Shown here: positions 1 through 64,000 of the stretch, piece after piece
Layout of the letters: each line of letters starts with the position of its first letter
Position numbering within the stretch: position 1 is the first letter of the stretch
Assembly: GCF_029582805.1 (NCBI RefSeq)
Contig: NZ_JAKKUT010000001.1
Span: 62,001-126,000, forward strand
Reading direction: 5' to 3'
Source of the DNA: Candidatus Synechococcus calcipolaris G9
GTDB lineage: Bacteria > Cyanobacteriota > Cyanobacteriia > Thermosynechococcales > Thermosynechococcaceae
Length of the DNA stretch: 64,000 bases
The notes under the pieces: generated by a model
The model's database searches: none
Seen by the model: the letters and a program-made list of their open reading frames with translations, nothing else
What the model was told of the DNA's origin: nothing
Translations under genes and position numbers: made by a program

Positions 1-738
1 ACCGCCTTGGGGAGGGACATTGGCAACGGTTCCCTCAAGCATTTTGAGTAAGGCCTGCTGCACCCCTTCCCCGGAGACATCTCGGGTAATGGAGGGATTT
101 TCACTCTTGCGGGCAATTTTATCAATTTCATCAATGTAGATAATCCCCCGCTGGGCCTCTTCCACATCTAAATTAGCGGTTTGCAAGAGGCGTAGCAGAA
201 TATTTTCCACATCCTCGCCCACGTAGCCCGCTTCAGTGAGGGTGGTGGCATCGGCCACAGCAAAGGGCACATCCAGCATTTTCGCTAGGGTTTGGGCCAG
301 GAGGGTCTTGCCAGAACCGGTGGGGCCGACGAGGAGAATATTAGACTTCTGTAGCTCAACGGGATCACTGCCGCCATTGCGCTGCTCTTCTAAAAAGCTA
401 AGACGCTTGTAGTGGTTGTAGACGGCCACGGATAGCACTTTTTTAGCCTCGTGTTGGCCCACCACGTGCTCATCGAGGTATTTTTTGATTTCCCGTGGTT
501 TGGGCATCTGGGCTAGGGGCCGGGGGGTTGACCGCGATCGCGACGAGGGCCGGGCAGACTGTTCCCGTCGAGGTGGGGAGCCGCTAGTGACACTGGACAA
601 TTCCTCATCCAGAATTTCGTTGCATAGCTCAACACATTCGTCACAGATATAAACGCCGGGGCCAGCGATTAATTTTCGCACCTGTTCTTGAGATTTGCCA
701 CAAAAGGAACACTTTAGGTGGGCTTCATATTTCGGCAT
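1..738 (-). CDS. clpX: ClpX, ATPase subunit of Clp protease (3' part outside window)
   Basis: Unfoldase that recognises substrates and threads them into ClpP in the cytoplasm. The first 246 residues are present; the rest runs off the left edge (family length is about 420-450). Visible are the N-terminal zinc-binding domain with Cys10-x2-Cys13 and Cys32-x2-Cys35, a Ser/Arg-rich linker near residues 60-75, the Walker A motif GPTGSGKT and a Walker B containing IYIDEIDK. The ATG at 738 follows clpP by 13 bases, the usual clpP-clpX operon. The identification is secure. Confidence 0.97.
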
Positions 739-751
739 AACTACCTCGGTG

Positions 752-1483
752 TTAAGCTGCGGTGCTATCCCCGTGGCTGGGGAGACTTTGACGGTTGACA
801 ACCTGATCAATTAAGCCGTAGGCTTTGGCTTCATCGGCGGACATAAAGAAATCACGCTCCGTATCCGTTTCAATTCGTTCCATGGGTTGGCCCGTGTGGG
901 ACGCTAGGAGTTGATTGAGCTTGCGCTTGTGATAAAGAATTTCCCGGGCCTGAATCTCAATGTCCACGGCCTGTCCTTGGGCACCCCCTAGGGGTTGGTG
1001 AATCATAATTCGAGAATGGGGTAGGGCCATCCGCTTGCCAGGGGTACCACCGGAGAGGAGAAAGGCCCCCATGCTGGCAGCCAGGCCAAAGCAAAGGGTA
1101 CAGACATCGGGACGAACGTGCTTCATCGTATCGTAGATGGCCATCCCGGCCGTGACTGACCCTCCAGGGGAGTTGATATACAGATAAATATCCCGCTCTG
1201 GATCCTCTGCATCGAGGAAAAGAAGCTGGGCAACAATGGAGTCGGCAACGGTATCATCAATCCCCCGACCGGAACCGCCGCTGCCCCCAAGGAAAATAAT
1301 CCGCTCTCGCAACAGCCGCGAATAAATGTCAAAGGCTCGCTCTCCCCGACCCGATTGTTCTACCACCATGGGGACAATATTGGCTTGGCTATTAGCCTGA
1401 ATCTGGGGATACCCATTGGGGATCACCACAGATGGGCCAGTAAGGGATGAGCTAAGGGGATGAAAGTAACGGGATTCCAGCAT
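752..1483 (-). CDS. clpP: ClpP, Clp protease proteolytic subunit
   Basis: Serine protease that forms the tetradecameric chamber served by ClpX. The Ser-His catalytic pair is visible in GLAASMGAF and HSRIMIHQP, with the expected [10 protein letters not shown] strand before it. The frame is open back to a TTG at 1504; I prefer the ATG at 1483, and a later in-frame ATG at 1369 (MVVEQSGRG) would give a length nearer the family norm of about 200. A Gly/Ser-rich stretch (GGSGGSGRG) sits just after RIIFL, where most ClpP proteins have a short turn. Linkage to clpX suggests the cyanobacterial ClpP2 type. Confidence 0.95.
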
Positions 1484-1569
1484 AGACACGCTAATGGTAA
1501 TCAACCTCTTGAAGGGATGCCTCTGTTAGACCGTTGCCGTGACAGAGGAGCTAAGTCCATTATGCCTAA

Positions 1570-3147
1570 CTATTCCCCAGAAGGGCCAGGGTTGGCTTTT
1601 TTTGAACTACGTTTTTTCTTGGGTTCGTTGGCGATCGCCGTGACGGATTCCTCTGCGGTGTCCGGGGATGGCTCCTGGAGATCGTCCTCAATGGTGGTCG
1701 CAGTCGTGTCAATGACCTCTGTAATGGGGTCTGATCCCTGGGCAATGTCTGGGGATTGACTGGCCTCTGACCCGTCGTTTTCGCTTTCTTCGTCGTCTTC
1801 TGGTTCGTCGTTAATTTCTAGATGATTTTTTTCAATTAGCCAGTCCACCACAGCCCGTTTGCGAAGCTCATCTGCCATGATGCCATGAACCCGTTCCCGG
1901 CTGGCGGACTTCTTGCCGAGGGCTTTTAGGACGAGTTCCACCTGTTCCTCTACCTCTTTGGGATCCGGTTCGATGGACTCTTGATGGGCGATCTCCTCTA
2001 AAAGAAGGTCTTTCTGCACGGCTTCCACCGAGACACCCCGTAAACCCTGCTCCAAGTTTTTCTGCATATCTGTCGATAGGGACTTAGGCATTTTCATGCC
2101 CTGCTCCTCTAGCCGATTCAGTAATTGCTGGATACGCCGTTGGGTTTCTTCTTTAATAAGGACTTCGGGAACCTCGAAGTCGATACCTTCCAATAATTTA
2201 CTGAGGATGGCCGATTCCTTTGCCTGACGATTTTCATCCTCTACGGCTTTCTGGGTTCGTTCCTCCAGAACTTCCCGCAACTCCTCTAGGGTGTCGAACT
2301 CACTACAGTCTTGGGCGAAGGCATCATCTAGGGGAGGGAGTTCCCGCTCCTTAATCTCATTGAGGATAATGGTAAATGTAGCCGTACTATTGGCGAACGC
2401 TTCTTCCTGATAGTCTTCGGGAAAAGTGACATCCACCTCTATGGTTTCCCCCACGGTCATGCCCACAATGGCCGCCTGAAAATCCGGTAGAAAATTTGTT
2501 TCACTTAGGTCGATTTGAACATCCTCCCCCTGGGCATCCTCCAGTACCTCGCCGGTTTCCTTATCCACGGCGGAAAAGTCCACTAAAACAATGTCCTCCC
2601 CTTGGGCAGGGCGATCGCCCTCGATGGGAATCAGGGTGGCTCGTTCTTTTTGTTGGTTTAGGAGGATCTGATCCACGTCGGTGGGATCATAGGTTTTGGA
2701 GCGGTAACCAATGGTTAATTCGGTGTATTGCTCTGGTGTGATGGCAATTTCGGGTAGGACATCAACGGCAATCTTGACGTGGAACACTTGCCCCGGTTCA
2801 AAGGTTTCCATCAGGACATCAAAGTCTGAGGTTAGGGATACATTGCCCAGGAAAGATACTTTCTCTTGGGCGATCGCCGCTTTAATATGAGTTTCGAGTA
2901 GCTCTTCGAGGGCTGCATACTTGATGCGTTCGGGGCCAATTTGCTGAATCAAAATTTTGCGGGGGACTTTACCCTTGCGAAATCCTGGAATGGCTGCTTT
3001 GCGAAGAAAGTTGTTCAAAACTCGATCGTAGGTGCTTTGGGAAACATTTCCAGGAATTTCAATGTCTAATCCCACTCGACTGGCGGGTAATTTTTCCTGG
3101 GTAACTTTTAATACTGATGCCTCGGTCAAAATAATCCCTCTTCGCAA
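1570..3147 (-). CDS. tig: Trigger factor, ribosome-associated chaperone and prolyl isomerase
   Basis: Binds nascent chains at the ribosome exit. It shows the N-terminal ribosome-binding domain (GFRKGKVPRKIL), a central FKBP-type PPIase domain beginning near GEDIVLVDFSAVD, and a helical C-terminal chaperone domain. The last ~75 residues are acidic and low-complexity and end in a lysine-rich patch, so the protein is somewhat longer (525 aa) than usual. The start is uncertain: there is no ATG near the conserved N terminus, only TTG at 3147 and TTG at 3129. The latter has AGAGGG upstream at good spacing and would give a protein six residues shorter. The gene lies upstream of clpP-clpX in the same direction, a common cyanobacterial order. 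Confidence 0.95.
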   Translation of the reverse strand: MRRGIILTEASVLKVTQEKLPASRVGLDIEIPGNVSQSTYDRVLNNFLRKAAIPGFRKGKVPRKILIQQIGPERIKYAALEELLETHIKAAIAQEKVSFLGNVSLTSDFDVLMETFEPGQVFHVKIAVDVLPEIAITPEQYTELTIGYRSKTYDPTDVDQILLNQQKERATLIPIEGDRPAQGEDIVLVDFSAVDKETGEVLEDAQGEDVQIDLSETNFLPDFQAAIVGMTVGETIEVDVTFPEDYQEEAFANSTATFTIILNEIKERELPPLDDAFAQDCSEFDTLEELREVLEERTQKAVEDENRQAKESAILSKLLEGIDFEVPEVLIKEETQRRIQQLLNRLEEQGMKMPKSLSTDMQKNLEQGLRGVSVEAVQKDLLLEEIAHQESIEPDPKEVEEQVELVLKALGKKSASRERVHGIMADELRKRAVVDWLIEKNHLEINDEPEDDEESENDGSEASQSPDIAQGSDPITEVIDTTATTIEDDLQEPSPDTAEESVTAIANEPKKKRSSKKANPGPSGE

Positions 3148-3229
3148 ATATATAGATACAGCAGCGGTGGAGCAATGCCTAAACAGCCCTATCCGATCTT
3201 ACGCGATCCCTAGGGCATTATTTCCATGC

Positions 3230-4135
3230 CTAAAGGATCCAGCCTAAACCAAAAAGGAGGCCACTGACAAAGTGTAGATTGGCCGCCACAAATTTAGAGG
3301 TTTTGATCTGATCCGGTTGATCATGGAATTGTTGCATTTGCCGGATCAATTGCACCCCCCAGGGCAGGGCCACCAAACTGAGGAGCGAAAGGGGTGGAAA
3401 GACTTGGAGACCCACACCAATGAGAATGGTGATAAAGACGATGGCGATCGCCCCCTGAACCAAACGGCTACTGGTCTGAGTGCCAAGGCGGGCCACTGGA
3501 GACCGTTTACCGGCGGCGAGATCATCTTCAATCTGATGGAAATGGGAGCAAAACAAAATTAATGTGGTGGTGAGGCCCAGAATCGTGCCCACGGGCCAAA
3601 TGAGGGGAGACCAGGCCTGGGTTTGACTGTAGTAGGCTGCGGCAATGGCGAGGGGACCAAAGGCAAAAAAACACAGGGGTTCCCCCAGTCCCAAATACCC
3701 CAGTCGAAAGGGAGGGCCTTGGTAGATATAGCCGAGAAAACAACAGAGGGCGACTAAACTAGGAACCGTGACATCGTGCTGGAGGTAAGCGATCGCCCCG
3801 ATGCCCACACCCCCTAGGGACAGGCAGAGATAGCTCAACCAAAGGATCAGGGATTTTTTGCCCGTGAGATTGACCACGGAATGGTACTTGTGGCGATCAA
3901 TACCGGTGTCAGCATCAAAGACATCATTACTTAGGTTTAGCCAGGCTAAAATCAGCACCGCTGCGGCCAAAAATAGGAAAAATCGCCCCAGGTAGAGGTC
4001 TCCAGATTCGGCCCAACCTAGGGCACTCCCTAGCCAAATCGGCATAATGGCCACACTATAAATGGGAAGCTTAAGGGCTGCCCACCAGAGCTTTTCCGAG
4101 CTTACTGCCACAGAATCAGGCATGACATCAGACAT
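3230..4135 (-). CDS. menA: MenA, 1,4-dihydroxy-2-naphthoate phytyl/prenyltransferase
   Basis: UbiA-superfamily membrane enzyme that prenylates DHNA on the way to phylloquinone, the photosystem I quinone. The protein has about eight hydrophobic segments and the polyprenyl-diphosphate motif NDVFDADTGID near residue 90, with a second Asp-containing loop around HFHQIEDDLAAGKRS. Length (301 aa) fits the family. ATG at 4135; a second ATG four codons later is also possible. The upstream neighbour folD is divergent, so the 3'-side space 4136-4244 carries both promoters. Other UbiA enzymes are possible, but the overall sequence reads as cyanobacterial MenA. Confidence 0.9.
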   Translation of the reverse strand: MSDVMPDSVAVSSEKLWWAALKLPIYSVAIMPIWLGSALGWAESGDLYLGRFFLFLAAAVLILAWLNLSNDVFDADTGIDRHKYHSVVNLTGKKSLILWLSYLCLSLGGVGIGAIAYLQHDVTVPSLVALCCFLGYIYQGPPFRLGYLGLGEPLCFFAFGPLAIAAAYYSQTQAWSPLIWPVGTILGLTTTLILFCSHFHQIEDDLAAGKRSPVARLGTQTSSRLVQGAIAIVFITILIGVGLQVFPPLSLLSLVALPWGVQLIRQMQQFHDQPDQIKTSKFVAANLHFVSGLLFGLGWIL

Positions 4136-4244
4136 TACAATCTCTGAATTTTTTCCCTAGGGTTTGACGGACAAGGTAAGATCAACCATAGCACCCAGCC
4201 GAATTATGCACCCTCACCGATCCTCGACCGCCCTTACCCCACCT

Positions 4245-5129
4245 ATGTCCGGCACAATTTTGAATGGCAAGGCCGTAGCCCAGACCCTAGAGGTTGAACT
4301 GGCCCAACAGGTTGCCAGTCTCCGGGCCCAAACCGGAAAATCTCCGGGTCTGGCGGTTATTCGGGTGGGGGACGACCCCGCCAGTGCGGTCTATGTTCGC
4401 GCCAAGGAGCAGGCCTGTGGGCGGGTGGGGATTCAATCCTTTGGTTGCCACTTGCCCAAGGATACCAGCGCGGCGGATCTGGTGACTAAAATTGATGCCC
4501 TAAACCAAGATGAACAGGTCCATGGCATCCTATTGCAACTGCCCCTGCCCCCTCAGCTAGACGAGCGGGCCCTACTCTACCGCATTGATCCCAACAAAGA
4601 TGTGGATGGCCTCCACCCGGAAAATTTAGGGCGATTATTGCGGGGTGAACCGGGATTACAAAGTTGTACCCCTAGGGGGGTGATGGAGTTACTAACGGCC
4701 TACGATATTCCTTTGGCAGGGCGATCGGCGGTGGTGATTGGTCGCAGTATTTTGGTGGGCAAGCCCCTAGGGTTGATGCTCTTGGCAGCAAATGCCACAG
4801 TAACCATTGCCCATTCCCGTAGTCAAAATCTAGGGGCGATCGCCGCCCAAGCGGATGTGTTGATTGCCGCCGTTGGCCGACCCAAATTAATCACCGCTGA
4901 TATGGTCAAACCCCAAGCCGTGGTCGTGGATGTTGGCATCAATCGCTACCCCCGCCCCGACGGTAAAACCAGCTTAGTGGGCGATGTGGATTTTGAGGCG
5001 GTGGCCCCGGTGGCCAGCCATATTACCCCCGTTCCTGGGGGAGTAGGGCCGATGACGGTGGCCATGTTGCTGCACAATACAGTATGGAGCTTCCGTTATC
5101 ACGAAGGGTTATTGGAGACGGGAAAGTAA
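4245..5129 (+). CDS. folD: FolD, methylenetetrahydrofolate dehydrogenase/cyclohydrolase
   Basis: Bifunctional one-carbon enzyme interconverting 5,10-methylene-THF and 10-formyl-THF. Family motifs are present: [14 protein letters not shown] with the catalytic Lys, [19 protein letters not shown], the NADP-binding [13 protein letters not shown], and the C-terminal [14 protein letters not shown]. The frame is open upstream to TTG 4164 and also has ATG 4206. The ATG at 4245 (MSGTILNGK) gives 294 residues, matching the usual length. crtE follows 58 bases downstream. Confidence 0.95.
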
Positions 5130-5187
5130 TTAATGTGTTTCCAGTGCCTAAGTTTAGACACTTGACTGCCACGATGAGGAGAATCCT

Positions 5188-6117
5188 ATGATTTCAGCCC
5201 AAAGCCCTCAAGTCCAAGCTAAGCCCGGCCCCGATTTTAATCTGCGGGGTTACTTGGAGGAGCGGCGAACTTTAGTAGAAGCAGCCCTTGAGCAGTCAAT
5301 CCCTGTGACCTATCCGGAAAAAATCTATGATGCCATGCGCTATTCCCTCATGGCTGGGGGGAAACGACTACGGCCCATTCTTTGCCTAGCCACCTGTGAA
5401 CTCCTCGGCGGCACGATCGCCATGGCCATGCCCACCGCCTGCGCCTTAGAAATGATTCACACTATGTCCCTCATCCATGATGACTTACCCGCCATGGACA
5501 ATGATGACTATCGCCGGGGCAAGCTAACCAATCATAAAGTTTACGGCGAAGACATTGCCATCTTAGCGGGGGATGGTCTACTAGCCTATGCCTTTGAGTA
5601 TGTGGTTGAAAAGACGGAAAACGTGGCCCCAGAGCAATTGTTAAAGGTTGTGGCTCGGTTAGGCCATGCGGTGGCGGCGACGGGGTTAGTGGGGGGACAG
5701 GTGGTGGATCTGGAGTGCGAGGGCCTGAGTAATATTGGTGTCGAAACCCTCCACTTTATCCATTCCCATAAAACGGGGGCCCTCTTAGAGGCCTCGGTGC
5801 TATCCGGTGGCTTGCTGACGGGGGCTGATAAGGAAACCCTGCAACGGCTATCTCGCTATGCCGCTAACATTGGCTTGGCCTTCCAAATTGTGGATGATAT
5901 TTTAGATGTCACTTCGACCCGTGATGTCCTCGGCAAAACCGCTGGCAAGGATTTACAGGCCCAGAAGATTACCTATCCAAGTCTTTGGGGCATTGAAAAA
6001 TCTCGCCAAGAAGCCCAAGGGTTGGTGGATGCGGCGAAGGACGAATTGGCCTGCTATGGCGAACGGGCTATTCCCCTCCAGGCGATCGCCGGTTATATTA
6101 CGGCCCGTACCCACTAG
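5188..6117 (+). CDS. crtE: Geranylgeranyl diphosphate synthase
   Basis: Makes the C20 precursor for carotenoids, phytol and quinone side chains. Both aspartate-rich motifs are visible: DDLPAMDND (first, DDxxxxD type) and DDILD (second), along with GGKRLRP for diphosphate binding. ATG at 5188 is preceded by GAGGAGA at good spacing. Length 309 aa fits. Several HIP1-type sites occur in the gene. It lies between folD and the DUF212 gene, all co-oriented. Confidence 0.95.
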
Positions 6118-6156
6118 GGGTTAGGATGGGCAGCAGGGTCTACGGCCACAATAATC

Positions 6157-6612
6157 ATGAATGGTATGGCTGAACTTCTCTCGAATCAAGTCCTATGGGT
6201 TGCCCTGGCCGCCAGTGCGATCGCCCAAATTCTCAAGCTCGTGATTGATATCGCCAAACACCGCAAGTTAAATTTTCGGGTGTTGGTGGAAACCGGCGGG
6301 ATGCCCAGTTCCCACTCCGCCCTTGTTGCGGCCCTAGCCACGGGAGTGGGTCAGACGAAGGGCTGGAATAGTATTGAATTTGCCATTGCCCTGGTTTTTG
6401 CCTTTATTGTTATGTACGATGCCGCTGGGGTGCGCCAGGCGGCGGGGAAACAGGCGCGCATCCTTAATCAAATTGTCGAAGAATTTTTCCAAGAAGGTCA
6501 CGAATTGGCAGAGTCTCGTCTCAAGGAACTCCTTGGCCATACGCCCATTCAGGTCATTGCTGGCTCTGCCCTGGGGGTTGCCATTTCTTGGTTCACCTTT
6601 TCGCCGGTATAG
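6157..6612 (+). CDS. Divergent PAP2 (DUF212) family membrane protein
   Basis: Small membrane protein of 151 aa with about four hydrophobic segments. It carries GGMPSSHSALVAALATGVG, the SxxxHSA core related to the PAP2 phosphatase motif, and YDAAGVRQAAGKQARILN, typical of the DUF212 family. The enzymatic role of this family is not firmly established. Placement 40 bases after crtE suggests cotranscription and perhaps a role in prenyl diphosphate metabolism, which is an inference. ATG at 6166 is an alternative start. Confidence 0.85.
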   Translation: MNGMAELLSNQVLWVALAASAIAQILKLVIDIAKHRKLNFRVLVETGGMPSSHSALVAALATGVGQTKGWNSIEFAIALVFAFIVMYDAAGVRQAAGKQARILNQIVEEFFQEGHELAESRLKELLGHTPIQVIAGSALGVAISWFTFSPV

Positions 6613-6626
6613 AGTTGTTTGCGCCT

Positions 6627-7478
6627 ATGCAGAGTCAACGCTTAATTCTTCAAACCTTTATCCTGCCAACGGTCTATCGATTGCTGCTGATGGGAGCGGT
6701 TGCCATGGGTGTGTCGCTGCCCCACCGGGCGATCGCCAGCCTTTCCCCAGCGATCGCCGAGCAGATTCTCGAAAAAGCCGCCAGCCAATTTGGGGCAGAC
6801 CCCGACCAACTGGACATCCTGGAAGCCGTCCCCCAGATATGGTCCGATGGATGCCTGGGGCTGGGGGGACTCCGCCTAGACTGCGCCGAACGCCTGACCC
6901 CCGGTTGGCAAGTCGTTGTCACAAATCCGGCAGCCTTTTACGCGCCCCGCTGGGTTTATCGCACCAATCAGTCCGGCAGCTTAATTCTCTGGGATGCGGC
7001 AGGCAGTCAAATGATTGCCACCCTGATTCAACCACCGGCCCGCCTCAGGGATGAAGACTTGCCTCCCCCTCTGCCGGAAAGGGCAATTTTTCGGCTGGTT
7101 AGTTACAACCACGAAGGGCAAAATCCCCAGGGAACGATTCTCTATCACGACGGCCAAATTATTCAAACCACCTGGTCAAGTCGGGGGGAACCCATCGAGC
7201 GATCGCTACGGCAATTGAGTCCTAGCCAAGTGGAGCAGTTTCAGGAGTTTTTACGGGAGCGGCGTTTTGCCCGTTTCGATGGCTATGATTTTTGGCCCAC
7301 CGACCTAGATGAAAACCCAGATCAACCAGACAACATTGCATCCTACCGGATGATTTTCCTCTCTAGTCCTGAGGTCACCGTGCGCTTTGCTGATCGGGAT
7401 GAGCATCGCCTAGCGGCGGATATCTCTACAATCTTGATGACCTGGAATCGCTTGGTTGAGCGGGGACGCTTCCCTTGA
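6627..7478 (+). CDS. Exported hypothetical protein
   Basis: About 284 residues. A hydrophobic segment (about residues 10-35 of the open frame) ending near HRAIAS looks like a signal peptide, so the protein is probably periplasmic or membrane-anchored. The mature part has no motif I recognise; Trp/Tyr-rich strands (ILWDAAGSQMIATLIQ) suggest a beta-rich fold. The frame is open from 6588, overlapping the upstream gene, but the ATG at 6627 lies just after the DUF212 stop and precedes the signal-like sequence. It probably belongs to the crtE transcription unit. Confidence 0.7.
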   Translation: MQSQRLILQTFILPTVYRLLLMGAVAMGVSLPHRAIASLSPAIAEQILEKAASQFGADPDQLDILEAVPQIWSDGCLGLGGLRLDCAERLTPGWQVVVTNPAAFYAPRWVYRTNQSGSLILWDAAGSQMIATLIQPPARLRDEDLPPPLPERAIFRLVSYNHEGQNPQGTILYHDGQIIQTTWSSRGEPIERSLRQLSPSQVEQFQEFLRERRFARFDGYDFWPTDLDENPDQPDNIASYRMIFLSSPEVTVRFADRDEHRLAADISTILMTWNRLVERGRFP

Positions 7479-7507
7479 ATTGATTCCTTAAATGGGCTTA
7501 AACATTG

Positions 7508-7522
7508 ATTACAAAATGTAAT
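7508..7522. promoter_or_regulatory. Perfect short palindrome, possible operator
   Basis: ATTACA-AAA-TGTAAT is a perfect 6-bp inverted repeat with a 3-base spacer, in the AT-rich region upstream of the pentapeptide-repeat gene. A related half site, ATTACATTTGTGA, follows at about 7539. The spacing is like a dimeric repressor operator, but no cognate regulator can be named. Confidence 0.4.
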
Positions 7523-7546
7523 GTTTTATGTATACTCCATTACATT

Positions 7547-7562
7547 TGTGACTCAGATCACG
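7547..7562 (+). promoter_or_regulatory. CRP-family (SyCRP1-like) binding site
   Basis: TGTGA-CTCAGA-TCACG matches the CRP consensus TGTGA-N6-TCACA at nine of ten positions. It lies 58 bases upstream of the pentapeptide-repeat start codon. TATGAT at 7564-7569 directly after it could be a -10 element, in which case bound protein would overlap the promoter and might repress. A later start site would make it activating. Confidence 0.6.
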
Positions 7563-7619
7563 GTATGATCAATCTAATCGGGTAGGAATAGCTACCCAAC
7601 GATTTATGGTAGGTTTTTC

Positions 7620-8033
7620 ATGGTCAGTTATTCCACTCGTCCATCTGACAATCAAAATAAAAACGAGTTTCTGAATCGCTATGCCCCCTGGGTATACAGT
7701 CAAAAACAAGCTAGTGAAATGATGGATGAATATACTGCTGGCCGTCGCGATTTTCGCCACATGAATTTGCAGGGGGTAACCCTCACCGACGTGGATTTAG
7801 CCGGGGTAGATTTAAGTGGTGCTGACCTGAGTAATGCCACCCTCACCGATGTCAATCTCACCGATGCCAAGTTAATTGAAACAACCTTGAGCAATGCGGA
7901 ATTAACCAATGTGCAGTTTCGTCAAGCCAACTTGAGTCGGGCAAATCTGCGGGGGGCTACCCTCACCCATAGCTCCTTGGCAACGGCAAACCTGCGGGGG
8001 ACGGTGTTACCCAATGGCCGGATGGGTCGGTAG
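7620..8033 (+). CDS. Pentapeptide-repeat protein
   Basis: 137 aa. After a ~45-residue N-terminal region, tandem A(D/N)LxX pentapeptides run to near the C terminus (VDLAGVDLSGADLSNATLTD and further copies), which fold as a right-handed quadrilateral beta helix. There is no signal peptide, so it is probably cytosolic. Such proteins are abundant in cyanobacteria and mostly of unknown function. The ATG at 7620 is the first in frame. The CRP-like site upstream suggests cAMP-responsive control. Confidence 0.85.
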   Translation: MVSYSTRPSDNQNKNEFLNRYAPWVYSQKQASEMMDEYTAGRRDFRHMNLQGVTLTDVDLAGVDLSGADLSNATLTDVNLTDAKLIETTLSNAELTNVQFRQANLSRANLRGATLTHSSLATANLRGTVLPNGRMGR

Positions 8034-8060
8034 TCAGGTCAGTAAATTATAACGCCCCAA

Positions 8061-8855
8061 TCACAACGCCCCTAAGTAGGCTTCAATCACCGCTGGGTTC
8101 TGTTGTACGGTAGCGGGATCCCCTACGGTAATAAGTTCACCAAAATCCAACACCGCAATGCGATCGCACAGGCCCATGACCAAGGGAACATGGTGCTCAA
8201 TTAAAACAATGGTGAGGTCAAATTCCCGTTGCAATCGCCGGATCAGGTTAGAAAGTTCTTTTTTCTCATTGGGATTCATACCCGCAGCAGGTTCATCTAA
8301 CAGTAAAACCTGGGGTTCAAGGGCAAGGGCCCGGGCCAGTTCTAGGCGGCGTTGATCGCCATAGGCAAGGGTTCCCGCCAAGCTATTGGGGCGATCGCCC
8401 AGGCCAACCCAATCCAGGAGACTCTGAATTTTAACCTGGCTATGATATTCGGCCACCCGCACCGGCTTTAACTGCCATAAATTGGCCCAAAAGCCACCGG
8501 GAAGATGTAAATGCTGCCCTAAAAGGACATTCTGCCAAACCGTTAAGTCCTGGAAAAGGCGAATATTTTGAAACGTACGGGCCACCCCCACCGCCGCAAT
8601 CTGGTGGGGAGCTAATCCCGTTAATAGGCGATCGCTGAGATAAATGTTTCCCTGACTAACGGGAATTAGGCCTGTGATCAGATTAAACGCCGTCGTCTTA
8701 CCGGCTCCATTGGGGCCAATGAGGCCAAAAATTTCTCCCCGTTGCACCTGAAACGAGACTTGATTCACGGCCCGTAACCCCCCAAAATTGCGACAGAGAT
8801 TTTCGACCCGGAGCAGGGGAGACGGATAGATGTTAGGGGGGTGGGAAGGCAACAT
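8061..8855 (-). CDS. ABC transporter ATPase, LivG-type (amino-acid uptake)
   Basis: Nucleotide-binding subunit of the branched-chain/neutral amino-acid class (LivG; NatA in cyanobacteria). It has Walker [10 protein letters not shown]-loop TFQNIRLF, signature-region [15 protein letters not shown], Walker [14 protein letters not shown] and the switch His in LIEHH. The GMNPNEK and C-terminal VIEAYLG features are characteristic of LivG. No permease or binding-protein genes are adjacent, consistent with the scattered Nat genes of cyanobacteria. UrtD is a possible alternative. Confidence 0.85.
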
Positions 8856-9174
8856 TAATTCACGCTAGAGGACGATCGTTTTGAACGATAGCTCATAAGC
8901 TTACACTTGATAGATATTGCAGATGAAGATGTGATTAGGACACTTCCAAATGGGAGTCCCTTGGTTCACAGGCTTCTCAGAGGCAAAATGTCCTAACACT
9001 CTACTCACTTGCAATAGTTTATACATAAATTGGGCAGACTCGACTTAACTTATCTGAGCAGTAGCCAAGGGGGTACTCGCCATAAAGTGTACAATGTTAT
9101 AAGACTAAGTTTAGGGTTGGCACTTAGAATTCACTCTTTTAAGATATAAAATTTGTGGCAAGATTAACACCTGT
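8856..9174. other. Gene-free spacer with a MITE and an AT-rich promoter region
   Basis: Contains a small perfect hairpin (ATCGTT-TTG-AACGAT, 8875-8889), the 98-bp MITE described separately, and then AT-rich sequence before the AlbA_2 gene. No coding region is seen. Confidence 0.6.
8915..9016. mobile_element. 98-bp MITE, copy 1, with TA target duplication
   Basis: The 98-bp unit 8917-9014 is identical to 33883-33980. Its ends are imperfect inverted repeats of about 26 bp (TTGCA... and its complement ...TGCAA at the tips, AGGACA/TGTCCT at the inner edge). Each copy is flanked by TA on both sides (8915-8916 and 9015-9016), as expected for IS630/Tc1-type transposition. It is too short to code, so it must be mobilised in trans. 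No transposase lies in this window. Confidence 0.8.
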
Positions 9175-10632
9175 ATGTCAGAGGAAAATTTGTGTTTCTT
9201 ATTAGAAAGTCTAGTAAGCCTGCCCCATGAAACGGAGTGGGTTGAGTTTAAAGTAAATAATGCTGACCCAGAGGATATTGGACAATACTTATCAGCGCTT
9301 TCTAATTCTGCTGCCTTACAGGAAAAACAAACTGGTTACATAGTGTGGGGTGTTGAAGATACTACCCATAATATTTTGGGAACTAGTTTCAAGCCAAAAT
9401 CCGCAAAAGTTGGGTCACAAGAGCTTGAAAATTGGCTTGCAACACAACTGGAGCCACGTATAAACTTTAAAATCTGTCAGTTTCAGTGTAATGGCAACAA
9501 CATTGTCCTATTTGAAATTCCCCGTGCGACCTATATTCCTGTCAAGTTTAAGTCTATTGAATATGTAAGAGTAGGCAGTTACAAAAAGAAACTTGGAGAA
9601 CATCCAGAAAAAGAACGGCAACTATGGTCGATCTTTTCCAAGTATCCTTTTGAAAAGGGAATTTCAGTGGAGAACATTAGAGAGCAAGATATACCAGACT
9701 ATATAGATTATCCAAAGTATTTTGAACTTACAAGCTTAAAGCTTCCTACGGATTTATCCGGCATTCTTCAAAGACTAGAAGCAGAGAAGTTGATCGTGAG
9801 TAAGCCTGGTAGTTCTTATGACATTACTAATCTTGGTGCAATTCTATTTGCAAAAAATTTGTCGGTATTTGAACGTTTGTCTCGAAAAGCTGTTCGAGTG
9901 ATAATGTACCAGGGAAAGAATCGTATTAAAACATTGCGAGAAATGCAAGGGCATATGGGCTATGCTGCTGGTTTTGAAGGTCTAGTTAGCTACATAAACA
10001 ATTTGCTCCCTCAAAATGAAGTAATAAATGAAGCTCTCCGTGCCGAAACTCGGATGTATCCTGAAATTGCCATCCGAGAGCTAGTCGCAAATGCAATTAT
10101 TCACCAGAATTTTGATATTGGTGGAACAGGTCCAATAGTTGAAATTTTCTCAGATCGAATTGAAATCACTAATCCAGGTACACCACTAATTGAGCCTATT
10201 CGTTTTATAGATCAACCGCCACTGTCTAGAAATGAGACACTAGCAGCTTTCATGCGTCGTATTAATGTTTGCGAAGAACGTGGTAGTGGCATTGATAAGG
10301 TAATTCATGCAGTTGAAATGTTTCAACTACCTGCTCCTTCCTTTAAGGTGACAGACAATCATATTCAAGCAATTTTATTTGCACACAAAAAACTATCAGA
10401 CATGGATAAAGACGACAAAGTTAGAGCTTGTTACCAACATGCCTGTCTAAAATTTGTGTCAAACGAGCAAATGACTAATTCTTCCCTACGGCAAAGGTTC
10501 TCAATCGCATCAAATAATGCTTCAATAGCGTCTCGTATTATTTCAGACACAGTCGTGGCGGGTTTTATTAAGCCATACGACCCAAGCAGCGAGTCCAAAA
10601 AGCACGCAAAGTATGTACCGTTTTGGGTCTGA
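9175..10632 (+). CDS. AlbA_2 (Schlafen-type) protein with C-terminal ATPase-like domain
   Basis: 485 aa. The N-terminal ~130 residues read as an AlbA_2 domain (TEWVEFKVNN, then a Gly-containing GYIVWGVED strand and YVRVGSYKKKLGEHPEK). The middle has RELVANAIIHQNFD and PIVEIFSDRIEITNPG followed by ERGSGIDKVIHA, the N-box and glycine motifs of the HATPase_c_4 family. The C-terminal ~80 residues may be a winged helix. Related proteins are annotated as DNA-binding transcriptional regulators or defence-associated. Base composition is clearly AT-richer than the core genes and HIP1 sites are absent, so it was probably acquired. A MITE lies upstream and an attC-like hairpin downstream. Confidence 0.75.
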   Translation: MSEENLCFLLESLVSLPHETEWVEFKVNNADPEDIGQYLSALSNSAALQEKQTGYIVWGVEDTTHNILGTSFKPKSAKVGSQELENWLATQLEPRINFKICQFQCNGNNIVLFEIPRATYIPVKFKSIEYVRVGSYKKKLGEHPEKERQLWSIFSKYPFEKGISVENIREQDIPDYIDYPKYFELTSLKLPTDLSGILQRLEAEKLIVSKPGSSYDITNLGAILFAKNLSVFERLSRKAVRVIMYQGKNRIKTLREMQGHMGYAAGFEGLVSYINNLLPQNEVINEALRAETRMYPEIAIRELVANAIIHQNFDIGGTGPIVEIFSDRIEITNPGTPLIEPIRFIDQPPLSRNETLAAFMRRINVCEERGSGIDKVIHAVEMFQLPAPSFKVTDNHIQAILFAHKKLSDMDKDDKVRACYQHACLKFVSNEQMTNSSLRQRFSIASNNASIASRIISDTVVAGFIKPYDPSSESKKHAKYVPFWV

Positions 10633-10967
10633 GTGAGCTTGACGGTTATTTGACGGTTATTTGATGGGAAGGGGAGTTTTATTAATGCTGCCACTAAAAG
10701 TACTGGTATATAAGGGTTTTAGCTCTGCGCTTTATTTGATGGTTATTTGACTCTATCTGCTTAACACTGGGTGGCAGCGGACGGTTGAAAACCGCTTGTG
10801 CTGCGTTAGAGGTTATCTGCTGCTGCACTTTAGCCGTTAGACCTGAGAATGCCACATTTTCTGTATGTTGGCTGACAAATCTTTGGGAAGAGGGAGGCAC
10901 GTTGCAGCATTTGTGGCAATATTGGGAATCATAGCGATCGCAGAGTAATCGACTCAGGGGGGCGGTT
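10633..10967. other. Spacer with short direct repeats and an attC-like hairpin
   Basis: Directly after the AlbA_2 gene, GACGGTTATTT occurs twice in tandem and GATGGTTATTT once more about 90 bases later. The attC-like site follows. The open frame on the minus strand here is only a by-product of the hairpin and has no protein features. Confidence 0.5.
10759..10842 (+). repeat. attC-like recombination site A
   Basis: Starts with GCTTAAC (RYYYAAC, R'' box form) and ends with GTTAGAC (GTTRRRY, R' box form), 84 bases apart. The arms between pair imperfectly (GGTGGCAGCGGAC against CTGCTGCTGCAC), leaving unpaired bases as in integron attC hairpins. It sits directly behind the accessory AlbA_2 gene, where a cassette attC would be. 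No integrase is visible in the window. Confidence 0.55.
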
Positions 10968-11090
10968 ATGTGTCTAAGTGTTAAACAACAAGGCAATTCA
11001 CCCTACGACCCTAATTTCGTGAAAAAGATGGAAGCCGCCCGGCGAGGTATGAAAAAATATCGGAACGCCTTGGTTGAGTTGGCTAAATGA
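10968..11090 (+). CDS. Small ORF of 40 residues
   Basis: Starts at an ATG with a strong purine-rich leader (AGGGGGG, seven bases upstream) and encodes a lysine/arginine-rich peptide containing SPYDPNFVKKMEAARRGMKK. It shows no domain I recognise and could be a degraded antitoxin or a genuine small protein. Its stop overlaps the ATG region of the next tiny frame. Confidence 0.4.
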   Translation: MCLSVKQQGNSPYDPNFVKKMEAARRGMKKYRNALVELAK

Positions 11091-11164
11091 TGAAGTCTTG
11101 TTGGTTAGACATTTATGATGGAGGAAGAGTAGTACCCTCAGGCTGTGCAAAGTCTAAGCCGTGA
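11090..11164 (+). CDS. Possible 24-residue leader ORF
   Basis: ATG at 11090 overlaps the stop of the 40-residue ORF (ATGATG), and its TGA at 11162-11164 overlaps the GTG at 11161 of the LpxB-like gene. Translation gives MKSCWLDIYDGG and onward. The overlapping stop/start junctions hint at translational coupling, but a frame this short could be chance. Confidence 0.2.
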   Translation: MKSCWLDIYDGGRVVPSGCAKSKP

Positions 11165-12579
11165 TACAGGGTGAGGACGTGGTTACACATCGAATGGAGC
11201 AATCCCTTAAGCCTCAGGATACCGCTGAACCCCTAGATATTCTCATTCTCTCCAATGGGCCCGGGGAATTGGCAACTTGGGTCTATCCAGTACTACGGGC
11301 CTTTGCTCCTGTAACAATCCCCCTGCGAATTTCCCTAGTTCTAGCTCCCTGTCCCCATGCCAGTGGTCAAGAGGCGGCGATCGCCCAGGCCTATGGGGGC
11401 ATCGATCGGGTGCAAGGGGCAGAGCATTTTTGGCCCTTTTTACTGTGGGGGCAAACCAAAGACCATTGGGATTGGTCAAAACGGGGGGTTGTTCTTTTTT
11501 TAGGGGGCGATCAGTTTTTTGCCGTGGTCCTAGCAAAGCGGTTGGGCTATGGCTGTGTGGTCTATGCCGAATGGGAAGCCCGTTGGTTAGCCTGGGTCGA
11601 TCGGGTCGGTCTGCGGCGTGGGGATGGGCAGCCGATCGCCGATCGCTATCGCCATAAGGTGGAGATCATTGGCGATTTAATGAGTGAGTCCGGTACGCGG
11701 GATGGGGATCCCAGGGCAGCAGTTTATGCAAAATTGGGGATTGCTGCAGATCGCCCCCTTGTCGCCCTAATGCCGGGATCAAAGGCCAACAAATTAAAGA
11801 TTGGGGTTCCCCTGTGTGTGGGGATTGGCGATCGCCTCCATCAAGGGCAGCCCGATGTTTGCTGTATTATTCCCGTCGCTCCCAGCTTAACGTTAGAGCA
11901 TCTGGCCAGCTATGCCGACCCCGATCAAAACAGTGACTTTAAGTACAGTGGTGGGATCGACGCTACCCTCGTCCAACCGGAGACGGGTCTGCCCTATCTC
12001 CTCACCCCCCAGGGGGCGAAAATCTATCTTTGGCAGGACGTTCCCAACTATGATTTACTCTCCTGTGTGCAAATCTGTGTGACCACAGTGGGGGCAAATA
12101 CCGCCGAATTGGCCTCCCTGGCCATTCCCATGATCGTTCTCTTGCCCGCCCAGCAACTTAGGATTAGCCGTGTCCATTCCTGGGAAGGGTTAGCAGGGAT
12201 GTTAGTGGATTTACCGGCGATCGGCTATTGGTGGACTCGTTTAGTCTTTTGGTTGGTGGTGTTTCATGGTCTGGGCTGGCGGCGATCGTGGCAGTTTTTA
12301 ACCAGTTCGGAAACCAACTGGGACTTAGTGAAAGAGGGCCTGGGGTTACGGGCCTGGCCCAATCTATGGGCCGGCAAGGAAATTGTCCCTGAATTGGTGG
12401 GGCCCTTAGAACCGGCAGATGTGGCGGATCAAATTAGGGATTACCTTGACCATCCCCATCGCCTTCAGGAGATGCGCCATGCCCTAGAGGAGGTGCGGGG
12501 GCAACCGGGAGCCGCCCAGGCCCTTGTTAATATGGTGATGACGGTAGGAGAGATGGCCGCAGAGGATACCTTACCTTGA
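11161..12579 (+). CDS. Lipid-A-disaccharide synthase-related glycosyltransferase
   Basis: 472 aa, GT-B fold resembling LpxB: an N-terminal ILSNGPGELATWV loop, central LMPGSKANKLKIG, and a C-terminal CVTTVGANTAELASL donor-binding segment. Cyanobacteria carry this LpxB-related family although many lack lipid A, so the substrate is unknown. GTG 11161 is the longest start; ATG 11194 is an alternative that still precedes the conserved LDILILSNGPGE. It overlaps the next gene by four bases. Confidence 0.75.
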   Translation: MIQGEDVVTHRMEQSLKPQDTAEPLDILILSNGPGELATWVYPVLRAFAPVTIPLRISLVLAPCPHASGQEAAIAQAYGGIDRVQGAEHFWPFLLWGQTKDHWDWSKRGVVLFLGGDQFFAVVLAKRLGYGCVVYAEWEARWLAWVDRVGLRRGDGQPIADRYRHKVEIIGDLMSESGTRDGDPRAAVYAKLGIAADRPLVALMPGSKANKLKIGVPLCVGIGDRLHQGQPDVCCIIPVAPSLTLEHLASYADPDQNSDFKYSGGIDATLVQPETGLPYLLTPQGAKIYLWQDVPNYDLLSCVQICVTTVGANTAELASLAIPMIVLLPAQQLRISRVHSWEGLAGMLVDLPAIGYWWTRLVFWLVVFHGLGWRRSWQFLTSSETNWDLVKEGLGLRAWPNLWAGKEIVPELVGPLEPADVADQIRDYLDHPHRLQEMRHALEEVRGQPGAAQALVNMVMTVGEMAAEDTLP

Positions 12580-13292
12580 ACATCCTAGGGTTGAGACCTC
12601 CTTTGATGGCAACGCCAAACCCAGAACCCCATCTCCTCTGGGGGGGATTTTTAGTCTTACTTTGGCTAGGCCTGCTTCTCTTGGCCTCTGAACTGGTCTA
12701 TCGATTTTGCCAGGATGGAGCAGAAATTGCCCGTAAAATTGTCCACATTGGGGCTGGCCATGTGATTTTGATTGCCTGGTGGCAGAATATCCCTACGGTA
12801 TGGGGGGTCGCGGTTTCCTTGGGGGTCAGTCTTCTCACCCTCATTTCCTATCGCTATCCCCTCTTTCCCAGTATCAGTGGCGTTGGCCGCAAAAGTTGGG
12901 GTACTTTTTTCTATGCCCTGAGTATGGCGATTTTGATTGCGGTTTATTGGCCGCAGCAGCCCGCGTTTGCCATCCTCGGAATTTTAATTATGACCTGGGC
13001 CGATGGGTTCGCAGCCCTGGTGGGTAAACGGTTTGGTCGCCACCCCTACGTTCTCTGGGGGAGCAGAAAAAGCTGGGAAGGCTCTTTAACCATGGCGGGG
13101 GTCAGTTGTATAGTGACGCTGTTTGTTCTCTGGCTAACCTTTGGCTGGCATCAACAGCTTTGGATCATTGCCCCTGTGGTGGGTTTAGCCGCCATGGCCT
13201 TGGAGACCCTCTCTTGGCGAGGGTTGGATAATCTCACGGTTCCCCTGGGGAGTGCCACCCTTTGTTTTCTCTTAACCCAGGGGCTATTTTGA
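12576..13292 (+). CDS. Phytol/dolichol kinase-like membrane protein (SEC59/VTE5 family)
   Basis: Polytopic membrane protein of 238 aa with about seven hydrophobic segments. ARKIVHIGAGH near the N terminus and ADGFAALVGKRFG with GSRKSWEGSLTM are typical of the CTP-dependent polyprenol kinase family; cyanobacterial members phosphorylate phytol for salvage into tocopherol and phylloquinone. The TTG start at 12576 overlaps the upstream stop (TTGA); ATG 12606 is an alternative. Assignment as phytol kinase is an inference from the family. Confidence 0.7.
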   Translation: MNILGLRPPLMATPNPEPHLLWGGFLVLLWLGLLLLASELVYRFCQDGAEIARKIVHIGAGHVILIAWWQNIPTVWGVAVSLGVSLLTLISYRYPLFPSISGVGRKSWGTFFYALSMAILIAVYWPQQPAFAILGILIMTWADGFAALVGKRFGRHPYVLWGSRKSWEGSLTMAGVSCIVTLFVLWLTFGWHQQLWIIAPVVGLAAMALETLSWRGLDNLTVPLGSATLCFLLTQGLF

Positions 13293-14947
13293 TGGAACTG
13301 TTGAATAATCCCTTTTACGAAACAGCATTTTTACTGATTATTTCTGCCACATTGGGGGCGATCGCCCTGAAATTGCGGCAACCCTTAATTATTGCCTTTA
13401 TTGCCGTGGGACTTTTGGCAGGGCCCTCGGTGTTGGGCTGGTTCAAACCCAGTCCGCAAATTGAACTGCTCTCGGAATTAGGTATTTCCCTGCTGTTATT
13501 TGTGGTGGGCTTAAAACTAGACCTGCATCTAATCCGCAGTATGGGGATCGTCTCCCTCACTACCGGCCTCGGCCAGGTCATTTTTACATCCGTGATCGGT
13601 TTTTTAATCAGTTTGGGGTTGGGCTATGGCTTCTTAAATGCCCTCTACATTGCCGTTGCCCTCACCTTTTCCAGCACCATTATCATTGTCAAGTTACTCT
13701 CGGATAAGCGAGAAATCGACTCCCTCCATGGCCGCATTGCCCTTGGTTTTTTGATTGTCCAGGATTTGGTGGTGGTGCTAGTGATGATTATGCTCTCTAG
13801 CCTGCGGGACACTGAGGGTATTTCCATTCCCATGATTGTTATATCCCTAGTCCTGAAGGGAGGGGTACTCTTGGGTGGGGTGGCCCTCTTGATGGCCTAT
13901 GCCCTGCCGAAACTGCTACACCATCTGGCAAAATCCCAGGAGCTACTCTTACTCTTTGCCATTGCCTGGGCCGTCTCCCTGTCGGCGGCCAGTGAACTAT
14001 TGGACTTTAGTGCGGAGGTGGGGGCTTTTTTAGCGGGGATTAGTTTAGCCTCGACCACCTACCGGGAAGCGATCGCTGCCCGTTTAGTGAGTATTCGTGA
14101 TTTTCTACTCCTGTTCTTTTTTGTGAACCTTGGCTCCCATCTCAATTTGAGTGTTTTGGGGGATCAATTCCTACCGGCGATCGTTCTTTCCCTCTTTGTC
14201 CTGATTGGCAACCCCCTGATTGTCATGATCATTATGGGCTACCTCGGCTATCGCAAACGTACCGGACTTTTGGCGGGCTTAACGGTGGCTCAAATTAGTG
14301 AATTTTCCCTGATTTTAGTGGCTTTGGGCCTCAACTTAGGGCATATTGATGAATCCACCGTGGGGTTAATTACCCTAGTGGGGATTATTACCATTGGCCT
14401 GTCCACCTATTTGATTCTCTACTCCCATATCCTCTACGAGTTTCTTGCGCCCTACCTAGGCATCTTTGAACGGAAAATTCCCCACCGAGAAGAAGCGGGG
14501 GATACCCCTGAAAGTTCCTTGGATGTGGATGTCGTGGTCTATGGCCTGGGCCGGTATGGGGGCTGGTTGGTGAATCGTCTACGCCATAAGGGTTTAGAGG
14601 TCTATGGGGTAGACTTTGACCCGGAAAATGTACGCCGCTGGCGACGACAGGGCCTTTCTGCCCACTACGGCGATGCCGAAGATCCGGAATATCCTAGCCA
14701 TCTTCCCCTCAATACGGCCAAATGGGTGGTGAGTAGCCTGCCCGGAACGAGGATCAATCTCACCCTCCTTCATTCCCTACGTCATCATGGATACCAGGGA
14801 AAAATTGCCGTCACTGTCCACCAAGATCACGAAGATGAAATTTTACGGAACAGGGATGTGGACTTGGTTTTGCGCCCCTTTGTGGATGCAGCGGAGCAGG
14901 CGGCCGATGAACTTCTAGAGGATCTCCGGGGACAGCAACTTATATAA
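13292..14947 (+). CDS. CPA2-family cation/proton antiporter with TrkA-N domain
   Basis: About 551 residues. The N-terminal ~390 form a Na+/H+-exchanger (KefB-like) domain with 11-13 membrane segments (ELGISLLLFVVGLKLDL, ALTFSSTIIIVKLLSDK). The C-terminal part starts with a Rossmann motif, VYGLGRYGGWLV, followed by acidic VDFDP, an RCK/TrkA-N nucleotide-binding domain that gates transport. ATG at 13292 overlaps the upstream TGA (TGATG), so it is translationally coupled to the kinase-like gene. The transported ion (K+ or Na+) cannot be told from sequence. Confidence 0.88.
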   Translation: MELLNNPFYETAFLLIISATLGAIALKLRQPLIIAFIAVGLLAGPSVLGWFKPSPQIELLSELGISLLLFVVGLKLDLHLIRSMGIVSLTTGLGQVIFTSVIGFLISLGLGYGFLNALYIAVALTFSSTIIIVKLLSDKREIDSLHGRIALGFLIVQDLVVVLVMIMLSSLRDTEGISIPMIVISLVLKGGVLLGGVALLMAYALPKLLHHLAKSQELLLLFAIAWAVSLSAASELLDFSAEVGAFLAGISLASTTYREAIAARLVSIRDFLLLFFFVNLGSHLNLSVLGDQFLPAIVLSLFVLIGNPLIVMIIMGYLGYRKRTGLLAGLTVAQISEFSLILVALGLNLGHIDESTVGLITLVGIITIGLSTYLILYSHILYEFLAPYLGIFERKIPHREEAGDTPESSLDVDVVVYGLGRYGGWLVNRLRHKGLEVYGVDFDPENVRRWRRQGLSAHYGDAEDPEYPSHLPLNTAKWVVSSLPGTRINLTLLHSLRHHGYQGKIAVTVHQDHEDEILRNRDVDLVLRPFVDAAEQAADELLEDLRGQQLI

Positions 14948-14958
14948 TGTTTGCCCGA

Positions 14959-15843
14959 TCAAAATTCGGCAATGAGTTCACTGAGGGCCGCTGCATCTGC
15001 CCAATAGACTTGATTACAAAACTGACAGGTGGCCTCGGCTTTAGCATCTGTGGCTAAAATATCTTTTAATTCTTCACAGCCCAATATTTTTAGGGCCCCC
15101 AGCATCCGCTCCTGGGAACAGCCACAGTGAAAACGTAGCAGTTGGTTTTGGGGCAAAATTTCCATGCCCATATCTGCCAAGAGTTCCCCAAAAATATCCG
15201 GTAAGGTTCGTCCCTGCTGAATCAGGGGGGTAAAGCTTTGGAGTGCGGCAACACGCTCCTCTAGGGTACTAATTAGGGTTTCATCTTCTGCTGATTTGGG
15301 AAGAATCTGCACCATCAAACCACCGGCCGCTGTCACCCCCGCCTCACCAACAAATACGCCTAAGAGTAGGGCAGAGGCGGTTTGCTCAGAGGTGGCTAAA
15401 TAATAGGTGACATCCTCGGCAATTTCACCGGAAACCAGTTCCACCGTACTGGAGTAGGGATAGCCATAGCCAATATCACGGATTACATAGAGAAATCCTT
15501 GATTCCCCACGGCTCCCCCCACATCCAGCTTGCCTTGGGGTGTTGGCGGTAGCTCAATCTGGGGATTCTGCACATAGCCGCGCACCGTGCCATTACATCC
15601 GGCATCCACCATAATGCTGCCCAGGGGGCCATCCCCCTCAATCCGCAAATTCACCCGTGCTTGGGGCTGCTTCATACTGGAGGCTAAGAGCAACCCCGCT
15701 GCCATGGAACGCCCTAGGGCCGCCGTACCCACGTAGGATAGTTGATGACGTTGGCGAGCTTCTTCGGTAAGTTGAGTGGTAATCACCCCTACGGCCCGAA
15801 TGCCATCGGCGGCGGCCGTTGCGCGAATTAATTGATCAGCCAT
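14959..15843 (-). CDS. hslO: Hsp33, redox-regulated holdase chaperone
   Basis: Cytoplasmic chaperone activated by oxidative unfolding. The C-terminal zinc centre is intact: FHCGCSQE (Cys-x-Cys) and TCQFCNQ (Cys-x2-Cys). The N-terminal domain begins ADQLIRATAAADGIRA and length (294 aa) is normal. It converges with the CPA2 gene; the 11-base gap leaves no room for a separate terminator. Confidence 0.95.
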   Translation of the reverse strand: MADQLIRATAAADGIRAVGVITTQLTEEARQRHQLSYVGTAALGRSMAAGLLLASSMKQPQARVNLRIEGDGPLGSIMVDAGCNGTVRGYVQNPQIELPPTPQGKLDVGGAVGNQGFLYVIRDIGYGYPYSSTVELVSGEIAEDVTYYLATSEQTASALLLGVFVGEAGVTAAGGLMVQILPKSAEDETLISTLEERVAALQSFTPLIQQGRTLPDIFGELLADMGMEILPQNQLLRFHCGCSQERMLGALKILGCEELKDILATDAKAEATCQFCNQVYWADAAALSELIAEF

Positions 15844-15855
15844 GAATTCCTAAGT

Positions 15856-16140
15856 CTAAAATTTTGACTTGGCCTCTTCAAAGGCACTGGCTAATTCATT
15901 CCAGGCCCCTTCCATTCCCTGCTTCACACTTTCCCAGGCCTCTTCACTGGAGCCTTTTAACTCCTCTAGTTTGGCCTGCATCTCATCCCGCTTGGTGGTG
16001 AGTTCGGCAATTTTTTTATCCAATTCGCCTTTGGCTTCAGCCCCAGCACCATCAGCTTTGACCTTCAGTTCATCTAATTTTGCGCCCCATTCCTGGAGCT
16101 TGGCTTCCATCTCGCCTTGGGAGGTTGTTCGATCAACCAT
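15856..16140 (-). CDS. Small coiled-coil hypothetical protein
   Basis: About 94 residues of charged helix rich in Lys, Glu and Ala, with a heptad-like pattern (KLDELKVKADGAG, KRDEMQAKLEELKG). I chose the ATG at 16140 because GAGG lies eight bases upstream; the frame stays open to 16200. No signal peptide or membrane segment. It is 12 bases upstream of hslO in the same direction and may be cotranscribed. Function unknown. Confidence 0.6.
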   Translation of the reverse strand: MVDRTTSQGEMEAKLQEWGAKLDELKVKADGAGAEAKGELDKKIAELTTKRDEMQAKLEELKGSSEEAWESVKQGMEGAWNELASAFEEAKSKF

Positions 16141-16204
16141 GGGCATTACCTCGCTATCAATACATCTAAAGTTTAGGGGAGAACCCAGGGTTTTGTCCAA
16201 AATA

Positions 16205-16224
16205 TATTACTGTATAGTGATATA
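16205..16224. promoter_or_regulatory. Imperfect palindrome between divergent genes
   Basis: ATATTAC-TGTATA-GTGATAT is a near-perfect inverted repeat in the divergent promoter region of the coiled-coil gene and the persulfide dioxygenase gene. It could be the operator of an ArsR-type sulfur sensor, as known for other persulfide operons, but no regulator gene is nearby. Confidence 0.3.
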
Positions 16225-16274
16225 GTAAAGTTAGGCGGCAGAAAAATAACGACCTAGCGAAGGACGTGATCTCT

Positions 16275-16976
16275 ATGCTTTTTCGACAGCTTTTTGATCC
16301 AGATACCAGCACCTATACCTACCTCATTGCCGATGAAGAAACACAAACAGCGGTGTTAGTGGATACAGTGATTGAGCAGGTTGCCCGAGATTTGACCTTG
16401 CTGCAAGAGTTGGGTCTATCCCTACGCTATTGCCTGGAAACCCATGTCCATGCGGATCACATTACTGGTGCAGGACTGCTACGACAACATACGGGGTGTA
16501 CAACGGTGGTTCCCCAGGGAGCCAATGTGGACTGTGCCAATGAATTTTTACGGGATGCTCAGCGTCTTCCTTTGGGCAAGATAGACATCTTGGCGATCGC
16601 CACCCCTGGGCACACCGACAGCCACATGGCCTACTTGGTGAATGACACCCATTTACTGACGGGAGATGCCCTGTTTATTCGCGGCTGTGGTCGCACTGAT
16701 TTCCAAAGTGGCGATGCCGGAACCCTCTACGATGTGGTGACGCAGCGGTTATTTCAGTTGCCGGAGTCCACGCTAGTTTATCCCGGCCATGATTACCGTG
16801 GGCATACCGTCTCAACCATTGGTGAGGAAAAAACATGGAATCCTCGCTTTCGCGATCGCAGCCGGACGGAGTTTATCCAGTACATGGATCAGCTAAATTT
16901 ACCCAACCCCAAGAAAATCATGGAAGCCGTGCCCGCCAATGAGCAGTGTGGGCAGATGGTAAGCTCTACTGCCTGA
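16275..16976 (+). CDS. ETHE1-like persulfide dioxygenase (metallo-beta-lactamase fold)
   Basis: Oxidises glutathione persulfide to sulfite in the ETHE1 family. The metal-binding motif THVHADH is present, with further ligands in TPGHTDSH, TGDALFIRGCGRTDF and YPGHDY; the short C-terminal region NPRF is ETHE1-like. ATG at 16275 gives MLFRQLFD, the usual N terminus; a GTG at 16266 is upstream. It leads a three-gene run with a rhodanese and a TauE exporter, matching the sulfide-detoxification logic of dioxygenase, sulfurtransferase and sulfite export. Confidence 0.88.
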   Translation: MLFRQLFDPDTSTYTYLIADEETQTAVLVDTVIEQVARDLTLLQELGLSLRYCLETHVHADHITGAGLLRQHTGCTTVVPQGANVDCANEFLRDAQRLPLGKIDILAIATPGHTDSHMAYLVNDTHLLTGDALFIRGCGRTDFQSGDAGTLYDVVTQRLFQLPESTLVYPGHDYRGHTVSTIGEEKTWNPRFRDRSRTEFIQYMDQLNLPNPKKIMEAVPANEQCGQMVSSTA

Positions 16977-17032
16977 ATCGAGAAACCCTGAACGCTTAAA
17001 CCCTGAATCATAAAACTTTGAGGAAATCAACA

Positions 17033-17602
17033 ATGAACCAACTGACATCGGAACAGACCCCACCGGATACCAGTTATCTGATTGATGCGCCAACATTGAA
17101 GACTTGGCTAGAGGATAGGGCCGTGGTACTTGTCGATGTGCGGGAGCCGGGGGAGTATGCCAATGAACATATTCCTGGGGCCCAATCCATTCCCCTTGCA
17201 CGACTCGATCGCAGTGCCCTTAATCTGGAGTCAAATCAACGATTGGTGCTGTATTGCCAGTCGGGTAAACGATCGGCTCAAGGGGCGCAAAAACTAGCCG
17301 CGGCAGGCGTAACAGATATCCATGAATTGGGTCAGGGCATTCTCGCCTGGAAAAATGCCGGTTATGGCGTAATCAAGGAAGCGGGGGCCCCGATCAGTCT
17401 CTTTCGCCAGGTACAAATTGCGGCGGGTGTGCTGATTACCCTAGGCTTAGTGGTTGGTTTGGCCGTAACCCCTTGGGGATTTGCCCTCACCGGCTTTGTG
17501 GGCCTGGGTTTAACCTTTGCGGGGATAACAGGTACCTGTGGGATGGGAATGCTTTTAGCCAAACTCCCCTACAACCGTCGTGCAAATCAACGTTGGAGCT
17601 AA
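17033..17602 (+). CDS. Rhodanese with C-terminal membrane hairpin
   Basis: Sulfurtransferase. The N-terminal ~110 residues form a rhodanese domain with VDVREPGEY and the active-site loop YCQSGKRSAQ (catalytic Cys). The last ~70 residues form two hydrophobic segments (VLITLGLVVGLAV and LTGFVGLGLTFAG) like the DUF2892 family, anchoring it to the membrane. ATG 17033 follows AGGA at good spacing. It probably passes persulfide sulfur to or from the upstream dioxygenase. Confidence 0.88.
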   Translation: MNQLTSEQTPPDTSYLIDAPTLKTWLEDRAVVLVDVREPGEYANEHIPGAQSIPLARLDRSALNLESNQRLVLYCQSGKRSAQGAQKLAAAGVTDIHELGQGILAWKNAGYGVIKEAGAPISLFRQVQIAAGVLITLGLVVGLAVTPWGFALTGFVGLGLTFAGITGTCGMGMLLAKLPYNRRANQRWS

Positions 17603-17617
17603 TCCCTAGGACGTGCC

Positions 17618-18415
17618 GTGATCATTTATCTGTTTGGCCATCTTCTTGCGGTGGCCATTGGGGTGAGTTTGGGCCTGTTGGGGGGTGGCGGCTCGGTTTT
17701 AGCCCTACCGGTGCTGGTTTATGTGATGGGCATTGATCCCAAACCAGCGATCGCCATGACCCTCGTGATTGTCGGTAGTGTCAGTTTTCTGGGCGTGATT
17801 CCCCATGCCCGCCAAGGAAATGTCCGTTGGAAAACGGCAGCGGTCTTTGGGGCAGCAACGATGGCGGGGGCCTATGGGGGTGCTCGATTGGCTGGCTTAC
17901 CCTGGATATCTGGCACTGTGCAAATGCTGATCTTTGGGGTTGCCATGCTCTTGGCCGCAGGATTAATGATTTATCGAACGGCCCGCCCCAAAAGTTTAAC
18001 TGAACCGGCAAATACCCTAGAAGGAACCCTCTATACCCCACCGATTTGTAAGTATTGTTGGCTTTGGTTACTCACGGAAGGCATTGGGGTGGGGGTATTG
18101 ACGGGCTTAGTCGGCGTTGGCGGCGGTTTTGCCATTGTGCCGGCCCTCGTATTGCTGGCGAAAATTCCAATGCGGCAGGCGATCGCCACATCTTTGATTA
18201 TTATTTCTGCCAACTCTGTGGCCGGATTATTGGGCTATGCGACCACCATGGAATTGGATTGGCATTTAACCCTATCCTTTACCTTGGCGGCGGCAATAGG
18301 CACATTAGTTGGCATTCACCTAGGGCAGTTTATTCCCACCTACCAATTACAAAAGGGGTTTGGTTATTTCCTACTGGCGATCGCCACCTTTGTATTGATT
18401 CAAAATTTGTATTAA
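17618..18415 (+). CDS. TauE/SafE family sulfite/sulfur-anion exporter
   Basis: Membrane protein of 265 aa with about eight segments and the duplicated glycine-rich motifs of the family (GLLGGGGSVLALPVL and GLVGVGGGFAIVPAL). The GTG start lies 15 bases after the rhodanese stop, so it is in the same operon. By context it probably exports the sulfite or thiosulfate made by the dioxygenase and rhodanese, which is an inference. Confidence 0.88.
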   Translation: MIIYLFGHLLAVAIGVSLGLLGGGGSVLALPVLVYVMGIDPKPAIAMTLVIVGSVSFLGVIPHARQGNVRWKTAAVFGAATMAGAYGGARLAGLPWISGTVQMLIFGVAMLLAAGLMIYRTARPKSLTEPANTLEGTLYTPPICKYCWLWLLTEGIGVGVLTGLVGVGGGFAIVPALVLLAKIPMRQAIATSLIIISANSVAGLLGYATTMELDWHLTLSFTLAAAIGTLVGIHLGQFIPTYQLQKGFGYFLLAIATFVLIQNLY

Positions 18416-18461
18416 TTAAAAAAAATTTCATTAAGTAACAATACGTCCAGTAGAGCTTTCC

Positions 18462-18839
18462 CTAGAGGGCAAGTTGCCTTTCTAGATTTTTTAATTTAAT
18501 ACGGGCAAGGGCTAGGTTTCCTTTCTCCCGATCCAGAACCAGGTAAAAGAACAGCCCCGAAATGGTTTGGGTTAGCTCCATCAGGTGGTACTGGCCTTCA
18601 AGGGTAACTAAAATATCTTCAATTTTTTCATCCAGGCCAAGGGAGCTGGCAACCTTCATTTTGGCGCGAATGACTTCTGTATTTCCGGCAACCGCCAACT
18701 CAATAGCTTCAGCGGGAAACTTGTCCGTATTGGTGCCTAAAGAGCCAAGACACATCCCTGTTTTCCAATCGCCTATGGCCACTGCCAGGGCACCATCTAA
18801 CTTAATAGCATCTTCTAGTAAGGTTTGAATGTTACTCAT
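18462..18839 (-). CDS. Roadblock/LC7-like domain protein
   Basis: 125 aa alpha/beta protein with the profile of Roadblock/LC7 (MglB-like) proteins: LEDAIKLDGALAVAIGDWKTG at the N terminus, a central VIRAKMKVASSLGLDEKIED helix, then TLEGQYHLMELTQ. Bacterial members regulate small GTPases or act as dimeric scaffolds; no partner GTPase is adjacent. It converges with the TauE gene. Confidence 0.65.
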   Translation of the reverse strand: MSNIQTLLEDAIKLDGALAVAIGDWKTGMCLGSLGTNTDKFPAEAIELAVAGNTEVIRAKMKVASSLGLDEKIEDILVTLEGQYHLMELTQTISGLFFYLVLDREKGNLALARIKLKNLERQLAL

Positions 18840-18947
18840 TAATTATTTCGCCTTTTCAAAAATAAATAAAAAGCATCTTCCACCTCTATCCTATCAGGAT
18901 ATTATCAGGCGCACTTATGGGTTTGGTTTTGCCATTCTAGGGAACTA

Positions 18948-18979
18948 CACTTGGTCGCTAGGCTAAGCTAAACCAAGTG
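18948..18979. repeat. Perfect 8-bp inverted repeat
   Basis: CACTTGGT and ACCAAGTG are separated by 16 bases between the Roadblock gene and the downstream end of the MscS-related gene. It could be a transcription terminator for the latter, but no T-run follows on the minus strand. Confidence 0.35.
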
Positions 18980-19041
18980 CTTCCAACGCTTCAACGCGCC
19001 AAGTTGGTTGAGTCAACCCAGCCGCATCACCACAAACAGCG

Positions 19042-20754
19042 TTAACGGGATGAATCCTTTTGCTGGAAGGCCTCTAGCCAATGGCGTAGCTGCTCCCCGG
19101 CCAATTCCCGACCACCAAAACCAAAGGCAATGGCGATCGCCACGGCCAGGGCCCCCATCAAGAGGCCAAAGGCCAGGTTAATAATATTAGGGGCAATCCC
19201 AATCTGTTGCAACGACATGGCCGCCACTAAGATAATGATGGAAATGCGTGCCGCCTGGGCGAGAATTAAGGCCTTGCCGCCGCCGGAGTTGCGAATCACA
19301 TTGAAGGCGAGATTGGCGAGGTAGAGGCCAATGGCAAAGACAACCAGCCCAGCAATGACTTGGCCCAAGATTCTTAACAGTTCCGTTGTAATCTGGGTCA
19401 GTTCTGCAAAGCCAAGAACATTGGTGGCAGCGACAACGGCAAAGAGCATGACGACGACCAGAACAACCACACCAATAAATTGGGAGGGGGTATAGGTACT
19501 CGTTGAATCTTGAGTTTCCAGGTTTTCTGGGGTATCTGGTGTCACCTCAGCACTGGAGGATGAACCTGCTACGGCAATGGGTAAACCAATCCAACGGAAA
19601 ATATTATCAAATCCCAGGCCGGTTAAAAAGGTCGTAACGATGGTTTGGATAAATTGACCTACGAAGAAGGCAATGATCAAAATAACGATCGCCGTAAAAA
19701 TCTGGGGAACGGCGGCCAAAATTTGATTCAGCATATTCACCGCAGGTACGGTAATCGCCTGAATTTCCAGGGCTTCTAGGGCGGCAATGGCCGTGGGAAT
19801 GAGAATTAGAACATACACCACCATTCCCAAGAGGGCAGAGATGGAATATTGATTTTGGTTGTTTTGGATCGGTAAGCGACGGATGAGGCGATCTGCCCCA
19901 GCGGCGGCTAAAAGATTAGTCACTAATCCCTTGACAATGCGGGCAATCACCCAACCCACACCACCAATAAGGATGGCTTTCAGGACTTTGGGCAGGGCGG
20001 AGAGTAATTCATCTAAAAGATGCTGCACCGGCTGGAGGGGCCCCTCTAAATTTAAGACCCCTAAAATGGTGGGCAGGAAAAATAGAAAGACAAACCAATA
20101 GAGTAAATTGCCCAGAGTGCTACTGAGCTTAAAAGTGGGAGCGTCACCAGAATCGCTACCCTCTGAAGGTTCTGCCCCTAGTTCTGATGATTCGGCTCCC
20201 GTTGTGGTTGTTTCTACTAATTTTTGATCCAGGTTTAGGGATTCGCCAAGACGGGTAACAACGGTTTTGACAATGGTGGCCAGAATCCACGCCAGGATGC
20301 CTAGGGCCGCAGCAGAACCTAGCCGGGGTAAAAATACTGAAATCTCATCTAAAAATGTATTGAGGGGACGGGATACTTCGGTGAGATTTAGGGCATTGAG
20401 GGCGGCAATCACCGCTAACAGCATGATTACCCAAAAGATAATCTTACTGATTAGTGCTTCGATCGCTAGGCTATCGGGCCCCCCCTGTTGACCGGAGACT
20501 AACTCCGTTAAGCGATTATCGAGATGGGTGCGATGAAGTAAGCTGTTGACTCCCTTGGCGACGAGGATAGCCACAATCCAACCCAAGAGGAGCAGGGCGA
20601 TCGCGCCAACCAATTGGACTAAAAGATCACCAAGTCCTCCAGGGATTAACCGATCAATAAAATCAGTTCCCTGGCTAAAATCTGAGGGAGTTCCCATCTG
20701 GGCAAAAATGGTCAAAGGTGAGTTGGCACTATCTGAACAACTGATTATATCCAT
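19042..20754 (-). CDS. Mechanosensitive-channel-related membrane protein (TM-helix repeats)
   Basis: About 570 residues with at least four copies of a transmembrane-helix repeat (for example LGSAAALGILAWILATIVKT and VLKAILIGGVGWVIARIVKG), separated by short amphipathic stretches such as LLDELLSALPKV. The repeats match the TM-helix unit found with MscS proteins; the beta domain of true MscS is not evident. The longest frame uses a TTG at 20844; the ATG at 20754 has a GGA upstream, and ATG 20697 is possible. It may be an osmotic-stress protein. Confidence 0.7.
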   Translation of the reverse strand: MDIISCSDSANSPLTIFAQMGTPSDFSQGTDFIDRLIPGGLGDLLVQLVGAIALLLLGWIVAILVAKGVNSLLHRTHLDNRLTELVSGQQGGPDSLAIEALISKIIFWVIMLLAVIAALNALNLTEVSRPLNTFLDEISVFLPRLGSAAALGILAWILATIVKTVVTRLGESLNLDQKLVETTTTGAESSELGAEPSEGSDSGDAPTFKLSSTLGNLLYWFVFLFFLPTILGVLNLEGPLQPVQHLLDELLSALPKVLKAILIGGVGWVIARIVKGLVTNLLAAAGADRLIRRLPIQNNQNQYSISALLGMVVYVLILIPTAIAALEALEIQAITVPAVNMLNQILAAVPQIFTAIVILIIAFFVGQFIQTIVTTFLTGLGFDNIFRWIGLPIAVAGSSSSAEVTPDTPENLETQDSTSTYTPSQFIGVVVLVVVMLFAVVAATNVLGFAELTQITTELLRILGQVIAGLVVFAIGLYLANLAFNVIRNSGGGKALILAQAARISIIILVAAMSLQQIGIAPNIINLAFGLLMGALAVAIAIAFGFGGRELAGEQLRHWLEAFQQKDSSR

Positions 20755-20896
20755 CAGAATCCGTACCGAGTGACTACAGTCAAAGTCTAAACGGTAACTA
20801 TTTGACTTTCTCCTGAGAGAGGAGATCGTAATATCAATTAACAATTAGCAACTAGTTATTGACTCAAGAATTATGAGTAGTAAAATCAACCTCTGA

Positions 20897-22033
20897 TCAC
20901 ACCGCTGTCATGGTTTGGGATGGGGAAGCAACCACGGATTGGTAGTAGCCCTGTAACTGTTCAGTGGCGGCGGCCCAACTCCACCGTTCCGCTTCTAATC
21001 GAGCATTGTGCCGTAGTTTATCCCGTTCAGAAGGCGTGGCAAAGAGTTGTTGACAGGCGGCGATCGCCCCATTTTGATCTTCGGGATCAAATAAATAGCC
21101 ATTCACGCCATCGGTGACAATATCAGGAATGCCCCCACTGCGGGCTGCCACCACGGGACAACCGGCCGCCATTGCCTCTAACAGCACCAATCCCAAGGTT
21201 TCGGTGCGGGATGTAAACACAAAGACATCGGAAGCCGCAAAGGCCGCCGCTAAGGTTTCCCCCGTTAAATAACCGACAAAATGGGTGGGTGTTCCGGCAA
21301 AATGCTTTTCTAGTTCTTCGCGGTAGGGCCCTCCGCCCACAAGGGCTAAACGGGCCTGGGGAATGTTTTCAAGAACGGGTTTAATTTGTTCAATCTCCTT
21401 TTCCGCCGATAATCGCCCCACGTAGAGGAGTAGGGGAGCCTCAGGATGGCCCCCACTCAAAAAGTTACGCATTTCATCACTGCGGCGATCGGGATGGAAT
21501 AGCTCCACATCTACCCCCCGCTGCCAGAGCCGTAAATGGTGAATACCATGGGCATCTAGGGCTTCAATCATGGCCGTTGAGGTACAGAGGTTCAGTTGGG
21601 CCCGGTTATGCCCCATGCGGAGCAGTTGCCAAAGGAGTCCCTCTAGGAAATCTAGTCCATAGTATTTCAGGTATTTGGGTAAGTGGGTATGGTAGGAAGC
21701 AATCAGGGGTAACTGCAACTGCTGGGCATAGTACAGTCCGCCCAAACCTAAAATTGCTGGATTAACGACATGGATCAGATCCGGGGCAAAATCTTCTAGG
21801 GCGGCTCGAATGGCTGGCCGGGGCAAGGCAAGCTTGAGTTCAGGATAGAGGGGCAAGGGAAAGCCCGGCACACCTAAAATCTTGGCGCCGTTATAATGCT
21901 CAAGCCCACCAGCGGGTGAGACCACCAATACCTGATCCCCATTGGCCTGGAGATGGGTAATGGTTTGACATAGGCGTGTGACAATGCCATCTACTTTTGG
22001 CAGAAATGTTTCGGTGAACAGCGCAATCCGCAT
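20897..22033 (-). CDS. sqdX: SqdX, sulfoquinovosyl diacylglycerol synthase
   Basis: GT4-family glycosyltransferase that transfers sulfoquinovose to diacylglycerol to make the thylakoid sulfolipid SQDG. N terminus MRIALFTETFLPKVDGIVTR, acceptor-side HLPKYLKYYGLDFLE, and the donor motif FVFTSRTETLGLVLLEAMAA (E-x7-E type) are as in cyanobacterial SqdX. ATG at 22033 is preferred over a TTG two codons upstream. Length about 378 aa. sqdB is not in the window. Confidence 0.9.
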   Translation of the reverse strand: MRIALFTETFLPKVDGIVTRLCQTITHLQANGDQVLVVSPAGGLEHYNGAKILGVPGFPLPLYPELKLALPRPAIRAALEDFAPDLIHVVNPAILGLGGLYYAQQLQLPLIASYHTHLPKYLKYYGLDFLEGLLWQLLRMGHNRAQLNLCTSTAMIEALDAHGIHHLRLWQRGVDVELFHPDRRSDEMRNFLSGGHPEAPLLLYVGRLSAEKEIEQIKPVLENIPQARLALVGGGPYREELEKHFAGTPTHFVGYLTGETLAAAFAASDVFVFTSRTETLGLVLLEAMAAGCPVVAARSGGIPDIVTDGVNGYLFDPEDQNGAIAACQQLFATPSERDKLRHNARLEAERWSWAAATEQLQGYYQSVVASPSQTMTAV

Positions 22034-22158
22034 GATCAAACCTGAATAGAATAGGGGTTTTTCCCATTCTCGAACTAGGGTGGTTCTGACGCAAGCACAG
22101 GATAATTGGTTATAGTGCGTAGGTTAATAGGGAAGGCTGTTCGTAGGAGGCCGTCAAG

Positions 22159-22740
22159 ATGACCAAGACTGAACTGTTGGGGGCGATCGCCGGCCTGAAT
22201 CGCGGTATTTTGGCATCTCCTCGGGATCGAAAAATTGTGGCGGCCCTTGCTAAACAGGTCGAGGCGGCCAACCCAACGCCGGATCCCTTTGGTGCCGTGG
22301 ATAAACTGGGGGGCGATTGGCGACTACTCTACACCAGTAGTCAGTCCCTACTGGCCCTGGATCGATCGCCGGTGGTCAAACTCGGGAATATTTACCAATG
22401 CATTCGTCCCCAGCAGCAGCTAATTTACAATATTGCCGAAGTCTACGGTGTTCCCCTCCTAGAAGGGGTGATCAGTGTATTAGCTCGCTTTGAACCGAGA
22501 ACTGAACAACGGGCCCAAGTCTATTTTGAACGCTCCATTGTTGGATTTCGGAACTGGCTGAACTATTATTCTCCTTCTCAGTTTATTCCCCAGCTTCAAA
22601 GCAGTCGCCCCCTAGCCGCCCTAGACCTGCCCTTAAATAGTAATGATCAACAGGGTTGGCTAGATATTACCTACCTGGATCAGGATCTGCGGATTGCCCG
22701 GGGTAATGAAGGGAGTTTATTTATTTTGGCTCGAGTGTAA
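22159..22740 (+). CDS. PAP/fibrillin family protein
   Basis: 193 aa lipocalin-like protein of the plastid-lipid-associated family. The N terminus has ELLGAIAGLNRGI, then GGDWRLLYTSSQSLLALDR, and it ends with DLRIARGNEGSLFIL, the family's C-terminal signature. Cyanobacterial fibrillins associate with thylakoids and protect photosystems under stress. The start has GGAGG eight bases upstream. The 3' end overlaps the convergent DUF2085 gene by 20 bases. Confidence 0.88.
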   Translation: MTKTELLGAIAGLNRGILASPRDRKIVAALAKQVEAANPTPDPFGAVDKLGGDWRLLYTSSQSLLALDRSPVVKLGNIYQCIRPQQQLIYNIAEVYGVPLLEGVISVLARFEPRTEQRAQVYFERSIVGFRNWLNYYSPSQFIPQLQSSRPLAALDLPLNSNDQQGWLDITYLDQDLRIARGNEGSLFILARV

Positions 22741-23224
22741 TCTGCCTAACCTGACCCTTGCCATAGATCAGCGGCATGATCAACAGTCCCAACCCTAAAC
22801 CAGCCACACCACCAAAGGGAAATACTAGCCAATTTGAGTAGGCCCAAACCCCCTGCATTTGCAGCCACCATTCCCCAGGATAAAAGAGCATTAAGCCCAC
22901 GGCGATCGCCCAACCCCGCCAGCCGTACTGATGCAACCAATACCATTCCTCGCCCCTAGGGGATTGGGATATAAGCCAACGGGTTCCTAACACAGCCATG
23001 AGTGTGCCATAGCAGCGCATACAGACCGCCATTAACCAGGGGGGATTCAACATCAATGCCATTTCTGGCTGGGGGCAGACATGGTGGCCCATGGTGTAAA
23101 TGATTTGGGCAATTTGGGGTAACAGGGGTAAATTTGAACCAGCTAAAAAGGGAGCCGCCAAGGGTCCCAAGATCAAGGCTCCTAAAATAAAATCCGCCCA
23201 AAACCGTCGCGATCGCCCCAGCAT
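22721..23224 (-). CDS. DUF2085 membrane protein
   Basis: 167 aa with about four hydrophobic segments and the family hallmark HHVCPQ followed by CMRCYG. Function unknown; the conserved cysteines suggest metal or redox binding. It is 19 bases downstream of nadK, so it is likely the last gene of the kai-nadK transcription unit. Confidence 0.8.
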   Translation of the reverse strand: MLGRSRRFWADFILGALILGPLAAPFLAGSNLPLLPQIAQIIYTMGHHVCPQPEMALMLNPPWLMAVCMRCYGTLMAVLGTRWLISQSPRGEEWYWLHQYGWRGWAIAVGLMLFYPGEWWLQMQGVWAYSNWLVFPFGGVAGLGLGLLIMPLIYGKGQVRQITLEPK

Positions 23225-23243
23225 GATTAAATATCCTTAATTA

Positions 23244-24167
23244 TTATCCCGGTCGATGATTATTATTGTACTGAATCCGTGCCCCGGCCCAGGCTAGTTT
23301 TTCCCGCAGGGTTTGATAAAAAGAATAGTGATCTTGGAGTAAGATAAATCGCGCTTGAAAATCCGCCATAGACACCTCCACCCGCTGTCCCGGCCAAATT
23401 GAGGTGGCTAAAACCCCATCCATCCATAATTTTGTATGCAGATTACGATCTTCCAGGGGCCAAATACTGACGACGGAGCGGGAAGGTAAAACAATGGGGC
23501 GACTGGATAAACTTAGGGGACAAATAGGCGTAACGGCGATCGCCTCCATGCCCGGATGCAAAATGGGGCCATTGGCGGCCACGGTGTAGCAGGTGGAGCC
23601 AGTGGGGGTTGCCACTAATAACCCATCTCCTTGGTATTGATCCACCACATCCCCGTCGATTTCCATTTCCAGTACGGATGTAATCATGCGATCGGCGGAA
23701 GCGGGTTTAATGCACATTTCATTCAGAGCAACATAGCGATCGCCAATGGGTTGGGAATCGGAGCGGATGCCTTCCCATATCTGGGCCTGGAGCATCATCC
23801 GTTGCTGCATGGCGTACTGATCATTGGCCAGGCGATCGCACACCTGGTTTAAGTCGGCAAAGCGATCGAAGGACTCCGTTAAGAAACCCAAGTGTCCCCC
23901 CACATTCACCGCCAAAATCGGCACGTGATCCGCCGCCAAATGCCGGGCCGCCGATAAGCAAGTGCCATCCCCCCCCAAGACAATGGCCAGATCAATAGGC
24001 TGGCTCACCGAAGCCATAAACACCGGATAGGGATTATCCTGGGGGCCGCTGGGGCCAATCATCACCCGGCATCCCCGCTCTTCCAGGTGCTGTGCCGCCT
24101 TTTCTGCCCACGACCTACTGAGTTTATCCCCTGCCTTATAGACAACAATGGCTTGTTTGAGTTGCAC
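23244..24167 (-). CDS. nadK: NAD kinase
   Basis: Phosphorylates NAD to NADP. The catalytic motif GGDGTCLSAARHLA and the substrate-binding NVGGHLGFLTE and GDGLLVATPTGSTCY are present; length 307 aa. Start is GTG at 24167. Only five bases separate it from the kaiC stop, so it is probably cotranscribed with the clock genes, tying an NADP-supplying enzyme to the kai operon. Confidence 0.95.
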   Translation of the reverse strand: MQLKQAIVVYKAGDKLSRSWAEKAAQHLEERGCRVMIGPSGPQDNPYPVFMASVSQPIDLAIVLGGDGTCLSAARHLAADHVPILAVNVGGHLGFLTESFDRFADLNQVCDRLANDQYAMQQRMMLQAQIWEGIRSDSQPIGDRYVALNEMCIKPASADRMITSVLEMEIDGDVVDQYQGDGLLVATPTGSTCYTVAANGPILHPGMEAIAVTPICPLSLSSRPIVLPSRSVVSIWPLEDRNLHTKLWMDGVLATSIWPGQRVEVSMADFQARFILLQDHYSFYQTLREKLAWAGARIQYNNNHRPG

Positions 24168-24172
24168 CCAAG

Positions 24173-25732
24173 TTATCCCCCCTCCAAGCCTTTAACATCT
24201 TTAACAATCCGCGAGAGTTCTGTTTTTTCGTCTACGGCAATGCGGGTGGGTGTTCCACTGATAATGCCTTCAAAATTACGGAAGGAGTCTTTGATGTCTG
24301 CCCCCTGATCCGTAATCACGTACTCACGAATGCCCTTATCATGCCAAGAGCCACGCATCTTAAAGACATTGATGGCCCGAGACATTTCACCGCGAATTTC
24401 CACGTATTGTAACAGGAGAATCGTATCAGTAATGGTGGAAATATGGGACTCCGTGATTGAGTTGGAACCCATAAATTGATCCGTGGTATTGGTGAAAAAG
24501 CCAGTAATTTCTTCCTGCTTGGCAAACCCCGTCACCCCAATCACAAACTGGCGGAAGGCATTATTACTCACCCCCCGATCCAAGGCGGATAGAGAATCGA
24601 TCGCCACCCGTGAGGGCTTAAACGTGGCAATTTCCGACTTAATAATTTGCAGGTGATCTTCAAGTCCGGCAGATTCGGGATAGGCACAGACAATCCGCAA
24701 TAGCCCCTGCTGCTCCAGTTCTTCAAAGTCAATACCCCAGGAGGAGGCATTTCGGGACAGTTGGGCCCGGGATTCTTCATAGGCCAGTAGTAAGGCTCGT
24801 TCACCATTCTGACAGGCGGTTTGCAGAAATTTACTTACCAGCAGGGTTTTACCCGTCCCCGTGGCTCCGGTTGCCAAAATAATGGAATCCTTGAAGAAGC
24901 CGCCCCCACACATGGTATCTAAGGTTTTCACCCCGGAAGAAACCCGCACATTTGAGGATCGCTGGGTCAGGCGCATGGCACCCAAGGGGAAGATATTAAT
25001 CCCGTCATTGATGGTAAAGGGATACTCCCCTTTCATATGATTGGTTCCCCGCAGTTTAAGGATTTCTGCGGTGCGTCGTCGCCGCTCTCCTTCCAAGACA
25101 TTGCGGAGAATCACCACGTTATCAGAGACAAATTCTTCCACCCCAAATCGGGCAACGGGGCCATACTCATGGATGCGCTCCGTGGTCATAATCGTCGTTA
25201 CACCCAATTGCTTGAGGCGGGCCGCTAAACGAAAAATTTCCCGGCGCACCACGGAGGCAGCGTCGTACTGTTGAAATACCGCTGTCACGGAATCAATGGA
25301 GACGCGGGTGGCCTTGTATTTGCGAATGGCATACTGAATCCGTTCAATTAAAGCCGATAGATCAAAATCCCCGGCTACTTCTTGGCCCTCTGGATCTGGA
25401 GAGGCATCCAGGATAAAGAGTTTGCCCTGATCAATAAGAATTTGCAGATCCCAGCCAAAGCTAAGGGCGTTTTTAATAATGTCCCGGGGGGCTTCTTCAA
25501 AGGTAACGAAAATACCCGGCTCATTAAAAATGGTAATGCCATTATAAATAAACTGCATTGCCAGAAGGGTTTTACCGGTTCCTGATGTCCCACTCACTAA
25601 GGTGGTGCGGCCCTGGGGCAATCCTCCCCGGCTAATATCATCAAAGCCCTCAACCATGGTGCGAATTTTCTGCACTTCGGCCCGTTGCAAGTTGGAGCCT
25701 CCCTGGCTGTTCTCAATACCAATTGGTGTCAT
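24173..25732 (-). CDS. kaiC: KaiC, circadian clock ATPase/autokinase
   Basis: Core clock protein, a hexamer with two RecA-like halves. Walker A motifs GTSGTGKT (CI) and GATGTGKT (CII) are both intact, as is the CI catalytic VTFEEAPRD. The phosphorylation pair lies in ESHISTITDT: Ser432 and Thr433 here, one off the S431/T432 of Synechococcus elongatus. The C-terminal A-loop and tail (DIKDSFRNFEGIISGTPTRI) are present for KaiA binding. 519 aa. It follows kaiB by 30 bases. Confidence 0.98.
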   Translation of the reverse strand: MTPIGIENSQGGSNLQRAEVQKIRTMVEGFDDISRGGLPQGRTTLVSGTSGTGKTLLAMQFIYNGITIFNEPGIFVTFEEAPRDIIKNALSFGWDLQILIDQGKLFILDASPDPEGQEVAGDFDLSALIERIQYAIRKYKATRVSIDSVTAVFQQYDAASVVRREIFRLAARLKQLGVTTIMTTERIHEYGPVARFGVEEFVSDNVVILRNVLEGERRRRTAEILKLRGTNHMKGEYPFTINDGINIFPLGAMRLTQRSSNVRVSSGVKTLDTMCGGGFFKDSIILATGATGTGKTLLVSKFLQTACQNGERALLLAYEESRAQLSRNASSWGIDFEELEQQGLLRIVCAYPESAGLEDHLQIIKSEIATFKPSRVAIDSLSALDRGVSNNAFRQFVIGVTGFAKQEEITGFFTNTTDQFMGSNSITESHISTITDTILLLQYVEIRGEMSRAINVFKMRGSWHDKGIREYVITDQGADIKDSFRNFEGIISGTPTRIAVDEKTELSRIVKDVKGLEGG

Positions 25733-25762
25733 AGCAAGTATTATCCATCTTCTTAGGGAAAA

Positions 25763-26083
25763 TTACGAGGGATGAGTATCTTCGTATTCAGAAATTTCTT
25801 CAAACAGTAAATCCAGGCCAATCAGCACTTTTTCGCGATCGGAGAGATCACCAATGATGCGCCGCACGGGTGGGGGCAAAATCTTGGAGAGGGTGGGGGT
25901 TGCCAAAATTTTATCTTCCTCGGCAAGTTGGGGATTTTTGAGGACATCAATGACTTTTAGGGCATAGACACCTTTGAATTCTTTCTCCAGGATATTATTT
26001 AGGGTTTTCAGGGCACGCACTGAGTTAGGCGTGTTCCCCGCCACATAGAGTTTGAGAACGTAGGTTTTGCGTAACGGGGGCAT
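25763..26083 (-). CDS. kaiB: KaiB, circadian clock fold-switching protein
   Basis: Binds phosphorylated KaiC and sequesters KaiA. The sequence [20 protein letters not shown] is the classic KaiB N terminus; the rest ([24 protein letters not shown]) contains the region that changes fold. The frame is open to 26137 inside kaiA, but ATG 26083 lies five bases after the kaiA stop and gives the normal length of 106 aa. Confidence 0.98.
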
Positions 26084-26087
26084 AGGG

Positions 26088-26930
26088 TCAGGCCTCGCGG
26101 GGAATCGAACGACGATACATTTCGCAGAGGTGGGCAATAATATCGATCAAGGTCAAGCGGTAGTCTAGCAGAATATCTTCATTTCGGCCTTCTAATTTGA
26201 GTTGTTTGGCAAAATTATCCATCAGTTCAACGTGGAGTTCGAGAACCTGGGAGACGGAAATATCTGCAAAAAAAGCTTTGCCGACAAATTCATCAATGCG
26301 TTGGTTGACATCTGTCTCCGCACTGAAATACTCGAGGATGATGGCGCGGTACATGGATTTTAATTCATCCAAGAGGGTTTGTTTATCCCCCGTAGACATT
26401 CGGCGAAAAAAGAAGTCCGTATCCCGTTTGTAGTAAACCCCAAGGTAGCCCAGTCGCTCCTTTAATTTTTCGGAGAGGCGATGTTGATGATCGGCAGTGT
26501 GGGTTTCTGCGGGAATGAGGGGTTTAATTCGGGGGGGCAGGGGGCAGGAGCGGCAGAGTTTAATAAAGGCAACGATCGCCGCCTCTAGGTGGGGCATGAG
26601 GGGCTGGATCTGGTTAACCTTCAGAACAGTCTCTGCGACGTGGTAGAAGGGGCCATGGGGTAGGGGATCGCCGTTGTCGGGGAAAAGAACGAGGGCTGGG
26701 ATCAGGGTGGCACTGTAATGGAGATCCCTAATGACCTGCTCTGTGGTGGGGGTCCATTCCAGAATCAGGCAATCAATGGTATGACGTTTTTCCAGCAGAT
26801 ATGTGGTAAAATCCTGGCGATCGCTAAAACAAAGAAACTGATCCGTATCGGTGGGTTTCCCTTGTTTTAGTTCATTTTCAAGATTTTCAGAATAGATTAA
26901 CCCACAAATAGACAAGGCCGTTAAATTCAC
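26088..26930 (-). CDS. kaiA: KaiA, circadian clock activator
   Basis: Stimulates KaiC autophosphorylation. 280 aa with an N-terminal pseudo-receiver domain (residues ~1-130), a linker, and the conserved C-terminal four-helix domain ([35 protein letters not shown]) that dimerises and binds KaiC. Start is GTG at 26930. First gene of kaiABC; the divergent histidine-kinase gene starts 155 bases away, so 26931-27085 holds both promoters. Confidence 0.97.
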
Positions 26931-27085
26931 TGGATACGGCTCACAGCATAAAAATTCTTATAAGAGATCCTATCATCTTTCGTGAAAGTTCAGGACGATA
27001 GCCTGATTCCTAACCTACACTAATGGTAGTGGAGAATTGATAGAGAAATGATAGCTGAGATCATTGGGGAATTGTTAGCTTGACT

Positions 27086-29422
27086 ATGGATGGGATCCGA
27101 TTGGGAGCCTTTTTGAGAGTGGCCCCCACCTGTACAGGGAGTACATCTCTACAATCTCTCCTATCTGCTTGGCAATTGACCGCTGCAACAGATGTGGTTG
27201 TGGTGATTGTAAATGGCGATCGCCACCCGGTGGGAGTGGTACAGGGGTGGCATTTAGCCGTGAGCCTTTCCACTGAGCCGGCCCTAGGGGATATGGGCGT
27301 TGAGGATATGATGGGCCCCTGGCGATCGCCCCTGATCTGTCTGAGTATGGATTGCACCATTGATCAATTCCAGGAATGGCTCCTGCGCTTAGGGCAGCCG
27401 ATGCCCCCCCACATTGCCTTGGTCAATCCTCAGCAAGAATATGTTGGACTGCTGGACTATGGGGCCGTGATCCATCACCTGATGACGGCAGCTCCGATGA
27501 AAACACCCACCTTAGAGCTATCCCTATCAGAGCTACTTGAGCATTTACCCCTACCCCTTTGTCTACAAAATCAGCGGGGGGACATCCTGTGGCAAAATTC
27601 AGTCTGGCAAGATAATTTAGGCGATGTCGCCTGGCTGGACAGATCTACCCAACCTGGGGAATTGTACTACTCCTGCCAAGATATTTTTGGCCATTTCCAT
27701 ACTAGGGCAGACACCCGAGAAACTAGTCGGCAAACCTCAGTCTGGCGGGTGTGTGGTTTGCCCGTGAGTGCAATGATTCTAGACCCCCTAGCTCCTTTAC
27801 TGGATTCCCTAGAATTAGAAACCACTGCATCAGAGCTATCGGAGCTAACACATCTGGGGCGATCGCCCATTTCCACCCGTACTGACACCCCAATCTACTG
27901 GTTTCTCTATGGCCAAGCAGTTCCCTGGGGTGAAAAAGACATTGATGAGCCATGCCCAGAAGAGGGCCTCCCCAGCCAAATTAAGGAGCTCCAGCAACGC
28001 CGTCTCCAGCAGAAGAATTTTCTCCTTGGCCTCGGCCATGAGTTAAAAAATCCCCTCACCTCGCTTTTGGGCCTCACCCAGATGCTATGGCGGGAAAAAC
28101 CCAGCAATCAAGAAACCTATCTGCAACTGATTGAGCAGAGTAGTTGGCAGTTGAATCGCCTCATCCATGACTGGCTAGATCTAACTCGGGCCGAAGCGGG
28201 GGAATTGGAGTTAGTGTGGGAGTCCATTGCCGTGGGGGAACTGTGGCATCGGGCCTTTGACTTGGCGGAGCAACTGTACCAGCGGGAATCCTCTGCCCAA
28301 TCTTGGTTCCATCGCTGGCAAATCGAACCCCATCCCTCCATTACGGACGTATTTGCGGATAGCCTCCGCCTCCGGCAAGTCCTGGCCCATGTGATTGGTT
28401 GGATGTTTCGCTCTGGGGCCTCTCTACAAGCTGCTGGGGGCCGGATTGAATCGTGGCAGGACTGGATTGCCATTCATCTTTGGGAACAGGGCCAGGGCAT
28501 CCCCCATCAACAGCAACCCTTTTTGTTTCAACAATGTCAACTTGATCGTTCAGAGGTGAGTGTGGGCCTGGTCTTAGCTCGACAATTAGCCCGACTCCAT
28601 GGGGGCGAACTCTCCTTTATCTCCCGCCCAGGCCAGGGGAGTGAATGGACGGTGTTATTGCCCGCAGTGAGTGACTTAAGCGGTCTGGGTACCTGTTCCT
28701 TAGTCCTAATTCTGGGAACCCAGGCGGATTGGCTCTCGTCCATGAGTCATCAACTGAAGGATCAGGGCTACGGCAGCCTGATTGCCCGGCATCCCCTAGA
28801 AGCCCTAGAAAAGCTGCGGCAGATGAATCCCCTAGCAATTTTGGTACAGCCATCGGTATTTTTACCCTTGTCCGAGTTGGCGGATCTACTGAGCCATGAC
28901 CTAACCACCCATCCCAAACCTTTCTTAATCTTTTCGCCGGAACCCCTCTCTTTGCCACTGCCCGGGCTAAGTCGTTGGTTTGAACCGGAGACCTCGGCGG
29001 CGGAGATCGCCCAATATCTAAGGCAATTGCAACCGGATGGGAATATTGGCACCCCTGCTAAAGCGATTCCTAGGGATGAGAGCGACAATAACCCGATTCC
29101 GCGTACCCTAACCGTACTGCGCCTAGGTTTGATGCAGGATTTACCCTTACAGTTTTGTCGGGTTCTTGAGGCAGAAGACATTGAGCAGGCCCAACTCCTG
29201 GCCCAAATTTGGCGGCCGGACGTCATTCTTTGGGATATGCCGACGGCGATCGCCGAAGTGGAACGATTAGCCCAATATGAAAGCTTACTGGCCTTACCCC
29301 TAGTGACCTTGGATACGTCCGTGAGTCGGGCCGCCTCCCATGTTTCTGGACTTAAGGTATTTCCCTGTTTAGAACTGTCCCTCTTGCCCCAAGTGTTAAC
29401 CCTAGCGGGACGATTGACTTAA
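27086..29422 (+). CDS. Multidomain histidine-kinase-like protein beside kaiA
   Basis: About 778 residues. Order as read: two CBS-like motifs (residues ~10-140; VVVIVNGDRHPVGVV and IALVNPQQEYVGLLD), a PAS-like segment (LLEHLPLPLCLQNQRGDILW), a HisKA dimerisation domain with His318 in GHELKNPLTSL, an HATPase_c domain, then two receiver-like domains. The ATP site looks degenerate: where LxNLxxNA is expected it reads VLAHVIGWMF (no Asn) and the G1 box reads WEQGQGIP (Asp replaced by Glu). The first receiver lacks an evident phospho-Asp; the second has RPDVILWDMP. Start ATG 27086. It may act as a clock-linked scaffold or regulated phosphatase; function unknown. Confidence 0.75.
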   Translation: MDGIRLGAFLRVAPTCTGSTSLQSLLSAWQLTAATDVVVVIVNGDRHPVGVVQGWHLAVSLSTEPALGDMGVEDMMGPWRSPLICLSMDCTIDQFQEWLLRLGQPMPPHIALVNPQQEYVGLLDYGAVIHHLMTAAPMKTPTLELSLSELLEHLPLPLCLQNQRGDILWQNSVWQDNLGDVAWLDRSTQPGELYYSCQDIFGHFHTRADTRETSRQTSVWRVCGLPVSAMILDPLAPLLDSLELETTASELSELTHLGRSPISTRTDTPIYWFLYGQAVPWGEKDIDEPCPEEGLPSQIKELQQRRLQQKNFLLGLGHELKNPLTSLLGLTQMLWREKPSNQETYLQLIEQSSWQLNRLIHDWLDLTRAEAGELELVWESIAVGELWHRAFDLAEQLYQRESSAQSWFHRWQIEPHPSITDVFADSLRLRQVLAHVIGWMFRSGASLQAAGGRIESWQDWIAIHLWEQGQGIPHQQQPFLFQQCQLDRSEVSVGLVLARQLARLHGGELSFISRPGQGSEWTVLLPAVSDLSGLGTCSLVLILGTQADWLSSMSHQLKDQGYGSLIARHPLEALEKLRQMNPLAILVQPSVFLPLSELADLLSHDLTTHPKPFLIFSPEPLSLPLPGLSRWFEPETSAAEIAQYLRQLQPDGNIGTPAKAIPRDESDNNPIPRTLTVLRLGLMQDLPLQFCRVLEAEDIEQAQLLAQIWRPDVILWDMPTAIAEVERLAQYESLLALPLVTLDTSVSRAASHVSGLKVFPCLELSLLPQVLTLAGRLT

Positions 29423-29458
29423 ATATCTAATACCCGAATATCTAATACCTGCACCTCC

Positions 29459-30181
29459 CTATTGCTGACACTGGGCACAGATTTGCTCAAAGACGTGGGC
29501 CGGATCAGGGGCTTGGGTAATGGGGCGGCCAATGACTAAGAAATTAGCTCCCGCGTCTAGGGCGGCCTTAGGGGTCAGCGATCGCCGTTGATCCCCTTGT
29601 TCACTGCCAAGGGGCCGGATTCCGGGGCAAATTCTGACAAAATCATCGCCACAGACCTGCTGAATTTGGGCCGCTTCCTGGGGAGAACAGACGACCCCCG
29701 CCAAACCACACCCTTGGGCTAACAGAGCCAAATGTAAAATATACTCCGGTAACTCTAGGGGAACTTTCAGATCAAAGGCTAAGTCCCGGGCTGAAAAACT
29801 GGTGAGGAGGGTGACACCAATGAGTTGGGGAATGGGTTTCACTCTAGGGGTAGACAGGCTATTTAAGGCGTCCTGGGCCGCCAGTAATCCGGCCCGACCC
29901 ACACTGGTATGAATGGTGATCATCTCCACGCCATAGGTGGCAATGACCCGACAGGCGGCGGCAACGGTATTGGGAATATCATTGAGTTTTAGATCTAAGA
30001 AAATGCGTTTATTCTGGTGATTTAGATATTCTAATATCTCCGTTCCGGCTCCATAAAATAACTCCAGACCAACTTTCCAAAAGGTGACTTGGGGGAGACG
30101 CTCCACTAGGGCGATCGCCTCGGCAAGTTGGGGAACGTCTAGGGCAACAATAATCTGGTTAGCAGGATTGATGGAAACCAT
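29459..30181 (-). CDS. pyrF: Orotidine-5'-phosphate decarboxylase
   Basis: Last step of UMP synthesis. The catalytic tetrad motif LDLKLNDIPNTV (Lys-x2-Asp-x2) and the phosphate-binding CPGIRPLGSEQGDQRR are visible, with GANFLVIGRPI near the end. ATG 30181 (MVSINPANQII) gives a normal length of 240 aa; the frame is open to 30265, overlapping the neighbour. It is 34 bases downstream of the DUF3611 gene in the same direction. Confidence 0.95.
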   Translation of the reverse strand: MVSINPANQIIVALDVPQLAEAIALVERLPQVTFWKVGLELFYGAGTEILEYLNHQNKRIFLDLKLNDIPNTVAAACRVIATYGVEMITIHTSVGRAGLLAAQDALNSLSTPRVKPIPQLIGVTLLTSFSARDLAFDLKVPLELPEYILHLALLAQGCGLAGVVCSPQEAAQIQQVCGDDFVRICPGIRPLGSEQGDQRRSLTPKAALDAGANFLVIGRPITQAPDPAHVFEQICAQCQQ

Positions 30182-30215
30182 TAAATTAATTAAATTAACG
30201 TGATCAAGGGAAACC

Positions 30216-30794
30216 TTAGCGATTAATGGGGCGGCTAACTCGATGGAGAAGCCACAGGGCGACAATAATGCCCGTGAGTTGGGCGGCGATCGTATTCACC
30301 TTGGACTGCACCACAAAAATTTCCAGCGGTTCAATCAACACATTCGTGGCATACACCGCTGCCCCCTGGGGAATCGACAGCACTTTTAGCAAGAGCATAC
30401 CCACATTCCACTCCGCCGCCGTTACCGTGAAAATCATCCCGGCCACATTTACAATTAATCCAGCCTTGAGGCTTTTAATCACCTCTTCTTTGCTGGGGCG
30501 TTTTTTACTATCCTGGGCAATGCGTCGCCCCAATTGGGGATAGCGATAGCAACAATAGATACTTACGGCGAGAAAGATTAAACCGATACAGGCTAATACC
30601 AAACCAAAGCTGGAGCGATTTTCTGTTTGATTTAGATTAAAGCTGCGACTAAAAATAACAATAATAATAATTAGAAGTGAGACAAAACCCAAAACAACTT
30701 GCGTCCAGAAACCAATCCAACCAAAGCGACGCAAATCTTGACCCAACCGCTGAAGCTGGGGGGGCGGGGTTGTTTTAGCGGGTAAATTCTCCAT
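30216..30794 (-). CDS. DUF3611 membrane protein
   Basis: 192 aa with four hydrophobic segments and the conserved LRRFGWIGFWTQVVLGFVS near the N terminus. This family is confined largely to cyanobacteria and chloroplasts and has no established function. ATG 30794. It probably shares a transcript with pyrF. Confidence 0.8.
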   Translation of the reverse strand: MENLPAKTTPPPQLQRLGQDLRRFGWIGFWTQVVLGFVSLLIIIIVIFSRSFNLNQTENRSSFGLVLACIGLIFLAVSIYCCYRYPQLGRRIAQDSKKRPSKEEVIKSLKAGLIVNVAGMIFTVTAAEWNVGMLLLKVLSIPQGAAVYATNVLIEPLEIFVVQSKVNTIAAQLTGIIVALWLLHRVSRPINR

Positions 30795-31023
30795 AGAATC
30801 CTATAATCCCATAACTCCTAATCTCATCTTCCTGCCTAATCTCATCCTTCTGAAAGTACAGTCAGCTTTACTGGTGTCCCGATCTGCCCCGGTATTCATT
30901 CTAATATTTTTCCATTTTTTAAGGGGAATCTGGCATACCTGCTCGGGGGCGATCGCAACAGGCCGGAGTCCTTGAGTACAATGGTAGGGTTAAACCAGCG
31001 ATGGGGCTGTGGGAACGTGAACT

Positions 31024-32196
31024 ATGCTGAATCCCAACCTAGATGACATTCAACTGACAAAAGACGATTATGAGCGTTATTCGCGACACTTGATTTTACC
31101 GGAGGTCGGTGTTGAGGGGCAAAAACGACTCAAGGCTGCAAGTGTTCTCTGTATTGGCACGGGCGGTTTAGGATCTCCCCTCTTGCTGTACTTGGCGGCG
31201 GCAGGGATTGGCCGTTTGGGCATTGTAGACTTCGATGTAGTGGACAGCTCTAACCTACAACGCCAAGTCATTCACAGTAGCTCTTGGGTCAACAAGCCTA
31301 AAATTGAATCCGCCAAGACCCGGATTTTAGAGCTTAACCCCTACTGTCAGGTGGATCTCTACGAAACCCGCTTGAGTTCCGCCAATGCCCTAGACATTAT
31401 GGAAAGCTACGACATTGTGGTGGATGGCACCGATAACTTTCCCACCCGTTACCTCGTCAACGATGCCTGTGTTTTGCTAAATAAACCCAACGTCTATGGC
31501 TCTATTTTCCGGTTTGAGGGGCAGGCCACAGTCTTTAACTACCAGGACGGCCCAAACTACCGCGATCTCTATCCAGAGCCGCCGCCCCCCGGCCTCGTTC
31601 CCTCCTGTGCCGAAGGGGGAGTGCTGGGTATCCTGCCAGGGATTATCGGCGTGATTCAAGCCACAGAAACCCTGAAAATTATCCTCGGCCAGGGAACAAC
31701 CCTGAGTGGCCGTTTGTTGCTCTTTAATGCCCTGGATATGAGTTTCCGGGAACTCAAGCTGCGCCCCAATCCTGAGCGACCCATTATCGAGAAATTAGTA
31801 GACTACGAAGAATTTTGCGGTATTCATCAAGCCAAGGCAGAGGAGGCCAAGCAAATGGCGGAGATTCCAGAAATGACGGTGCGGGAACTGAAAACCCTAC
31901 TGGATAGCCCCGCCAAGGACTACGTTCTCCTGGATGTCCGCAACCCCAATGAATACGAGATTGCCCAGATCCCCGGTTCCGTCCTAGTTCCCCTGCCGGA
32001 TATTGAAAATGGTGATGGCATTGAAAAAGTGCGTAGCCTCACCAACGGTCATCGCTTGATTGTCCATTGCAAGCTAGGGGGGCGATCGGCCAAGGCCCTA
32101 GGTCTGCTCAAGCAGGCGGGGATTGAAGGTACCAATGTCAAGGGCGGCATCCAGGCCTGGAGTCAAGAAGTGGATTCTTCTGTGCCCACGTATTAA
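31024..32196 (+). CDS. moeB: MoeB-type adenylyltransferase with C-terminal rhodanese
   Basis: E1-like enzyme that adenylates the C terminus of MoaD (or ThiS) for molybdopterin or thiamine sulfur transfer. The nucleotide site GTGGLGSPLLLYLAAAGIG and acidic VDFDVVDSSNLQRQ are present, and the C-terminal ~110 residues form a rhodanese domain (LLDVRNPNEYE; active-site HCKLGGRSAK). Length 390 aa is usual for the fused form in cyanobacteria. Confidence 0.92.
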   Translation: MLNPNLDDIQLTKDDYERYSRHLILPEVGVEGQKRLKAASVLCIGTGGLGSPLLLYLAAAGIGRLGIVDFDVVDSSNLQRQVIHSSSWVNKPKIESAKTRILELNPYCQVDLYETRLSSANALDIMESYDIVVDGTDNFPTRYLVNDACVLLNKPNVYGSIFRFEGQATVFNYQDGPNYRDLYPEPPPPGLVPSCAEGGVLGILPGIIGVIQATETLKIILGQGTTLSGRLLLFNALDMSFRELKLRPNPERPIIEKLVDYEEFCGIHQAKAEEAKQMAEIPEMTVRELKTLLDSPAKDYVLLDVRNPNEYEIAQIPGSVLVPLPDIENGDGIEKVRSLTNGHRLIVHCKLGGRSAKALGLLKQAGIEGTNVKGGIQAWSQEVDSSVPTY

Positions 32197-32212
32197 GAAA
32201 CACATTAAGGAG

Positions 32213-32287
32213 ATGTTGCGATACGTGAACTTTCTTGAAGAAGTGATGGCTAAAACGGCCGCGATCGCCCTTGCTTCCTTAGAATAA
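32213..32287 (+). CDS. Possible 24-residue ORF upstream of psaL
   Basis: An ATG at 32213 follows AAGGAG closely and opens a short frame (MLRYVNFLEEVMAKTAAIAL...) ending 54 bases before psaL. It resembles no photosystem small subunit that I know. It may be a leader peptide, a degraded gene or chance. Confidence 0.25.
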   Translation: MLRYVNFLEEVMAKTAAIALASLE

Positions 32288-32341
32288 CCACTTAGGCCTT
32301 TACCTTTAACAGAGGCCCTGCAGTGCTAGGGAAAACGAAAC

Positions 32342-32809
32342 ATGGCAGAAGAACTGATTAAGCCTTTTAATGGTGATCCCTTCGAGGGACATTTGTCCAC
32401 ACCGATTTCTGATTCATCCCTTGTGAATGAATTCATTGGCAACCTTCCCGCTTACCGCAAAGGACTTTCCCCGATTTTACGGGGGTTGGAAATTGGTATG
32501 GCCCACGGTTATTTCTTGATTGGCCCCTGGGTAAAACTTGGCCCCCTGCGGGACTCTGATGTTGCCAATTTGGGCGGATTAATCTCGGGAATTACACTAA
32601 TTTTGTTGGCTACCGCCTGTTTGGCTGCCTACGGCTTAGTATCGTTCCAATCCCCCAGTGACAACACGGATGCCCTTAAATCCGGCGAGGGCTGGAGTCA
32701 ATTTACCGCTGGCTTTTTTGTCGGTGCAATGGGTAGTGCCTTTGTTGCCTTTTTCTTGCTGGAGAACTTTGCTGTTGTAGACGGCATTATGACTGGGTTC
32801 TTTAACTAG
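32342..32809 (+). CDS. psaL: PsaL, photosystem I subunit XI
   Basis: Thylakoid membrane subunit that holds the PSI trimer together. 155 aa with three membrane helices; the N-terminal [41 protein letters not shown] and C-terminal [19 protein letters not shown] match PsaL. psaI follows 48 bases downstream, a typical psaL-psaI unit. Confidence 0.97.
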
Positions 32810-32857
32810 GGCAAGGTGATACCTGTTTAATTTATTCCAAGAAGGAGAATACTGGCA

Positions 32858-32989
32858 ATGTTAGCAATGTTAGGATCCTATTCCGCTTCATTTCTGCCCT
32901 GGATTTTTATTCCCGTGGTATGTTGGTTAATGCCTGTGGTTGTGATGGGCTTACTGTTTCTCTACATCGAAGGAGATGCAGAGGCCTAG
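32858..32989 (+). CDS. psaI: PsaI, photosystem I subunit VIII
   Basis: Single-helix PSI subunit of 43 aa. The core [17 protein letters not shown] is diagnostic and YIEGDAEA is the expected acidic tail, so although very short it is secure. GAAGGAG lies about ten bases before ATG 32858; ATG 32867 (MLGSYSASF) would give the more usual 40-residue form. Confidence 0.95.
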
Positions 32990-33170
32990 TTGGGTCTGAG
33001 TCCCTTGGCTAGATCTTGCGGACAAAGCTTCACATGTAATCATTGGGTTAACATCCCTTAGCTTTAAGAAATACTTCCCTCATTCTCAGTTTAATGGGGG
33101 ATTTTTTATGGGGCACACTAAGCTCAGAGATGTCCCTAGCCAGGTACGATCGGCTCCTATCCTAGGGGCA

Positions 33171-33202
33171 ATGAATCTATGACATCAAATCTATGACATC
33201 AA
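33171..33202 (+). promoter_or_regulatory. Chained start codons with 14-bp tandem repeat before gmk
   Basis: ATCTATGACATCAA is repeated exactly (33175-33188, 33189-33202). ATG 33171 reads ATG-AAT-CTA-TGA, ATG 33179 reads five codons to TGA at 33194, and ATG 33193 is the gmk start. Each stop overlaps the next start (CTATGA). AGGGG precedes the first. Confidence 0.55.
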
Positions 33203-33777
33203 ACGAGGCAAACCCAACAACCGGCCAAGTCATTGTGATCACGGGCCCCAGTGGGGTTGGCAAGGGCACTCTCCTGCGGCAACTCTGTAGCCAGGATGAA
33301 AATCTATGTCTTTCTGTCTCGGCCACAACCCGCGCTCCCCGGCCCGGAGAAATTGACGGGCAGCATTATTACTTTGTCACCCTTGAAAAGTTTCGCACCA
33401 TGATTGCCCAAGGGGAACTTTTAGAATGGGCAGAGTTTGCCCAACATTATTACGGTACGCCCCGCGCCCCCCTAGAGATGCTGATCCACCAAGGCAAAGA
33501 TGTCATCCTTGAAATTGAATTAGAGGGGGCTCGCCAAGTCCGAACAACGTACCCTGATGCGCGGCAAATCTTTATACTCCCCCCCTCCATGGCGGAACTG
33601 GAGCGGCGGATCCGAGATCGGGGGCAAGATAGTGAGGCGGCGATCGCCCGTCGCCTGGCCCGGGCCCAAACAGAAATTGCAGCGGCGGCGGAATTTGATT
33701 ATCAACTGGTGAATGATGATCTTCACCAAAGTTTACAGGAGTTAGAGTCGATTATTGCTCAATGCAGACATCCTTAA
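33193..33777 (+). CDS. gmk: Guanylate kinase
   Basis: Phosphorylates GMP to GDP. P-loop GPSGVGKGT, then SVSATTRAPRPGEIDGQHYYF (GMP binding) and LEIELEGARQVR, all canonical. 194 aa. The start is ATG 33193, the last in a chain of overlapping start/stop codons. Confidence 0.95.
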   Translation: MTSNEANPTTGQVIVITGPSGVGKGTLLRQLCSQDENLCLSVSATTRAPRPGEIDGQHYYFVTLEKFRTMIAQGELLEWAEFAQHYYGTPRAPLEMLIHQGKDVILEIELEGARQVRTTYPDARQIFILPPSMAELERRIRDRGQDSEAAIARRLARAQTEIAAAAEFDYQLVNDDLHQSLQELESIIAQCRHP

Positions 33778-33880
33778 ATCAAAATCATAAAAATGATAGT
33801 GGCCTGTTTCCTGAGAACGTTTTAGATAAGGGGCATATGGGGGGCATACCTCCACCCCCTCCTAACTAAGTAACGATAGT

Positions 33881-33982
33881 TATTGCAGATGAAGATGTGA
33901 TTAGGACACTTCCAAATGGGAGTCCCTTGGTTCACAGGCTTCTCAGAGGCAAAATGTCCTAACACTCTACTCACTTGCAATA
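33881..33982. mobile_element. 98-bp MITE, copy 2, with TA target duplication
   Basis: 33883-33980 is identical to the copy at 8917-9014 and is flanked by TA at 33881-33882 and 33981-33982. The exact identity of two copies 25 kb apart implies recent movement or gene conversion. Confidence 0.8.
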
Positions 33983-34080
33983 TATCCCTCTTTTATCACT
34001 TCAGGATATCCAAACGTATTTGCGCTGTTTTAGCCCACGAAAAATCAAGCTTTGACCCCAGTTTAAAAGAAGAGGGATAT
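33982..34080. repeat. 99-bp inverted-repeat element next to the MITE
   Basis: ATATCCCTCTT at the left end and its exact complement AAGAGGGATAT at the right end enclose a 77-base interior. The left tip abuts the TA flank of MITE copy 2, so the MITE landed at the edge of this element. The interior also has the palindrome GGATATCC. Its right tip overlaps the end of attC-like site D. It may be a different MITE family or a large terminator hairpin. Confidence 0.5.
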
Positions 34081-34162
34081 CATTCCTGTTGAGCAGATGA
34101 AAACAACTTGTGCAACCAACACGAAATCTTCTGGCAGTCCGCTTCAACAGGGTTGTTAGCTT
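34076..34162 (-). repeat. attC-like recombination site D
   Basis: On the minus strand it begins AGCTAACAACC, continues CCTGTTGAAGCGGAC, and after a ~40-base middle has TCTGCTCAACAGG, which pairs with the first arm with a few bulged bases. It lies 25 bases behind the stop of the nuclease gene, the expected cassette position. The R' box (GATATCC instead of GTTRRRY) is degraded. Confidence 0.45.
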
Positions 34163-34186
34163 ACGGCAACAATCCGGCTATTTGAA

Positions 34187-34855
34187 CTAGAGATAATTGG
34201 CAATTGCCATCCTTTTAGAAGCTTGAATAGCCCAGCGAATAAAATAACAAAAATTTAATTCATTTGAAATGATAACATCCAACATTCCGAGAGTTATAGG
34301 TACAATGTATACCCCTTCACTTCTATGAAAGATACTCCCTTTTTGCGTATTGAAATCACCGATTTCCTCAATAGCGGTCTCCTTAAAGGATGGACCAATA
34401 AAAAAACTTAACGCCCTCCCCTTGCAGGCTCTCCAGCATGTTTTCTCAATTTCTGGCCTTGCTACTTTGCTAGTCTGGTAATTCTTACATTCCCCTATCA
34501 AACATGAAGGGCAATCTCCAATAAGACCCCAAACTTCATAAATGGTCTCATCAACAGTGATTAGATTAATATCTATCTGTCCTAAAGCTGTATCTCTATT
34601 TGTGACAGATAAAGAACTAATAAGTGACATTCTATTGAATAGACTCTTTAGTAAATCCTCCAAAAGATCGCCTTGCTCTTTAGTGTTTTTGAAGCTTCCA
34701 GCTTTTATTCTTGTTAATATCTCCTTCTCACTCTTATAGCCATCATCACAAATAAAAGTATTGTTGCAAGTTAAAACGTCCCTTTTACGGTTATCATTTT
34801 GAATAGACTTATTAATAAAATCTTGAATATCTAATAAAAATTTGTTACAATTCAT
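34187..34855 (-). CDS. PD-(D/E)xK nuclease-like protein, third gene of accessory operon
   Basis: 222 aa. A restriction-endonuclease-like core is visible: Glu66 in EQGDLLEDLL, Asp95 in GQIDINL, then Glu122-x-Lys124 in LIGECKNY, so it probably cuts nucleic acid and resembles Mrr-type restriction nucleases. DCPSCLIGEC adds three closely spaced cysteines. The C-terminal third holds no motif I know. It starts two bases after the stop of the small winged-helix gene. AT-rich composition and lack of HIP1 sites mark it as acquired. Confidence 0.6.
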   Translation of the reverse strand: MNCNKFLLDIQDFINKSIQNDNRKRDVLTCNNTFICDDGYKSEKEILTRIKAGSFKNTKEQGDLLEDLLKSLFNRMSLISSLSVTNRDTALGQIDINLITVDETIYEVWGLIGDCPSCLIGECKNYQTSKVARPEIEKTCWRACKGRALSFFIGPSFKETAIEEIGDFNTQKGSIFHRSEGVYIVPITLGMLDVIISNELNFCYFIRWAIQASKRMAIANYL

Positions 34856-34857
34856 AA

Positions 34858-35163
34858 CTATCTCGTACTCTTGATTTCGAGAGGCTGAATATAAATTGCA
34901 ACTTCGAGTTGACTATTAGGATATGTGAATTCACATGATTCACAGTAAGTCGTTGTATTACCTGGATCAACCCGATGAAATTCAGAGCAGAAATACCTTT
35001 TAATAACTTCAATCTCCCCAGATGCTTGTAAATCTAAAAATGTTTTGTAAAGCTCGCCTTCTATTACATGGCAATAATCGGCTATATCAGAAATACCTAT
35101 CAAACCACCTTGATAGCGTTCTTCAATGTACTCACGAACACAATTAGCCGCTCTGGGTTCCAT
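34858..35163 (-). CDS. Small winged-helix plus zinc-binding protein
   Basis: 101 aa. Residues ~5-55 look like a winged helix (CVREYIEERYQGGLIGISDI, then LYKTFLDLQASGEIEVIKR). Next comes Cys59-x3-His63 and Cys74-x2-Cys77, a likely zinc site. The C terminus is a short beta strand region (QLEVAIYIQPLEI). It overlaps the upstream 359-aa gene by 20 bases and is followed by the nuclease gene two bases on, so all three are one translationally coupled unit. A DNA- or partner-binding adaptor role is inferred. Confidence 0.6.
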   Translation of the reverse strand: MEPRAANCVREYIEERYQGGLIGISDIADYCHVIEGELYKTFLDLQASGEIEVIKRYFCSEFHRVDPGNTTTYCESCEFTYPNSQLEVAIYIQPLEIKSTR

Positions 35164-36223
35164 CTTGGATATTGTCAGAAAGTTTAATTAAATACACAAT
35201 GTATGTTACCACCTCTTCAGGTACATATTCCCTGAAAAATAATCCTCCAGTTTTTGTAATTGAAAATGAATATTTTTTCTGTTCATAGCTAAATGATATG
35301 TTACCTTTAACTGGATTTTTAACCAACTCTTTCAGAATCGCCTTAGCTTCAGGATTAGTCTCTTCATCTAAATCCCTCAAATCTTCAAGAGTAGCTTCAA
35401 ACATTGATGCCTTAATTCCAGGAAAAGGAGAGGCAATACGTTTATAGGCACCATCAAGTGCCCTCTTTAACGAATCGATTTTAACTATTTGTCTAATGGG
35501 TTTGACTAAGCTTTTTTTAGCATCCTCAGCCTCACCAATAAAATAGCTCCTTGCCGCTGAGAAGGGATTGTCATTATCCAAAATTGCAGTTGATACAAAA
35601 TCTCGCACAACCTGATAAGGACCTCGAATTTCTAATATGTCTAGGTCTTTTCTAATTATGATTTCAAATTCTGTGGTTGGATGAAAAGATACAACCTCTA
35701 GTCCATTTAGTTCTTCTTTCTTTTCTTGTCTAGAGCCAACTAAAAATATTGCTTGGCTAGGGAAAGAGACTTGTTTAATTTTAGTCTGAGATTCTTTTCC
35801 TTTACTTCTTGGTTGATTAACCTCTAAATACTTTTGATTAAGTTCAACAATGGCATGCAGATAAAAGGTATAGTTTTGCCCCATGAAACGATTGTTTTCC
35901 CATGATCTGACCCAATCAACTATGCTGCTAGGATCTGCTAAAGATATTAAATAGTCTGCCTCGCGGGCTGTTAAAACAGCATCTCTAAGAAAGTTCTTAA
36001 ATTTTCCTACAAATTCAAAGTTTTTATTCTTTATCTGATACTCAAAAATGACTCTACTTACAATCTCATCCCGACTTTTGATCTTACTGAAGTCTAAATC
36101 TTGCTCCCAAAACTTTACCAATATTTCTTTTGGTAATCGGCTTAATCTTCTAGCCAGCAAATGCTCCTTAAACTCAAGCTTAGATTGATTTTTGAGAGAG
36201 GATTTTGAACTTGACGTGCTCAT
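35144..36223 (-). CDS. Unknown 359-residue protein, first gene of accessory operon
   Basis: I do not recognise this family. Residues ~15-130 are helical and basic (LARRLSRLPKEILVKFWEQD), with no P-loop, no catalytic motif and no membrane segment. The middle contains beta strands (FEIIIRKDLDILEIRGPYQV). The C-terminal ~80 residues (GNISFSYEQKKYSFSITKTG) look like a compact beta domain and could sense or bind a ligand. The gene leads a three-gene operon with a zinc winged helix and a nuclease; a sensor role is inferred from position. Confidence 0.5.
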   Translation of the reverse strand: MSTSSSKSSLKNQSKLEFKEHLLARRLSRLPKEILVKFWEQDLDFSKIKSRDEIVSRVIFEYQIKNKNFEFVGKFKNFLRDAVLTAREADYLISLADPSSIVDWVRSWENNRFMGQNYTFYLHAIVELNQKYLEVNQPRSKGKESQTKIKQVSFPSQAIFLVGSRQEKKEELNGLEVVSFHPTTEFEIIIRKDLDILEIRGPYQVVRDFVSTAILDNDNPFSAARSYFIGEAEDAKKSLVKPIRQIVKIDSLKRALDGAYKRIASPFPGIKASMFEATLEDLRDLDEETNPEAKAILKELVKNPVKGNISFSYEQKKYSFSITKTGGLFFREYVPEEVVTYIVYLIKLSDNIQDGTQSG

Positions 36224-36398
36224 TTAATGCTCTAAACTAAAAGGGTAGATTTTTTAGTGGATTCAGTATTACCAATCTAGCTTGGTAGCTTAGGCATCAG
36301 TGTAACTCACCATTGACTTAATGAGCCATATGTATATGGTTCAGAACAAAGCTATTTCTGCAATGCCCCATCATAAGAGCAGCCAGCTAACTATGTTG

Positions 36399-37529
36399 TC
36401 ACCTGAAGGTTGAGGAATAAACCGGCAGCGTGAAATGAAAACAACTCCCCTTGCCCAGGGTGGAATCGACCCAAATTTGACCATAATGGGCTTGGATAAT
36501 TTGCCGACAAAGGGACAAACCAATGCCGTAGCCTTCAATGGCGCGATCGCGATCGAGGCGAACCGTATCCCGGAAAATTTGTTCCTGTTGCTCAGCAGGA
36601 ATCCCTGGCCCCGTATCACACACGGTAATTTGCAGTTTTTGGGTCATGCGGTGCAGCAAACTCAGATGAATCGAGCCTTTCTCTGGGGTATATTTTGAGG
36701 CATTGTCCAAAAGATTGATCAGAACTTGGCGGATGCGATCGCCATCCCCATAGACAAAGGGAGCATCTAGGGGAATATCACTGGTCAATTGCTGTTGTTT
36801 TTGGGCAAACCCATCCCGAAGTTGCTCCAGGGTCTCTTGACACAGTTGCTTCATATCTAACTGGCGAGGGCAAATATTTAGGCTAGCACTGGGGCCCCGC
36901 GCCGCTAGGAGTAAGTCCGTAATCATGTCTCCCATGGTTTGACTTTGATTGCGGGCATGGGTTAACAATCGCAAAATCATCCCCGGGTCTAGGCGAACAC
37001 CGGACTCCGCCGACCAATTTGTTTCCAGGGTTTCTAGGGCAATTCCTAGGGCCGTCAGAGGATTACGCAATTCATGGGCAAGCAGGGCAATGATGCGATC
37101 TTTGAATAGGAGTTGGGCCTCCAGAACCTCCACTTGGCGGCGTAGCTTGAAAGACTCATCCTGGACACGGACAAGTTCCATGGTGCAGTCCGACTGCGAC
37201 GCGGCGGTTTTTTGCACATCCGCCTGGAGAATTTCCGCCACTTCCCGTTGCCAGCGGGGCCACCAATAATCTACCTTGTGGATGAGTTTACGGCCGGTCA
37301 AGGTCTGTCGGGGTTCGGGGCGAATTTTAATCAAGGCTGGGGTGGCAACCAGCTTATATTCTTCCAAGAGGTAGGGCTGCTCGCCAATGGGAACAATTTT
37401 TAGATCAAAATCAAAGTTAGAGTCCAAGGTATACAGATGGGACTGAATTTCGGCGGCTTCTTCTTCATCCCCAGGACGATTGGCCACAAATAAAAGAAAG
37501 CCTAGGGGAGGTTGGGGGGTGATCTCCAT
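36399..37529 (-). CDS. sasA: SasA, clock-output sensor kinase
   Basis: Histidine kinase that is stimulated by KaiC and phosphorylates RpaA. The N-terminal ~100 residues form the KaiB-like domain that binds KaiC; a coiled linker leads to the HisKA domain with His152 in LLAHELRNPLTAL. The HATPase domain is intact (QVLINLLDNASKYTP, VCDTGPGIP, GYGIGLSLCRQI), unlike the kai-adjacent kinase. 376 aa, ATG 37529. It lies ~11 kb from kaiABC. Confidence 0.95.
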   Translation of the reverse strand: MEITPQPPLGFLLFVANRPGDEEEAAEIQSHLYTLDSNFDFDLKIVPIGEQPYLLEEYKLVATPALIKIRPEPRQTLTGRKLIHKVDYWWPRWQREVAEILQADVQKTAASQSDCTMELVRVQDESFKLRRQVEVLEAQLLFKDRIIALLAHELRNPLTALGIALETLETNWSAESGVRLDPGMILRLLTHARNQSQTMGDMITDLLLAARGPSASLNICPRQLDMKQLCQETLEQLRDGFAQKQQQLTSDIPLDAPFVYGDGDRIRQVLINLLDNASKYTPEKGSIHLSLLHRMTQKLQITVCDTGPGIPAEQQEQIFRDTVRLDRDRAIEGYGIGLSLCRQIIQAHYGQIWVDSTLGKGSCFHFTLPVYSSTFR

Positions 37530-37851
37530 ATCACCAGTGGAACGGGGAAACCCCTATGTAAATGACATGACGATACAATCCCATGAAATATTTTCCTTGC
37601 TCCTCAGAAACCCATCAGGCCTCTAATAACGTTAGCCATAAAAATCGTTGATTCTAGGGATGCTCACAGAGCCGCTGATCCCCACTTGAGGAGACGGGCC
37701 CATCTCTCTACAGTTATACTGGACGGTGAATGATTAAGTAAATATTAATTTATTCTCGGCGATCGCTCTGATATTGGGAAACAATCGCCTTCAATTTTTG
37801 GTTCTGCGGTTTAAGGGTTGCTCGGTTTTCCATTTCATCCTGTTCATCCTG
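37530..37851. other. Divergent intergenic region sasA/NADAR
   Basis: About 320 bases between two divergent genes. It contains AT-rich stretches (37737-37752) and one HIP1 site. The frame that extends the NADAR gene upstream to 37774 is not conserved-looking. I see no RNA gene or clear operator. Confidence 0.4.
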
Positions 37852-38325
37852 ATGGCTATTTATTTTTATCAACTAGATAAACCCTACGGCAGTTTCTCGA
37901 ATTTTTCCGCCCACGGTTTTTGGTTGCAACGGCACTATTGGCCAACGGCAGAACATTACTACCAAGCGCAGAAGTTTGTTGGTACCTCCCTGGCATCCCT
38001 AAGCCAGGTCATTCGCCAGGCCGCCACCCCCACCGATGCGGCCCGCATGGGTCGAGACCCGCGCAATCTATTGCGGCCCGATTGGGAACATATCAAACAA
38101 GAGGTGATGTGGACGGCACTACAGGCAAAGTTTTCCGCCCATCCTGATTTGCAAATTCTGTTGCTTTCCACAGGGGATGAATGGATTGTGGAAGATTCGC
38201 CAGTGGATGCCTATTGGGGCCGGGGGCCGGATGGCCAGGGAAAAAATTATTTAGGTCGGCTGCTGATGCAGTTACGGCAACATCTGCGTCAAGAGCAGGT
38301 TTGTTCCCGTTTGCCCCATGGTTGA
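37852..38325 (+). CDS. NADAR-family protein (YbiA-like)
   Basis: 157 aa. Motifs YGSFSNFSAHGFW, WPTAEHYYQAQKF, and YWGRGPDGQGKNYLG identify the NADAR fold, whose members hydrolyse riboflavin-pathway intermediates or ADP-ribose adducts. In cyanobacteria the role is untested as far as I know. ATG 37852 is chosen over an upstream start because it begins exactly at the conserved IYFYQLDKPYG. It overlaps the CCA-adding enzyme gene by eight bases. Confidence 0.88.
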   Translation: MAIYFYQLDKPYGSFSNFSAHGFWLQRHYWPTAEHYYQAQKFVGTSLASLSQVIRQAATPTDAARMGRDPRNLLRPDWEHIKQEVMWTALQAKFSAHPDLQILLLSTGDEWIVEDSPVDAYWGRGPDGQGKNYLGRLLMQLRQHLRQEQVCSRLPHG

Positions 38326-39580
38326 TCTCCTCGATGCCAAACATTGGCCCTTTGCCCTGGATCTATTACCGGAGGGAGCCTATTTAGTGGGGGGAATAGT
38401 GCGGGATGCCCTGCTTCAACGGCCGGCGACGACCTATCTGGATTTAGATTTTGTGGTTCCCAAGGCTGCCCTGGAAACGGCCGCGGCCATGGCTCGAACC
38501 TATGGGGCTGGATTGGTTGTCCTGGATCGCGATCGCCACATTGCTCGGGTTGTCTTTGCCGAGGCGACGGTGGATTTTGCCCAAATGGTGGGAGATGATC
38601 TGAACACGGATTTACATCAGCGGGATTTTTGTATGAATGCGATCGCCTACGATCCGCGTCAGCAGACCTTCATTGATCCCCTCGGCGGGCAACGGGATAT
38701 TCATCAGAAAATCATTCGGATGGTTGCTCCCGCCAACCTCAGGGCAGATCCGGTACGGTTATTGCGGGCCTATCGTCAGGGCAGTCAATTGGGGTTTACC
38801 CTTGAACCAGAGACCCGAACCACCCTGCAAACCCTGGGACAGTATTTAGGCGAGGTTGCCCCGGAACGGATTCGCGCCGAGTTGAGCTATATCCTCAGCC
38901 AGGCCCATAGTGGAGCCTATGTCACCCTCGCCCATGAAGATGGCCTGCTGCCAGTGTGGTTGCCATCGGTAATAGATCAATCGATTCAAACCTATCAGGC
39001 CCTAGAACGGGCGATCGCCCAGAAAATCTTCCCAGCCTTAATATCTCCCTTAAATCAGCCCATCCTTACCGATCCCGCCCCCGGCGAACCCCAGCGGCGC
39101 ACCCTCGCCCTATTGAGTAAACTCGCTTGCCTCGTCAACCCTGATCCAACCATTGCTGGCCAAGAACTAAGCCATTTAACCTACAGTCGCCAAGAAATTA
39201 AAGTAGTCCAACGCCTCTGGCAACTGCGCCACACTTGGATGCCACGGTTAGAAGCGGGTTCCCTAGATCGGAGTGAGCAATTTTATCTGTTTAAGCAATC
39301 CAACCACCTCTTCCCTGGACTTGTGTTCCTGTTGGTGGCCCAAGGGATGCCTCCATCCTTCCTAGGGGATTTGGTGGAGCCTTGGCTCATTCCCGATCAT
39401 CCCATTGCCCACCCGCCCGTCCTATTGCAGGGCGCGGATTTACTCCGTCATTTTTCCCTGAAACCTGGGCCAGCCCTGGGCCGCCTTTTAGCCCAAGTGG
39501 AGCAGGCTCAAGCAACGGGAGAACTCTCCACCCCCCAAGAAGCCCTGGAATTTGTCCAGACCCAATTGAGCCAAGGCTAG
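38318..39580 (+). CDS. CCA-adding enzyme / poly(A) polymerase family tRNA nucleotidyltransferase
   Basis: 420 aa. The nucleotidyltransferase core has YLVGGIVRDALLQR and the metal-binding DLDFVV, followed by QRDFCMNAIAYDP and ADPVRLLRAYR, which are the class II CCA-enzyme motifs. Cyanobacteria may split CC- and A-adding activity between two such proteins, so which activity this one has is unclear. It is coupled to the NADAR gene by overlap. Confidence 0.85.
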   Translation: MVDLLDAKHWPFALDLLPEGAYLVGGIVRDALLQRPATTYLDLDFVVPKAALETAAAMARTYGAGLVVLDRDRHIARVVFAEATVDFAQMVGDDLNTDLHQRDFCMNAIAYDPRQQTFIDPLGGQRDIHQKIIRMVAPANLRADPVRLLRAYRQGSQLGFTLEPETRTTLQTLGQYLGEVAPERIRAELSYILSQAHSGAYVTLAHEDGLLPVWLPSVIDQSIQTYQALERAIAQKIFPALISPLNQPILTDPAPGEPQRRTLALLSKLACLVNPDPTIAGQELSHLTYSRQEIKVVQRLWQLRHTWMPRLEAGSLDRSEQFYLFKQSNHLFPGLVFLLVAQGMPPSFLGDLVEPWLIPDHPIAHPPVLLQGADLLRHFSLKPGPALGRLLAQVEQAQATGELSTPQEALEFVQTQLSQG

Positions 39581-39615
39581 AATAAAATTAAGTTTGCCCC
39601 AATGGAGTACCGAAA

Positions 39616-40587
39616 ATGTCCCCAACCCAAACCGTTCCTGTCACCGTACTCACGGGCTATCTTGGGGCCGGTAAAACCACCCTCCTGAATCGCATTTTGA
39701 CCCACGAGCATGGCAAGAAAGTCGCGGTCATTGTCAATGAGTTTGGCGAAGTGGGGATTGATAATCAATTGGTGATCAACACCGATGAAGAAATTTTCGA
39801 AATGAACAATGGTTGTATTTGCTGTACGGTACGGGGGGATCTAATTCGGATTATTAGTAACCTGATGCGGCGGCGACACAAGTTTGATCATTTGGTAATT
39901 GAAACCACCGGCCTGGCGGATCCGGCTCCGGTCATCCAAACCTTTTTTATGGATGAGGACGTGCGTGAGGAAACCAGCCTAGATGCGGTGGTGACGGTTG
40001 TGGATGCCAAACATATTAGCCAGCACTGGGATGCGGATGAAGCCCAAGAACAGATTGCCTTTGCGGATGTGATTCTGCTCAATAAAACTGATCTGGTGAC
40101 GGCGGCGGAGTTGGATGACCTCGAAGACAAAATCCGCACCATGAATACCCTAGCCAAGGTCTACCGAACCGAAAACGCGGCGATCGCCATGGATGCAATT
40201 TTAGGGGTGGGCGGATTTGATTTAGAGCGGGCCCTAGCCGTTGATCCCGACTTTCTCGGCGAAGATGCCCACGAGCATGATAGTACGGTAGGCTCCATTG
40301 CCATTGTGGAACCGGGAAATGTGGATGGGGAGAAACTCAACGCCTGGCTGAGTGAACTCCTACGGAATCAAGGGCCGGATATTTTCCGCATGAAAGGAAT
40401 TTTGAATATTGCCGGAGCCGTCACCCCCTTTGTTTTTCAGGGGGTTCATATGCTCTTTGATGGTCGTCCCTTGGATCCCACGGCAATGAGCTATGCAGGA
40501 AAACCACGACTGAATGAGCTAGTCTTTATCGGCAGAAATTTAGACGATGCCCAACTCAAAGCAGATTTTCGGAATTGCTTGGTTTGA
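39616..40587 (+). CDS. COG0523 (CobW-type) metallochaperone GTPase
   Basis: 323 aa. P-loop TGYLGAGKTTLL, the metal-binding CICC in NNGCICCTVRGDL, and the guanine motif NKTD are all present. The family delivers zinc or cobalt to target enzymes. There is no adjacent Zur-regulated gene to indicate which metal, and the His-rich tail common in zinc-type members is only weakly suggested (EDAHEHD). Confidence 0.92.
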   Translation: MSPTQTVPVTVLTGYLGAGKTTLLNRILTHEHGKKVAVIVNEFGEVGIDNQLVINTDEEIFEMNNGCICCTVRGDLIRIISNLMRRRHKFDHLVIETTGLADPAPVIQTFFMDEDVREETSLDAVVTVVDAKHISQHWDADEAQEQIAFADVILLNKTDLVTAAELDDLEDKIRTMNTLAKVYRTENAAIAMDAILGVGGFDLERALAVDPDFLGEDAHEHDSTVGSIAIVEPGNVDGEKLNAWLSELLRNQGPDIFRMKGILNIAGAVTPFVFQGVHMLFDGRPLDPTAMSYAGKPRLNELVFIGRNLDDAQLKADFRNCLV

Positions 40588-40606
40588 GGCAGATTTAGGG
40601 CAGGGT

Positions 40607-41224
40607 TCAATCCACCTCTTCCCCAAACCAGACCACGGCATACTTCTCGTAGATACCAATGCCTAGGGCCTGCCAAGTTTTGGTTGCCCAGATTCCTTCG
40701 TTTAATATCACCGCGCGATGAAGATGGCTCTGCTGCCAAGTGGCGAGTGTGCCCGTTGCCGTTGCTTTGCGGGGTCCTTCGTAGGCGTTTTCATAGCCAT
40801 TGCCGGGGTATGTCGTTCCCAGGCGTTGGGGGGCATTCCACATACAGGCATAGGTGGCGGGTTGGGAGGCATGGTAGGGACAATCACTCCAACCATGGGT
40901 TAAATACCCCACATTGTGAACCAAGTCCAAAATATGGCGATTGGCAACTTGGTTGAGGGCCGGGGAGAGGGGAATGGGTGGCAAACCGTGGCGATCGCGG
41001 TATTCATTTATCAGGGTGTAGAGGTTCTGCTCTTCCGGGTCAATCTGATCACCTCTACAGACAGGAGCCGTTAAGATGTCCCTGCCCCGGCAATGGGGGT
41101 ATAGAGAATTTTCGCCAGTGGCGGGGCTAATGAAATCCACCATGAGAAGAAGGGCTAGGGTACAAACGGCCCGGGAAACCGACTGTACCCAGCGTATGTT
41201 CTGGAAAAAGGTTAAAGCCGCCAT
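40607..41224 (-). CDS. Exported CAP-superfamily protein
   Basis: 205 aa. The N-terminal hydrophobic segment (SRAVCTLALLLMVDF) is a likely signal peptide, and the remainder has the CAP/SCP fold markers LINEYRDRHGLPP, ANRHILDLVHN and GYENAYEG. Four or more cysteines suggest disulfides outside the cytoplasm. Function of bacterial CAP proteins is mostly unknown. It converges with the COG0523 gene. Confidence 0.8.
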   Translation of the reverse strand: MAALTFFQNIRWVQSVSRAVCTLALLLMVDFISPATGENSLYPHCRGRDILTAPVCRGDQIDPEEQNLYTLINEYRDRHGLPPIPLSPALNQVANRHILDLVHNVGYLTHGWSDCPYHASQPATYACMWNAPQRLGTTYPGNGYENAYEGPRKATATGTLATWQQSHLHRAVILNEGIWATKTWQALGIGIYEKYAVVWFGEEVD

Positions 41225-41362
41225 CGATGCTCAATCGCTCCTGCTATGATCATCCTAGGACGCAGCAAAGGCAGCTAAATCTTTATTTTTGCCTAGCCAC
41301 GATGATTGCATTGTGAATGATTAAATTGTAAACAATATCTATCTTAAAAGTTGAGTACAGGA

Positions 41363-42766
<1,404 letters not shown>

Positions 42767-42880
42767 ATTGTTAATTTAGAATAGCCCAAGCTCAGCTTTC
42801 TAGAAACCACGTGCTTACAAGGGAAGAATCCAAACGTCAAAAATCTGTCCAGATAGATATGCCAGATCAAGTTGAATTTG

Positions 42881-42966
42881 GTCTAACAATCCCGTTGCAG
42901 ACCGACCGAATTAAGCGAGTTGGCGAGTCCAAAAGTTATTAGCGGCGGGTGAACGGGGCGTTAACT
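42881..42966 (+). repeat. attC-like recombination site E (degenerate)
   Basis: Starts GTCTAAC (fits RYYYAAC) followed by AATCCCGTTGCAGACCG, and ends GGCGGGTGAACGGGGCGTTAACT, where GTTAACT differs from GTTRRRY at one base. CCCGTT pairs with AACGGG and the outer boxes pair partly. It follows leuC by ~115 bases, with no intact cassette gene left in front of it. Confidence 0.4.
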
Positions 42967-43139
42967 CCCATAAAAATGCTTCTGGTGCATACGGAGATGA
43001 AGGATGGGGCTACTTTATGATGGCAGGTGCTGCTAGTGCGGCTGAATCAGACGACCAAGAGCGGTATGTGAACCTTGATCCTGCGACTCGGCAGGTGACT
43101 CTTCGATATCGAGTACGGTTTAAGACTGACTTGATCTAA
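42915..43139 (+). pseudogene. C-terminal remnant of an unknown gene
   Basis: A 74-codon open stretch without a plausible start, ending in a normal stop. The translation (ASGAYGDEGWGYFMMAGAAS, later NLDPATRQVTLRYRVRF) reads like genuine protein rather than random sequence. I do not recognise the family. An in-frame ATG exists at 43015. It is probably the tail of a gene truncated during rearrangement. Confidence 0.35.
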
Positions 43140-43361
43140 GAGTTTTCGCTTGAGAGGCTCTGGGGGCAAGGACTCCATGAAAAAATATGCAGTATAACAC
43201 TCCTTAAATTTAGCGATATAACTTTGATTAGTAAAGGCTTGTAGCCTTTCTAAGCTAAAGTGCATATCCGCTTGACTCTGTATACCATTCGCTTTCTACT
43301 ACACCAAAAACCTTGCTTGTTAAGGGGGTTGGATAAAAATGAAGTTTTGTATATGCTCAAT

Positions 43362-43466
43362 CTATAGCCGTCCGAAATTATTTATGAACGGATGTATCTT
43401 TGAAATCCTTGTAGGGCAATACTTCTATTCTCAATCGTGTTCATAATCTACGTGTGACGGCTATAG
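43362..43466. mobile_element. 105-bp MITE-like element
   Basis: The ends CTATAGCCGTC and GACGGCTATAG are perfect 11-bp inverted repeats, with a second paired block (ATGAAC/GTTCAT) inside. Reading TA as a target duplication gives TA-TAGCCGTC...GACGGCTA-TA, consistent with IS630-type mobilisation. No related full-length element is in the window. Confidence 0.55.
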
Positions 43467-43678
43467 CAATTTTTGACACCTGTATATTCATGTGCTAAAG
43501 TGGGCTATGTCTTTATAAATAGAGAATTCTAGCTTTCTATTGCTAAATTAGCTAGGCTGCTTATCGCTCTCTAATCAATAGTTAGCCTGCTCAAAACCTC
43601 TTATCCTCTAGATGCGCCAAATCTCTGTAGTTGGGCTATGATCTGCCTAATATAGATATCTAACTGCAATCCGCGCGT

Positions 43679-44416
43679 ATGGCAATTTCGCTAAACCGTT
43701 TCATAGAAAAGACTAATTTGCTGACACAAACGGAAATTGACAAAGTTAGATTGTTGGCGTTTTATCACCATGTTCATCAAGAAGATTTTGAATTCTCTGT
43801 AGATTTGATCTGTGGTTGGTTTGAGGATCTAGGATTACACAAACCAAATAAGTCTCGATTAAAGCAAAATCTGAGTAAGTCTCGGTGTTTTGTAAAGGGT
43901 AAAGAGCAAGAGTCTTTTCGGCTTCATGCTAGTGAATTGAAATCTCTCAAGGAGGAGCACTCATTTATAAGCGAAAAGAGTGAGGAAATTGAAGCCACAG
44001 ATACAATTTTGCCAGATTCACTTTATGAAAACACTCGAGGATATATAGAGTCTCTGTCAAAACAGATTAATGCCTCGTATGAAAATAATATTTTTGATGG
44101 TTGTGCGGTTTTGATGCGAAGGCTACTAGAAATCTGCTTAATTCATTCTTATGAACATCAAGGTATAGATACTGAGATAAGAGATTCTAACGGCAACTAT
44201 AAAATGCTTTCTGACATAGTTTCAAATGCGATCAATAATCCAAAACTATCGTTGTCTAGAAATACAAAATCCTGCTTAGAAAACTTCCGAGCGATCGGAA
44301 ATTTTTCTGCTCATAAGATTTATTACAATGCGAGAAGATCAGATATTCAGAAAGTGATATTGGAATATAGGGCAGCTATAGAGGAGCTACTGTACAAAAA
44401 TGGAATCAAGAAATGA
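43679..44416 (+). CDS. Accessory protein with winged-helix-like N terminus and DUF4145/HEPN-like C terminus
   Basis: 245 aa. Residues ~20-90 (VRLLAFYHHVHQEDFEFSVD... through FRLHASELKSL) look like a winged helix and align with the C-terminal domain of the next gene's product. Residues ~120-240 form a helical domain with LMRRLLEICLIHSYE and FRAIGNFSAHKIYYN, the R...H pattern of DUF4145/HEPN-type proteins, many of which are RNases. AT-rich and HIP1-free, so probably acquired. The downstream gene overlaps its end. Confidence 0.55.
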   Translation: MAISLNRFIEKTNLLTQTEIDKVRLLAFYHHVHQEDFEFSVDLICGWFEDLGLHKPNKSRLKQNLSKSRCFVKGKEQESFRLHASELKSLKEEHSFISEKSEEIEATDTILPDSLYENTRGYIESLSKQINASYENNIFDGCAVLMRRLLEICLIHSYEHQGIDTEIRDSNGNYKMLSDIVSNAINNPKLSLSRNTKSCLENFRAIGNFSAHKIYYNARRSDIQKVILEYRAAIEELLYKNGIKK

Positions 44417-44426
44417 AGAGATGGAA

Positions 44427-44963
44427 ATGAGTAAGCCAGCAAGAGCAAGAATCAACTTCAAAACAGGTGAGGTTGAGTTAGAAGGCTCAGAACAGTTCGT
44501 GCAAGATCAACTTGCGAATATAGATGCTATTGTTGAGTACATGGCTCTTCTTTCAACGAACAACTCCGTAGATGACGAAAGTGAAAGTATTCTTGAGCAA
44601 GAGGAAATAGCAATCGTCGCAGAGGAGGAGGAGAAAAAACTTTCAAATATTGGAGAACAAGAACTTCAAACTACAGATACTTTTGGGGAATTTTTTCATC
44701 AATTTAGGAATGAAGTTAACGATTTAGAAAAAGCTTTAATAACAGCTTACTATGTTCAGAAGCAATCCCCACAAAATGACTTTAAAACTTCTGAGGTTAA
44801 CAACTTTTTGAAAGAGCATGGAGTAAAATTGTCAAATCCGTCTAATTCTTTGAATAGATTGGCAACCAAAAGGCTTTTATTTCAAACGCGGAAAAATGGA
44901 AAGTTGAAATACATGAGAGTTTCTTCTGATGGGGTCAATCATCTTAAGTCATTGCGAAGGTGA
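44427..44963 (+). CDS. Partner protein with the same winged-helix-like domain
   Basis: About 178 residues from ATG 44427 (ATG 44400 and 44421 are alternatives; AAGAG precedes the later ones). The N terminus RINFKTGEVELEGSEQFV is a short beta motif I have seen only in uncharacterised proteins. A Glu-rich linker follows, then a C-terminal winged-helix-like domain (ALITAYYVQKQSPQNDFKTS, LNRLATKRLLFQTRKNGKLK, VSSDGVNHL). It overlaps the preceding gene or lies within ten bases of its stop, so the two act together. Function unknown. Confidence 0.55.
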   Translation: MSKPARARINFKTGEVELEGSEQFVQDQLANIDAIVEYMALLSTNNSVDDESESILEQEEIAIVAEEEEKKLSNIGEQELQTTDTFGEFFHQFRNEVNDLEKALITAYYVQKQSPQNDFKTSEVNNFLKEHGVKLSNPSNSLNRLATKRLLFQTRKNGKLKYMRVSSDGVNHLKSLRR

Positions 44964-44984
44964 AGCATTTCTATGCTTTTTTTG
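44963..44984 (+). terminator. Rho-independent terminator
   Basis: AAGCAT-TTCT-ATGCTT followed by a run of T, starting at the stop codon of the partner gene. The stem is short (6 bp) but perfect. Confidence 0.6.
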
Positions 44985-45024
44985 AGGTTTACGCCCCTTG
45001 CTTACTAAAAAATGGAGGATTAAA

Positions 45025-45279
45025 ATGATTGTTACTCTAGATCTGCCAGCAGAATTAGAAGATGAACTGTCTCTTGAGGCATCCCAGTTAAAGCTACCTA
45101 TGACAGAGTATATTTTGCGTGTCCTATCATTTCGCCCGTTTCTTCAAAACCCGCCAACAACAGGTGCAGAACTTGTTACCTACTGGGAAAGTAGCGGAGT
45201 CATCAATTCGCGTCCTGATATTACCGATAGTCAAGAATATGCTCGCAGGTTACGCCGTGAAGCTGAAACCCGTGAGTGA
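45025..45279 (+). CDS. Putative antitoxin of the VapBC-like pair
   Basis: About 84 residues, beginning MIVTLDLPAELEDELSLEA, a strand-helix arrangement like ribbon-helix-helix antitoxins. The C terminus is charged (EYARRLRREAETRE), as expected for the toxin-binding tail. ATG 45025 follows GGAGG closely. Its stop overlaps the open frame of the PIN toxin. Confidence 0.65.
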   Translation: MIVTLDLPAELEDELSLEASQLKLPMTEYILRVLSFRPFLQNPPTTGAELVTYWESSGVINSRPDITDSQEYARRLRREAETRE

Positions 45280-45293
45280 ATCTAGGTGGCTAC

Positions 45294-45674
45294 ATGTATC
45301 TACTTGATACCGATATTTTTATTGATATTCAAAGGGGCTTTACACCTGCTTTAAGTTGGTTTGCCTCTCTTCAAGAACTGCCAAGTGTTCCTGGCTTCGT
45401 TGTTATGGAGTTGATTCAGGATGCGCAAAATAAGCAACAAGTTCGTAAAGCCTTGCAACTTGTCGCACCATTAACTGTAGTTTGGCCTACTGAGATTGAC
45501 TGTGCGCGTGCTCTGTCTGATTTCACGGCTTACCATTTGTCACATAAAGTGGGATTAGTTGATTCTTTGATAGCTGCCTGTGCTGTAGGTCAGGGCTTTA
45601 CCCTTTGCACCTTCAATACTAAGCATTATCGAGTCATTCCAGGACTAAAAATGGAGCAACCGTATAACCGCTAG
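45294..45674 (+). CDS. VapC-like PIN-domain toxin
   Basis: 126 aa PIN ribonuclease. The first acidic residue is in YLLDTDIFIDIQ, the second in VVMELIQDAQ and the third in GLVDSLIAACA, followed by TFNTKHYRVIPGL. ATG 45294 is preferred over the upstream GTG at 45276. It forms a toxin-antitoxin pair with the gene before it and has an attC-like hairpin directly behind it. Confidence 0.82.
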   Translation: MYLLDTDIFIDIQRGFTPALSWFASLQELPSVPGFVVMELIQDAQNKQQVRKALQLVAPLTVVWPTEIDCARALSDFTAYHLSHKVGLVDSLIAACAVGQGFTLCTFNTKHYRVIPGLKMEQPYNR

Positions 45675-45680
45675 GCACAG

Positions 45681-45765
45681 GCTAACAATGCGTTGGTGCG
45701 GACGGTGTGAAGGTTGTTGGTAAGAGTTCAAGGTTACCTGTCGCCGCACAACTTCACCGTGATCT
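45681..45765 (+). repeat. attC-like recombination site B
   Basis: GCTAACAATGCGTTGGTGCGGAC opens the element and GTCGCCGCACAACTTCACCG closes it; GTTGgTGCGG pairs with CCGCACAAC, leaving extrahelical bases as in attC sites. The final box (GTGATCT) is off the GTTRRRY consensus. It begins seven bases after the vapC-like stop. Confidence 0.45.
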
Positions 45766-45887
45766 AACCCATTTTTTGGCTTGGGACGTACTCAAAGGTT
45801 ATTTTCTGGTATTTAAGGATGCTCACTCTTGCAGCCCTGGTATGACTGAGGTATAACCAAAGAATAGAACTTTAAGCTAAGACCGTT

Positions 45888-46124
45888 ATGAAAACTGCAA
45901 TTTCACTTCCAGATGCAGTCTTTGCACAGGCGGAAGCACTTGCTCAGCAGTTAGGGCTGTCGCGCAGTGAGCTTTACACGAAAGCGCTACAGGTATATCT
46001 AAAAAGGTACAATCGTGAGCAAATCTTGCTCAAATTGAACCAAGTTTACGCTACAGAGTCCTCTGAACTTGATCCAGTGATGGCTAAGATGCAGTTTATG
46101 TCTTTGCCCCACGAGGACTGGTAA
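45888..46124 (+). CDS. MazE-like ribbon-helix-helix antitoxin
   Basis: 78 aa. MKTAISLPDAVFAQAEALAQ is a typical ribbon-helix-helix start and GLSRSELYTKALQVYL the following helices; the C-terminal tail LDPVMAKMQFMSLPHEDW would neutralise the toxin. Its stop overlaps the mazF-like ATG (TAATG). Confidence 0.8.
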   Translation: MKTAISLPDAVFAQAEALAQQLGLSRSELYTKALQVYLKRYNREQILLKLNQVYATESSELDPVMAKMQFMSLPHEDW

Positions 46125-46462
46125 TGTATCGGGGAGGAATCTGGTGGGCAAACCTACCTGCTCCAGTCGGTTCAGAACCTGGATATCGCCGTCCCGTCTT
46201 AGTGATTCAGGATGATACTTTTACCCAGAGCCAGATTAGCACTGTTATCGTCGTCATTATCACTTCAAATATTCAGTTAGCGGAAGCACCAGGCAATGTA
46301 CTATTACCGCGTGGGGTATCGGGATTGTCGAGAGATTCCGTCGTAAATGTCTCGCAAATTTTTACGATCGATAAGACGTTTTTGGTTGAGCGTATTGGTT
46401 CGCTACCAGACTACTTGCAGGAGGAGGTCGATGAGGGTTTACGAACAGTTTTATATCTTTAG
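46124..46462 (+). CDS. MazF/PemK-like endoribonuclease toxin
   Basis: 112 aa. RGGIWWANLPAPVGSEPGYRRPVLVIQ-type N terminus (visible in two parts) and the conserved SRDSVVNVSQIFTIDK are diagnostic for MazF-family mRNA interferases. It is translationally coupled to the antitoxin by the TAATG overlap, and an attC-like hairpin follows. Confidence 0.88.
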   Translation: MYRGGIWWANLPAPVGSEPGYRRPVLVIQDDTFTQSQISTVIVVIITSNIQLAEAPGNVLLPRGVSGLSRDSVVNVSQIFTIDKTFLVERIGSLPDYLQEEVDEGLRTVLYL

Positions 46463-46470
46463 CAAAGCCA

Positions 46471-46553
46471 GCTAACAAGTCGATGGAGCGGTGAATATCA
46501 GTTTCTTGTTGCGTTTCAGAATGATTCATCGCTGCTCATTTTAGTTGTTATAC
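46471..46553 (+). repeat. attC-like recombination site C
   Basis: GCTAACAAGTCGATGGAGCGG begins the element; GAGCGGTGAAT pairs with ATTCATCGCTGCTC, with bulged bases, and it ends TTAGTTGTTATAC, where GTTATAC differs from GTTRRRY at one base. It starts nine bases after the mazF-like stop. Confidence 0.5.
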
Positions 46554-46613
46554 GGCTCAATTTTCTGGTAGGTCTTTGCCATCGATCGTGCTGTCAACTG
46601 CGTAACTTCACCA

Positions 46614-48053
46614 TTAACCCTCAGTCTCGTCATTACAGCGACCGTAGTGATCTTCAAATCGGACAATATCATCCTCCCCCAGGTACGGCCCTGACTGAAT
46701 TTCAATCATTTCCAGGGGAATTTTGCCTGGATTAGCAAGGCGATGAACGGCCCCCACCGGAATATAGGTGGACTCATTTTCCGTCAGGAGAAATTTTTCA
46801 CCATTACAGGTGACTTCAGCGGTACCACTGACCACCACCCAATGCTCGGCGCGGTGGTGATGCTTTTGCAAGGAAAGACTGGCCCCCTGCTTCACCGTAA
46901 TCCGTTTCACCTGAAAGCGGGAACCCACATCAATGGAATCGTACTTTCCCCAAGGACGATAGATAACCCGATGGCTCAGAGCTTCCTGGCGGGTTCGCTT
47001 CAACAATTCTTCCACTAATCGCTTCACATCCTGGGCACAATCTTGGCGGGCCACCAAAAGGGCATCGGCGGTTTCCACTACAATTAGGTCTTCCACCCCC
47101 AGCAGTGTCACCAGGCGATCGCTGGCATAGACAAAGCAGTTTTTGCTATTGACGGCTAAGACATCCCCTCGGTAGGCATTGCCTTGGTCATCTTTTTCGG
47201 CAACTTGCCACAGGCTAGACCAGGCCCCCACATCACTCCAACCACACTGAACCGGCACTACGGCTGCTTTTTCGGTATGCTCCATTACCGCATAATCAAT
47301 CGAGTCTGCGGGACAGGTGGCAAAGGCGGTGGCATCCAGGCGAATGAATTCCAGATCATGGTGGGCCTGGGTCAGGGATTTTTCACAAGCCGCCAGGATA
47401 GCGGGTTGCCAACGCTGGACTTCGGCTAAAAAGGTACTGGCACGAAAGACAAACATGCCACTATTCCATAGGTAGGAACCAGAGGTCAGGTAGGCTTCCG
47501 CTGTGGGGCGATCGGGTTTTTCGACAAACTTATCCACCCGAAAGCTGCCGGAGGTATCAATGGCTGCCCCCTTGGCAATGTACCCATAGCCCGTATTGGG
47601 TTCCGTGGGTTGAATTCCAAACGTGACCAGCCAGCCCTGGGTAGCACTTTCGACTGCCGTGGCGATCGCCCCTTGGAAGGCCCGTTGATCCTGAATCAGA
47701 TGATCCGCCGGTAACACTAACAAAACCGGATCCTGACCCACAATCTGGGTTAAATACAGGGCCGCCACAGTGATCGCTGGAGCCGTATTCCGCCCCATGG
47801 GTTCCAATAGGATCGCCTCAGGGGTGATATTAATCTCCTGGAGTTGCTCCGCCACCAAAAAGCGATGGGCTTCATTGGCAATGACGAGGGGATCACCTAA
47901 TTGGGGAAGTCCTTCTAAACGCTGCCACGTTTGCTGCAAGAGACTATGGCCGCCATCGGTTAGGGCCATAAACTGTTTGGGATGACCTTGGCGGGAGCAG
48001 GGCCAGAGGCGACTACCGGAGCCACCGGACAGAAGAATAGGTAGGATATTCAT
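46614..48053 (-). CDS. manC: Mannose-1-phosphate guanylyltransferase / mannose-6-phosphate isomerase
   Basis: Bifunctional sugar-nucleotide enzyme giving GDP-mannose for polysaccharides. The nucleotidyltransferase motif LLSGGSGSRLWPCSRQGHPK is at the start, FVEKPDRPTAEAYL in the middle, and a C-terminal cupin (isomerase) with QKHHHRAEHW. ATG 48053 begins exactly at the conserved NILPILLSGG; the frame is open to 48089. Confidence 0.93.
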   Translation of the reverse strand: MNILPILLSGGSGSRLWPCSRQGHPKQFMALTDGGHSLLQQTWQRLEGLPQLGDPLVIANEAHRFLVAEQLQEINITPEAILLEPMGRNTAPAITVAALYLTQIVGQDPVLLVLPADHLIQDQRAFQGAIATAVESATQGWLVTFGIQPTEPNTGYGYIAKGAAIDTSGSFRVDKFVEKPDRPTAEAYLTSGSYLWNSGMFVFRASTFLAEVQRWQPAILAACEKSLTQAHHDLEFIRLDATAFATCPADSIDYAVMEHTEKAAVVPVQCGWSDVGAWSSLWQVAEKDDQGNAYRGDVLAVNSKNCFVYASDRLVTLLGVEDLIVVETADALLVARQDCAQDVKRLVEELLKRTRQEALSHRVIYRPWGKYDSIDVGSRFQVKRITVKQGASLSLQKHHHRAEHWVVVSGTAEVTCNGEKFLLTENESTYIPVGAVHRLANPGKIPLEMIEIQSGPYLGEDDIVRFEDHYGRCNDETEG

Positions 48054-48095
48054 GGAGAAATTATATCCGTGGAACCAGTCAGAATGCATGGAACC

Positions 48096-48812
48096 CTAGG
48101 CAACCAAGGTGACATCCCCTTCGTCTAGGTCGTAGCGGCCGCCGACAATTTTTAGTTTGCCATTGGCCTCTAGATCCGCCAGGATAGGGGATTGCTGCTT
48201 CATCTGATCAATTTGATAGCAAACATTACTCACCACTGCCGTTTCAATGAATTGGGCCGATTGATCATGTTTACTTCCGAGGGCAGGTTTAATGGAATTG
48301 ACAAAGGCATTGATATTCCCTGGTAGGGGTTTATCCTGCACCGCCGCCGTCACCGCCCCACACCGCTCATGACCTAAAACCATCACCAAGCTCGTGCCCA
48401 GTAGGGCCGCGGCATACTCAATACTCCCCAAGACCTCCGGGGTGATCACATTACCGGCAACGCGAATATCAAAGAGATCCCCAACTCCGACATCAAAGAG
48501 GAGTTCTACGGGAACCCGGGAGTCGGCACAACTTAAGACCGTGGCAAAGGGATGCTGGCCCTGGGCAACATCATGGAGTCGCTTGGCAGACTGGTGGGGA
48601 TATTTGGGAGTATGGTGCATAAATCGCTCATTTCCGGCCATGAGTCGATTCAAGGCTTCATCGGGAGAGAGTGACCTATCCTCATCCATATCCATATCTG
48701 CCGTGTCAGCCCAAGCAGGACGAGTATTCCAGGGCATCGCCGCGATCGCTCCCATCAAACCAGTAAATTTGAGGAAATCGCGCCGGCCCACAGAGCCATA
48801 TAATCTACCCAT
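48096..48812 (-). CDS. Tat-exported beta-carbonic anhydrase
   Basis: 238 aa. The N-terminal RRDFLKFTGLMGAIAAMPW is a Tat signal peptide, placing the enzyme in the periplasm or thylakoid lumen. Zinc ligands are in LSCADSRVP (Cys, Asp) and VLGHERCGA (His, Cys). It resembles the external cyanobacterial enzyme EcaB. It stands close to sbtA-sbtB, so the region groups inorganic-carbon genes. Confidence 0.88.
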   Translation of the reverse strand: MGRLYGSVGRRDFLKFTGLMGAIAAMPWNTRPAWADTADMDMDEDRSLSPDEALNRLMAGNERFMHHTPKYPHQSAKRLHDVAQGQHPFATVLSCADSRVPVELLFDVGVGDLFDIRVAGNVITPEVLGSIEYAAALLGTSLVMVLGHERCGAVTAAVQDKPLPGNINAFVNSIKPALGSKHDQSAQFIETAVVSNVCYQIDQMKQQSPILADLEANGKLKIVGGRYDLDEGDVTLVA

Positions 48813-48947
48813 GATCCACGTTCTCCTTCATAACTTTTAGTAATTTCTTTAACTATTTTTGTTCATTAACTATTTTGCGCTTTTGAACCTGTGAACTATT
48901 TTTAGAGGGTTGTTTCAGCCCCTGAATGGTTGCTCACCCCTGAAAAC

Positions 48948-49262
48948 TTAGAGGGATGAAATACAGCGGACTGAGCGGATCTCCGTTACCTCTGAAATCC
49001 AACAGGAGCCACCAAACTTATTGAGAATGGGGCGAATGGCCTCTGCTAAAGCTTTGAGTTTCTCCGGTGGACAAAAGGCAATGACGTAGGCATTATCCAG
49101 CATGGTGACTGCCGAGTCGTCAAAGACAGTTCCCTTAATGCCTTTGCTTTCCACGTTATGAATAATCGTATAACTGGATGCACCGGCTTCCTTGAGGGCC
49201 TCAACGATTTTGGCAAGCTCCACCGAGTCAGAGACAATTTCAATGCGTTTGACTGGATGCAT
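48948..49262 (-). CDS. sbtB: SbtB, PII-like regulator of SbtA
   Basis: 104 aa PII-fold protein that binds adenyl nucleotides and controls the bicarbonate transporter. VKRIEIVSDSVELAKIVEAL and the T-loop region ESKGIKGTVFDDS are SbtB-like. The start is ATG 49262, five bases after the sbtA stop; a TTG lies upstream. Two cysteines occur near the C terminus (GGSCW and RCISSL). Confidence 0.92.
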   Translation of the reverse strand: MHPVKRIEIVSDSVELAKIVEALKEAGASSYTIIHNVESKGIKGTVFDDSAVTMLDNAYVIAFCPPEKLKALAEAIRPILNKFGGSCWISEVTEIRSVRCISSL

Positions 49263-49267
49263 AGATA

Positions 49268-50239
49268 TTAGCTCCAAAGTAAATTAATACCGTATTGGTA
49301 TAGGGGAATTCCGACAATAATATTGAAGGGAAAGGTGACGGCAAGGGCTGTGGAAATATACAGGCTAGGGTTGGCTTCTGGAACCGTTAACCGCATGGCC
49401 GCAGGTACGGCAATATAGGAGGCACTGGCACAGAGCACAGAAAATAGCAGGGCATCTCCCGCCGGTAAATTAATAAAGCGGGCGATTACAAGCCCAAGGC
49501 CGGCATTAAAGATCGGGATAATAATGGAAAAGGCAATCAAAAAGCCCCCGGTTTTTTCTAAATCTTTAATACGTTTAGCTGCCACCAAACCCATATCTAG
49601 TAAAAAGAAGGTGAGGACACCGTAAAACATATCCTGGGTAAAGGGAGAGAGAACGTGCCAACCATGTTCCCCACTTAAAAAGCCAATCAGGAGGCTGCCA
49701 ACCAACAAAAATACTGACCCATTCAAAAAGGCTTCTTGAAGGACTTCACCCCAGGAAAACTCACTATCATCTTCCCGATGGGCAGTGAGATTGACCAAAA
49801 TTAGGCCAATAATAATCGCTGGGGATTCCATCAGGGCTAAGGCCGCCACCATGTAGCCATCAAAGGCAATGCCTAACTCATCGAGAAAGGAACTGGCGGT
49901 AATAAATGTCACCGCACTAATGGATCCATAGGTTGCTGCGATCGCCGCGGCATTATAGGGATCGAGCTTGATGCGCAAAATAAAAAAAGTATAGATGGGA
50001 ACAAGGACTGCCATCGTAACCGCCGCCAACATCGTGAGTCCCACTTCGGTATTAATCCCACTTTTGGCTAACTCAACACCGCCCTTAAAACCAATGGCAA
50101 AAAGAAGATAAAGGGAAAAAAGCTTGGGAATGGGTGGCGGAATTTCTAAATCGGATTTTACAAAGACGGCCGTCATGCCGAGAAAAAAGAATAAAACCGG
50201 TGGATTCAGGATATTGGAGAGAATCAAACTAAGATCCAT
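49268..50239 (-). CDS. sbtA: SbtA, sodium-dependent bicarbonate transporter
   Basis: 323 aa with about ten membrane helices (LFSLYLLFAIGFKGGVELAK, YGSISAVTFITASSFLDELG). High-affinity Na+/HCO3- symporter of the carbon-concentrating mechanism in the plasma membrane. It is the first gene of the sbtAB operon; expression is usually induced by low CO2. The 288-base upstream region has no operator I could assign. Confidence 0.95.
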   Translation of the reverse strand: MDLSLILSNILNPPVLFFFLGMTAVFVKSDLEIPPPIPKLFSLYLLFAIGFKGGVELAKSGINTEVGLTMLAAVTMAVLVPIYTFFILRIKLDPYNAAAIAATYGSISAVTFITASSFLDELGIAFDGYMVAALALMESPAIIIGLILVNLTAHREDDSEFSWGEVLQEAFLNGSVFLLVGSLLIGFLSGEHGWHVLSPFTQDMFYGVLTFFLLDMGLVAAKRIKDLEKTGGFLIAFSIIIPIFNAGLGLVIARFINLPAGDALLFSVLCASASYIAVPAAMRLTVPEANPSLYISTALAVTFPFNIIVGIPLYQYGINLLWS

Positions 50240-50527
50240 AATGATTCTCCTTTCCCGTTAAATAATGTTTCAAAAAAGATGGTCTCCATATTAAGTTTTG
50301 TAATCTAATATTTAGTTACCTAGGATAATCTTAAGGGCATCTCGAAAAATTCGGAAAAGTAGTTTGAATATAAGATCGTGCTGGAGAAGATAGCATGATT
50401 TCAAGCGGGCTATGGGATAACAAGGATTTTAGAACTAGGCGATCGCCTTGAGAAACTACCACAGAACATATTTAACCAAGTGATGAGCTATTGAAATACC
50501 CAGTGTGCGATCGCAGCAACAGATTAT

Positions 50528-51016
50528 TTATGATTTATGCTCAGAATCAAATTTAGGCATAAAGGGTAAGGATTCCAGAAAAGCTTGGGGTGCATTAGTC
50601 ATGGTATGGAGCCAAGAGTCTTCGATTTCCGCTTTTTTTTCTGTCAACTCCTGGGCTAAGGCATCCCGACTCGCAGTTAGGGTGGTTAATTTTTCCGTTA
50701 AAGCATCATGTTCACTTTGGAGTGTCTGATAGCGACTTTTGAGGGTTTGGTAGTCTGTGTTCGTGCCCTCGACCTGGTGTTGCAGGTTTTGGATCTCGGC
50801 CCGTTGAGTCTCAATGGTGGCGATCGCCTCCTTCAAGTGAGTATCTAGGGTCGAAATTTGATCACTCAGGGCATCAATTTCCCCTTGACGAGTTATTCCC
50901 CGCAACCAAGACTGGGCTAAAATCAACCCGATCAAAATTACCGTCGCCAGTAGGTAGATATTAAGGAGCAGTTGTCCCTGGGAAGAAAGAGTTGCCACCA
51001 TCACCAGTTCACTCAC
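50528..51016 (-). CDS. Coiled-coil protein with N-terminal membrane helix
   Basis: 162 aa. One hydrophobic helix (LLNIYLLATVILIGLILAQSW) is followed by a ~100-residue coiled coil with heptads (DQISTLDTHLKEAIATIETQ). The GTG start at 51016 overlaps the rsmE stop (GTGA); ATG 51001 is an alternative. No catalytic motif is seen. Cotranslated with rsmE; function unknown. Confidence 0.65.
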   Translation of the reverse strand: MSELVMVATLSSQGQLLLNIYLLATVILIGLILAQSWLRGITRQGEIDALSDQISTLDTHLKEAIATIETQRAEIQNLQHQVEGTNTDYQTLKSRYQTLQSEHDALTEKLTTLTASRDALAQELTEKKAEIEDSWLHTMTNAPQAFLESLPFMPKFDSEHKS

Positions 51017-51783
51017 TCTATAAAGTCTTCTCCATCATAGTGGATGCTGATTAGGGCCAAGGCCGCGATCGCGGCGGTAACAGCCCGCAAGGTTCGTCGC
51101 CCCAAGGAAACCGTCTGCCAACCCGCCCTTTGCGCTTGCTCCACTTCCTGACTTGTCCATCCCCCCTCTGGGCCAATGGCAATATAGATTTTTTTAATGT
51201 TTTTAGCGTGAGTATTTCCTTGATCCAGTGCCCGATTTAGAGGAATGGCATCGGTTGCTAGACCGGCCATATATCGCGCTCCCTCGAAGGTCAACATTTC
51301 ATCAAGGGCGATCGCCGTCGAAATTTTGGGAACCCATAGCCGCTGGGACTGTTCCGCCGCTTCCTGGGCAATCCGTTGCCACCGCTGGTATTTTGAGGCA
51401 CTCGGCTGTAAGAGACTGCGATCGCTGCGAATAGGAATAATTTCCCTGACGCCTAACTCCGTTGCTTCCTGGATCACGAGATCGAGGCTATTTCCCTTGA
51501 CAAGAGCCATACAAAGGACAATAGATACCCCTAATTCCGTTGAAATGGGAGCCGCCTCCAGTAATCGACTGGGTTCACCCACCCCCCCTAATTGACTCAG
51601 CCATCGTTGACCCTGACCATCCATGGCCAAAAAGCGATCGCCGGGATTTAGACGTAATACCCGATAAAGATAATGACACTGGGCCGATGTCAAAGACAGG
51701 TTATCATCCCTCACCTGATCGGGGGCGATGACAAGACGCTGGAGATTAGCTCCGATCTTCTTTTCCTGGGGTTGATTACTCAT
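51013..51783 (-). CDS. rsmE: RsmE, 16S rRNA m3U1498 methyltransferase
   Basis: 256 aa SPOUT-fold methyltransferase. The knot motifs IGPEGGWTSQEVEQA and SLGRRTLRAVTAA are visible, with ATELGVREIIPIRSDRSLL before them. ATG 51783. Its stop overlaps the coiled-coil gene's start. Confidence 0.9.
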   Translation of the reverse strand: MSNQPQEKKIGANLQRLVIAPDQVRDDNLSLTSAQCHYLYRVLRLNPGDRFLAMDGQGQRWLSQLGGVGEPSRLLEAAPISTELGVSIVLCMALVKGNSLDLVIQEATELGVREIIPIRSDRSLLQPSASKYQRWQRIAQEAAEQSQRLWVPKISTAIALDEMLTFEGARYMAGLATDAIPLNRALDQGNTHAKNIKKIYIAIGPEGGWTSQEVEQAQRAGWQTVSLGRRTLRAVTAAIAALALISIHYDGEDFIE

Positions 51784-51847
51784 TGCCGGGTTGGCATCCC
51801 TGGGGCACTTTCACAGATCAGCAATAAATTTCTGCTGCAAACAACGA

Positions 51848-51896
51848 AAAAAGCCTCGGAATCCAGCCAAGATTTCAGGAATTCATCCGAGGGCTA
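51848..51896 (-). terminator. Terminator behind the MerR-like gene
   Basis: Read on the minus strand, AGCCCTCGGA...TCCGAGGCT forms a stem with internal pairing (GAATTCC/GGATT) and is followed by a T-run. It lies 25 bases after the MerR-like stop. Confidence 0.6.
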
Positions 51897-51920
51897 ATAG
51901 TTTGGTTTTTACCTATAAAC

Positions 51921-52604
51921 CTATTGATTGGTATAGGACGACAACAGTTGAACCAACTGCTGCACAATGGCTTCCTGCTCCCGCGTCACCTGGGGATAGC
52001 TAAAATCTTCGCGGATATGAACTTCAAATCCGGGCAAGACCTCTACCCGTTGCCATGTTTCTGGCAATGCCTTACCCTCATGGGTCACCTCACTACCTGC
52101 AACCGCTACGGAAGGTGTGGCAGGGGCAGCTACAGTAGAGCGATTTCCAAAGGGGGTCAGCGGCGGTGACGAGCGATCGCGGAGTTTCATTTCCGAGCGT
52201 TCCTGCACCTGCTGTAAAAATGCCAGGGCCGGGTTGATCGGTGGCGGGGTTAACTGAAGATGAACCCCCTGCTCCAACAAGGCCCGCAACTCTGGGGTTG
52301 TCATCCGATGCAATAGTTTGTAGATGGCACTAGCCGTATAGCCTTCCATCAATAAACGACGCACGACTAACACCTGGACTAAGTGGCGGTAGCTATAGCG
52401 TCCTTCTCGACCAATCCGGGTTGGCCGATCGATCAGCTTACAGGAGGTGTAATGGCGAATAAGACGAGGATTCACTTCCTCAAGAACGCGATTCTTGGAA
52501 TCTTCCTGAGGCAAATGCTGCGGGAGAAGTTCATTTGCAATCTCCACCAGCTCGTCTAGAGACCACTGATCTTGGACATGGGAAAAATCATCAATAGTTG
52601 TCAT
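51921..52604 (-). CDS. MerR-like transcriptional regulator
   Basis: 227 aa. Residues ~40-110 contain VNPRLIRHYTSCKLIDRPTR and YSYRHLVQVLVVRRLLMEGY, the winged-helix and recognition pattern of MerR proteins, although the helix-turn-helix is not at the very N terminus. The C-terminal half is Pro/Thr-rich, with no metal-sensing cysteines, so the inducer cannot be guessed. ATG 52604. Confidence 0.75.
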   Translation of the reverse strand: MTTIDDFSHVQDQWSLDELVEIANELLPQHLPQEDSKNRVLEEVNPRLIRHYTSCKLIDRPTRIGREGRYSYRHLVQVLVVRRLLMEGYTASAIYKLLHRMTTPELRALLEQGVHLQLTPPPINPALAFLQQVQERSEMKLRDRSSPPLTPFGNRSTVAAPATPSVAVAGSEVTHEGKALPETWQRVEVLPGFEVHIREDFSYPQVTREQEAIVQQLVQLLSSYTNQ

Positions 52605-53330
52605 GGCTCAGTTCTGACGATCCATACTGATAATACCAAGAATATTCTTCACGCCGTTTCCTTCCTTATTTGACTCTAAATGGTTGATATAGGCACTTGT
52701 CTGAATCAATAGTACATTGATTTAATCATCAGTCAAACCCTAGAGTTCCTGATATTTTTCTGACACAATGATACAGACTTTTTTTTACTTTGACGAAGGT
52801 AGACCTAGGGAAACACTACAAGTTTGGAGGTAAAACGGTACAGTCTATGGCTGTTCCGAAGCAGAAGCCTAAAGCCCAGGTACTTTTATAACTTTCGCCA
52901 TCTAAAGTTTTAGAGATCGCTAAGATGTCTTAGGTTTCTACGCTTGATTCCAATTATAGCAATTTTATAACAACTGAGCTTGAAGCCGTCAATTAAGGTA
53001 CTCTGACACAATATTTGGCCCAGTGATCATGGCTCAAAACCCGTCCTTAATAGTTGCCAAACCCAACCTAAGACAGGGATTCAGCCCGTTGAAAATGGTT
53101 AATTATCCTTGTGACGCTTTCCTTAGACAGTATTACGAAATTTTACGCTTCACGGCAGCTACCGCTGTTGATCCTCATTTACACTATTGGGTATCAGTCT
53201 CAAGAAATCTGTGGCTTAATTTAATTCTTTGAAAATATTTTGCCCATGGGACTTTGGTGAGAAATGGGACGTTAGGGAGCTAGATAATAGATATAATTCT
53301 ATATTTACTCTAAAGTCAATATTTATCAAA
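52605..53330. other. Long intergenic region before tRNA-Thr
   Basis: About 725 bases. The only open frame (53023-53232) has no recognisable domain, so I do not call it. The region is AT-rich toward the tRNA. I looked for a 5S, tmRNA or Yfr-type RNA and recognised none. Confidence 0.4.
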
Positions 53331-53401
53331 GCCGATGATGGGATTTGAACCCACGGCCGCTCGATTACGAATCGAGTGCTCTACCACTGAGCTACATCGG
53401 C
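53331..53401 (-). tRNA. tRNA-Thr (anticodon CGT)
   Basis: Cloverleaf on the minus strand: acceptor GCCGATG pairs with CATCGGC; D arm GCTC/GAGC; anticodon arm CTCGA-TTCGTAA-TCGAG with anticodon CGT; variable CGGCC; T arm GTGGG-TTCAAAT-CCCAT. 71 nt, CCA not encoded. Confidence 0.95.
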
Positions 53402-53596
53402 AGGGCAAGAATGACTTCTTATTTATTCTTAGTCATTTAATACTATCACAGGTGATTCAGGCCAAGACCGAACTGGATTTTGTACCTGAGGGTACATAAG
53501 GGGCCAAGAGCCTAGTAATATCAGTAAGGGATATACTTCCTCTCCCTGCAAATGTAGGGAATGCAAATTTTCTGAGAGTAAAGGGAATCGTCAGCT

Positions 53597-54601
53597 ATGA
53601 GCAGTAAGCCAGACCGTGTGGTTCTCATCGGCGTTGCCGGAGACTCCGGCTGTGGTAAATCAACATTCTTGCGCCGACTGGCCGATCTGTTTGGCGAAGA
53701 ATTTATGACGGTCATTTGTTTAGATGACTATCACAGTCTTGATCGCAAACAACGGAAAGAGACAGGGATCACTGCCCTCGATCCCCGCGCCAACAACTTT
53801 GATCTGATGTACGAACAGATCAAGTCCTTAAAAAATGGCGACTCGATCATGAAGCCCATCTACAACCACGAAACGGGCCTGCTCGATCCCCCTGAGCCAA
53901 TTGAATCAAACCATGTCATTGTCATTGAAGGCTTACATCCCCTTTACGATGAGCGGGTACGGGGACTGTTAGACTTTAGTGTTTACCTAGATATTAGTGA
54001 CGACGTAAAAATTGCCTGGAAAATTAAGCGGGACATGGCTGAACGGGGCCATAGTTACGATGATGTTCTCGCTTCAATCAATGCCCGCCGTCCCGATTTT
54101 ATGGCCTATATTGATCCGCAAAAGCAATACGCCGATGTGGTGATTCAAATTTTGCCGACACAGTTAGTCAAGGAAGAAAAAATCGGCAATATCCTACGGG
54201 TGCGGATGTTGCAACGGGAAGGGATTGCTGGGTTTGATCCGGTCTATCTCTTTGACGAAGGCTCAACGATCAGTTGGGTTCCTTGCGGCCGTAAGTTAAC
54301 CTGTTCTTACCCAGGTATTCGTCTCAGCTATGGCCCCGATGAATACTACGGCCACCAAGTCTCCGTGCTGGAGGTGGATGGTCGGTTCGATAAATTAGAT
54401 GAAGTGATTTATATCGAAAGCCACTTGAGTAATACATCCACGAAGCACTACGGCGAGATGACCCATCTTTTACTCCAACATCGCGACTATCCGGGGTCTG
54501 ATAATGGATCCGGGCTATTCCAAGTCTTGACCGGCTTGAAAATGCGGGCGACCTACGAACGGTTGACCACCAAAGAAACCCAAGCTGCCGGAAAACGGTA
54601 A
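53597..54601 (+). CDS. prk: Phosphoribulokinase
   Basis: Calvin-cycle enzyme making RuBP from Ru5P and ATP. P-loop GVAGDSGCGKST contains Cys19; with Cys41 (MTVICLDDYHS) it gives the redox-regulated pair, and the protein binds CP12/GAPDH in the dark. ITALDPRANNFDLMYEQIK and VIEGLHPLYDERVR are standard. 334 aa, ATG 53597. Confidence 0.97.
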   Translation: MSSKPDRVVLIGVAGDSGCGKSTFLRRLADLFGEEFMTVICLDDYHSLDRKQRKETGITALDPRANNFDLMYEQIKSLKNGDSIMKPIYNHETGLLDPPEPIESNHVIVIEGLHPLYDERVRGLLDFSVYLDISDDVKIAWKIKRDMAERGHSYDDVLASINARRPDFMAYIDPQKQYADVVIQILPTQLVKEEKIGNILRVRMLQREGIAGFDPVYLFDEGSTISWVPCGRKLTCSYPGIRLSYGPDEYYGHQVSVLEVDGRFDKLDEVIYIESHLSNTSTKHYGEMTHLLLQHRDYPGSDNGSGLFQVLTGLKMRATYERLTTKETQAAGKR

Positions 54602-54652
54602 TCAGCTATTTCTGTCGGCAGAAACCCTTTGGGGTCTGGTGGCATTGCCTAA

Positions 54653-56401
54653 ATGTCTAAAATTGTGTCTTTGGCCAGAGAGGATATGGACATGGAAGCA
54701 TTATTCTGTCGATTTAGGGCAGCGGTGCGGGGTGTGGTTCTAGTTCTCATTCTGGTTGCGACGCTGGCAATGGGCATCCTACCCCCTGGGGTGGCTTGGG
54801 CCGCATCTCAAACGGACGCAAGCCTAGGGGCGATCGCCCAATTTATTCCCCGCCAGGCCCTAGTGGCTCTCTCCCTTGCCAAGCCGGTACAGGAACTTCC
54901 TGGGCCCTTAGGTACTCCCCTAGAGCAGATCCTGCGGGATGAATGGCAGAGGTTGGGAATCGGTGAACTTCGCCGGGTGAAGGACTGGGCGGATAATGAA
55001 ATGGCCATTGCTCTATTACCGTCAGATACTGGTTCAGAAGCTCCGACTCTCCACGGTATAAATCAAGGCACAAACTTGGGCGATCGCCTCCTTTGGATTA
55101 TTAAAATTCGCCGTAATGAGGCTGCTACTAACTTTTTAGATCGACTCTGGCAAGATAGACAGGGGAATGGGAGTAAGTCAGAAACCTATCAAGGGGTACG
55201 GGTGCTCTCCGCTGCGGGAAGCCCTCGCCTAGCCAATCCGAAATCCCTTCAGAATGGGCTGCCGGTGGCTACGGCCCAGGTAAAGGATCGGGTGGTTTTG
55301 ATTGCCACCAATCCCCAACTCATTAAAGCGGCCCTGGCCAGTGCCCAAAGTCCCGATGCATCCCTGGGCATGATGGCAAGCTATCGTCAGGCGATCGCCA
55401 CATTGCCCCCGAACCCCTGGGGATTCCTATATGGAAATTTACAATCCTTGGGGGATCCGTCCCAACTGTCGCCCCGCTACGATCGCCTCTTTCTGGCCCT
55501 TTATCAAGACGGAAAGCAACTCCTGATGGATATGGCCCTCAAGGGAATTGGGGAAACACCGGCTGAAGAGACTGGGGCAAATTCAACGATCGCCAGTGGT
55601 CTTCATTCAGACTTAGTTCAAGCCTGGCCAGCGGATCCAGGGATGGCCCTCATGGGTAAGGCCCTTCCCCAAGCCTGGCAGGATCTCAATGCCGCATTAA
55701 TCACCTATCCAGCGGGCCGGGCCCAGTCAGGGGAGTCTATTTTGGAACGGGCGATCGCCGATCTAGGCCACCAATGGAAAATTGATCTGGTCAATACCAT
55801 CTTTCCCCTAGGTTCCCAAGCCTACGCCCTAGGATTATGGCCCCAAGCACCGGATTCTACCCAACTGGATTGGCTGTGGACATCCCCGATCACCCCAGAA
55901 ACCGATTCCACCTTAGCTACCCTAGATACCATTGCCACGGATAAAGGCTTTTCCCGCGATCCTATTCCCGTGGGTTCCCAATCCTTCCAGGCATGGACTA
56001 AACTCAATCCCGATCTTGAGAATACAGGCCGTTTAATCTCCCAGGTGGCAGGAGTCTACGGCCAAAATGGGGAGACGGTTTGGCTCGGTTCATCTCTGGT
56101 CACCCTATCGGAGTATTTTGATCATCTTGCCCACCCAGGCACAGACAAATCTAACCCATCTAGCTCGTGGCTTAAACTCAATCAATGGGGTGTAAAGGAG
56201 CGTGACATCCAGGGATTGCTGTACCTCAACTGGTCAAAGTCTCGTTTTTTACTAGAGCATCGCTTCCCATTTCTAAAAATCCTAGATACCTGGACAATGC
56301 CCCTAGGGGAGCAGTTGCAATCCATTGCCTTGATTAATCAAGGTCGTCAGGGCCCATTCCAGCGGGCAAGGGCAATTATTGAATGGGAGCAGGAAAGATA
56401 A
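54653..56401 (+). CDS. Exported DUF3352 protein
   Basis: 582 aa. N-terminal signal or anchor (VVLVLILVATLAMGILPPGV). The body has the DUF3352 pattern (FIPRQALVALSLAKPVQE and later DADEMAIALLP-like NEMAIALLPSDTG). The family is widespread in cyanobacteria and has no known function. TTG/ATG ambiguity does not apply: ATG 54653, though ATG 54689 (MEALFCRFRAAV) is also plausible. It begins a run with the epimerase (TAATG overlap) and cofG. Confidence 0.72.
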   Translation: MSKIVSLAREDMDMEALFCRFRAAVRGVVLVLILVATLAMGILPPGVAWAASQTDASLGAIAQFIPRQALVALSLAKPVQELPGPLGTPLEQILRDEWQRLGIGELRRVKDWADNEMAIALLPSDTGSEAPTLHGINQGTNLGDRLLWIIKIRRNEAATNFLDRLWQDRQGNGSKSETYQGVRVLSAAGSPRLANPKSLQNGLPVATAQVKDRVVLIATNPQLIKAALASAQSPDASLGMMASYRQAIATLPPNPWGFLYGNLQSLGDPSQLSPRYDRLFLALYQDGKQLLMDMALKGIGETPAEETGANSTIASGLHSDLVQAWPADPGMALMGKALPQAWQDLNAALITYPAGRAQSGESILERAIADLGHQWKIDLVNTIFPLGSQAYALGLWPQAPDSTQLDWLWTSPITPETDSTLATLDTIATDKGFSRDPIPVGSQSFQAWTKLNPDLENTGRLISQVAGVYGQNGETVWLGSSLVTLSEYFDHLAHPGTDKSNPSSSWLKLNQWGVKERDIQGLLYLNWSKSRFLLEHRFPFLKILDTWTMPLGEQLQSIALINQGRQGPFQRARAIIEWEQER

Positions 56402-57222
56402 TGGCACATGAACTAATCTGTGGCGAATCACGGCTGACGGTGGTTCCAGAGCGGGGGGGCTTGATTTCCGGTTGGCAGTGGCGGGGGCAAGAGATTCTTT
56501 ATCTGGATCGCGATCGCTTTGCCAACCCAGACTTAAGCGTGCGGGGAGGCATTCCGATCCTATTTCCCATCTGTGGAAACCTGCCCAACAATGAATTCAT
56601 CTATGAAGATCAAAAATATAGTCTTAAGCAGCATGGCTTTGCCCGGGATCTGCCCTGGCAGGTGCAGGATCACCAAGGGAATTCCATTGTTTTAAGGTTA
56701 GGGGATACGGAGGCAACCCGTGGGGTCTATCCCTTTGAGTTTGATTTGGAATTTACCTATACCCTAGGGACTGATAGCCTGGGCCTGGAACTGCGGATCA
56801 CCAATCCAGGGGAGCGGCCCCTGCCCTTTAGTTTGGGCTTGCATCCCTATTTTGCAGTTCAGGAGAAGGAGCAATTAACGTTTAATCTGCCCATCAATGG
56901 GATGGTGGATCAAAAAACACAGCGGCCCCTAACCTTTGCCGGTGGTTTTGATTGGGCTGCCCCGGAACTTGATTTAGCCTGTCGGCCCCTGTTGGGTCAT
57001 CGGGCCCGGGTGAGCGATCGCCAGCGAGGGTATCATCTAGACCTGAACTTTAGTCCCGAATTTACGACTTTGGTGTTTTGGACGCTGCACGGGAAAGATT
57101 ACTACTGTTTAGAACCCTGGACTGCCCCCCGCAATGCCTTGAATAGCGGCGTTGATTTAATTCATTTGCCTCCCCAAGCCTCGATGGTGCTTCAGGTTGA
57201 GTTACACCTTTCAGCCATTTAA
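56401..57222 (+). CDS. Aldose-1-epimerase family protein
   Basis: 273 aa galactose-mutarotase fold. GGIPILFPICGNLP, KQHGFARDLPW and SLGLHPYFAV carry the conserved histidines; the acidic residue is expected near YCLEPWTAP. Substrate unknown; YeaD-type (glucose-6-phosphate) mutarotase is a possibility. ATG 56401 overlaps the preceding stop. Confidence 0.85.
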   Translation: MAHELICGESRLTVVPERGGLISGWQWRGQEILYLDRDRFANPDLSVRGGIPILFPICGNLPNNEFIYEDQKYSLKQHGFARDLPWQVQDHQGNSIVLRLGDTEATRGVYPFEFDLEFTYTLGTDSLGLELRITNPGERPLPFSLGLHPYFAVQEKEQLTFNLPINGMVDQKTQRPLTFAGGFDWAAPELDLACRPLLGHRARVSDRQRGYHLDLNFSPEFTTLVFWTLHGKDYYCLEPWTAPRNALNSGVDLIHLPPQASMVLQVELHLSAI

Positions 57223-57225
57223 GTT

Positions 57226-58257
57226 GTGCCAGACTTTTTGCCAGCGTCTTTGCCCGATTCAGGCGGTGATTGGATGGCTCTCCCCACCATGGCCCCGCAA
57301 AGGATTACCTACAGTCCAGCCTTTACCCTAGTGCCCACCTACGAATGCTTTAACCGCTGCACCTACTGTAATTTTCGCCAAGAGATTGGCCAGGCGAGTT
57401 GGTTGAGTATCGACCAGGCTACCCAAATACTAAAAAGTCTTCAAGGCAAAGAGACGATTGAAATTTTAATCCTCAGTGGTGAGGTGCATCCCCAAAGTCG
57501 CCACAGATCTACCTGGGTTGATCATAGTTTCCACATTGCCCAACTGGCCCTAGAGTATGGTTTTTTGCCCCACACCAACATTGGCCCCCTGAGCCGGCTA
57601 GAAATGGAGAAATTACGGACAGTGAATGTCTCCATGGGACTGATGCTGGAACAATTAACCCCCACATTACTGGATACCGTTCATCGCCATGCCCCCAGCA
57701 AGGATCCCCATTTACGCCTAGGACAATTGGAGCAGGCCGGTGCATTGGGCATTCCCTTTACCACGGGACTCCTTTTAGGTTTGGGGGAAACGGCCCAGGA
57801 TTGGCAGGATACCCTAGGGGCGATCGCCGCGAGTTTTCATCGTTGGGGCCATATCCAAGAAGTGATTTTACAGCCCTATCGCTCCGGTCAAACCCAATTG
57901 GCCCCCTTGCCGGATTTCCCCCTAGACCAACTCCCCCAGGTGGTGGCGATCGCCCGTTCCATCTTGCCCGCTGAAATTACGATTCAAATTCCCCCCAACC
58001 TGGTTAATCATCCCGGCATTCTCCTCGACTGTTTGGCGGCAGGGGCCCGGGATCTGGGGGGGATTGTGCCCCAGGATCATGTGAATCCCGATTATGACCA
58101 CGCTCCCCTATCTATTTTGAAGCAACTGTTGGCAAACCAGGGTTGGCAGTTGCAGCCACGCTTTCCCGTCTATACCCCCTGGAAATTCCAGTTTTCCCAA
58201 GAGGTTCAGGACAGACTGGACACTTGGTATCAACCCATCTCCCCAGACCAAGCCTAG
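57226..58257 (+). CDS. cofG: CofG, radical-SAM FO synthase subunit 1
   Basis: 7,8-Didemethyl-8-hydroxy-5-deazariboflavin synthase component; in cyanobacteria FO serves as a light-harvesting chromophore of photolyases. The [4Fe-4S] motif Cys-x3-Cys-x2-Cys is in YECFNRCTYCNFR, and ILSGEVHPQS and TTGLLLGLGET are typical. Start GTG 57226, with ATG 57274 as alternative. cofH is not in the window. Confidence 0.92.
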   Translation: MPDFLPASLPDSGGDWMALPTMAPQRITYSPAFTLVPTYECFNRCTYCNFRQEIGQASWLSIDQATQILKSLQGKETIEILILSGEVHPQSRHRSTWVDHSFHIAQLALEYGFLPHTNIGPLSRLEMEKLRTVNVSMGLMLEQLTPTLLDTVHRHAPSKDPHLRLGQLEQAGALGIPFTTGLLLGLGETAQDWQDTLGAIAASFHRWGHIQEVILQPYRSGQTQLAPLPDFPLDQLPQVVAIARSILPAEITIQIPPNLVNHPGILLDCLAAGARDLGGIVPQDHVNPDYDHAPLSILKQLLANQGWQLQPRFPVYTPWKFQFSQEVQDRLDTWYQPISPDQA

Positions 58258-58293
58258 GTGTAACTTGTCATTAATGTGTGTTGACTAATATGA

Positions 58294-58995
58294 CTAATAG
58301 CTGATCTGCAATGTCACCGTCGCCTCAACGGTCAACTCCCCTGGCAATACGGGCGTGGCATCGGCGGAGAGGGCCGTTGCTCTCATCACCGGCAGACTGG
58401 GGGGAGTGGCCTGATTAATTTGAATATTCACCACCTGATTAGGACGGAGATTCAAGCTAGAGAGAACCACCTGAGCCTGGGTTTGGGCATCTTGGGTGGC
58501 CCGCTGCAAGGCAACATTACGGGCATCGGTGAGGTTGGCATCGGGGGCCGTGAAGGAAATATTATTAATCGTTGTGGCTCCGGCATTCACGGCTCCATCT
58601 AAAATTTGCCCTGCCCGATCGCCGCCAATCTGAAAACTGACGGTATTGCGGCCAATGTATCCCACCAGAACCCGTTGATTATTGGTGTATTGATAATTGG
58701 GCATCAAACTAATTCCCGTGGTTTGTAACTGACTGACATTGCTACCACGGAGGGCATTCACGACGGCATTGGAACGGCGGGCAACCTCCTGCTGCACCTC
58801 CTGGGCGGTTTTACCCTGCACCTCTACCCCCAAAGATACGTCGGCTAGGGTTGCCGTAATGGCTTGACTACCCCGGCCCGTCACTGTTAAAGTTCGTAGC
58901 ATTTCTTGGGCCAGGGCGGGTTGAATGGCAAACAGGGCCAGGGCGATCGCTAGGACTGCCGATCGTTGGATCGGGGCAACGGAAAAATAAATCAA
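58294..58995 (-). CDS. Exported SIMPL-domain (DUF541) protein
   Basis: 233 aa. Signal peptide (AVLAIALALFAIQPALAQ, cleavage likely after AQ) and the SIMPL core (TVTGRGSQAITATLADVSLG, VGYIGRNTVSFQI, DARNVALQRATQDAQTQAQV). Function is poorly known; related proteins protect against oxidative stress or act at the cell envelope. Start is TTG 58995 with GAGGT ten bases upstream; no ATG fits. Confidence 0.85.
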   Translation of the reverse strand: MIYFSVAPIQRSAVLAIALALFAIQPALAQEMLRTLTVTGRGSQAITATLADVSLGVEVQGKTAQEVQQEVARRSNAVVNALRGSNVSQLQTTGISLMPNYQYTNNQRVLVGYIGRNTVSFQIGGDRAGQILDGAVNAGATTINNISFTAPDANLTDARNVALQRATQDAQTQAQVVLSSLNLRPNQVVNIQINQATPPSLPVMRATALSADATPVLPGELTVEATVTLQISY

Positions 58996-59158
58996 GACTA
59001 TACCTCAGGATAGAACTATCAAAATAGGGTTTCTCAACTCCCTTTACTCTGGCATAGGGTTGGGGTGGGGATGGGGCTGTTTCAAAAATTGTAAAATCGA
59101 TCCCTGTATGATCCTTTATCATGGCTAAACAGAAACTTGACATTCAGGTAAATCAACA

Positions 59159-59884
59159 TTGCCTACCCTCGGTGTAAATATTGATCATGTGGCCACCCTC
59201 CGTCAGGCCCGTCAAACCATTGAGCCGGATCCCGTTGCCGCCGCTATTCTCGCAGAATTGGGGGGAGCCGATGGCATTACGGTTCACCTGCGGGAAGATC
59301 GCCGCCATATTCAAGAGCGGGATGTGCAAATTCTGCGGCAAACGGTACGTACCCATCTCAACCTGGAAATGGCAGCCACGCCGGAAATGGTGGCCATTGC
59401 CCTAGATATTCAGCCGGATTATGTCACTCTAGTTCCGGAACGTCGCCAAGAGGTGACAACGGAAGGCGGCCTCGATGCGATCGCCCAAGTCGAATCCCTA
59501 ACCCAGGTTGTGGCTACCCTGCAAAACGCCGATATTCCCGTCAGTTTATTTATTGATGCGGATCCGGATCAAATTCGTGCTGCGGCCAAAACCGGGGCCA
59601 AGTTTATCGAACTCCATACCGGCCAGTATGCGGAAGCTGTGGGGGAAGGGGCCCAACTCCAAGAGCTACAAAACCTCGCTCGTGGCCTCTGGCAAGCCAA
59701 GGACTTAGGTTTGCGGGTGAATGCGGGTCATGGCTTAACCTATTTGAATGTTTACCCCGTGGCCCAATTGGAAGGGATGGAAGAACTGAATATTGGCCAT
59801 ACCATTGTCAGTCGGGCAGTTTTAGTGGGACTAGAGCGGGCCGTGCAAGAAATGAAGCGGGCGATCGCCGGCCGATTCCCCTAA
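59159..59884 (+). CDS. pdxJ: Pyridoxine 5'-phosphate synthase
   Basis: Last step of the DXP-dependent vitamin B6 route. [33 protein letters not shown] and [12 protein letters not shown] are the PdxJ motifs. 241 aa. The start is TTG 59159 (AGGT nine bases upstream); no ATG is available before the conserved N terminus. Confidence 0.95.
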
Positions 59885-60072
59885 GTTTCCCTAAATCTGG
59901 GGCGGGTATCCATGGGTTCCTTGCCGAGGATCCTCAAGGATATTACCGTAAGAAAAGCGTTTCCGCCTCATTCCTTGTTGTTGTGTATTTCGTTTATCTA
60001 TCTCGGTTTGCCTATCTCGTTATTGTCCATCTTAATTACTGTTTACTGTCCATCTCGTTACCGTGGAAATTC

Positions 60073-61431
60073 ATGACCCTTTCGCCCCCAGAATCTTCGC
60101 CTAACCCTACTGCCACCTCACCCATGGCGATCGCCCCCGTGATCGTGGATCGGAAAGACATTGATGCCAATATCTGGATTGCCCTCCTGGCTGCGGGTGT
60201 GGGAACCCTGGGGATTTATATTTTGCTGTTCCCCCTACGGGCGACCTATCTGGGCCAACTACTCTTTGAGCGGGGCTGGACCCAACCTGTAGCGATTTTG
60301 TTTGCCATTTTTGTGATGGCATTTACACTGCTGAAGGCCCTTGCCCTTCTTAGTCAATTGGCATCCCTGCGTCAAGGGTGGGTGCCCATGAACTTTCCCC
60401 TAAAATCTCCCACCGATGCCAGTTTAGCCCAGTTGCAGCATACCCTGGCCCAACGGCGATCGCTCCTGCCCGTGCGCTGTGCCCGTACCCTAGGGGCCTA
60501 CATGGTGGGGGGCAGTCGGGAAGCGGCCAATGAAGTGGTGGCGGAAGATAGTAGTGCGGCCGCTGCGGCCTCAGAAGCCTCCTACACCATTCCACGGGTC
60601 TTGGTTTGGGCCATTCCCCTGTTGGGGTTTATTGGTACGGTGGTCGGTATTAGTCAGGCGGTCAGCGGCTTTTCTAGCTTTCTGCAAACAGCCCAAGAAG
60701 TCGATCAGATCAAGGAAGGAATTGGTGGCGTAACGACGGGCCTAGCCGTTGCCTTTGATACGACCCTGGTCGCCTTAATTCTGAGCGTGCTGGTGATGAT
60801 TCCCCTTGTCATTGTGGAGCGGCAAGAATCTAAACTCCTCCTCACCATTGATGGCTACATTAACGACTACGTTTTAGCCCGACTTCCCATGGCCACCCCC
60901 ACCGCCAGCTTAACCACCTCAGACCTGCAAGAAACAATCCAAGCCGTTCTCCGGGAGGAATTACCCAGTCCAGAAGCCCTGATGGAGCCAGCCCAGGCTA
61001 CCCTGGAGCAATTAGTGAATCATTTAGGCCGTTTAGCCCAGGCCCTCACCAGCGATCGCAAACAGTTTCTCACCACCCTAGAGGAGCAGCACCATAACCA
61101 AGATCAGGCCTTCCAGCAGTTACTCCATGAATTTCAGGAGCGTAGTCAAGTCCTAGTGACCGAACTCCACCGTAGCCAGGACGACTTTTCCGGACACATT
61201 TCCAATCAGACCCAGGCCCTTGCCCAACTTCTAGAGCAAAGTAGTCAAACTCTGCAACAGCGATTGGAACTACTGGCCTCCCTGAATCAAGCCCTCAACG
61301 CCCTAGCGGAAACGGGGAGCCTTCAATTGGTAATCCATGACCTGAACCAAAGCCTAGAGCAACTTCAACCCGTACTCAAGCAACTTTCCCAGCCCCGCCG
61401 CGTCATGCTCGTTGAACAAAATGCGGAATAA
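60073..61431 (+). CDS. MotA/TolQ/ExbB-family protein with coiled-coil tail
   Basis: About 452 residues. The proton-channel domain includes IPLLGFIGTVVGISQAVSGF and GVTTGLAVAFDTTLVALILS, the TolQ/ExbB hallmark region; at least three membrane helices are seen. The last ~150 residues are a Gln/Leu-rich coiled coil (TQALAQLLEQSSQTLQQRLE). No TolR/ExbD partner follows, so its role in energising the envelope is uncertain. ATG 60073; the frame is open to 59983. Confidence 0.8.
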   Translation: MTLSPPESSPNPTATSPMAIAPVIVDRKDIDANIWIALLAAGVGTLGIYILLFPLRATYLGQLLFERGWTQPVAILFAIFVMAFTLLKALALLSQLASLRQGWVPMNFPLKSPTDASLAQLQHTLAQRRSLLPVRCARTLGAYMVGGSREAANEVVAEDSSAAAAASEASYTIPRVLVWAIPLLGFIGTVVGISQAVSGFSSFLQTAQEVDQIKEGIGGVTTGLAVAFDTTLVALILSVLVMIPLVIVERQESKLLLTIDGYINDYVLARLPMATPTASLTTSDLQETIQAVLREELPSPEALMEPAQATLEQLVNHLGRLAQALTSDRKQFLTTLEEQHHNQDQAFQQLLHEFQERSQVLVTELHRSQDDFSGHISNQTQALAQLLEQSSQTLQQRLELLASLNQALNALAETGSLQLVIHDLNQSLEQLQPVLKQLSQPRRVMLVEQNAE

Positions 61432-61591
61432 ATACCAGGGAAAAATTTTACATTTCTCAAAATTTGATTGCCAGTCCCCTGAATAACGGCCTACCTTAAG
61501 ATAAAAACAGTCCATTAGATCATTATTGCTATTTCATTATTCCTATCACTCTCAATTCATTATCAATGTCCTCTATTCATACCCTACTCAC

Positions 61592-63202
61592 GTGACTCTT
61601 CCTGCCTCTACGGTTCGCCGCCTCAAACGTCTTCCACAATTACCCGTCGTTTGGGAGGGTGCTTGGCGCACAATCGTTAACCCCAGAAATGAAAACGATC
61701 AACAAACCTGCATGGTGTGGGTCGATAGTACTAGCCCCGGTGTCAGGGCAATGGAAGTTATCAAAACTCCAGTCACACCAGAAGTTATGACGCGGCTATT
61801 GATGCAGGCTATAGAAAAACCCCAAGGGGGGCAGGAGGGTTCTCTACCCCAAGAAATTATCACTAGCGATCGCGAGTTTCAGTTTTTTTTGCGGGGAGCA
61901 TTAAAAGATCTGGATATTGATATTACCTATGCGGATCAACTCCCTTTTAGCAGCGAATTATTTAACTACCTGGATCACGCTTCCACCTCAACCCCCGATG
62001 AGATTCCTGAGCCTTTGCAAGGAGTCATGGATGATGTCGTCGATCGCCTCTGGACAGCAGCCCCCTGGCAAAATCTCCTAGATAGCCAGATATTCCGTAT
62101 TGCCTGTAAAGCCTTGGACAGTTGCTTCTTCGCCACATTTTTAGGATTTCTGGGCGAAGAGTATGGCGTTCTTCTCTATCGTAATCTTGATTCCCTCATC
62201 AGTTTCCGCCAAAATGTCTTCGAAATAAATTTAGAGACCAGTATAGAGTCTGACAATTTCAATGAGTCCGAGACAGCCTTTCTACGCCAAGACTGTATAT
62301 TTCTGACCTTCAATCTTACGGATGAGGGAGATCGGTACCCTTCCCTGCTCCCTAGCCCGATGGACTCCCCCCCCAGCAGTAGCACTGTTGTTGTCCCTTC
62401 CTTTGGCAGTATTCATCCCTTAGAAGGGTTACGTACCTATCTGGACGAAGAAGAAGCGGCAATCATATATATGGGGCTAGAGGCATTTCTCAAGTTCTGG
62501 CAAAAAAATAATAAAAAGATTAACGTTAATCGATTTCCTGCCCTTGAAGCAACCACCAAGATCAAGCATCCGATCGCCCAGACCAATATTAGCTGGGTTG
62601 TGAGTACGTTGCCCGATGTGACCGCTACATTGCAAGCCATGGAGCCGGACAAGACAAATCCTTTTCTAAGGACAACAGGGGATGGTCTAGACCTGAAAGT
62701 TATCCCCATTAATGACAATTTTGTACCAGATAAGTCCTTGGTTTTCCTGGATGAGCGGCCCATGGCTTGGCTGGAGGAGGCGAAAAACTATACCAGGTAT
62801 TACCAGGAGGGAGAATTACCCTTAAAAGCGTCTTCGATGGCAACCCTGATCATTCAAACGAGTCAACCAAAAGTACGGACAATGGTGCAAACCTTAGCGA
62901 CAGGGGATGGTTTGAATTGGGTTCAAATCGTGAAGTCGGATGCCTCGCTCCATGAATCACCAAAGCATATTCTAATGCTACAAACCAGTGGCGGTGAGTT
63001 TATCTACTGTAATGAATACGATCCTGAAGATAAAGGGTACATGAAAGTCTTCAAACAATGGGATAAACTATGCCGGAAAAGTGGGGGGTGGTGTGTCGTC
63101 CTTTTAGCCAGTGGCATCACCGGAAAGGGACGGATGAACCCTCAATTTTCTGATCTATGGGCTTTCCTAGAGGTTCCCTATCTTTCCTTAGTAGATGACT
63201 AG
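61592..63202 (+). CDS. Large uncharacterised protein (possibly DUF6930-type)
   Basis: About 536 residues. The N-terminal segment reads VTLPASTVRRLKRLPQLPVV, then a globular region with EFQFFLRGALKDLDIDITYA. There is no membrane segment or catalytic motif I can identify; the C-terminal ~130 residues begin near MATLIIQTSQPKVRTMVQT. It resembles cyanobacterial proteins annotated only as DUF6930, from memory. Start GTG 61592 is chosen over a TTG at 61526. Confidence 0.55.
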   Translation: MTLPASTVRRLKRLPQLPVVWEGAWRTIVNPRNENDQQTCMVWVDSTSPGVRAMEVIKTPVTPEVMTRLLMQAIEKPQGGQEGSLPQEIITSDREFQFFLRGALKDLDIDITYADQLPFSSELFNYLDHASTSTPDEIPEPLQGVMDDVVDRLWTAAPWQNLLDSQIFRIACKALDSCFFATFLGFLGEEYGVLLYRNLDSLISFRQNVFEINLETSIESDNFNESETAFLRQDCIFLTFNLTDEGDRYPSLLPSPMDSPPSSSTVVVPSFGSIHPLEGLRTYLDEEEAAIIYMGLEAFLKFWQKNNKKINVNRFPALEATTKIKHPIAQTNISWVVSTLPDVTATLQAMEPDKTNPFLRTTGDGLDLKVIPINDNFVPDKSLVFLDERPMAWLEEAKNYTRYYQEGELPLKASSMATLIIQTSQPKVRTMVQTLATGDGLNWVQIVKSDASLHESPKHILMLQTSGGEFIYCNEYDPEDKGYMKVFKQWDKLCRKSGGWCVVLLASGITGKGRMNPQFSDLWAFLEVPYLSLVDD

Positions 63203-63228
63203 AGCATTAGATGATTAGATGAACCCCC

Positions 63229-63816
63229 ATGAAATTTCATCAACGGCTAGCAATCGCCCTATTTTTTCCCTTTTTACTAACGGCTCTGACGGGAGTTGGC
63301 CATCGCATTGGCCGTAGTTGGTTGGGGCTACCGAAATCCTTTGGCCGGGCGATGATGACCCTCCATGAAGGCCGATTTTTGGGGGAGAGCCTAATTCCTG
63401 TATATGTTTTAGTCTTGGGCCTGGGTCTTTTGGCCATGATTGCCAGTGGTTTTCTGCTATTCTTTCAACGACCAACGCCAGGGCTCTTCACGGCTCGAAA
63501 AATTCATCACCTGATTGCCCCCATCGCTGCCCTGCCGCTGATTGTCAGTGGCATCACCGGTATTTCCTATCGACTGGGTCGGGCCTGGTTTGGCCTGAGC
63601 AAGGAACAGGCGGCCATTTTCTTGTCCATTCATCAGGGAACCTATCTGGGGCCAACATTGCGACCCTTTTATATTTTGCTCATTGGCTTGGGGGCGATCG
63701 CCATTTTACTGAGTGGCGTTCAATTGATTCCAGAAGTTCGTCAACACCTTATTTTGCCCTTGAGAAAAATAGGTAAGAGATTCAAAAACTCAACCGTTGA
63801 TGAAAACCCCACCTAG
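63229..63816 (+). CDS. Small membrane protein with internal duplication (PepSY-like)
   Basis: 195 aa, four hydrophobic segments. Two halves repeat each other: LTALTGVGHRIGRSWLGLPK with LHEGRFLGESLIPVYVL, and IVSGITGISYRLGRAWFGLS with IHQGTYLGPTLRPFYIL. The TG(I/V)xxRxGRxWxGL unit recalls PepSY-associated membrane proteins. Function unknown. Confidence 0.65.
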   Translation: MKFHQRLAIALFFPFLLTALTGVGHRIGRSWLGLPKSFGRAMMTLHEGRFLGESLIPVYVLVLGLGLLAMIASGFLLFFQRPTPGLFTARKIHHLIAPIAALPLIVSGITGISYRLGRAWFGLSKEQAAIFLSIHQGTYLGPTLRPFYILLIGLGAIAILLSGVQLIPEVRQHLILPLRKIGKRFKNSTVDENPT

Positions 63817-63847
63817 GTTAGGTAGCATCCAAATTATGGTCGCCAGA

Positions 63848-64000
63848 TTACGGGCGATTGCCTAGGGCATCTTCGGGCATAATAATCAGCGTCGTTCCTT
63901 CCCGCCGTAGCACAAACACTTTTTTAGATTGGGGAATTTCTAGATAGGGATCATCACAGCGGGCCTGCCAAGAATTCCCTTCGTATAAAACCCGCCCGTG
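63848..64000 (-). CDS. NfeD-like protein, C-terminal end only
   Basis: The last ~50 residues of a minus-strand gene: GRVLYEGNSWQARCDDPYLE and KKVFVLRREGTTLIIMP, the OB-fold domain of NfeD proteins. The rest lies beyond the right edge. Confidence 0.7.
   Translation of the reverse strand, partial: HGRVLYEGNSWQARCDDPYLEIPQSKKVFVLRREGTTLIIMPEDALGNRP

Follow-up and report, generated by a model that had tools for sequence, protein, structure and literature searches.

A compact set of three genes

Three closely packed genes in the genome of Synechococcus calcipolaris G9 raise two questions, namely what kind of genetic unit they form and what their products do together. They were studied in a window of 64,000 nucleotides (the whole stretch of DNA that was analyzed). 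ORF calling in the window confirmed the trio on the minus strand with a span of 34187-36223. The coordinates bore out the preliminary description, in which the genes were said to be joined by a 20-base overlap and a 2-base gap: genes 1 and 2 overlap at 35144-35163, and genes 2 and 3 are separated by positions 34856-34857. The three genes are as follows.

35144..36223, minus strand, gene 1: ORF of 359 aa, candidate sensor or recognition subunit; also the first gene in the two other trios described below
34858..35163, minus strand, gene 2: ORF of 101 aa, with an inferred winged-helix-like N-terminus followed by Cys59-His63-Cys74-Cys77
34187..34855, minus strand, gene 3: 222 aa, predicted PD-(D/E)xK nuclease resembling the BspD6I/FokI-type catalytic subunit, with E66, D95 and E122-x-K124

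When 390 Cyanobacteriia were searched with a profile, only three genomes had strong matches, namely this one, the filamentous cyanobacterium LEGE 07170 and Pseudanabaena. The Pseudanabaena copy, a 5'-truncated nuclease gene with 61% identity, had been missed by the first protein-only cyanobacterial search and was reached via the phage-family model phrog_6350; gene 1 was searched for in the Pseudanabaena genome and was not detected. Using an alignment of the window and Pseudanabaena nucleases, complete trios were found in LEGE 07170 (nuclease 89%, small protein 83% and 359-aa protein 89% identical) and in a Rivularia metagenome assembly (45%, 35% and 41%, respectively). All three trios share one gene order, and the LEGE 07170 trio has a 20-base overlap and a 2-base gap, both identical to those of the window. 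The trio was whole and in the same order in three of the four species in which any part of it was detected. The three genes thus travel as a set, and they are not found apart in most genomes.

Plasmid, phage and viral-contig searches with the proteins tried turned up no relatives. Three weak genome matches were rejected as chance or unrelated, L002 and L003 for the nuclease and L005 for the 359-aa protein. Judged from these searches, which were pattern-based for the collections and may miss distant relatives, the trio family appears to be rare, patchy and so far cyanobacterial. In Rivularia, the neighbors of the trio are HsdM and HsdS of type I restriction and a Cas4-like PD-(D/E)xK gene; further genes nearby are presumably mobilization genes (relaxase- and TraD-like). 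A long imperfect palindrome lies directly 3' of the Rivularia trio (L015, 8740-8890), which is not an attC by the covariance model described below.

The ends of the unit and its attC site

The limits of the unit were obtained by comparison with LEGE 07170. The two copies are homologous at ∼88-90% from G|TTAGCT, 8 bases past the stop codon of the upstream kinase gene, to AACAGGAATG|, while the flanking genes are wholly different in the two genomes. The features of the locus are listed here.

34081..36390, minus strand, whole integron-type gene cassette: 2310 bp with three genes and attC, delimited by the sharp homology ends against LEGE 07170 and by the reconstituted attC
36385..36390, minus strand, cassette start TTAGCT: 3' half of the R' core site G|TTAGCT
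34074..34162, minus strand, attC site, from a covariance-model match and its fold: R'' AGCTAAC at 34161-34155, L' side GCTCAACAGGAATG at 34094-34081
33982..34080, no strand assigned, MITE-like element: 99 bp, directly adjoining the cassette end, its terminal inverted repeats perfect over 11 bp, single copy in the window
36399..37529, minus strand, upstream host gene: histidine kinase, just past whose stop codon the cassette begins
33193..33777, plus strand, host gene on the opposite side: ORF convergent with the kinase gene

We take the kinase to be SasA-like and the ORF on the opposite side to be guanylate kinase-like. A homologue of the kinase is present in 27 of 29 family genomes. The composition of the cassette agrees with the earlier observation of an AT-rich, HIP1-free region: its G+C content is 35.6% versus 49.4% for the window, and the HIP1 motif (GCGATCGC) occurs 83 times in the window and not once in the cassette. 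Promoter-like sites were no commoner than in shuffles.

The sequence at the 3' end of the cassette is AGCTAACAACCCTGTTGAAGCGG...GCTCAACAGGAATG, and the attC match extends 7 bases beyond the cassette end. The TTAGCT at 36390-36385 is complementary to the R'' element AGCTAAC at 34161-34155; the G at 36391 is the host base. When the 3' end is joined to the 5' TTAGCT, as in a circular form, an R stem of 8 bp (AGCTAACA/TGTTAGCT) is restored, together with an L stem (CCTGTTGA[A]GC/GCTCAACAGG) that contains a single extrahelical base. The circular joint of the LEGE 07170 copy folds in like manner. These paired R and L stems and the extra base are the defining marks of attC. The 5' end of the cassette carries the R' half with the crossover point G|TT, and the LEGE 07170 homology ends at the same base.

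To score these sites, a covariance model (R1) was built from seven other aligned attC sites of the S. calcipolaris genome, with the trio site excluded. The input sites had been chosen by a short motif, of which the reversed control gave 0 matches in this genome. By R1 the trio attC scored 43.7 bits (E 4e-10) and that of LEGE 07170 45.1 bits (E 1.6e-10), E-values that are rough owing to a short calibration. The model is not promiscuous, since at E <= 1e-4 it found 30 sites in this genome, 0 to 21 in seven other genomes, and 0 in the Thermosynechococcus-like relative G004. No attC of the R1 type was found at the Rivularia trio or at the Pseudanabaena remnant, so the trio is not always cassette-borne.

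Taken as a whole, the unit is almost certainly a mobile integron gene cassette. It is scarcely credible that it is not one and that the common ends reflect chance or a different transposon: in the window the right end indeed lacks a regenerated R' (GATATCC where GTTRRRY is expected), but the ends fit the attC model independently in two genomes, and the R' half is expected to be lost on insertion at a non-attI site.

In the preliminary description a MITE and an attC-like hairpin had been placed as flanks on one side of the genes. The attC is real, but it is the terminus of the unit itself and not a flank. The segment described as a MITE likewise exists, with the inverted repeats listed above, but it occurs once in the window and is at most a candidate MITE. 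In LEGE 07170, an element of 202 bp, whose terminal inverted repeats are perfect over 12 bp, lies just upstream of the cassette copy (L013, 6241-6442). Small inverted-repeat elements thus adjoin the cassette in both genomes, the 99-bp element of the window being at the other end.

Horizontal transfer and purifying selection

LEGE 07170 and this genome belong to different families. Between them, dS was 0.33 for gene 1, 0.24 for gene 2 and 0.61 for gene 3, whereas a vertically inherited MoeB-like gene (660 bases, protein identity 91%) had a dS of ∼2.1, near saturation. This difference indicates horizontal movement, and the low dS shows that the cassette is much younger in both lineages than their split. 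The cassette is thus found as a discrete mobile unit, in the genome of another family, between different flanks and with low dS. Purifying selection has acted on each of the three genes since the transfer, with dN/dS values of 0.15 for gene 1, 0.37 for gene 2 and 0.08 for gene 3. Just downstream of the LEGE 07170 cassette there is a partial duplicate of the start of a gamma-glutamyltransferase-like gene (L013, 8830-9062 and 10330 onward).

Integron remnants in the genome

The genome contains ∼30 attC sites and broken intI remnants, and at least three remnants of integron platforms were recognized. The first is an internally deleted intI gene that adjoins a TIR-domain cassette, the second an attI-like stretch with a cassette array, and the third lies within the window at 42.9-46.6 kb, with the following features.

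42880-42966, 45679-45766 and 46469-46554, plus strand: attC sites
43047-43265, minus strand: truncated intI start
near 43540-43590: attI-like stretch

The cassettes that follow this attI-like stretch encode a DUF4145-like protein with a 187-aa ORF, a PIN (VapC-like) pair and a MazF/PemK-like pair. A lone attC of 48 bits (E 2e-11) was found elsewhere in the window at 10758-10843 with no clear cassette gene attached. Among the other cassettes of the genome are genes for a TIR protein, an HEC-04-like ATPase, a DUF4238 protein, PIN- and MazF-like proteins and acetyltransferases. At L019 (5234-7858), the internally deleted intI (146 aa) stands beside a TIR-domain gene and a 210-aa ORF, and these two genes, which share one attC, are likely a two-gene defence cassette. 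At L034 (1216-2758), a 479-aa ATPase (PADLOC HEC-04, E 3.6e-55) is directly followed by an attC and is a candidate defence cassette. By R1, the genomes G000, G002, G006, G009, G018, G509 and G452 have 6 to 30 dispersed attC sites each and G004 has none; from these site counts, dispersed cassettes look common in this cyanobacterial group.

The genome yielded no intact intI, so the trio cassette may now be immobile here. It is solitary, between two convergent core genes, and such a lone position would be expected of insertion at a non-attI (attG-type) site, a process reviewed in PMC12444791 and PMC12901181. The exact empty site was sought through the kinase gene in relatives and was not found; the two relatives read have other genes after the kinase.

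The predicted gene products

Searches of Pfam, PADLOC and NCBIfam gave no match above cut-off for any of the three proteins, in keeping with the earlier remark that no known system with this trio came to mind. The same held for PADLOC 2.0.0 models with the LEGE 07170 and Rivularia homologues, and for toxin and antitoxin families in Pfam and NCBIfam. Rfam gave nothing credible, and PMC7159879 contained no death-domain or three-gene system that matches the trio.

The product of gene 3 is very probably a nuclease. E66, D95, E122 and K124 are invariant in the four nuclease sequences. In the AlphaFold2 model (pLDDT 75.9, pTM 0.82), E66 is on a helix (58-73), D95 on a strand (92-98) and E122 and K124 on a further strand (118-125), and the order of the elements fits the alpha-beta-beta-beta-alpha-beta core of PD-(D/E)xK enzymes. 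The assignment and the four residues, both proposed before from the letters alone, were thus recovered in the model and in every relative found, and structure prediction did return a nuclease fold.

Foldseek found no match to this model at E < 0.001, and the likeness to BspD6I therefore rests on a second-look aligner, in which background was at ∼Z 7. The best solved-structure matches were restriction nucleases: the small subunit of R.BspD6I (2p14, Z 10.3, 149 residues aligned, rmsd 3.3), the BspD6I large subunit (5lhc, Z 10.2) and FokI (2fok, Z 8.1). Lower in the list were the modification-dependent MspJI and AspBHI, and EndoMS and a Pyrococcus repair nuclease at Z 6-7. Neither phmmer nor a PDB profile search detected sequence homology to the BspD6I small or large subunit. 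The nuclease also matched phrog_6350 weakly (E 2e-4) across its core, unlike the Rivularia homologue, which had no match at E 0.05, and general membership of the PD-(D/E)xK superfamily may explain this match.

The small subunit of BspD6I cuts only when the large subunit is DNA-bound and active (PMC6261011). As the 222-aa protein has little room for a recognition domain, a partner-dependent nuclease would be the natural reading. Like the trio nuclease, the catalytic subunit of R.BspD6I (2p14) is a PD-(D/E)xK protein of ∼200 aa with no DNA-recognition domain and is encoded downstream of its partner (PMC6261011). Unlike this heterodimeric type IIS enzyme, the trio has no detected sequence similarity to it, no methylase and no recognized partner that matches the nickase large subunit, as far as the poor model of the 359-aa protein (pLDDT 47.7) allows a judgement; it also has an extra protein of the winged-helix/zinc type.

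In that poor model of the 359-aa protein, residues 16-88 resemble CENP-N weakly and residues 88-238 resemble CENP-N/L, RnlA and triphosphate-tunnel proteins weakly (Z at most 6.4 in both cases), which we regard as leads only. Staphylococcal nuclease matches of this protein in the PDB were insignificant. In the 101-aa protein, Cys59, His63, Cys74 and Cys77, which had been picked out before, are invariant in the three copies, and its sequence suggests a winged-helix N-terminus. The roles of gene 1 as sensor and gene 2 as adaptor are a tentative assignment that we consider rather less likely than not.

Possible functions of the cassette

We propose that a single integron gene cassette carrying a three-gene operon has spread horizontally among cyanobacteria, and that its gene 3 encodes a BspD6I/FokI-type catalytic nuclease predicted to have no recognition domain of its own. 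Such a nuclease would need a partner for aiming it or switching it on, as the BspD6I small subunit does, and this part would fall to the 359-aa protein, either by itself or together with the 101-aa winged-helix/zinc protein. Because the cassette has no methyltransferase, the nuclease would have to be kept inactive or be aimed at a feature of foreign or abnormal DNA. The role of the cassette is probably, though by no means surely, defence against phages or plasmids, like that of other defence genes stored as integron cassettes. This reading draws on the presence of a nuclease with no methylase, on the mobility of the cassette and the company that it keeps, and on the report that integron cassettes are rich in anti-phage genes (PMC12409362). 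The more specific proposal, namely a new defence system made up of these three genes, with a 359-aa recognition or sensor protein, a 101-aa adaptor and a BspD6I/FokI-like nuclease inside one cassette, is plausible, although we would put it at somewhat less than even.

The trio may instead be a compact restriction system for modified or marked DNA, type IV-like and with no methylase, in which genes 1 and 2 read and gene 3 cuts. The nearest folds are restriction enzymes, MspJI and AspBHI being included lower down, the cassette has no methyltransferase, and integron cassettes are known to carry reduced type II and type IV restriction genes (PMC12409362). No SRA, EVE or similar recognition domain was matched in the 359-aa or the 101-aa protein, and we consider this version somewhat unlikely; it is a special case of defence and not its opposite.

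Two-ORF cassettes often encode toxin-antitoxin pairs (PMC8618304), and VapBC- and MazEF-like pairs occur in other cassettes of the window. The trio could by analogy be a stabilizing module that holds the cassette in place, with the nuclease as toxin and the 101-aa protein, perhaps with the 359-aa protein, as antitoxin or repressor. It has, however, three genes, of which the largest comes first and is conserved as well as the nuclease, no toxin-antitoxin family was matched, and Pseudanabaena retains a partial nuclease gene in a genome in which gene 1 was undetected, all of which makes such a module improbable. A set for DNA repair or recombination that benefits the host under stress and does not act against invaders is less probable still: PD-(D/E)xK folds serve repair too, as the EndoMS and Pyrococcus matches illustrate, but the patchy, mobile spread, with strong matches in 3 of 390 Cyanobacteriia, is unlike that of housekeeping repair.

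Comparison with known cassettes

The trio cassette resembles integron cassettes in general, attG singletons included (Loot et al. 2024, as cited in PMC11023631 and PMC12901181), in its 3' attC with R''/R' and L''/L' stems, its extrahelical base, the crossover at G|TT and its dispersed insertions. Cassettes usually contain one ORF and sometimes two (PMC8618304), in contrast to the three genes in 2.3 kb found here. Larger defence systems of more than two genes are reported to be absent from integrons in the surveys covered by the review PMC12409362. The defence cassettes described there for sedentary and mobile integrons (Darracq et al. 2025 and related studies) are small self-contained units, and the trio is a candidate for such a unit among defence-like cassettes; it differs from them in being cyanobacterial and in that its defence role is that of a candidate. 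The element is of a known kind, and the conserved three-gene cassette is a real extension of it.

Studies of Vibrio point to integrons as stores of small anti-phage genes. A single cassette with a conserved nuclease operon of three genes would widen the two-gene limit, and cyanobacterial integrons have been little studied. The lone cassette beside a core gene offers a natural case for insertion outside an integron platform. As the trio is nameless in Pfam, NCBIfam and PADLOC, a new system could be defined from a single DNA segment of 2.3 kb. If the proposal is true, multi-component immune systems, beyond those of one or two genes, move as cassettes in cyanobacteria.
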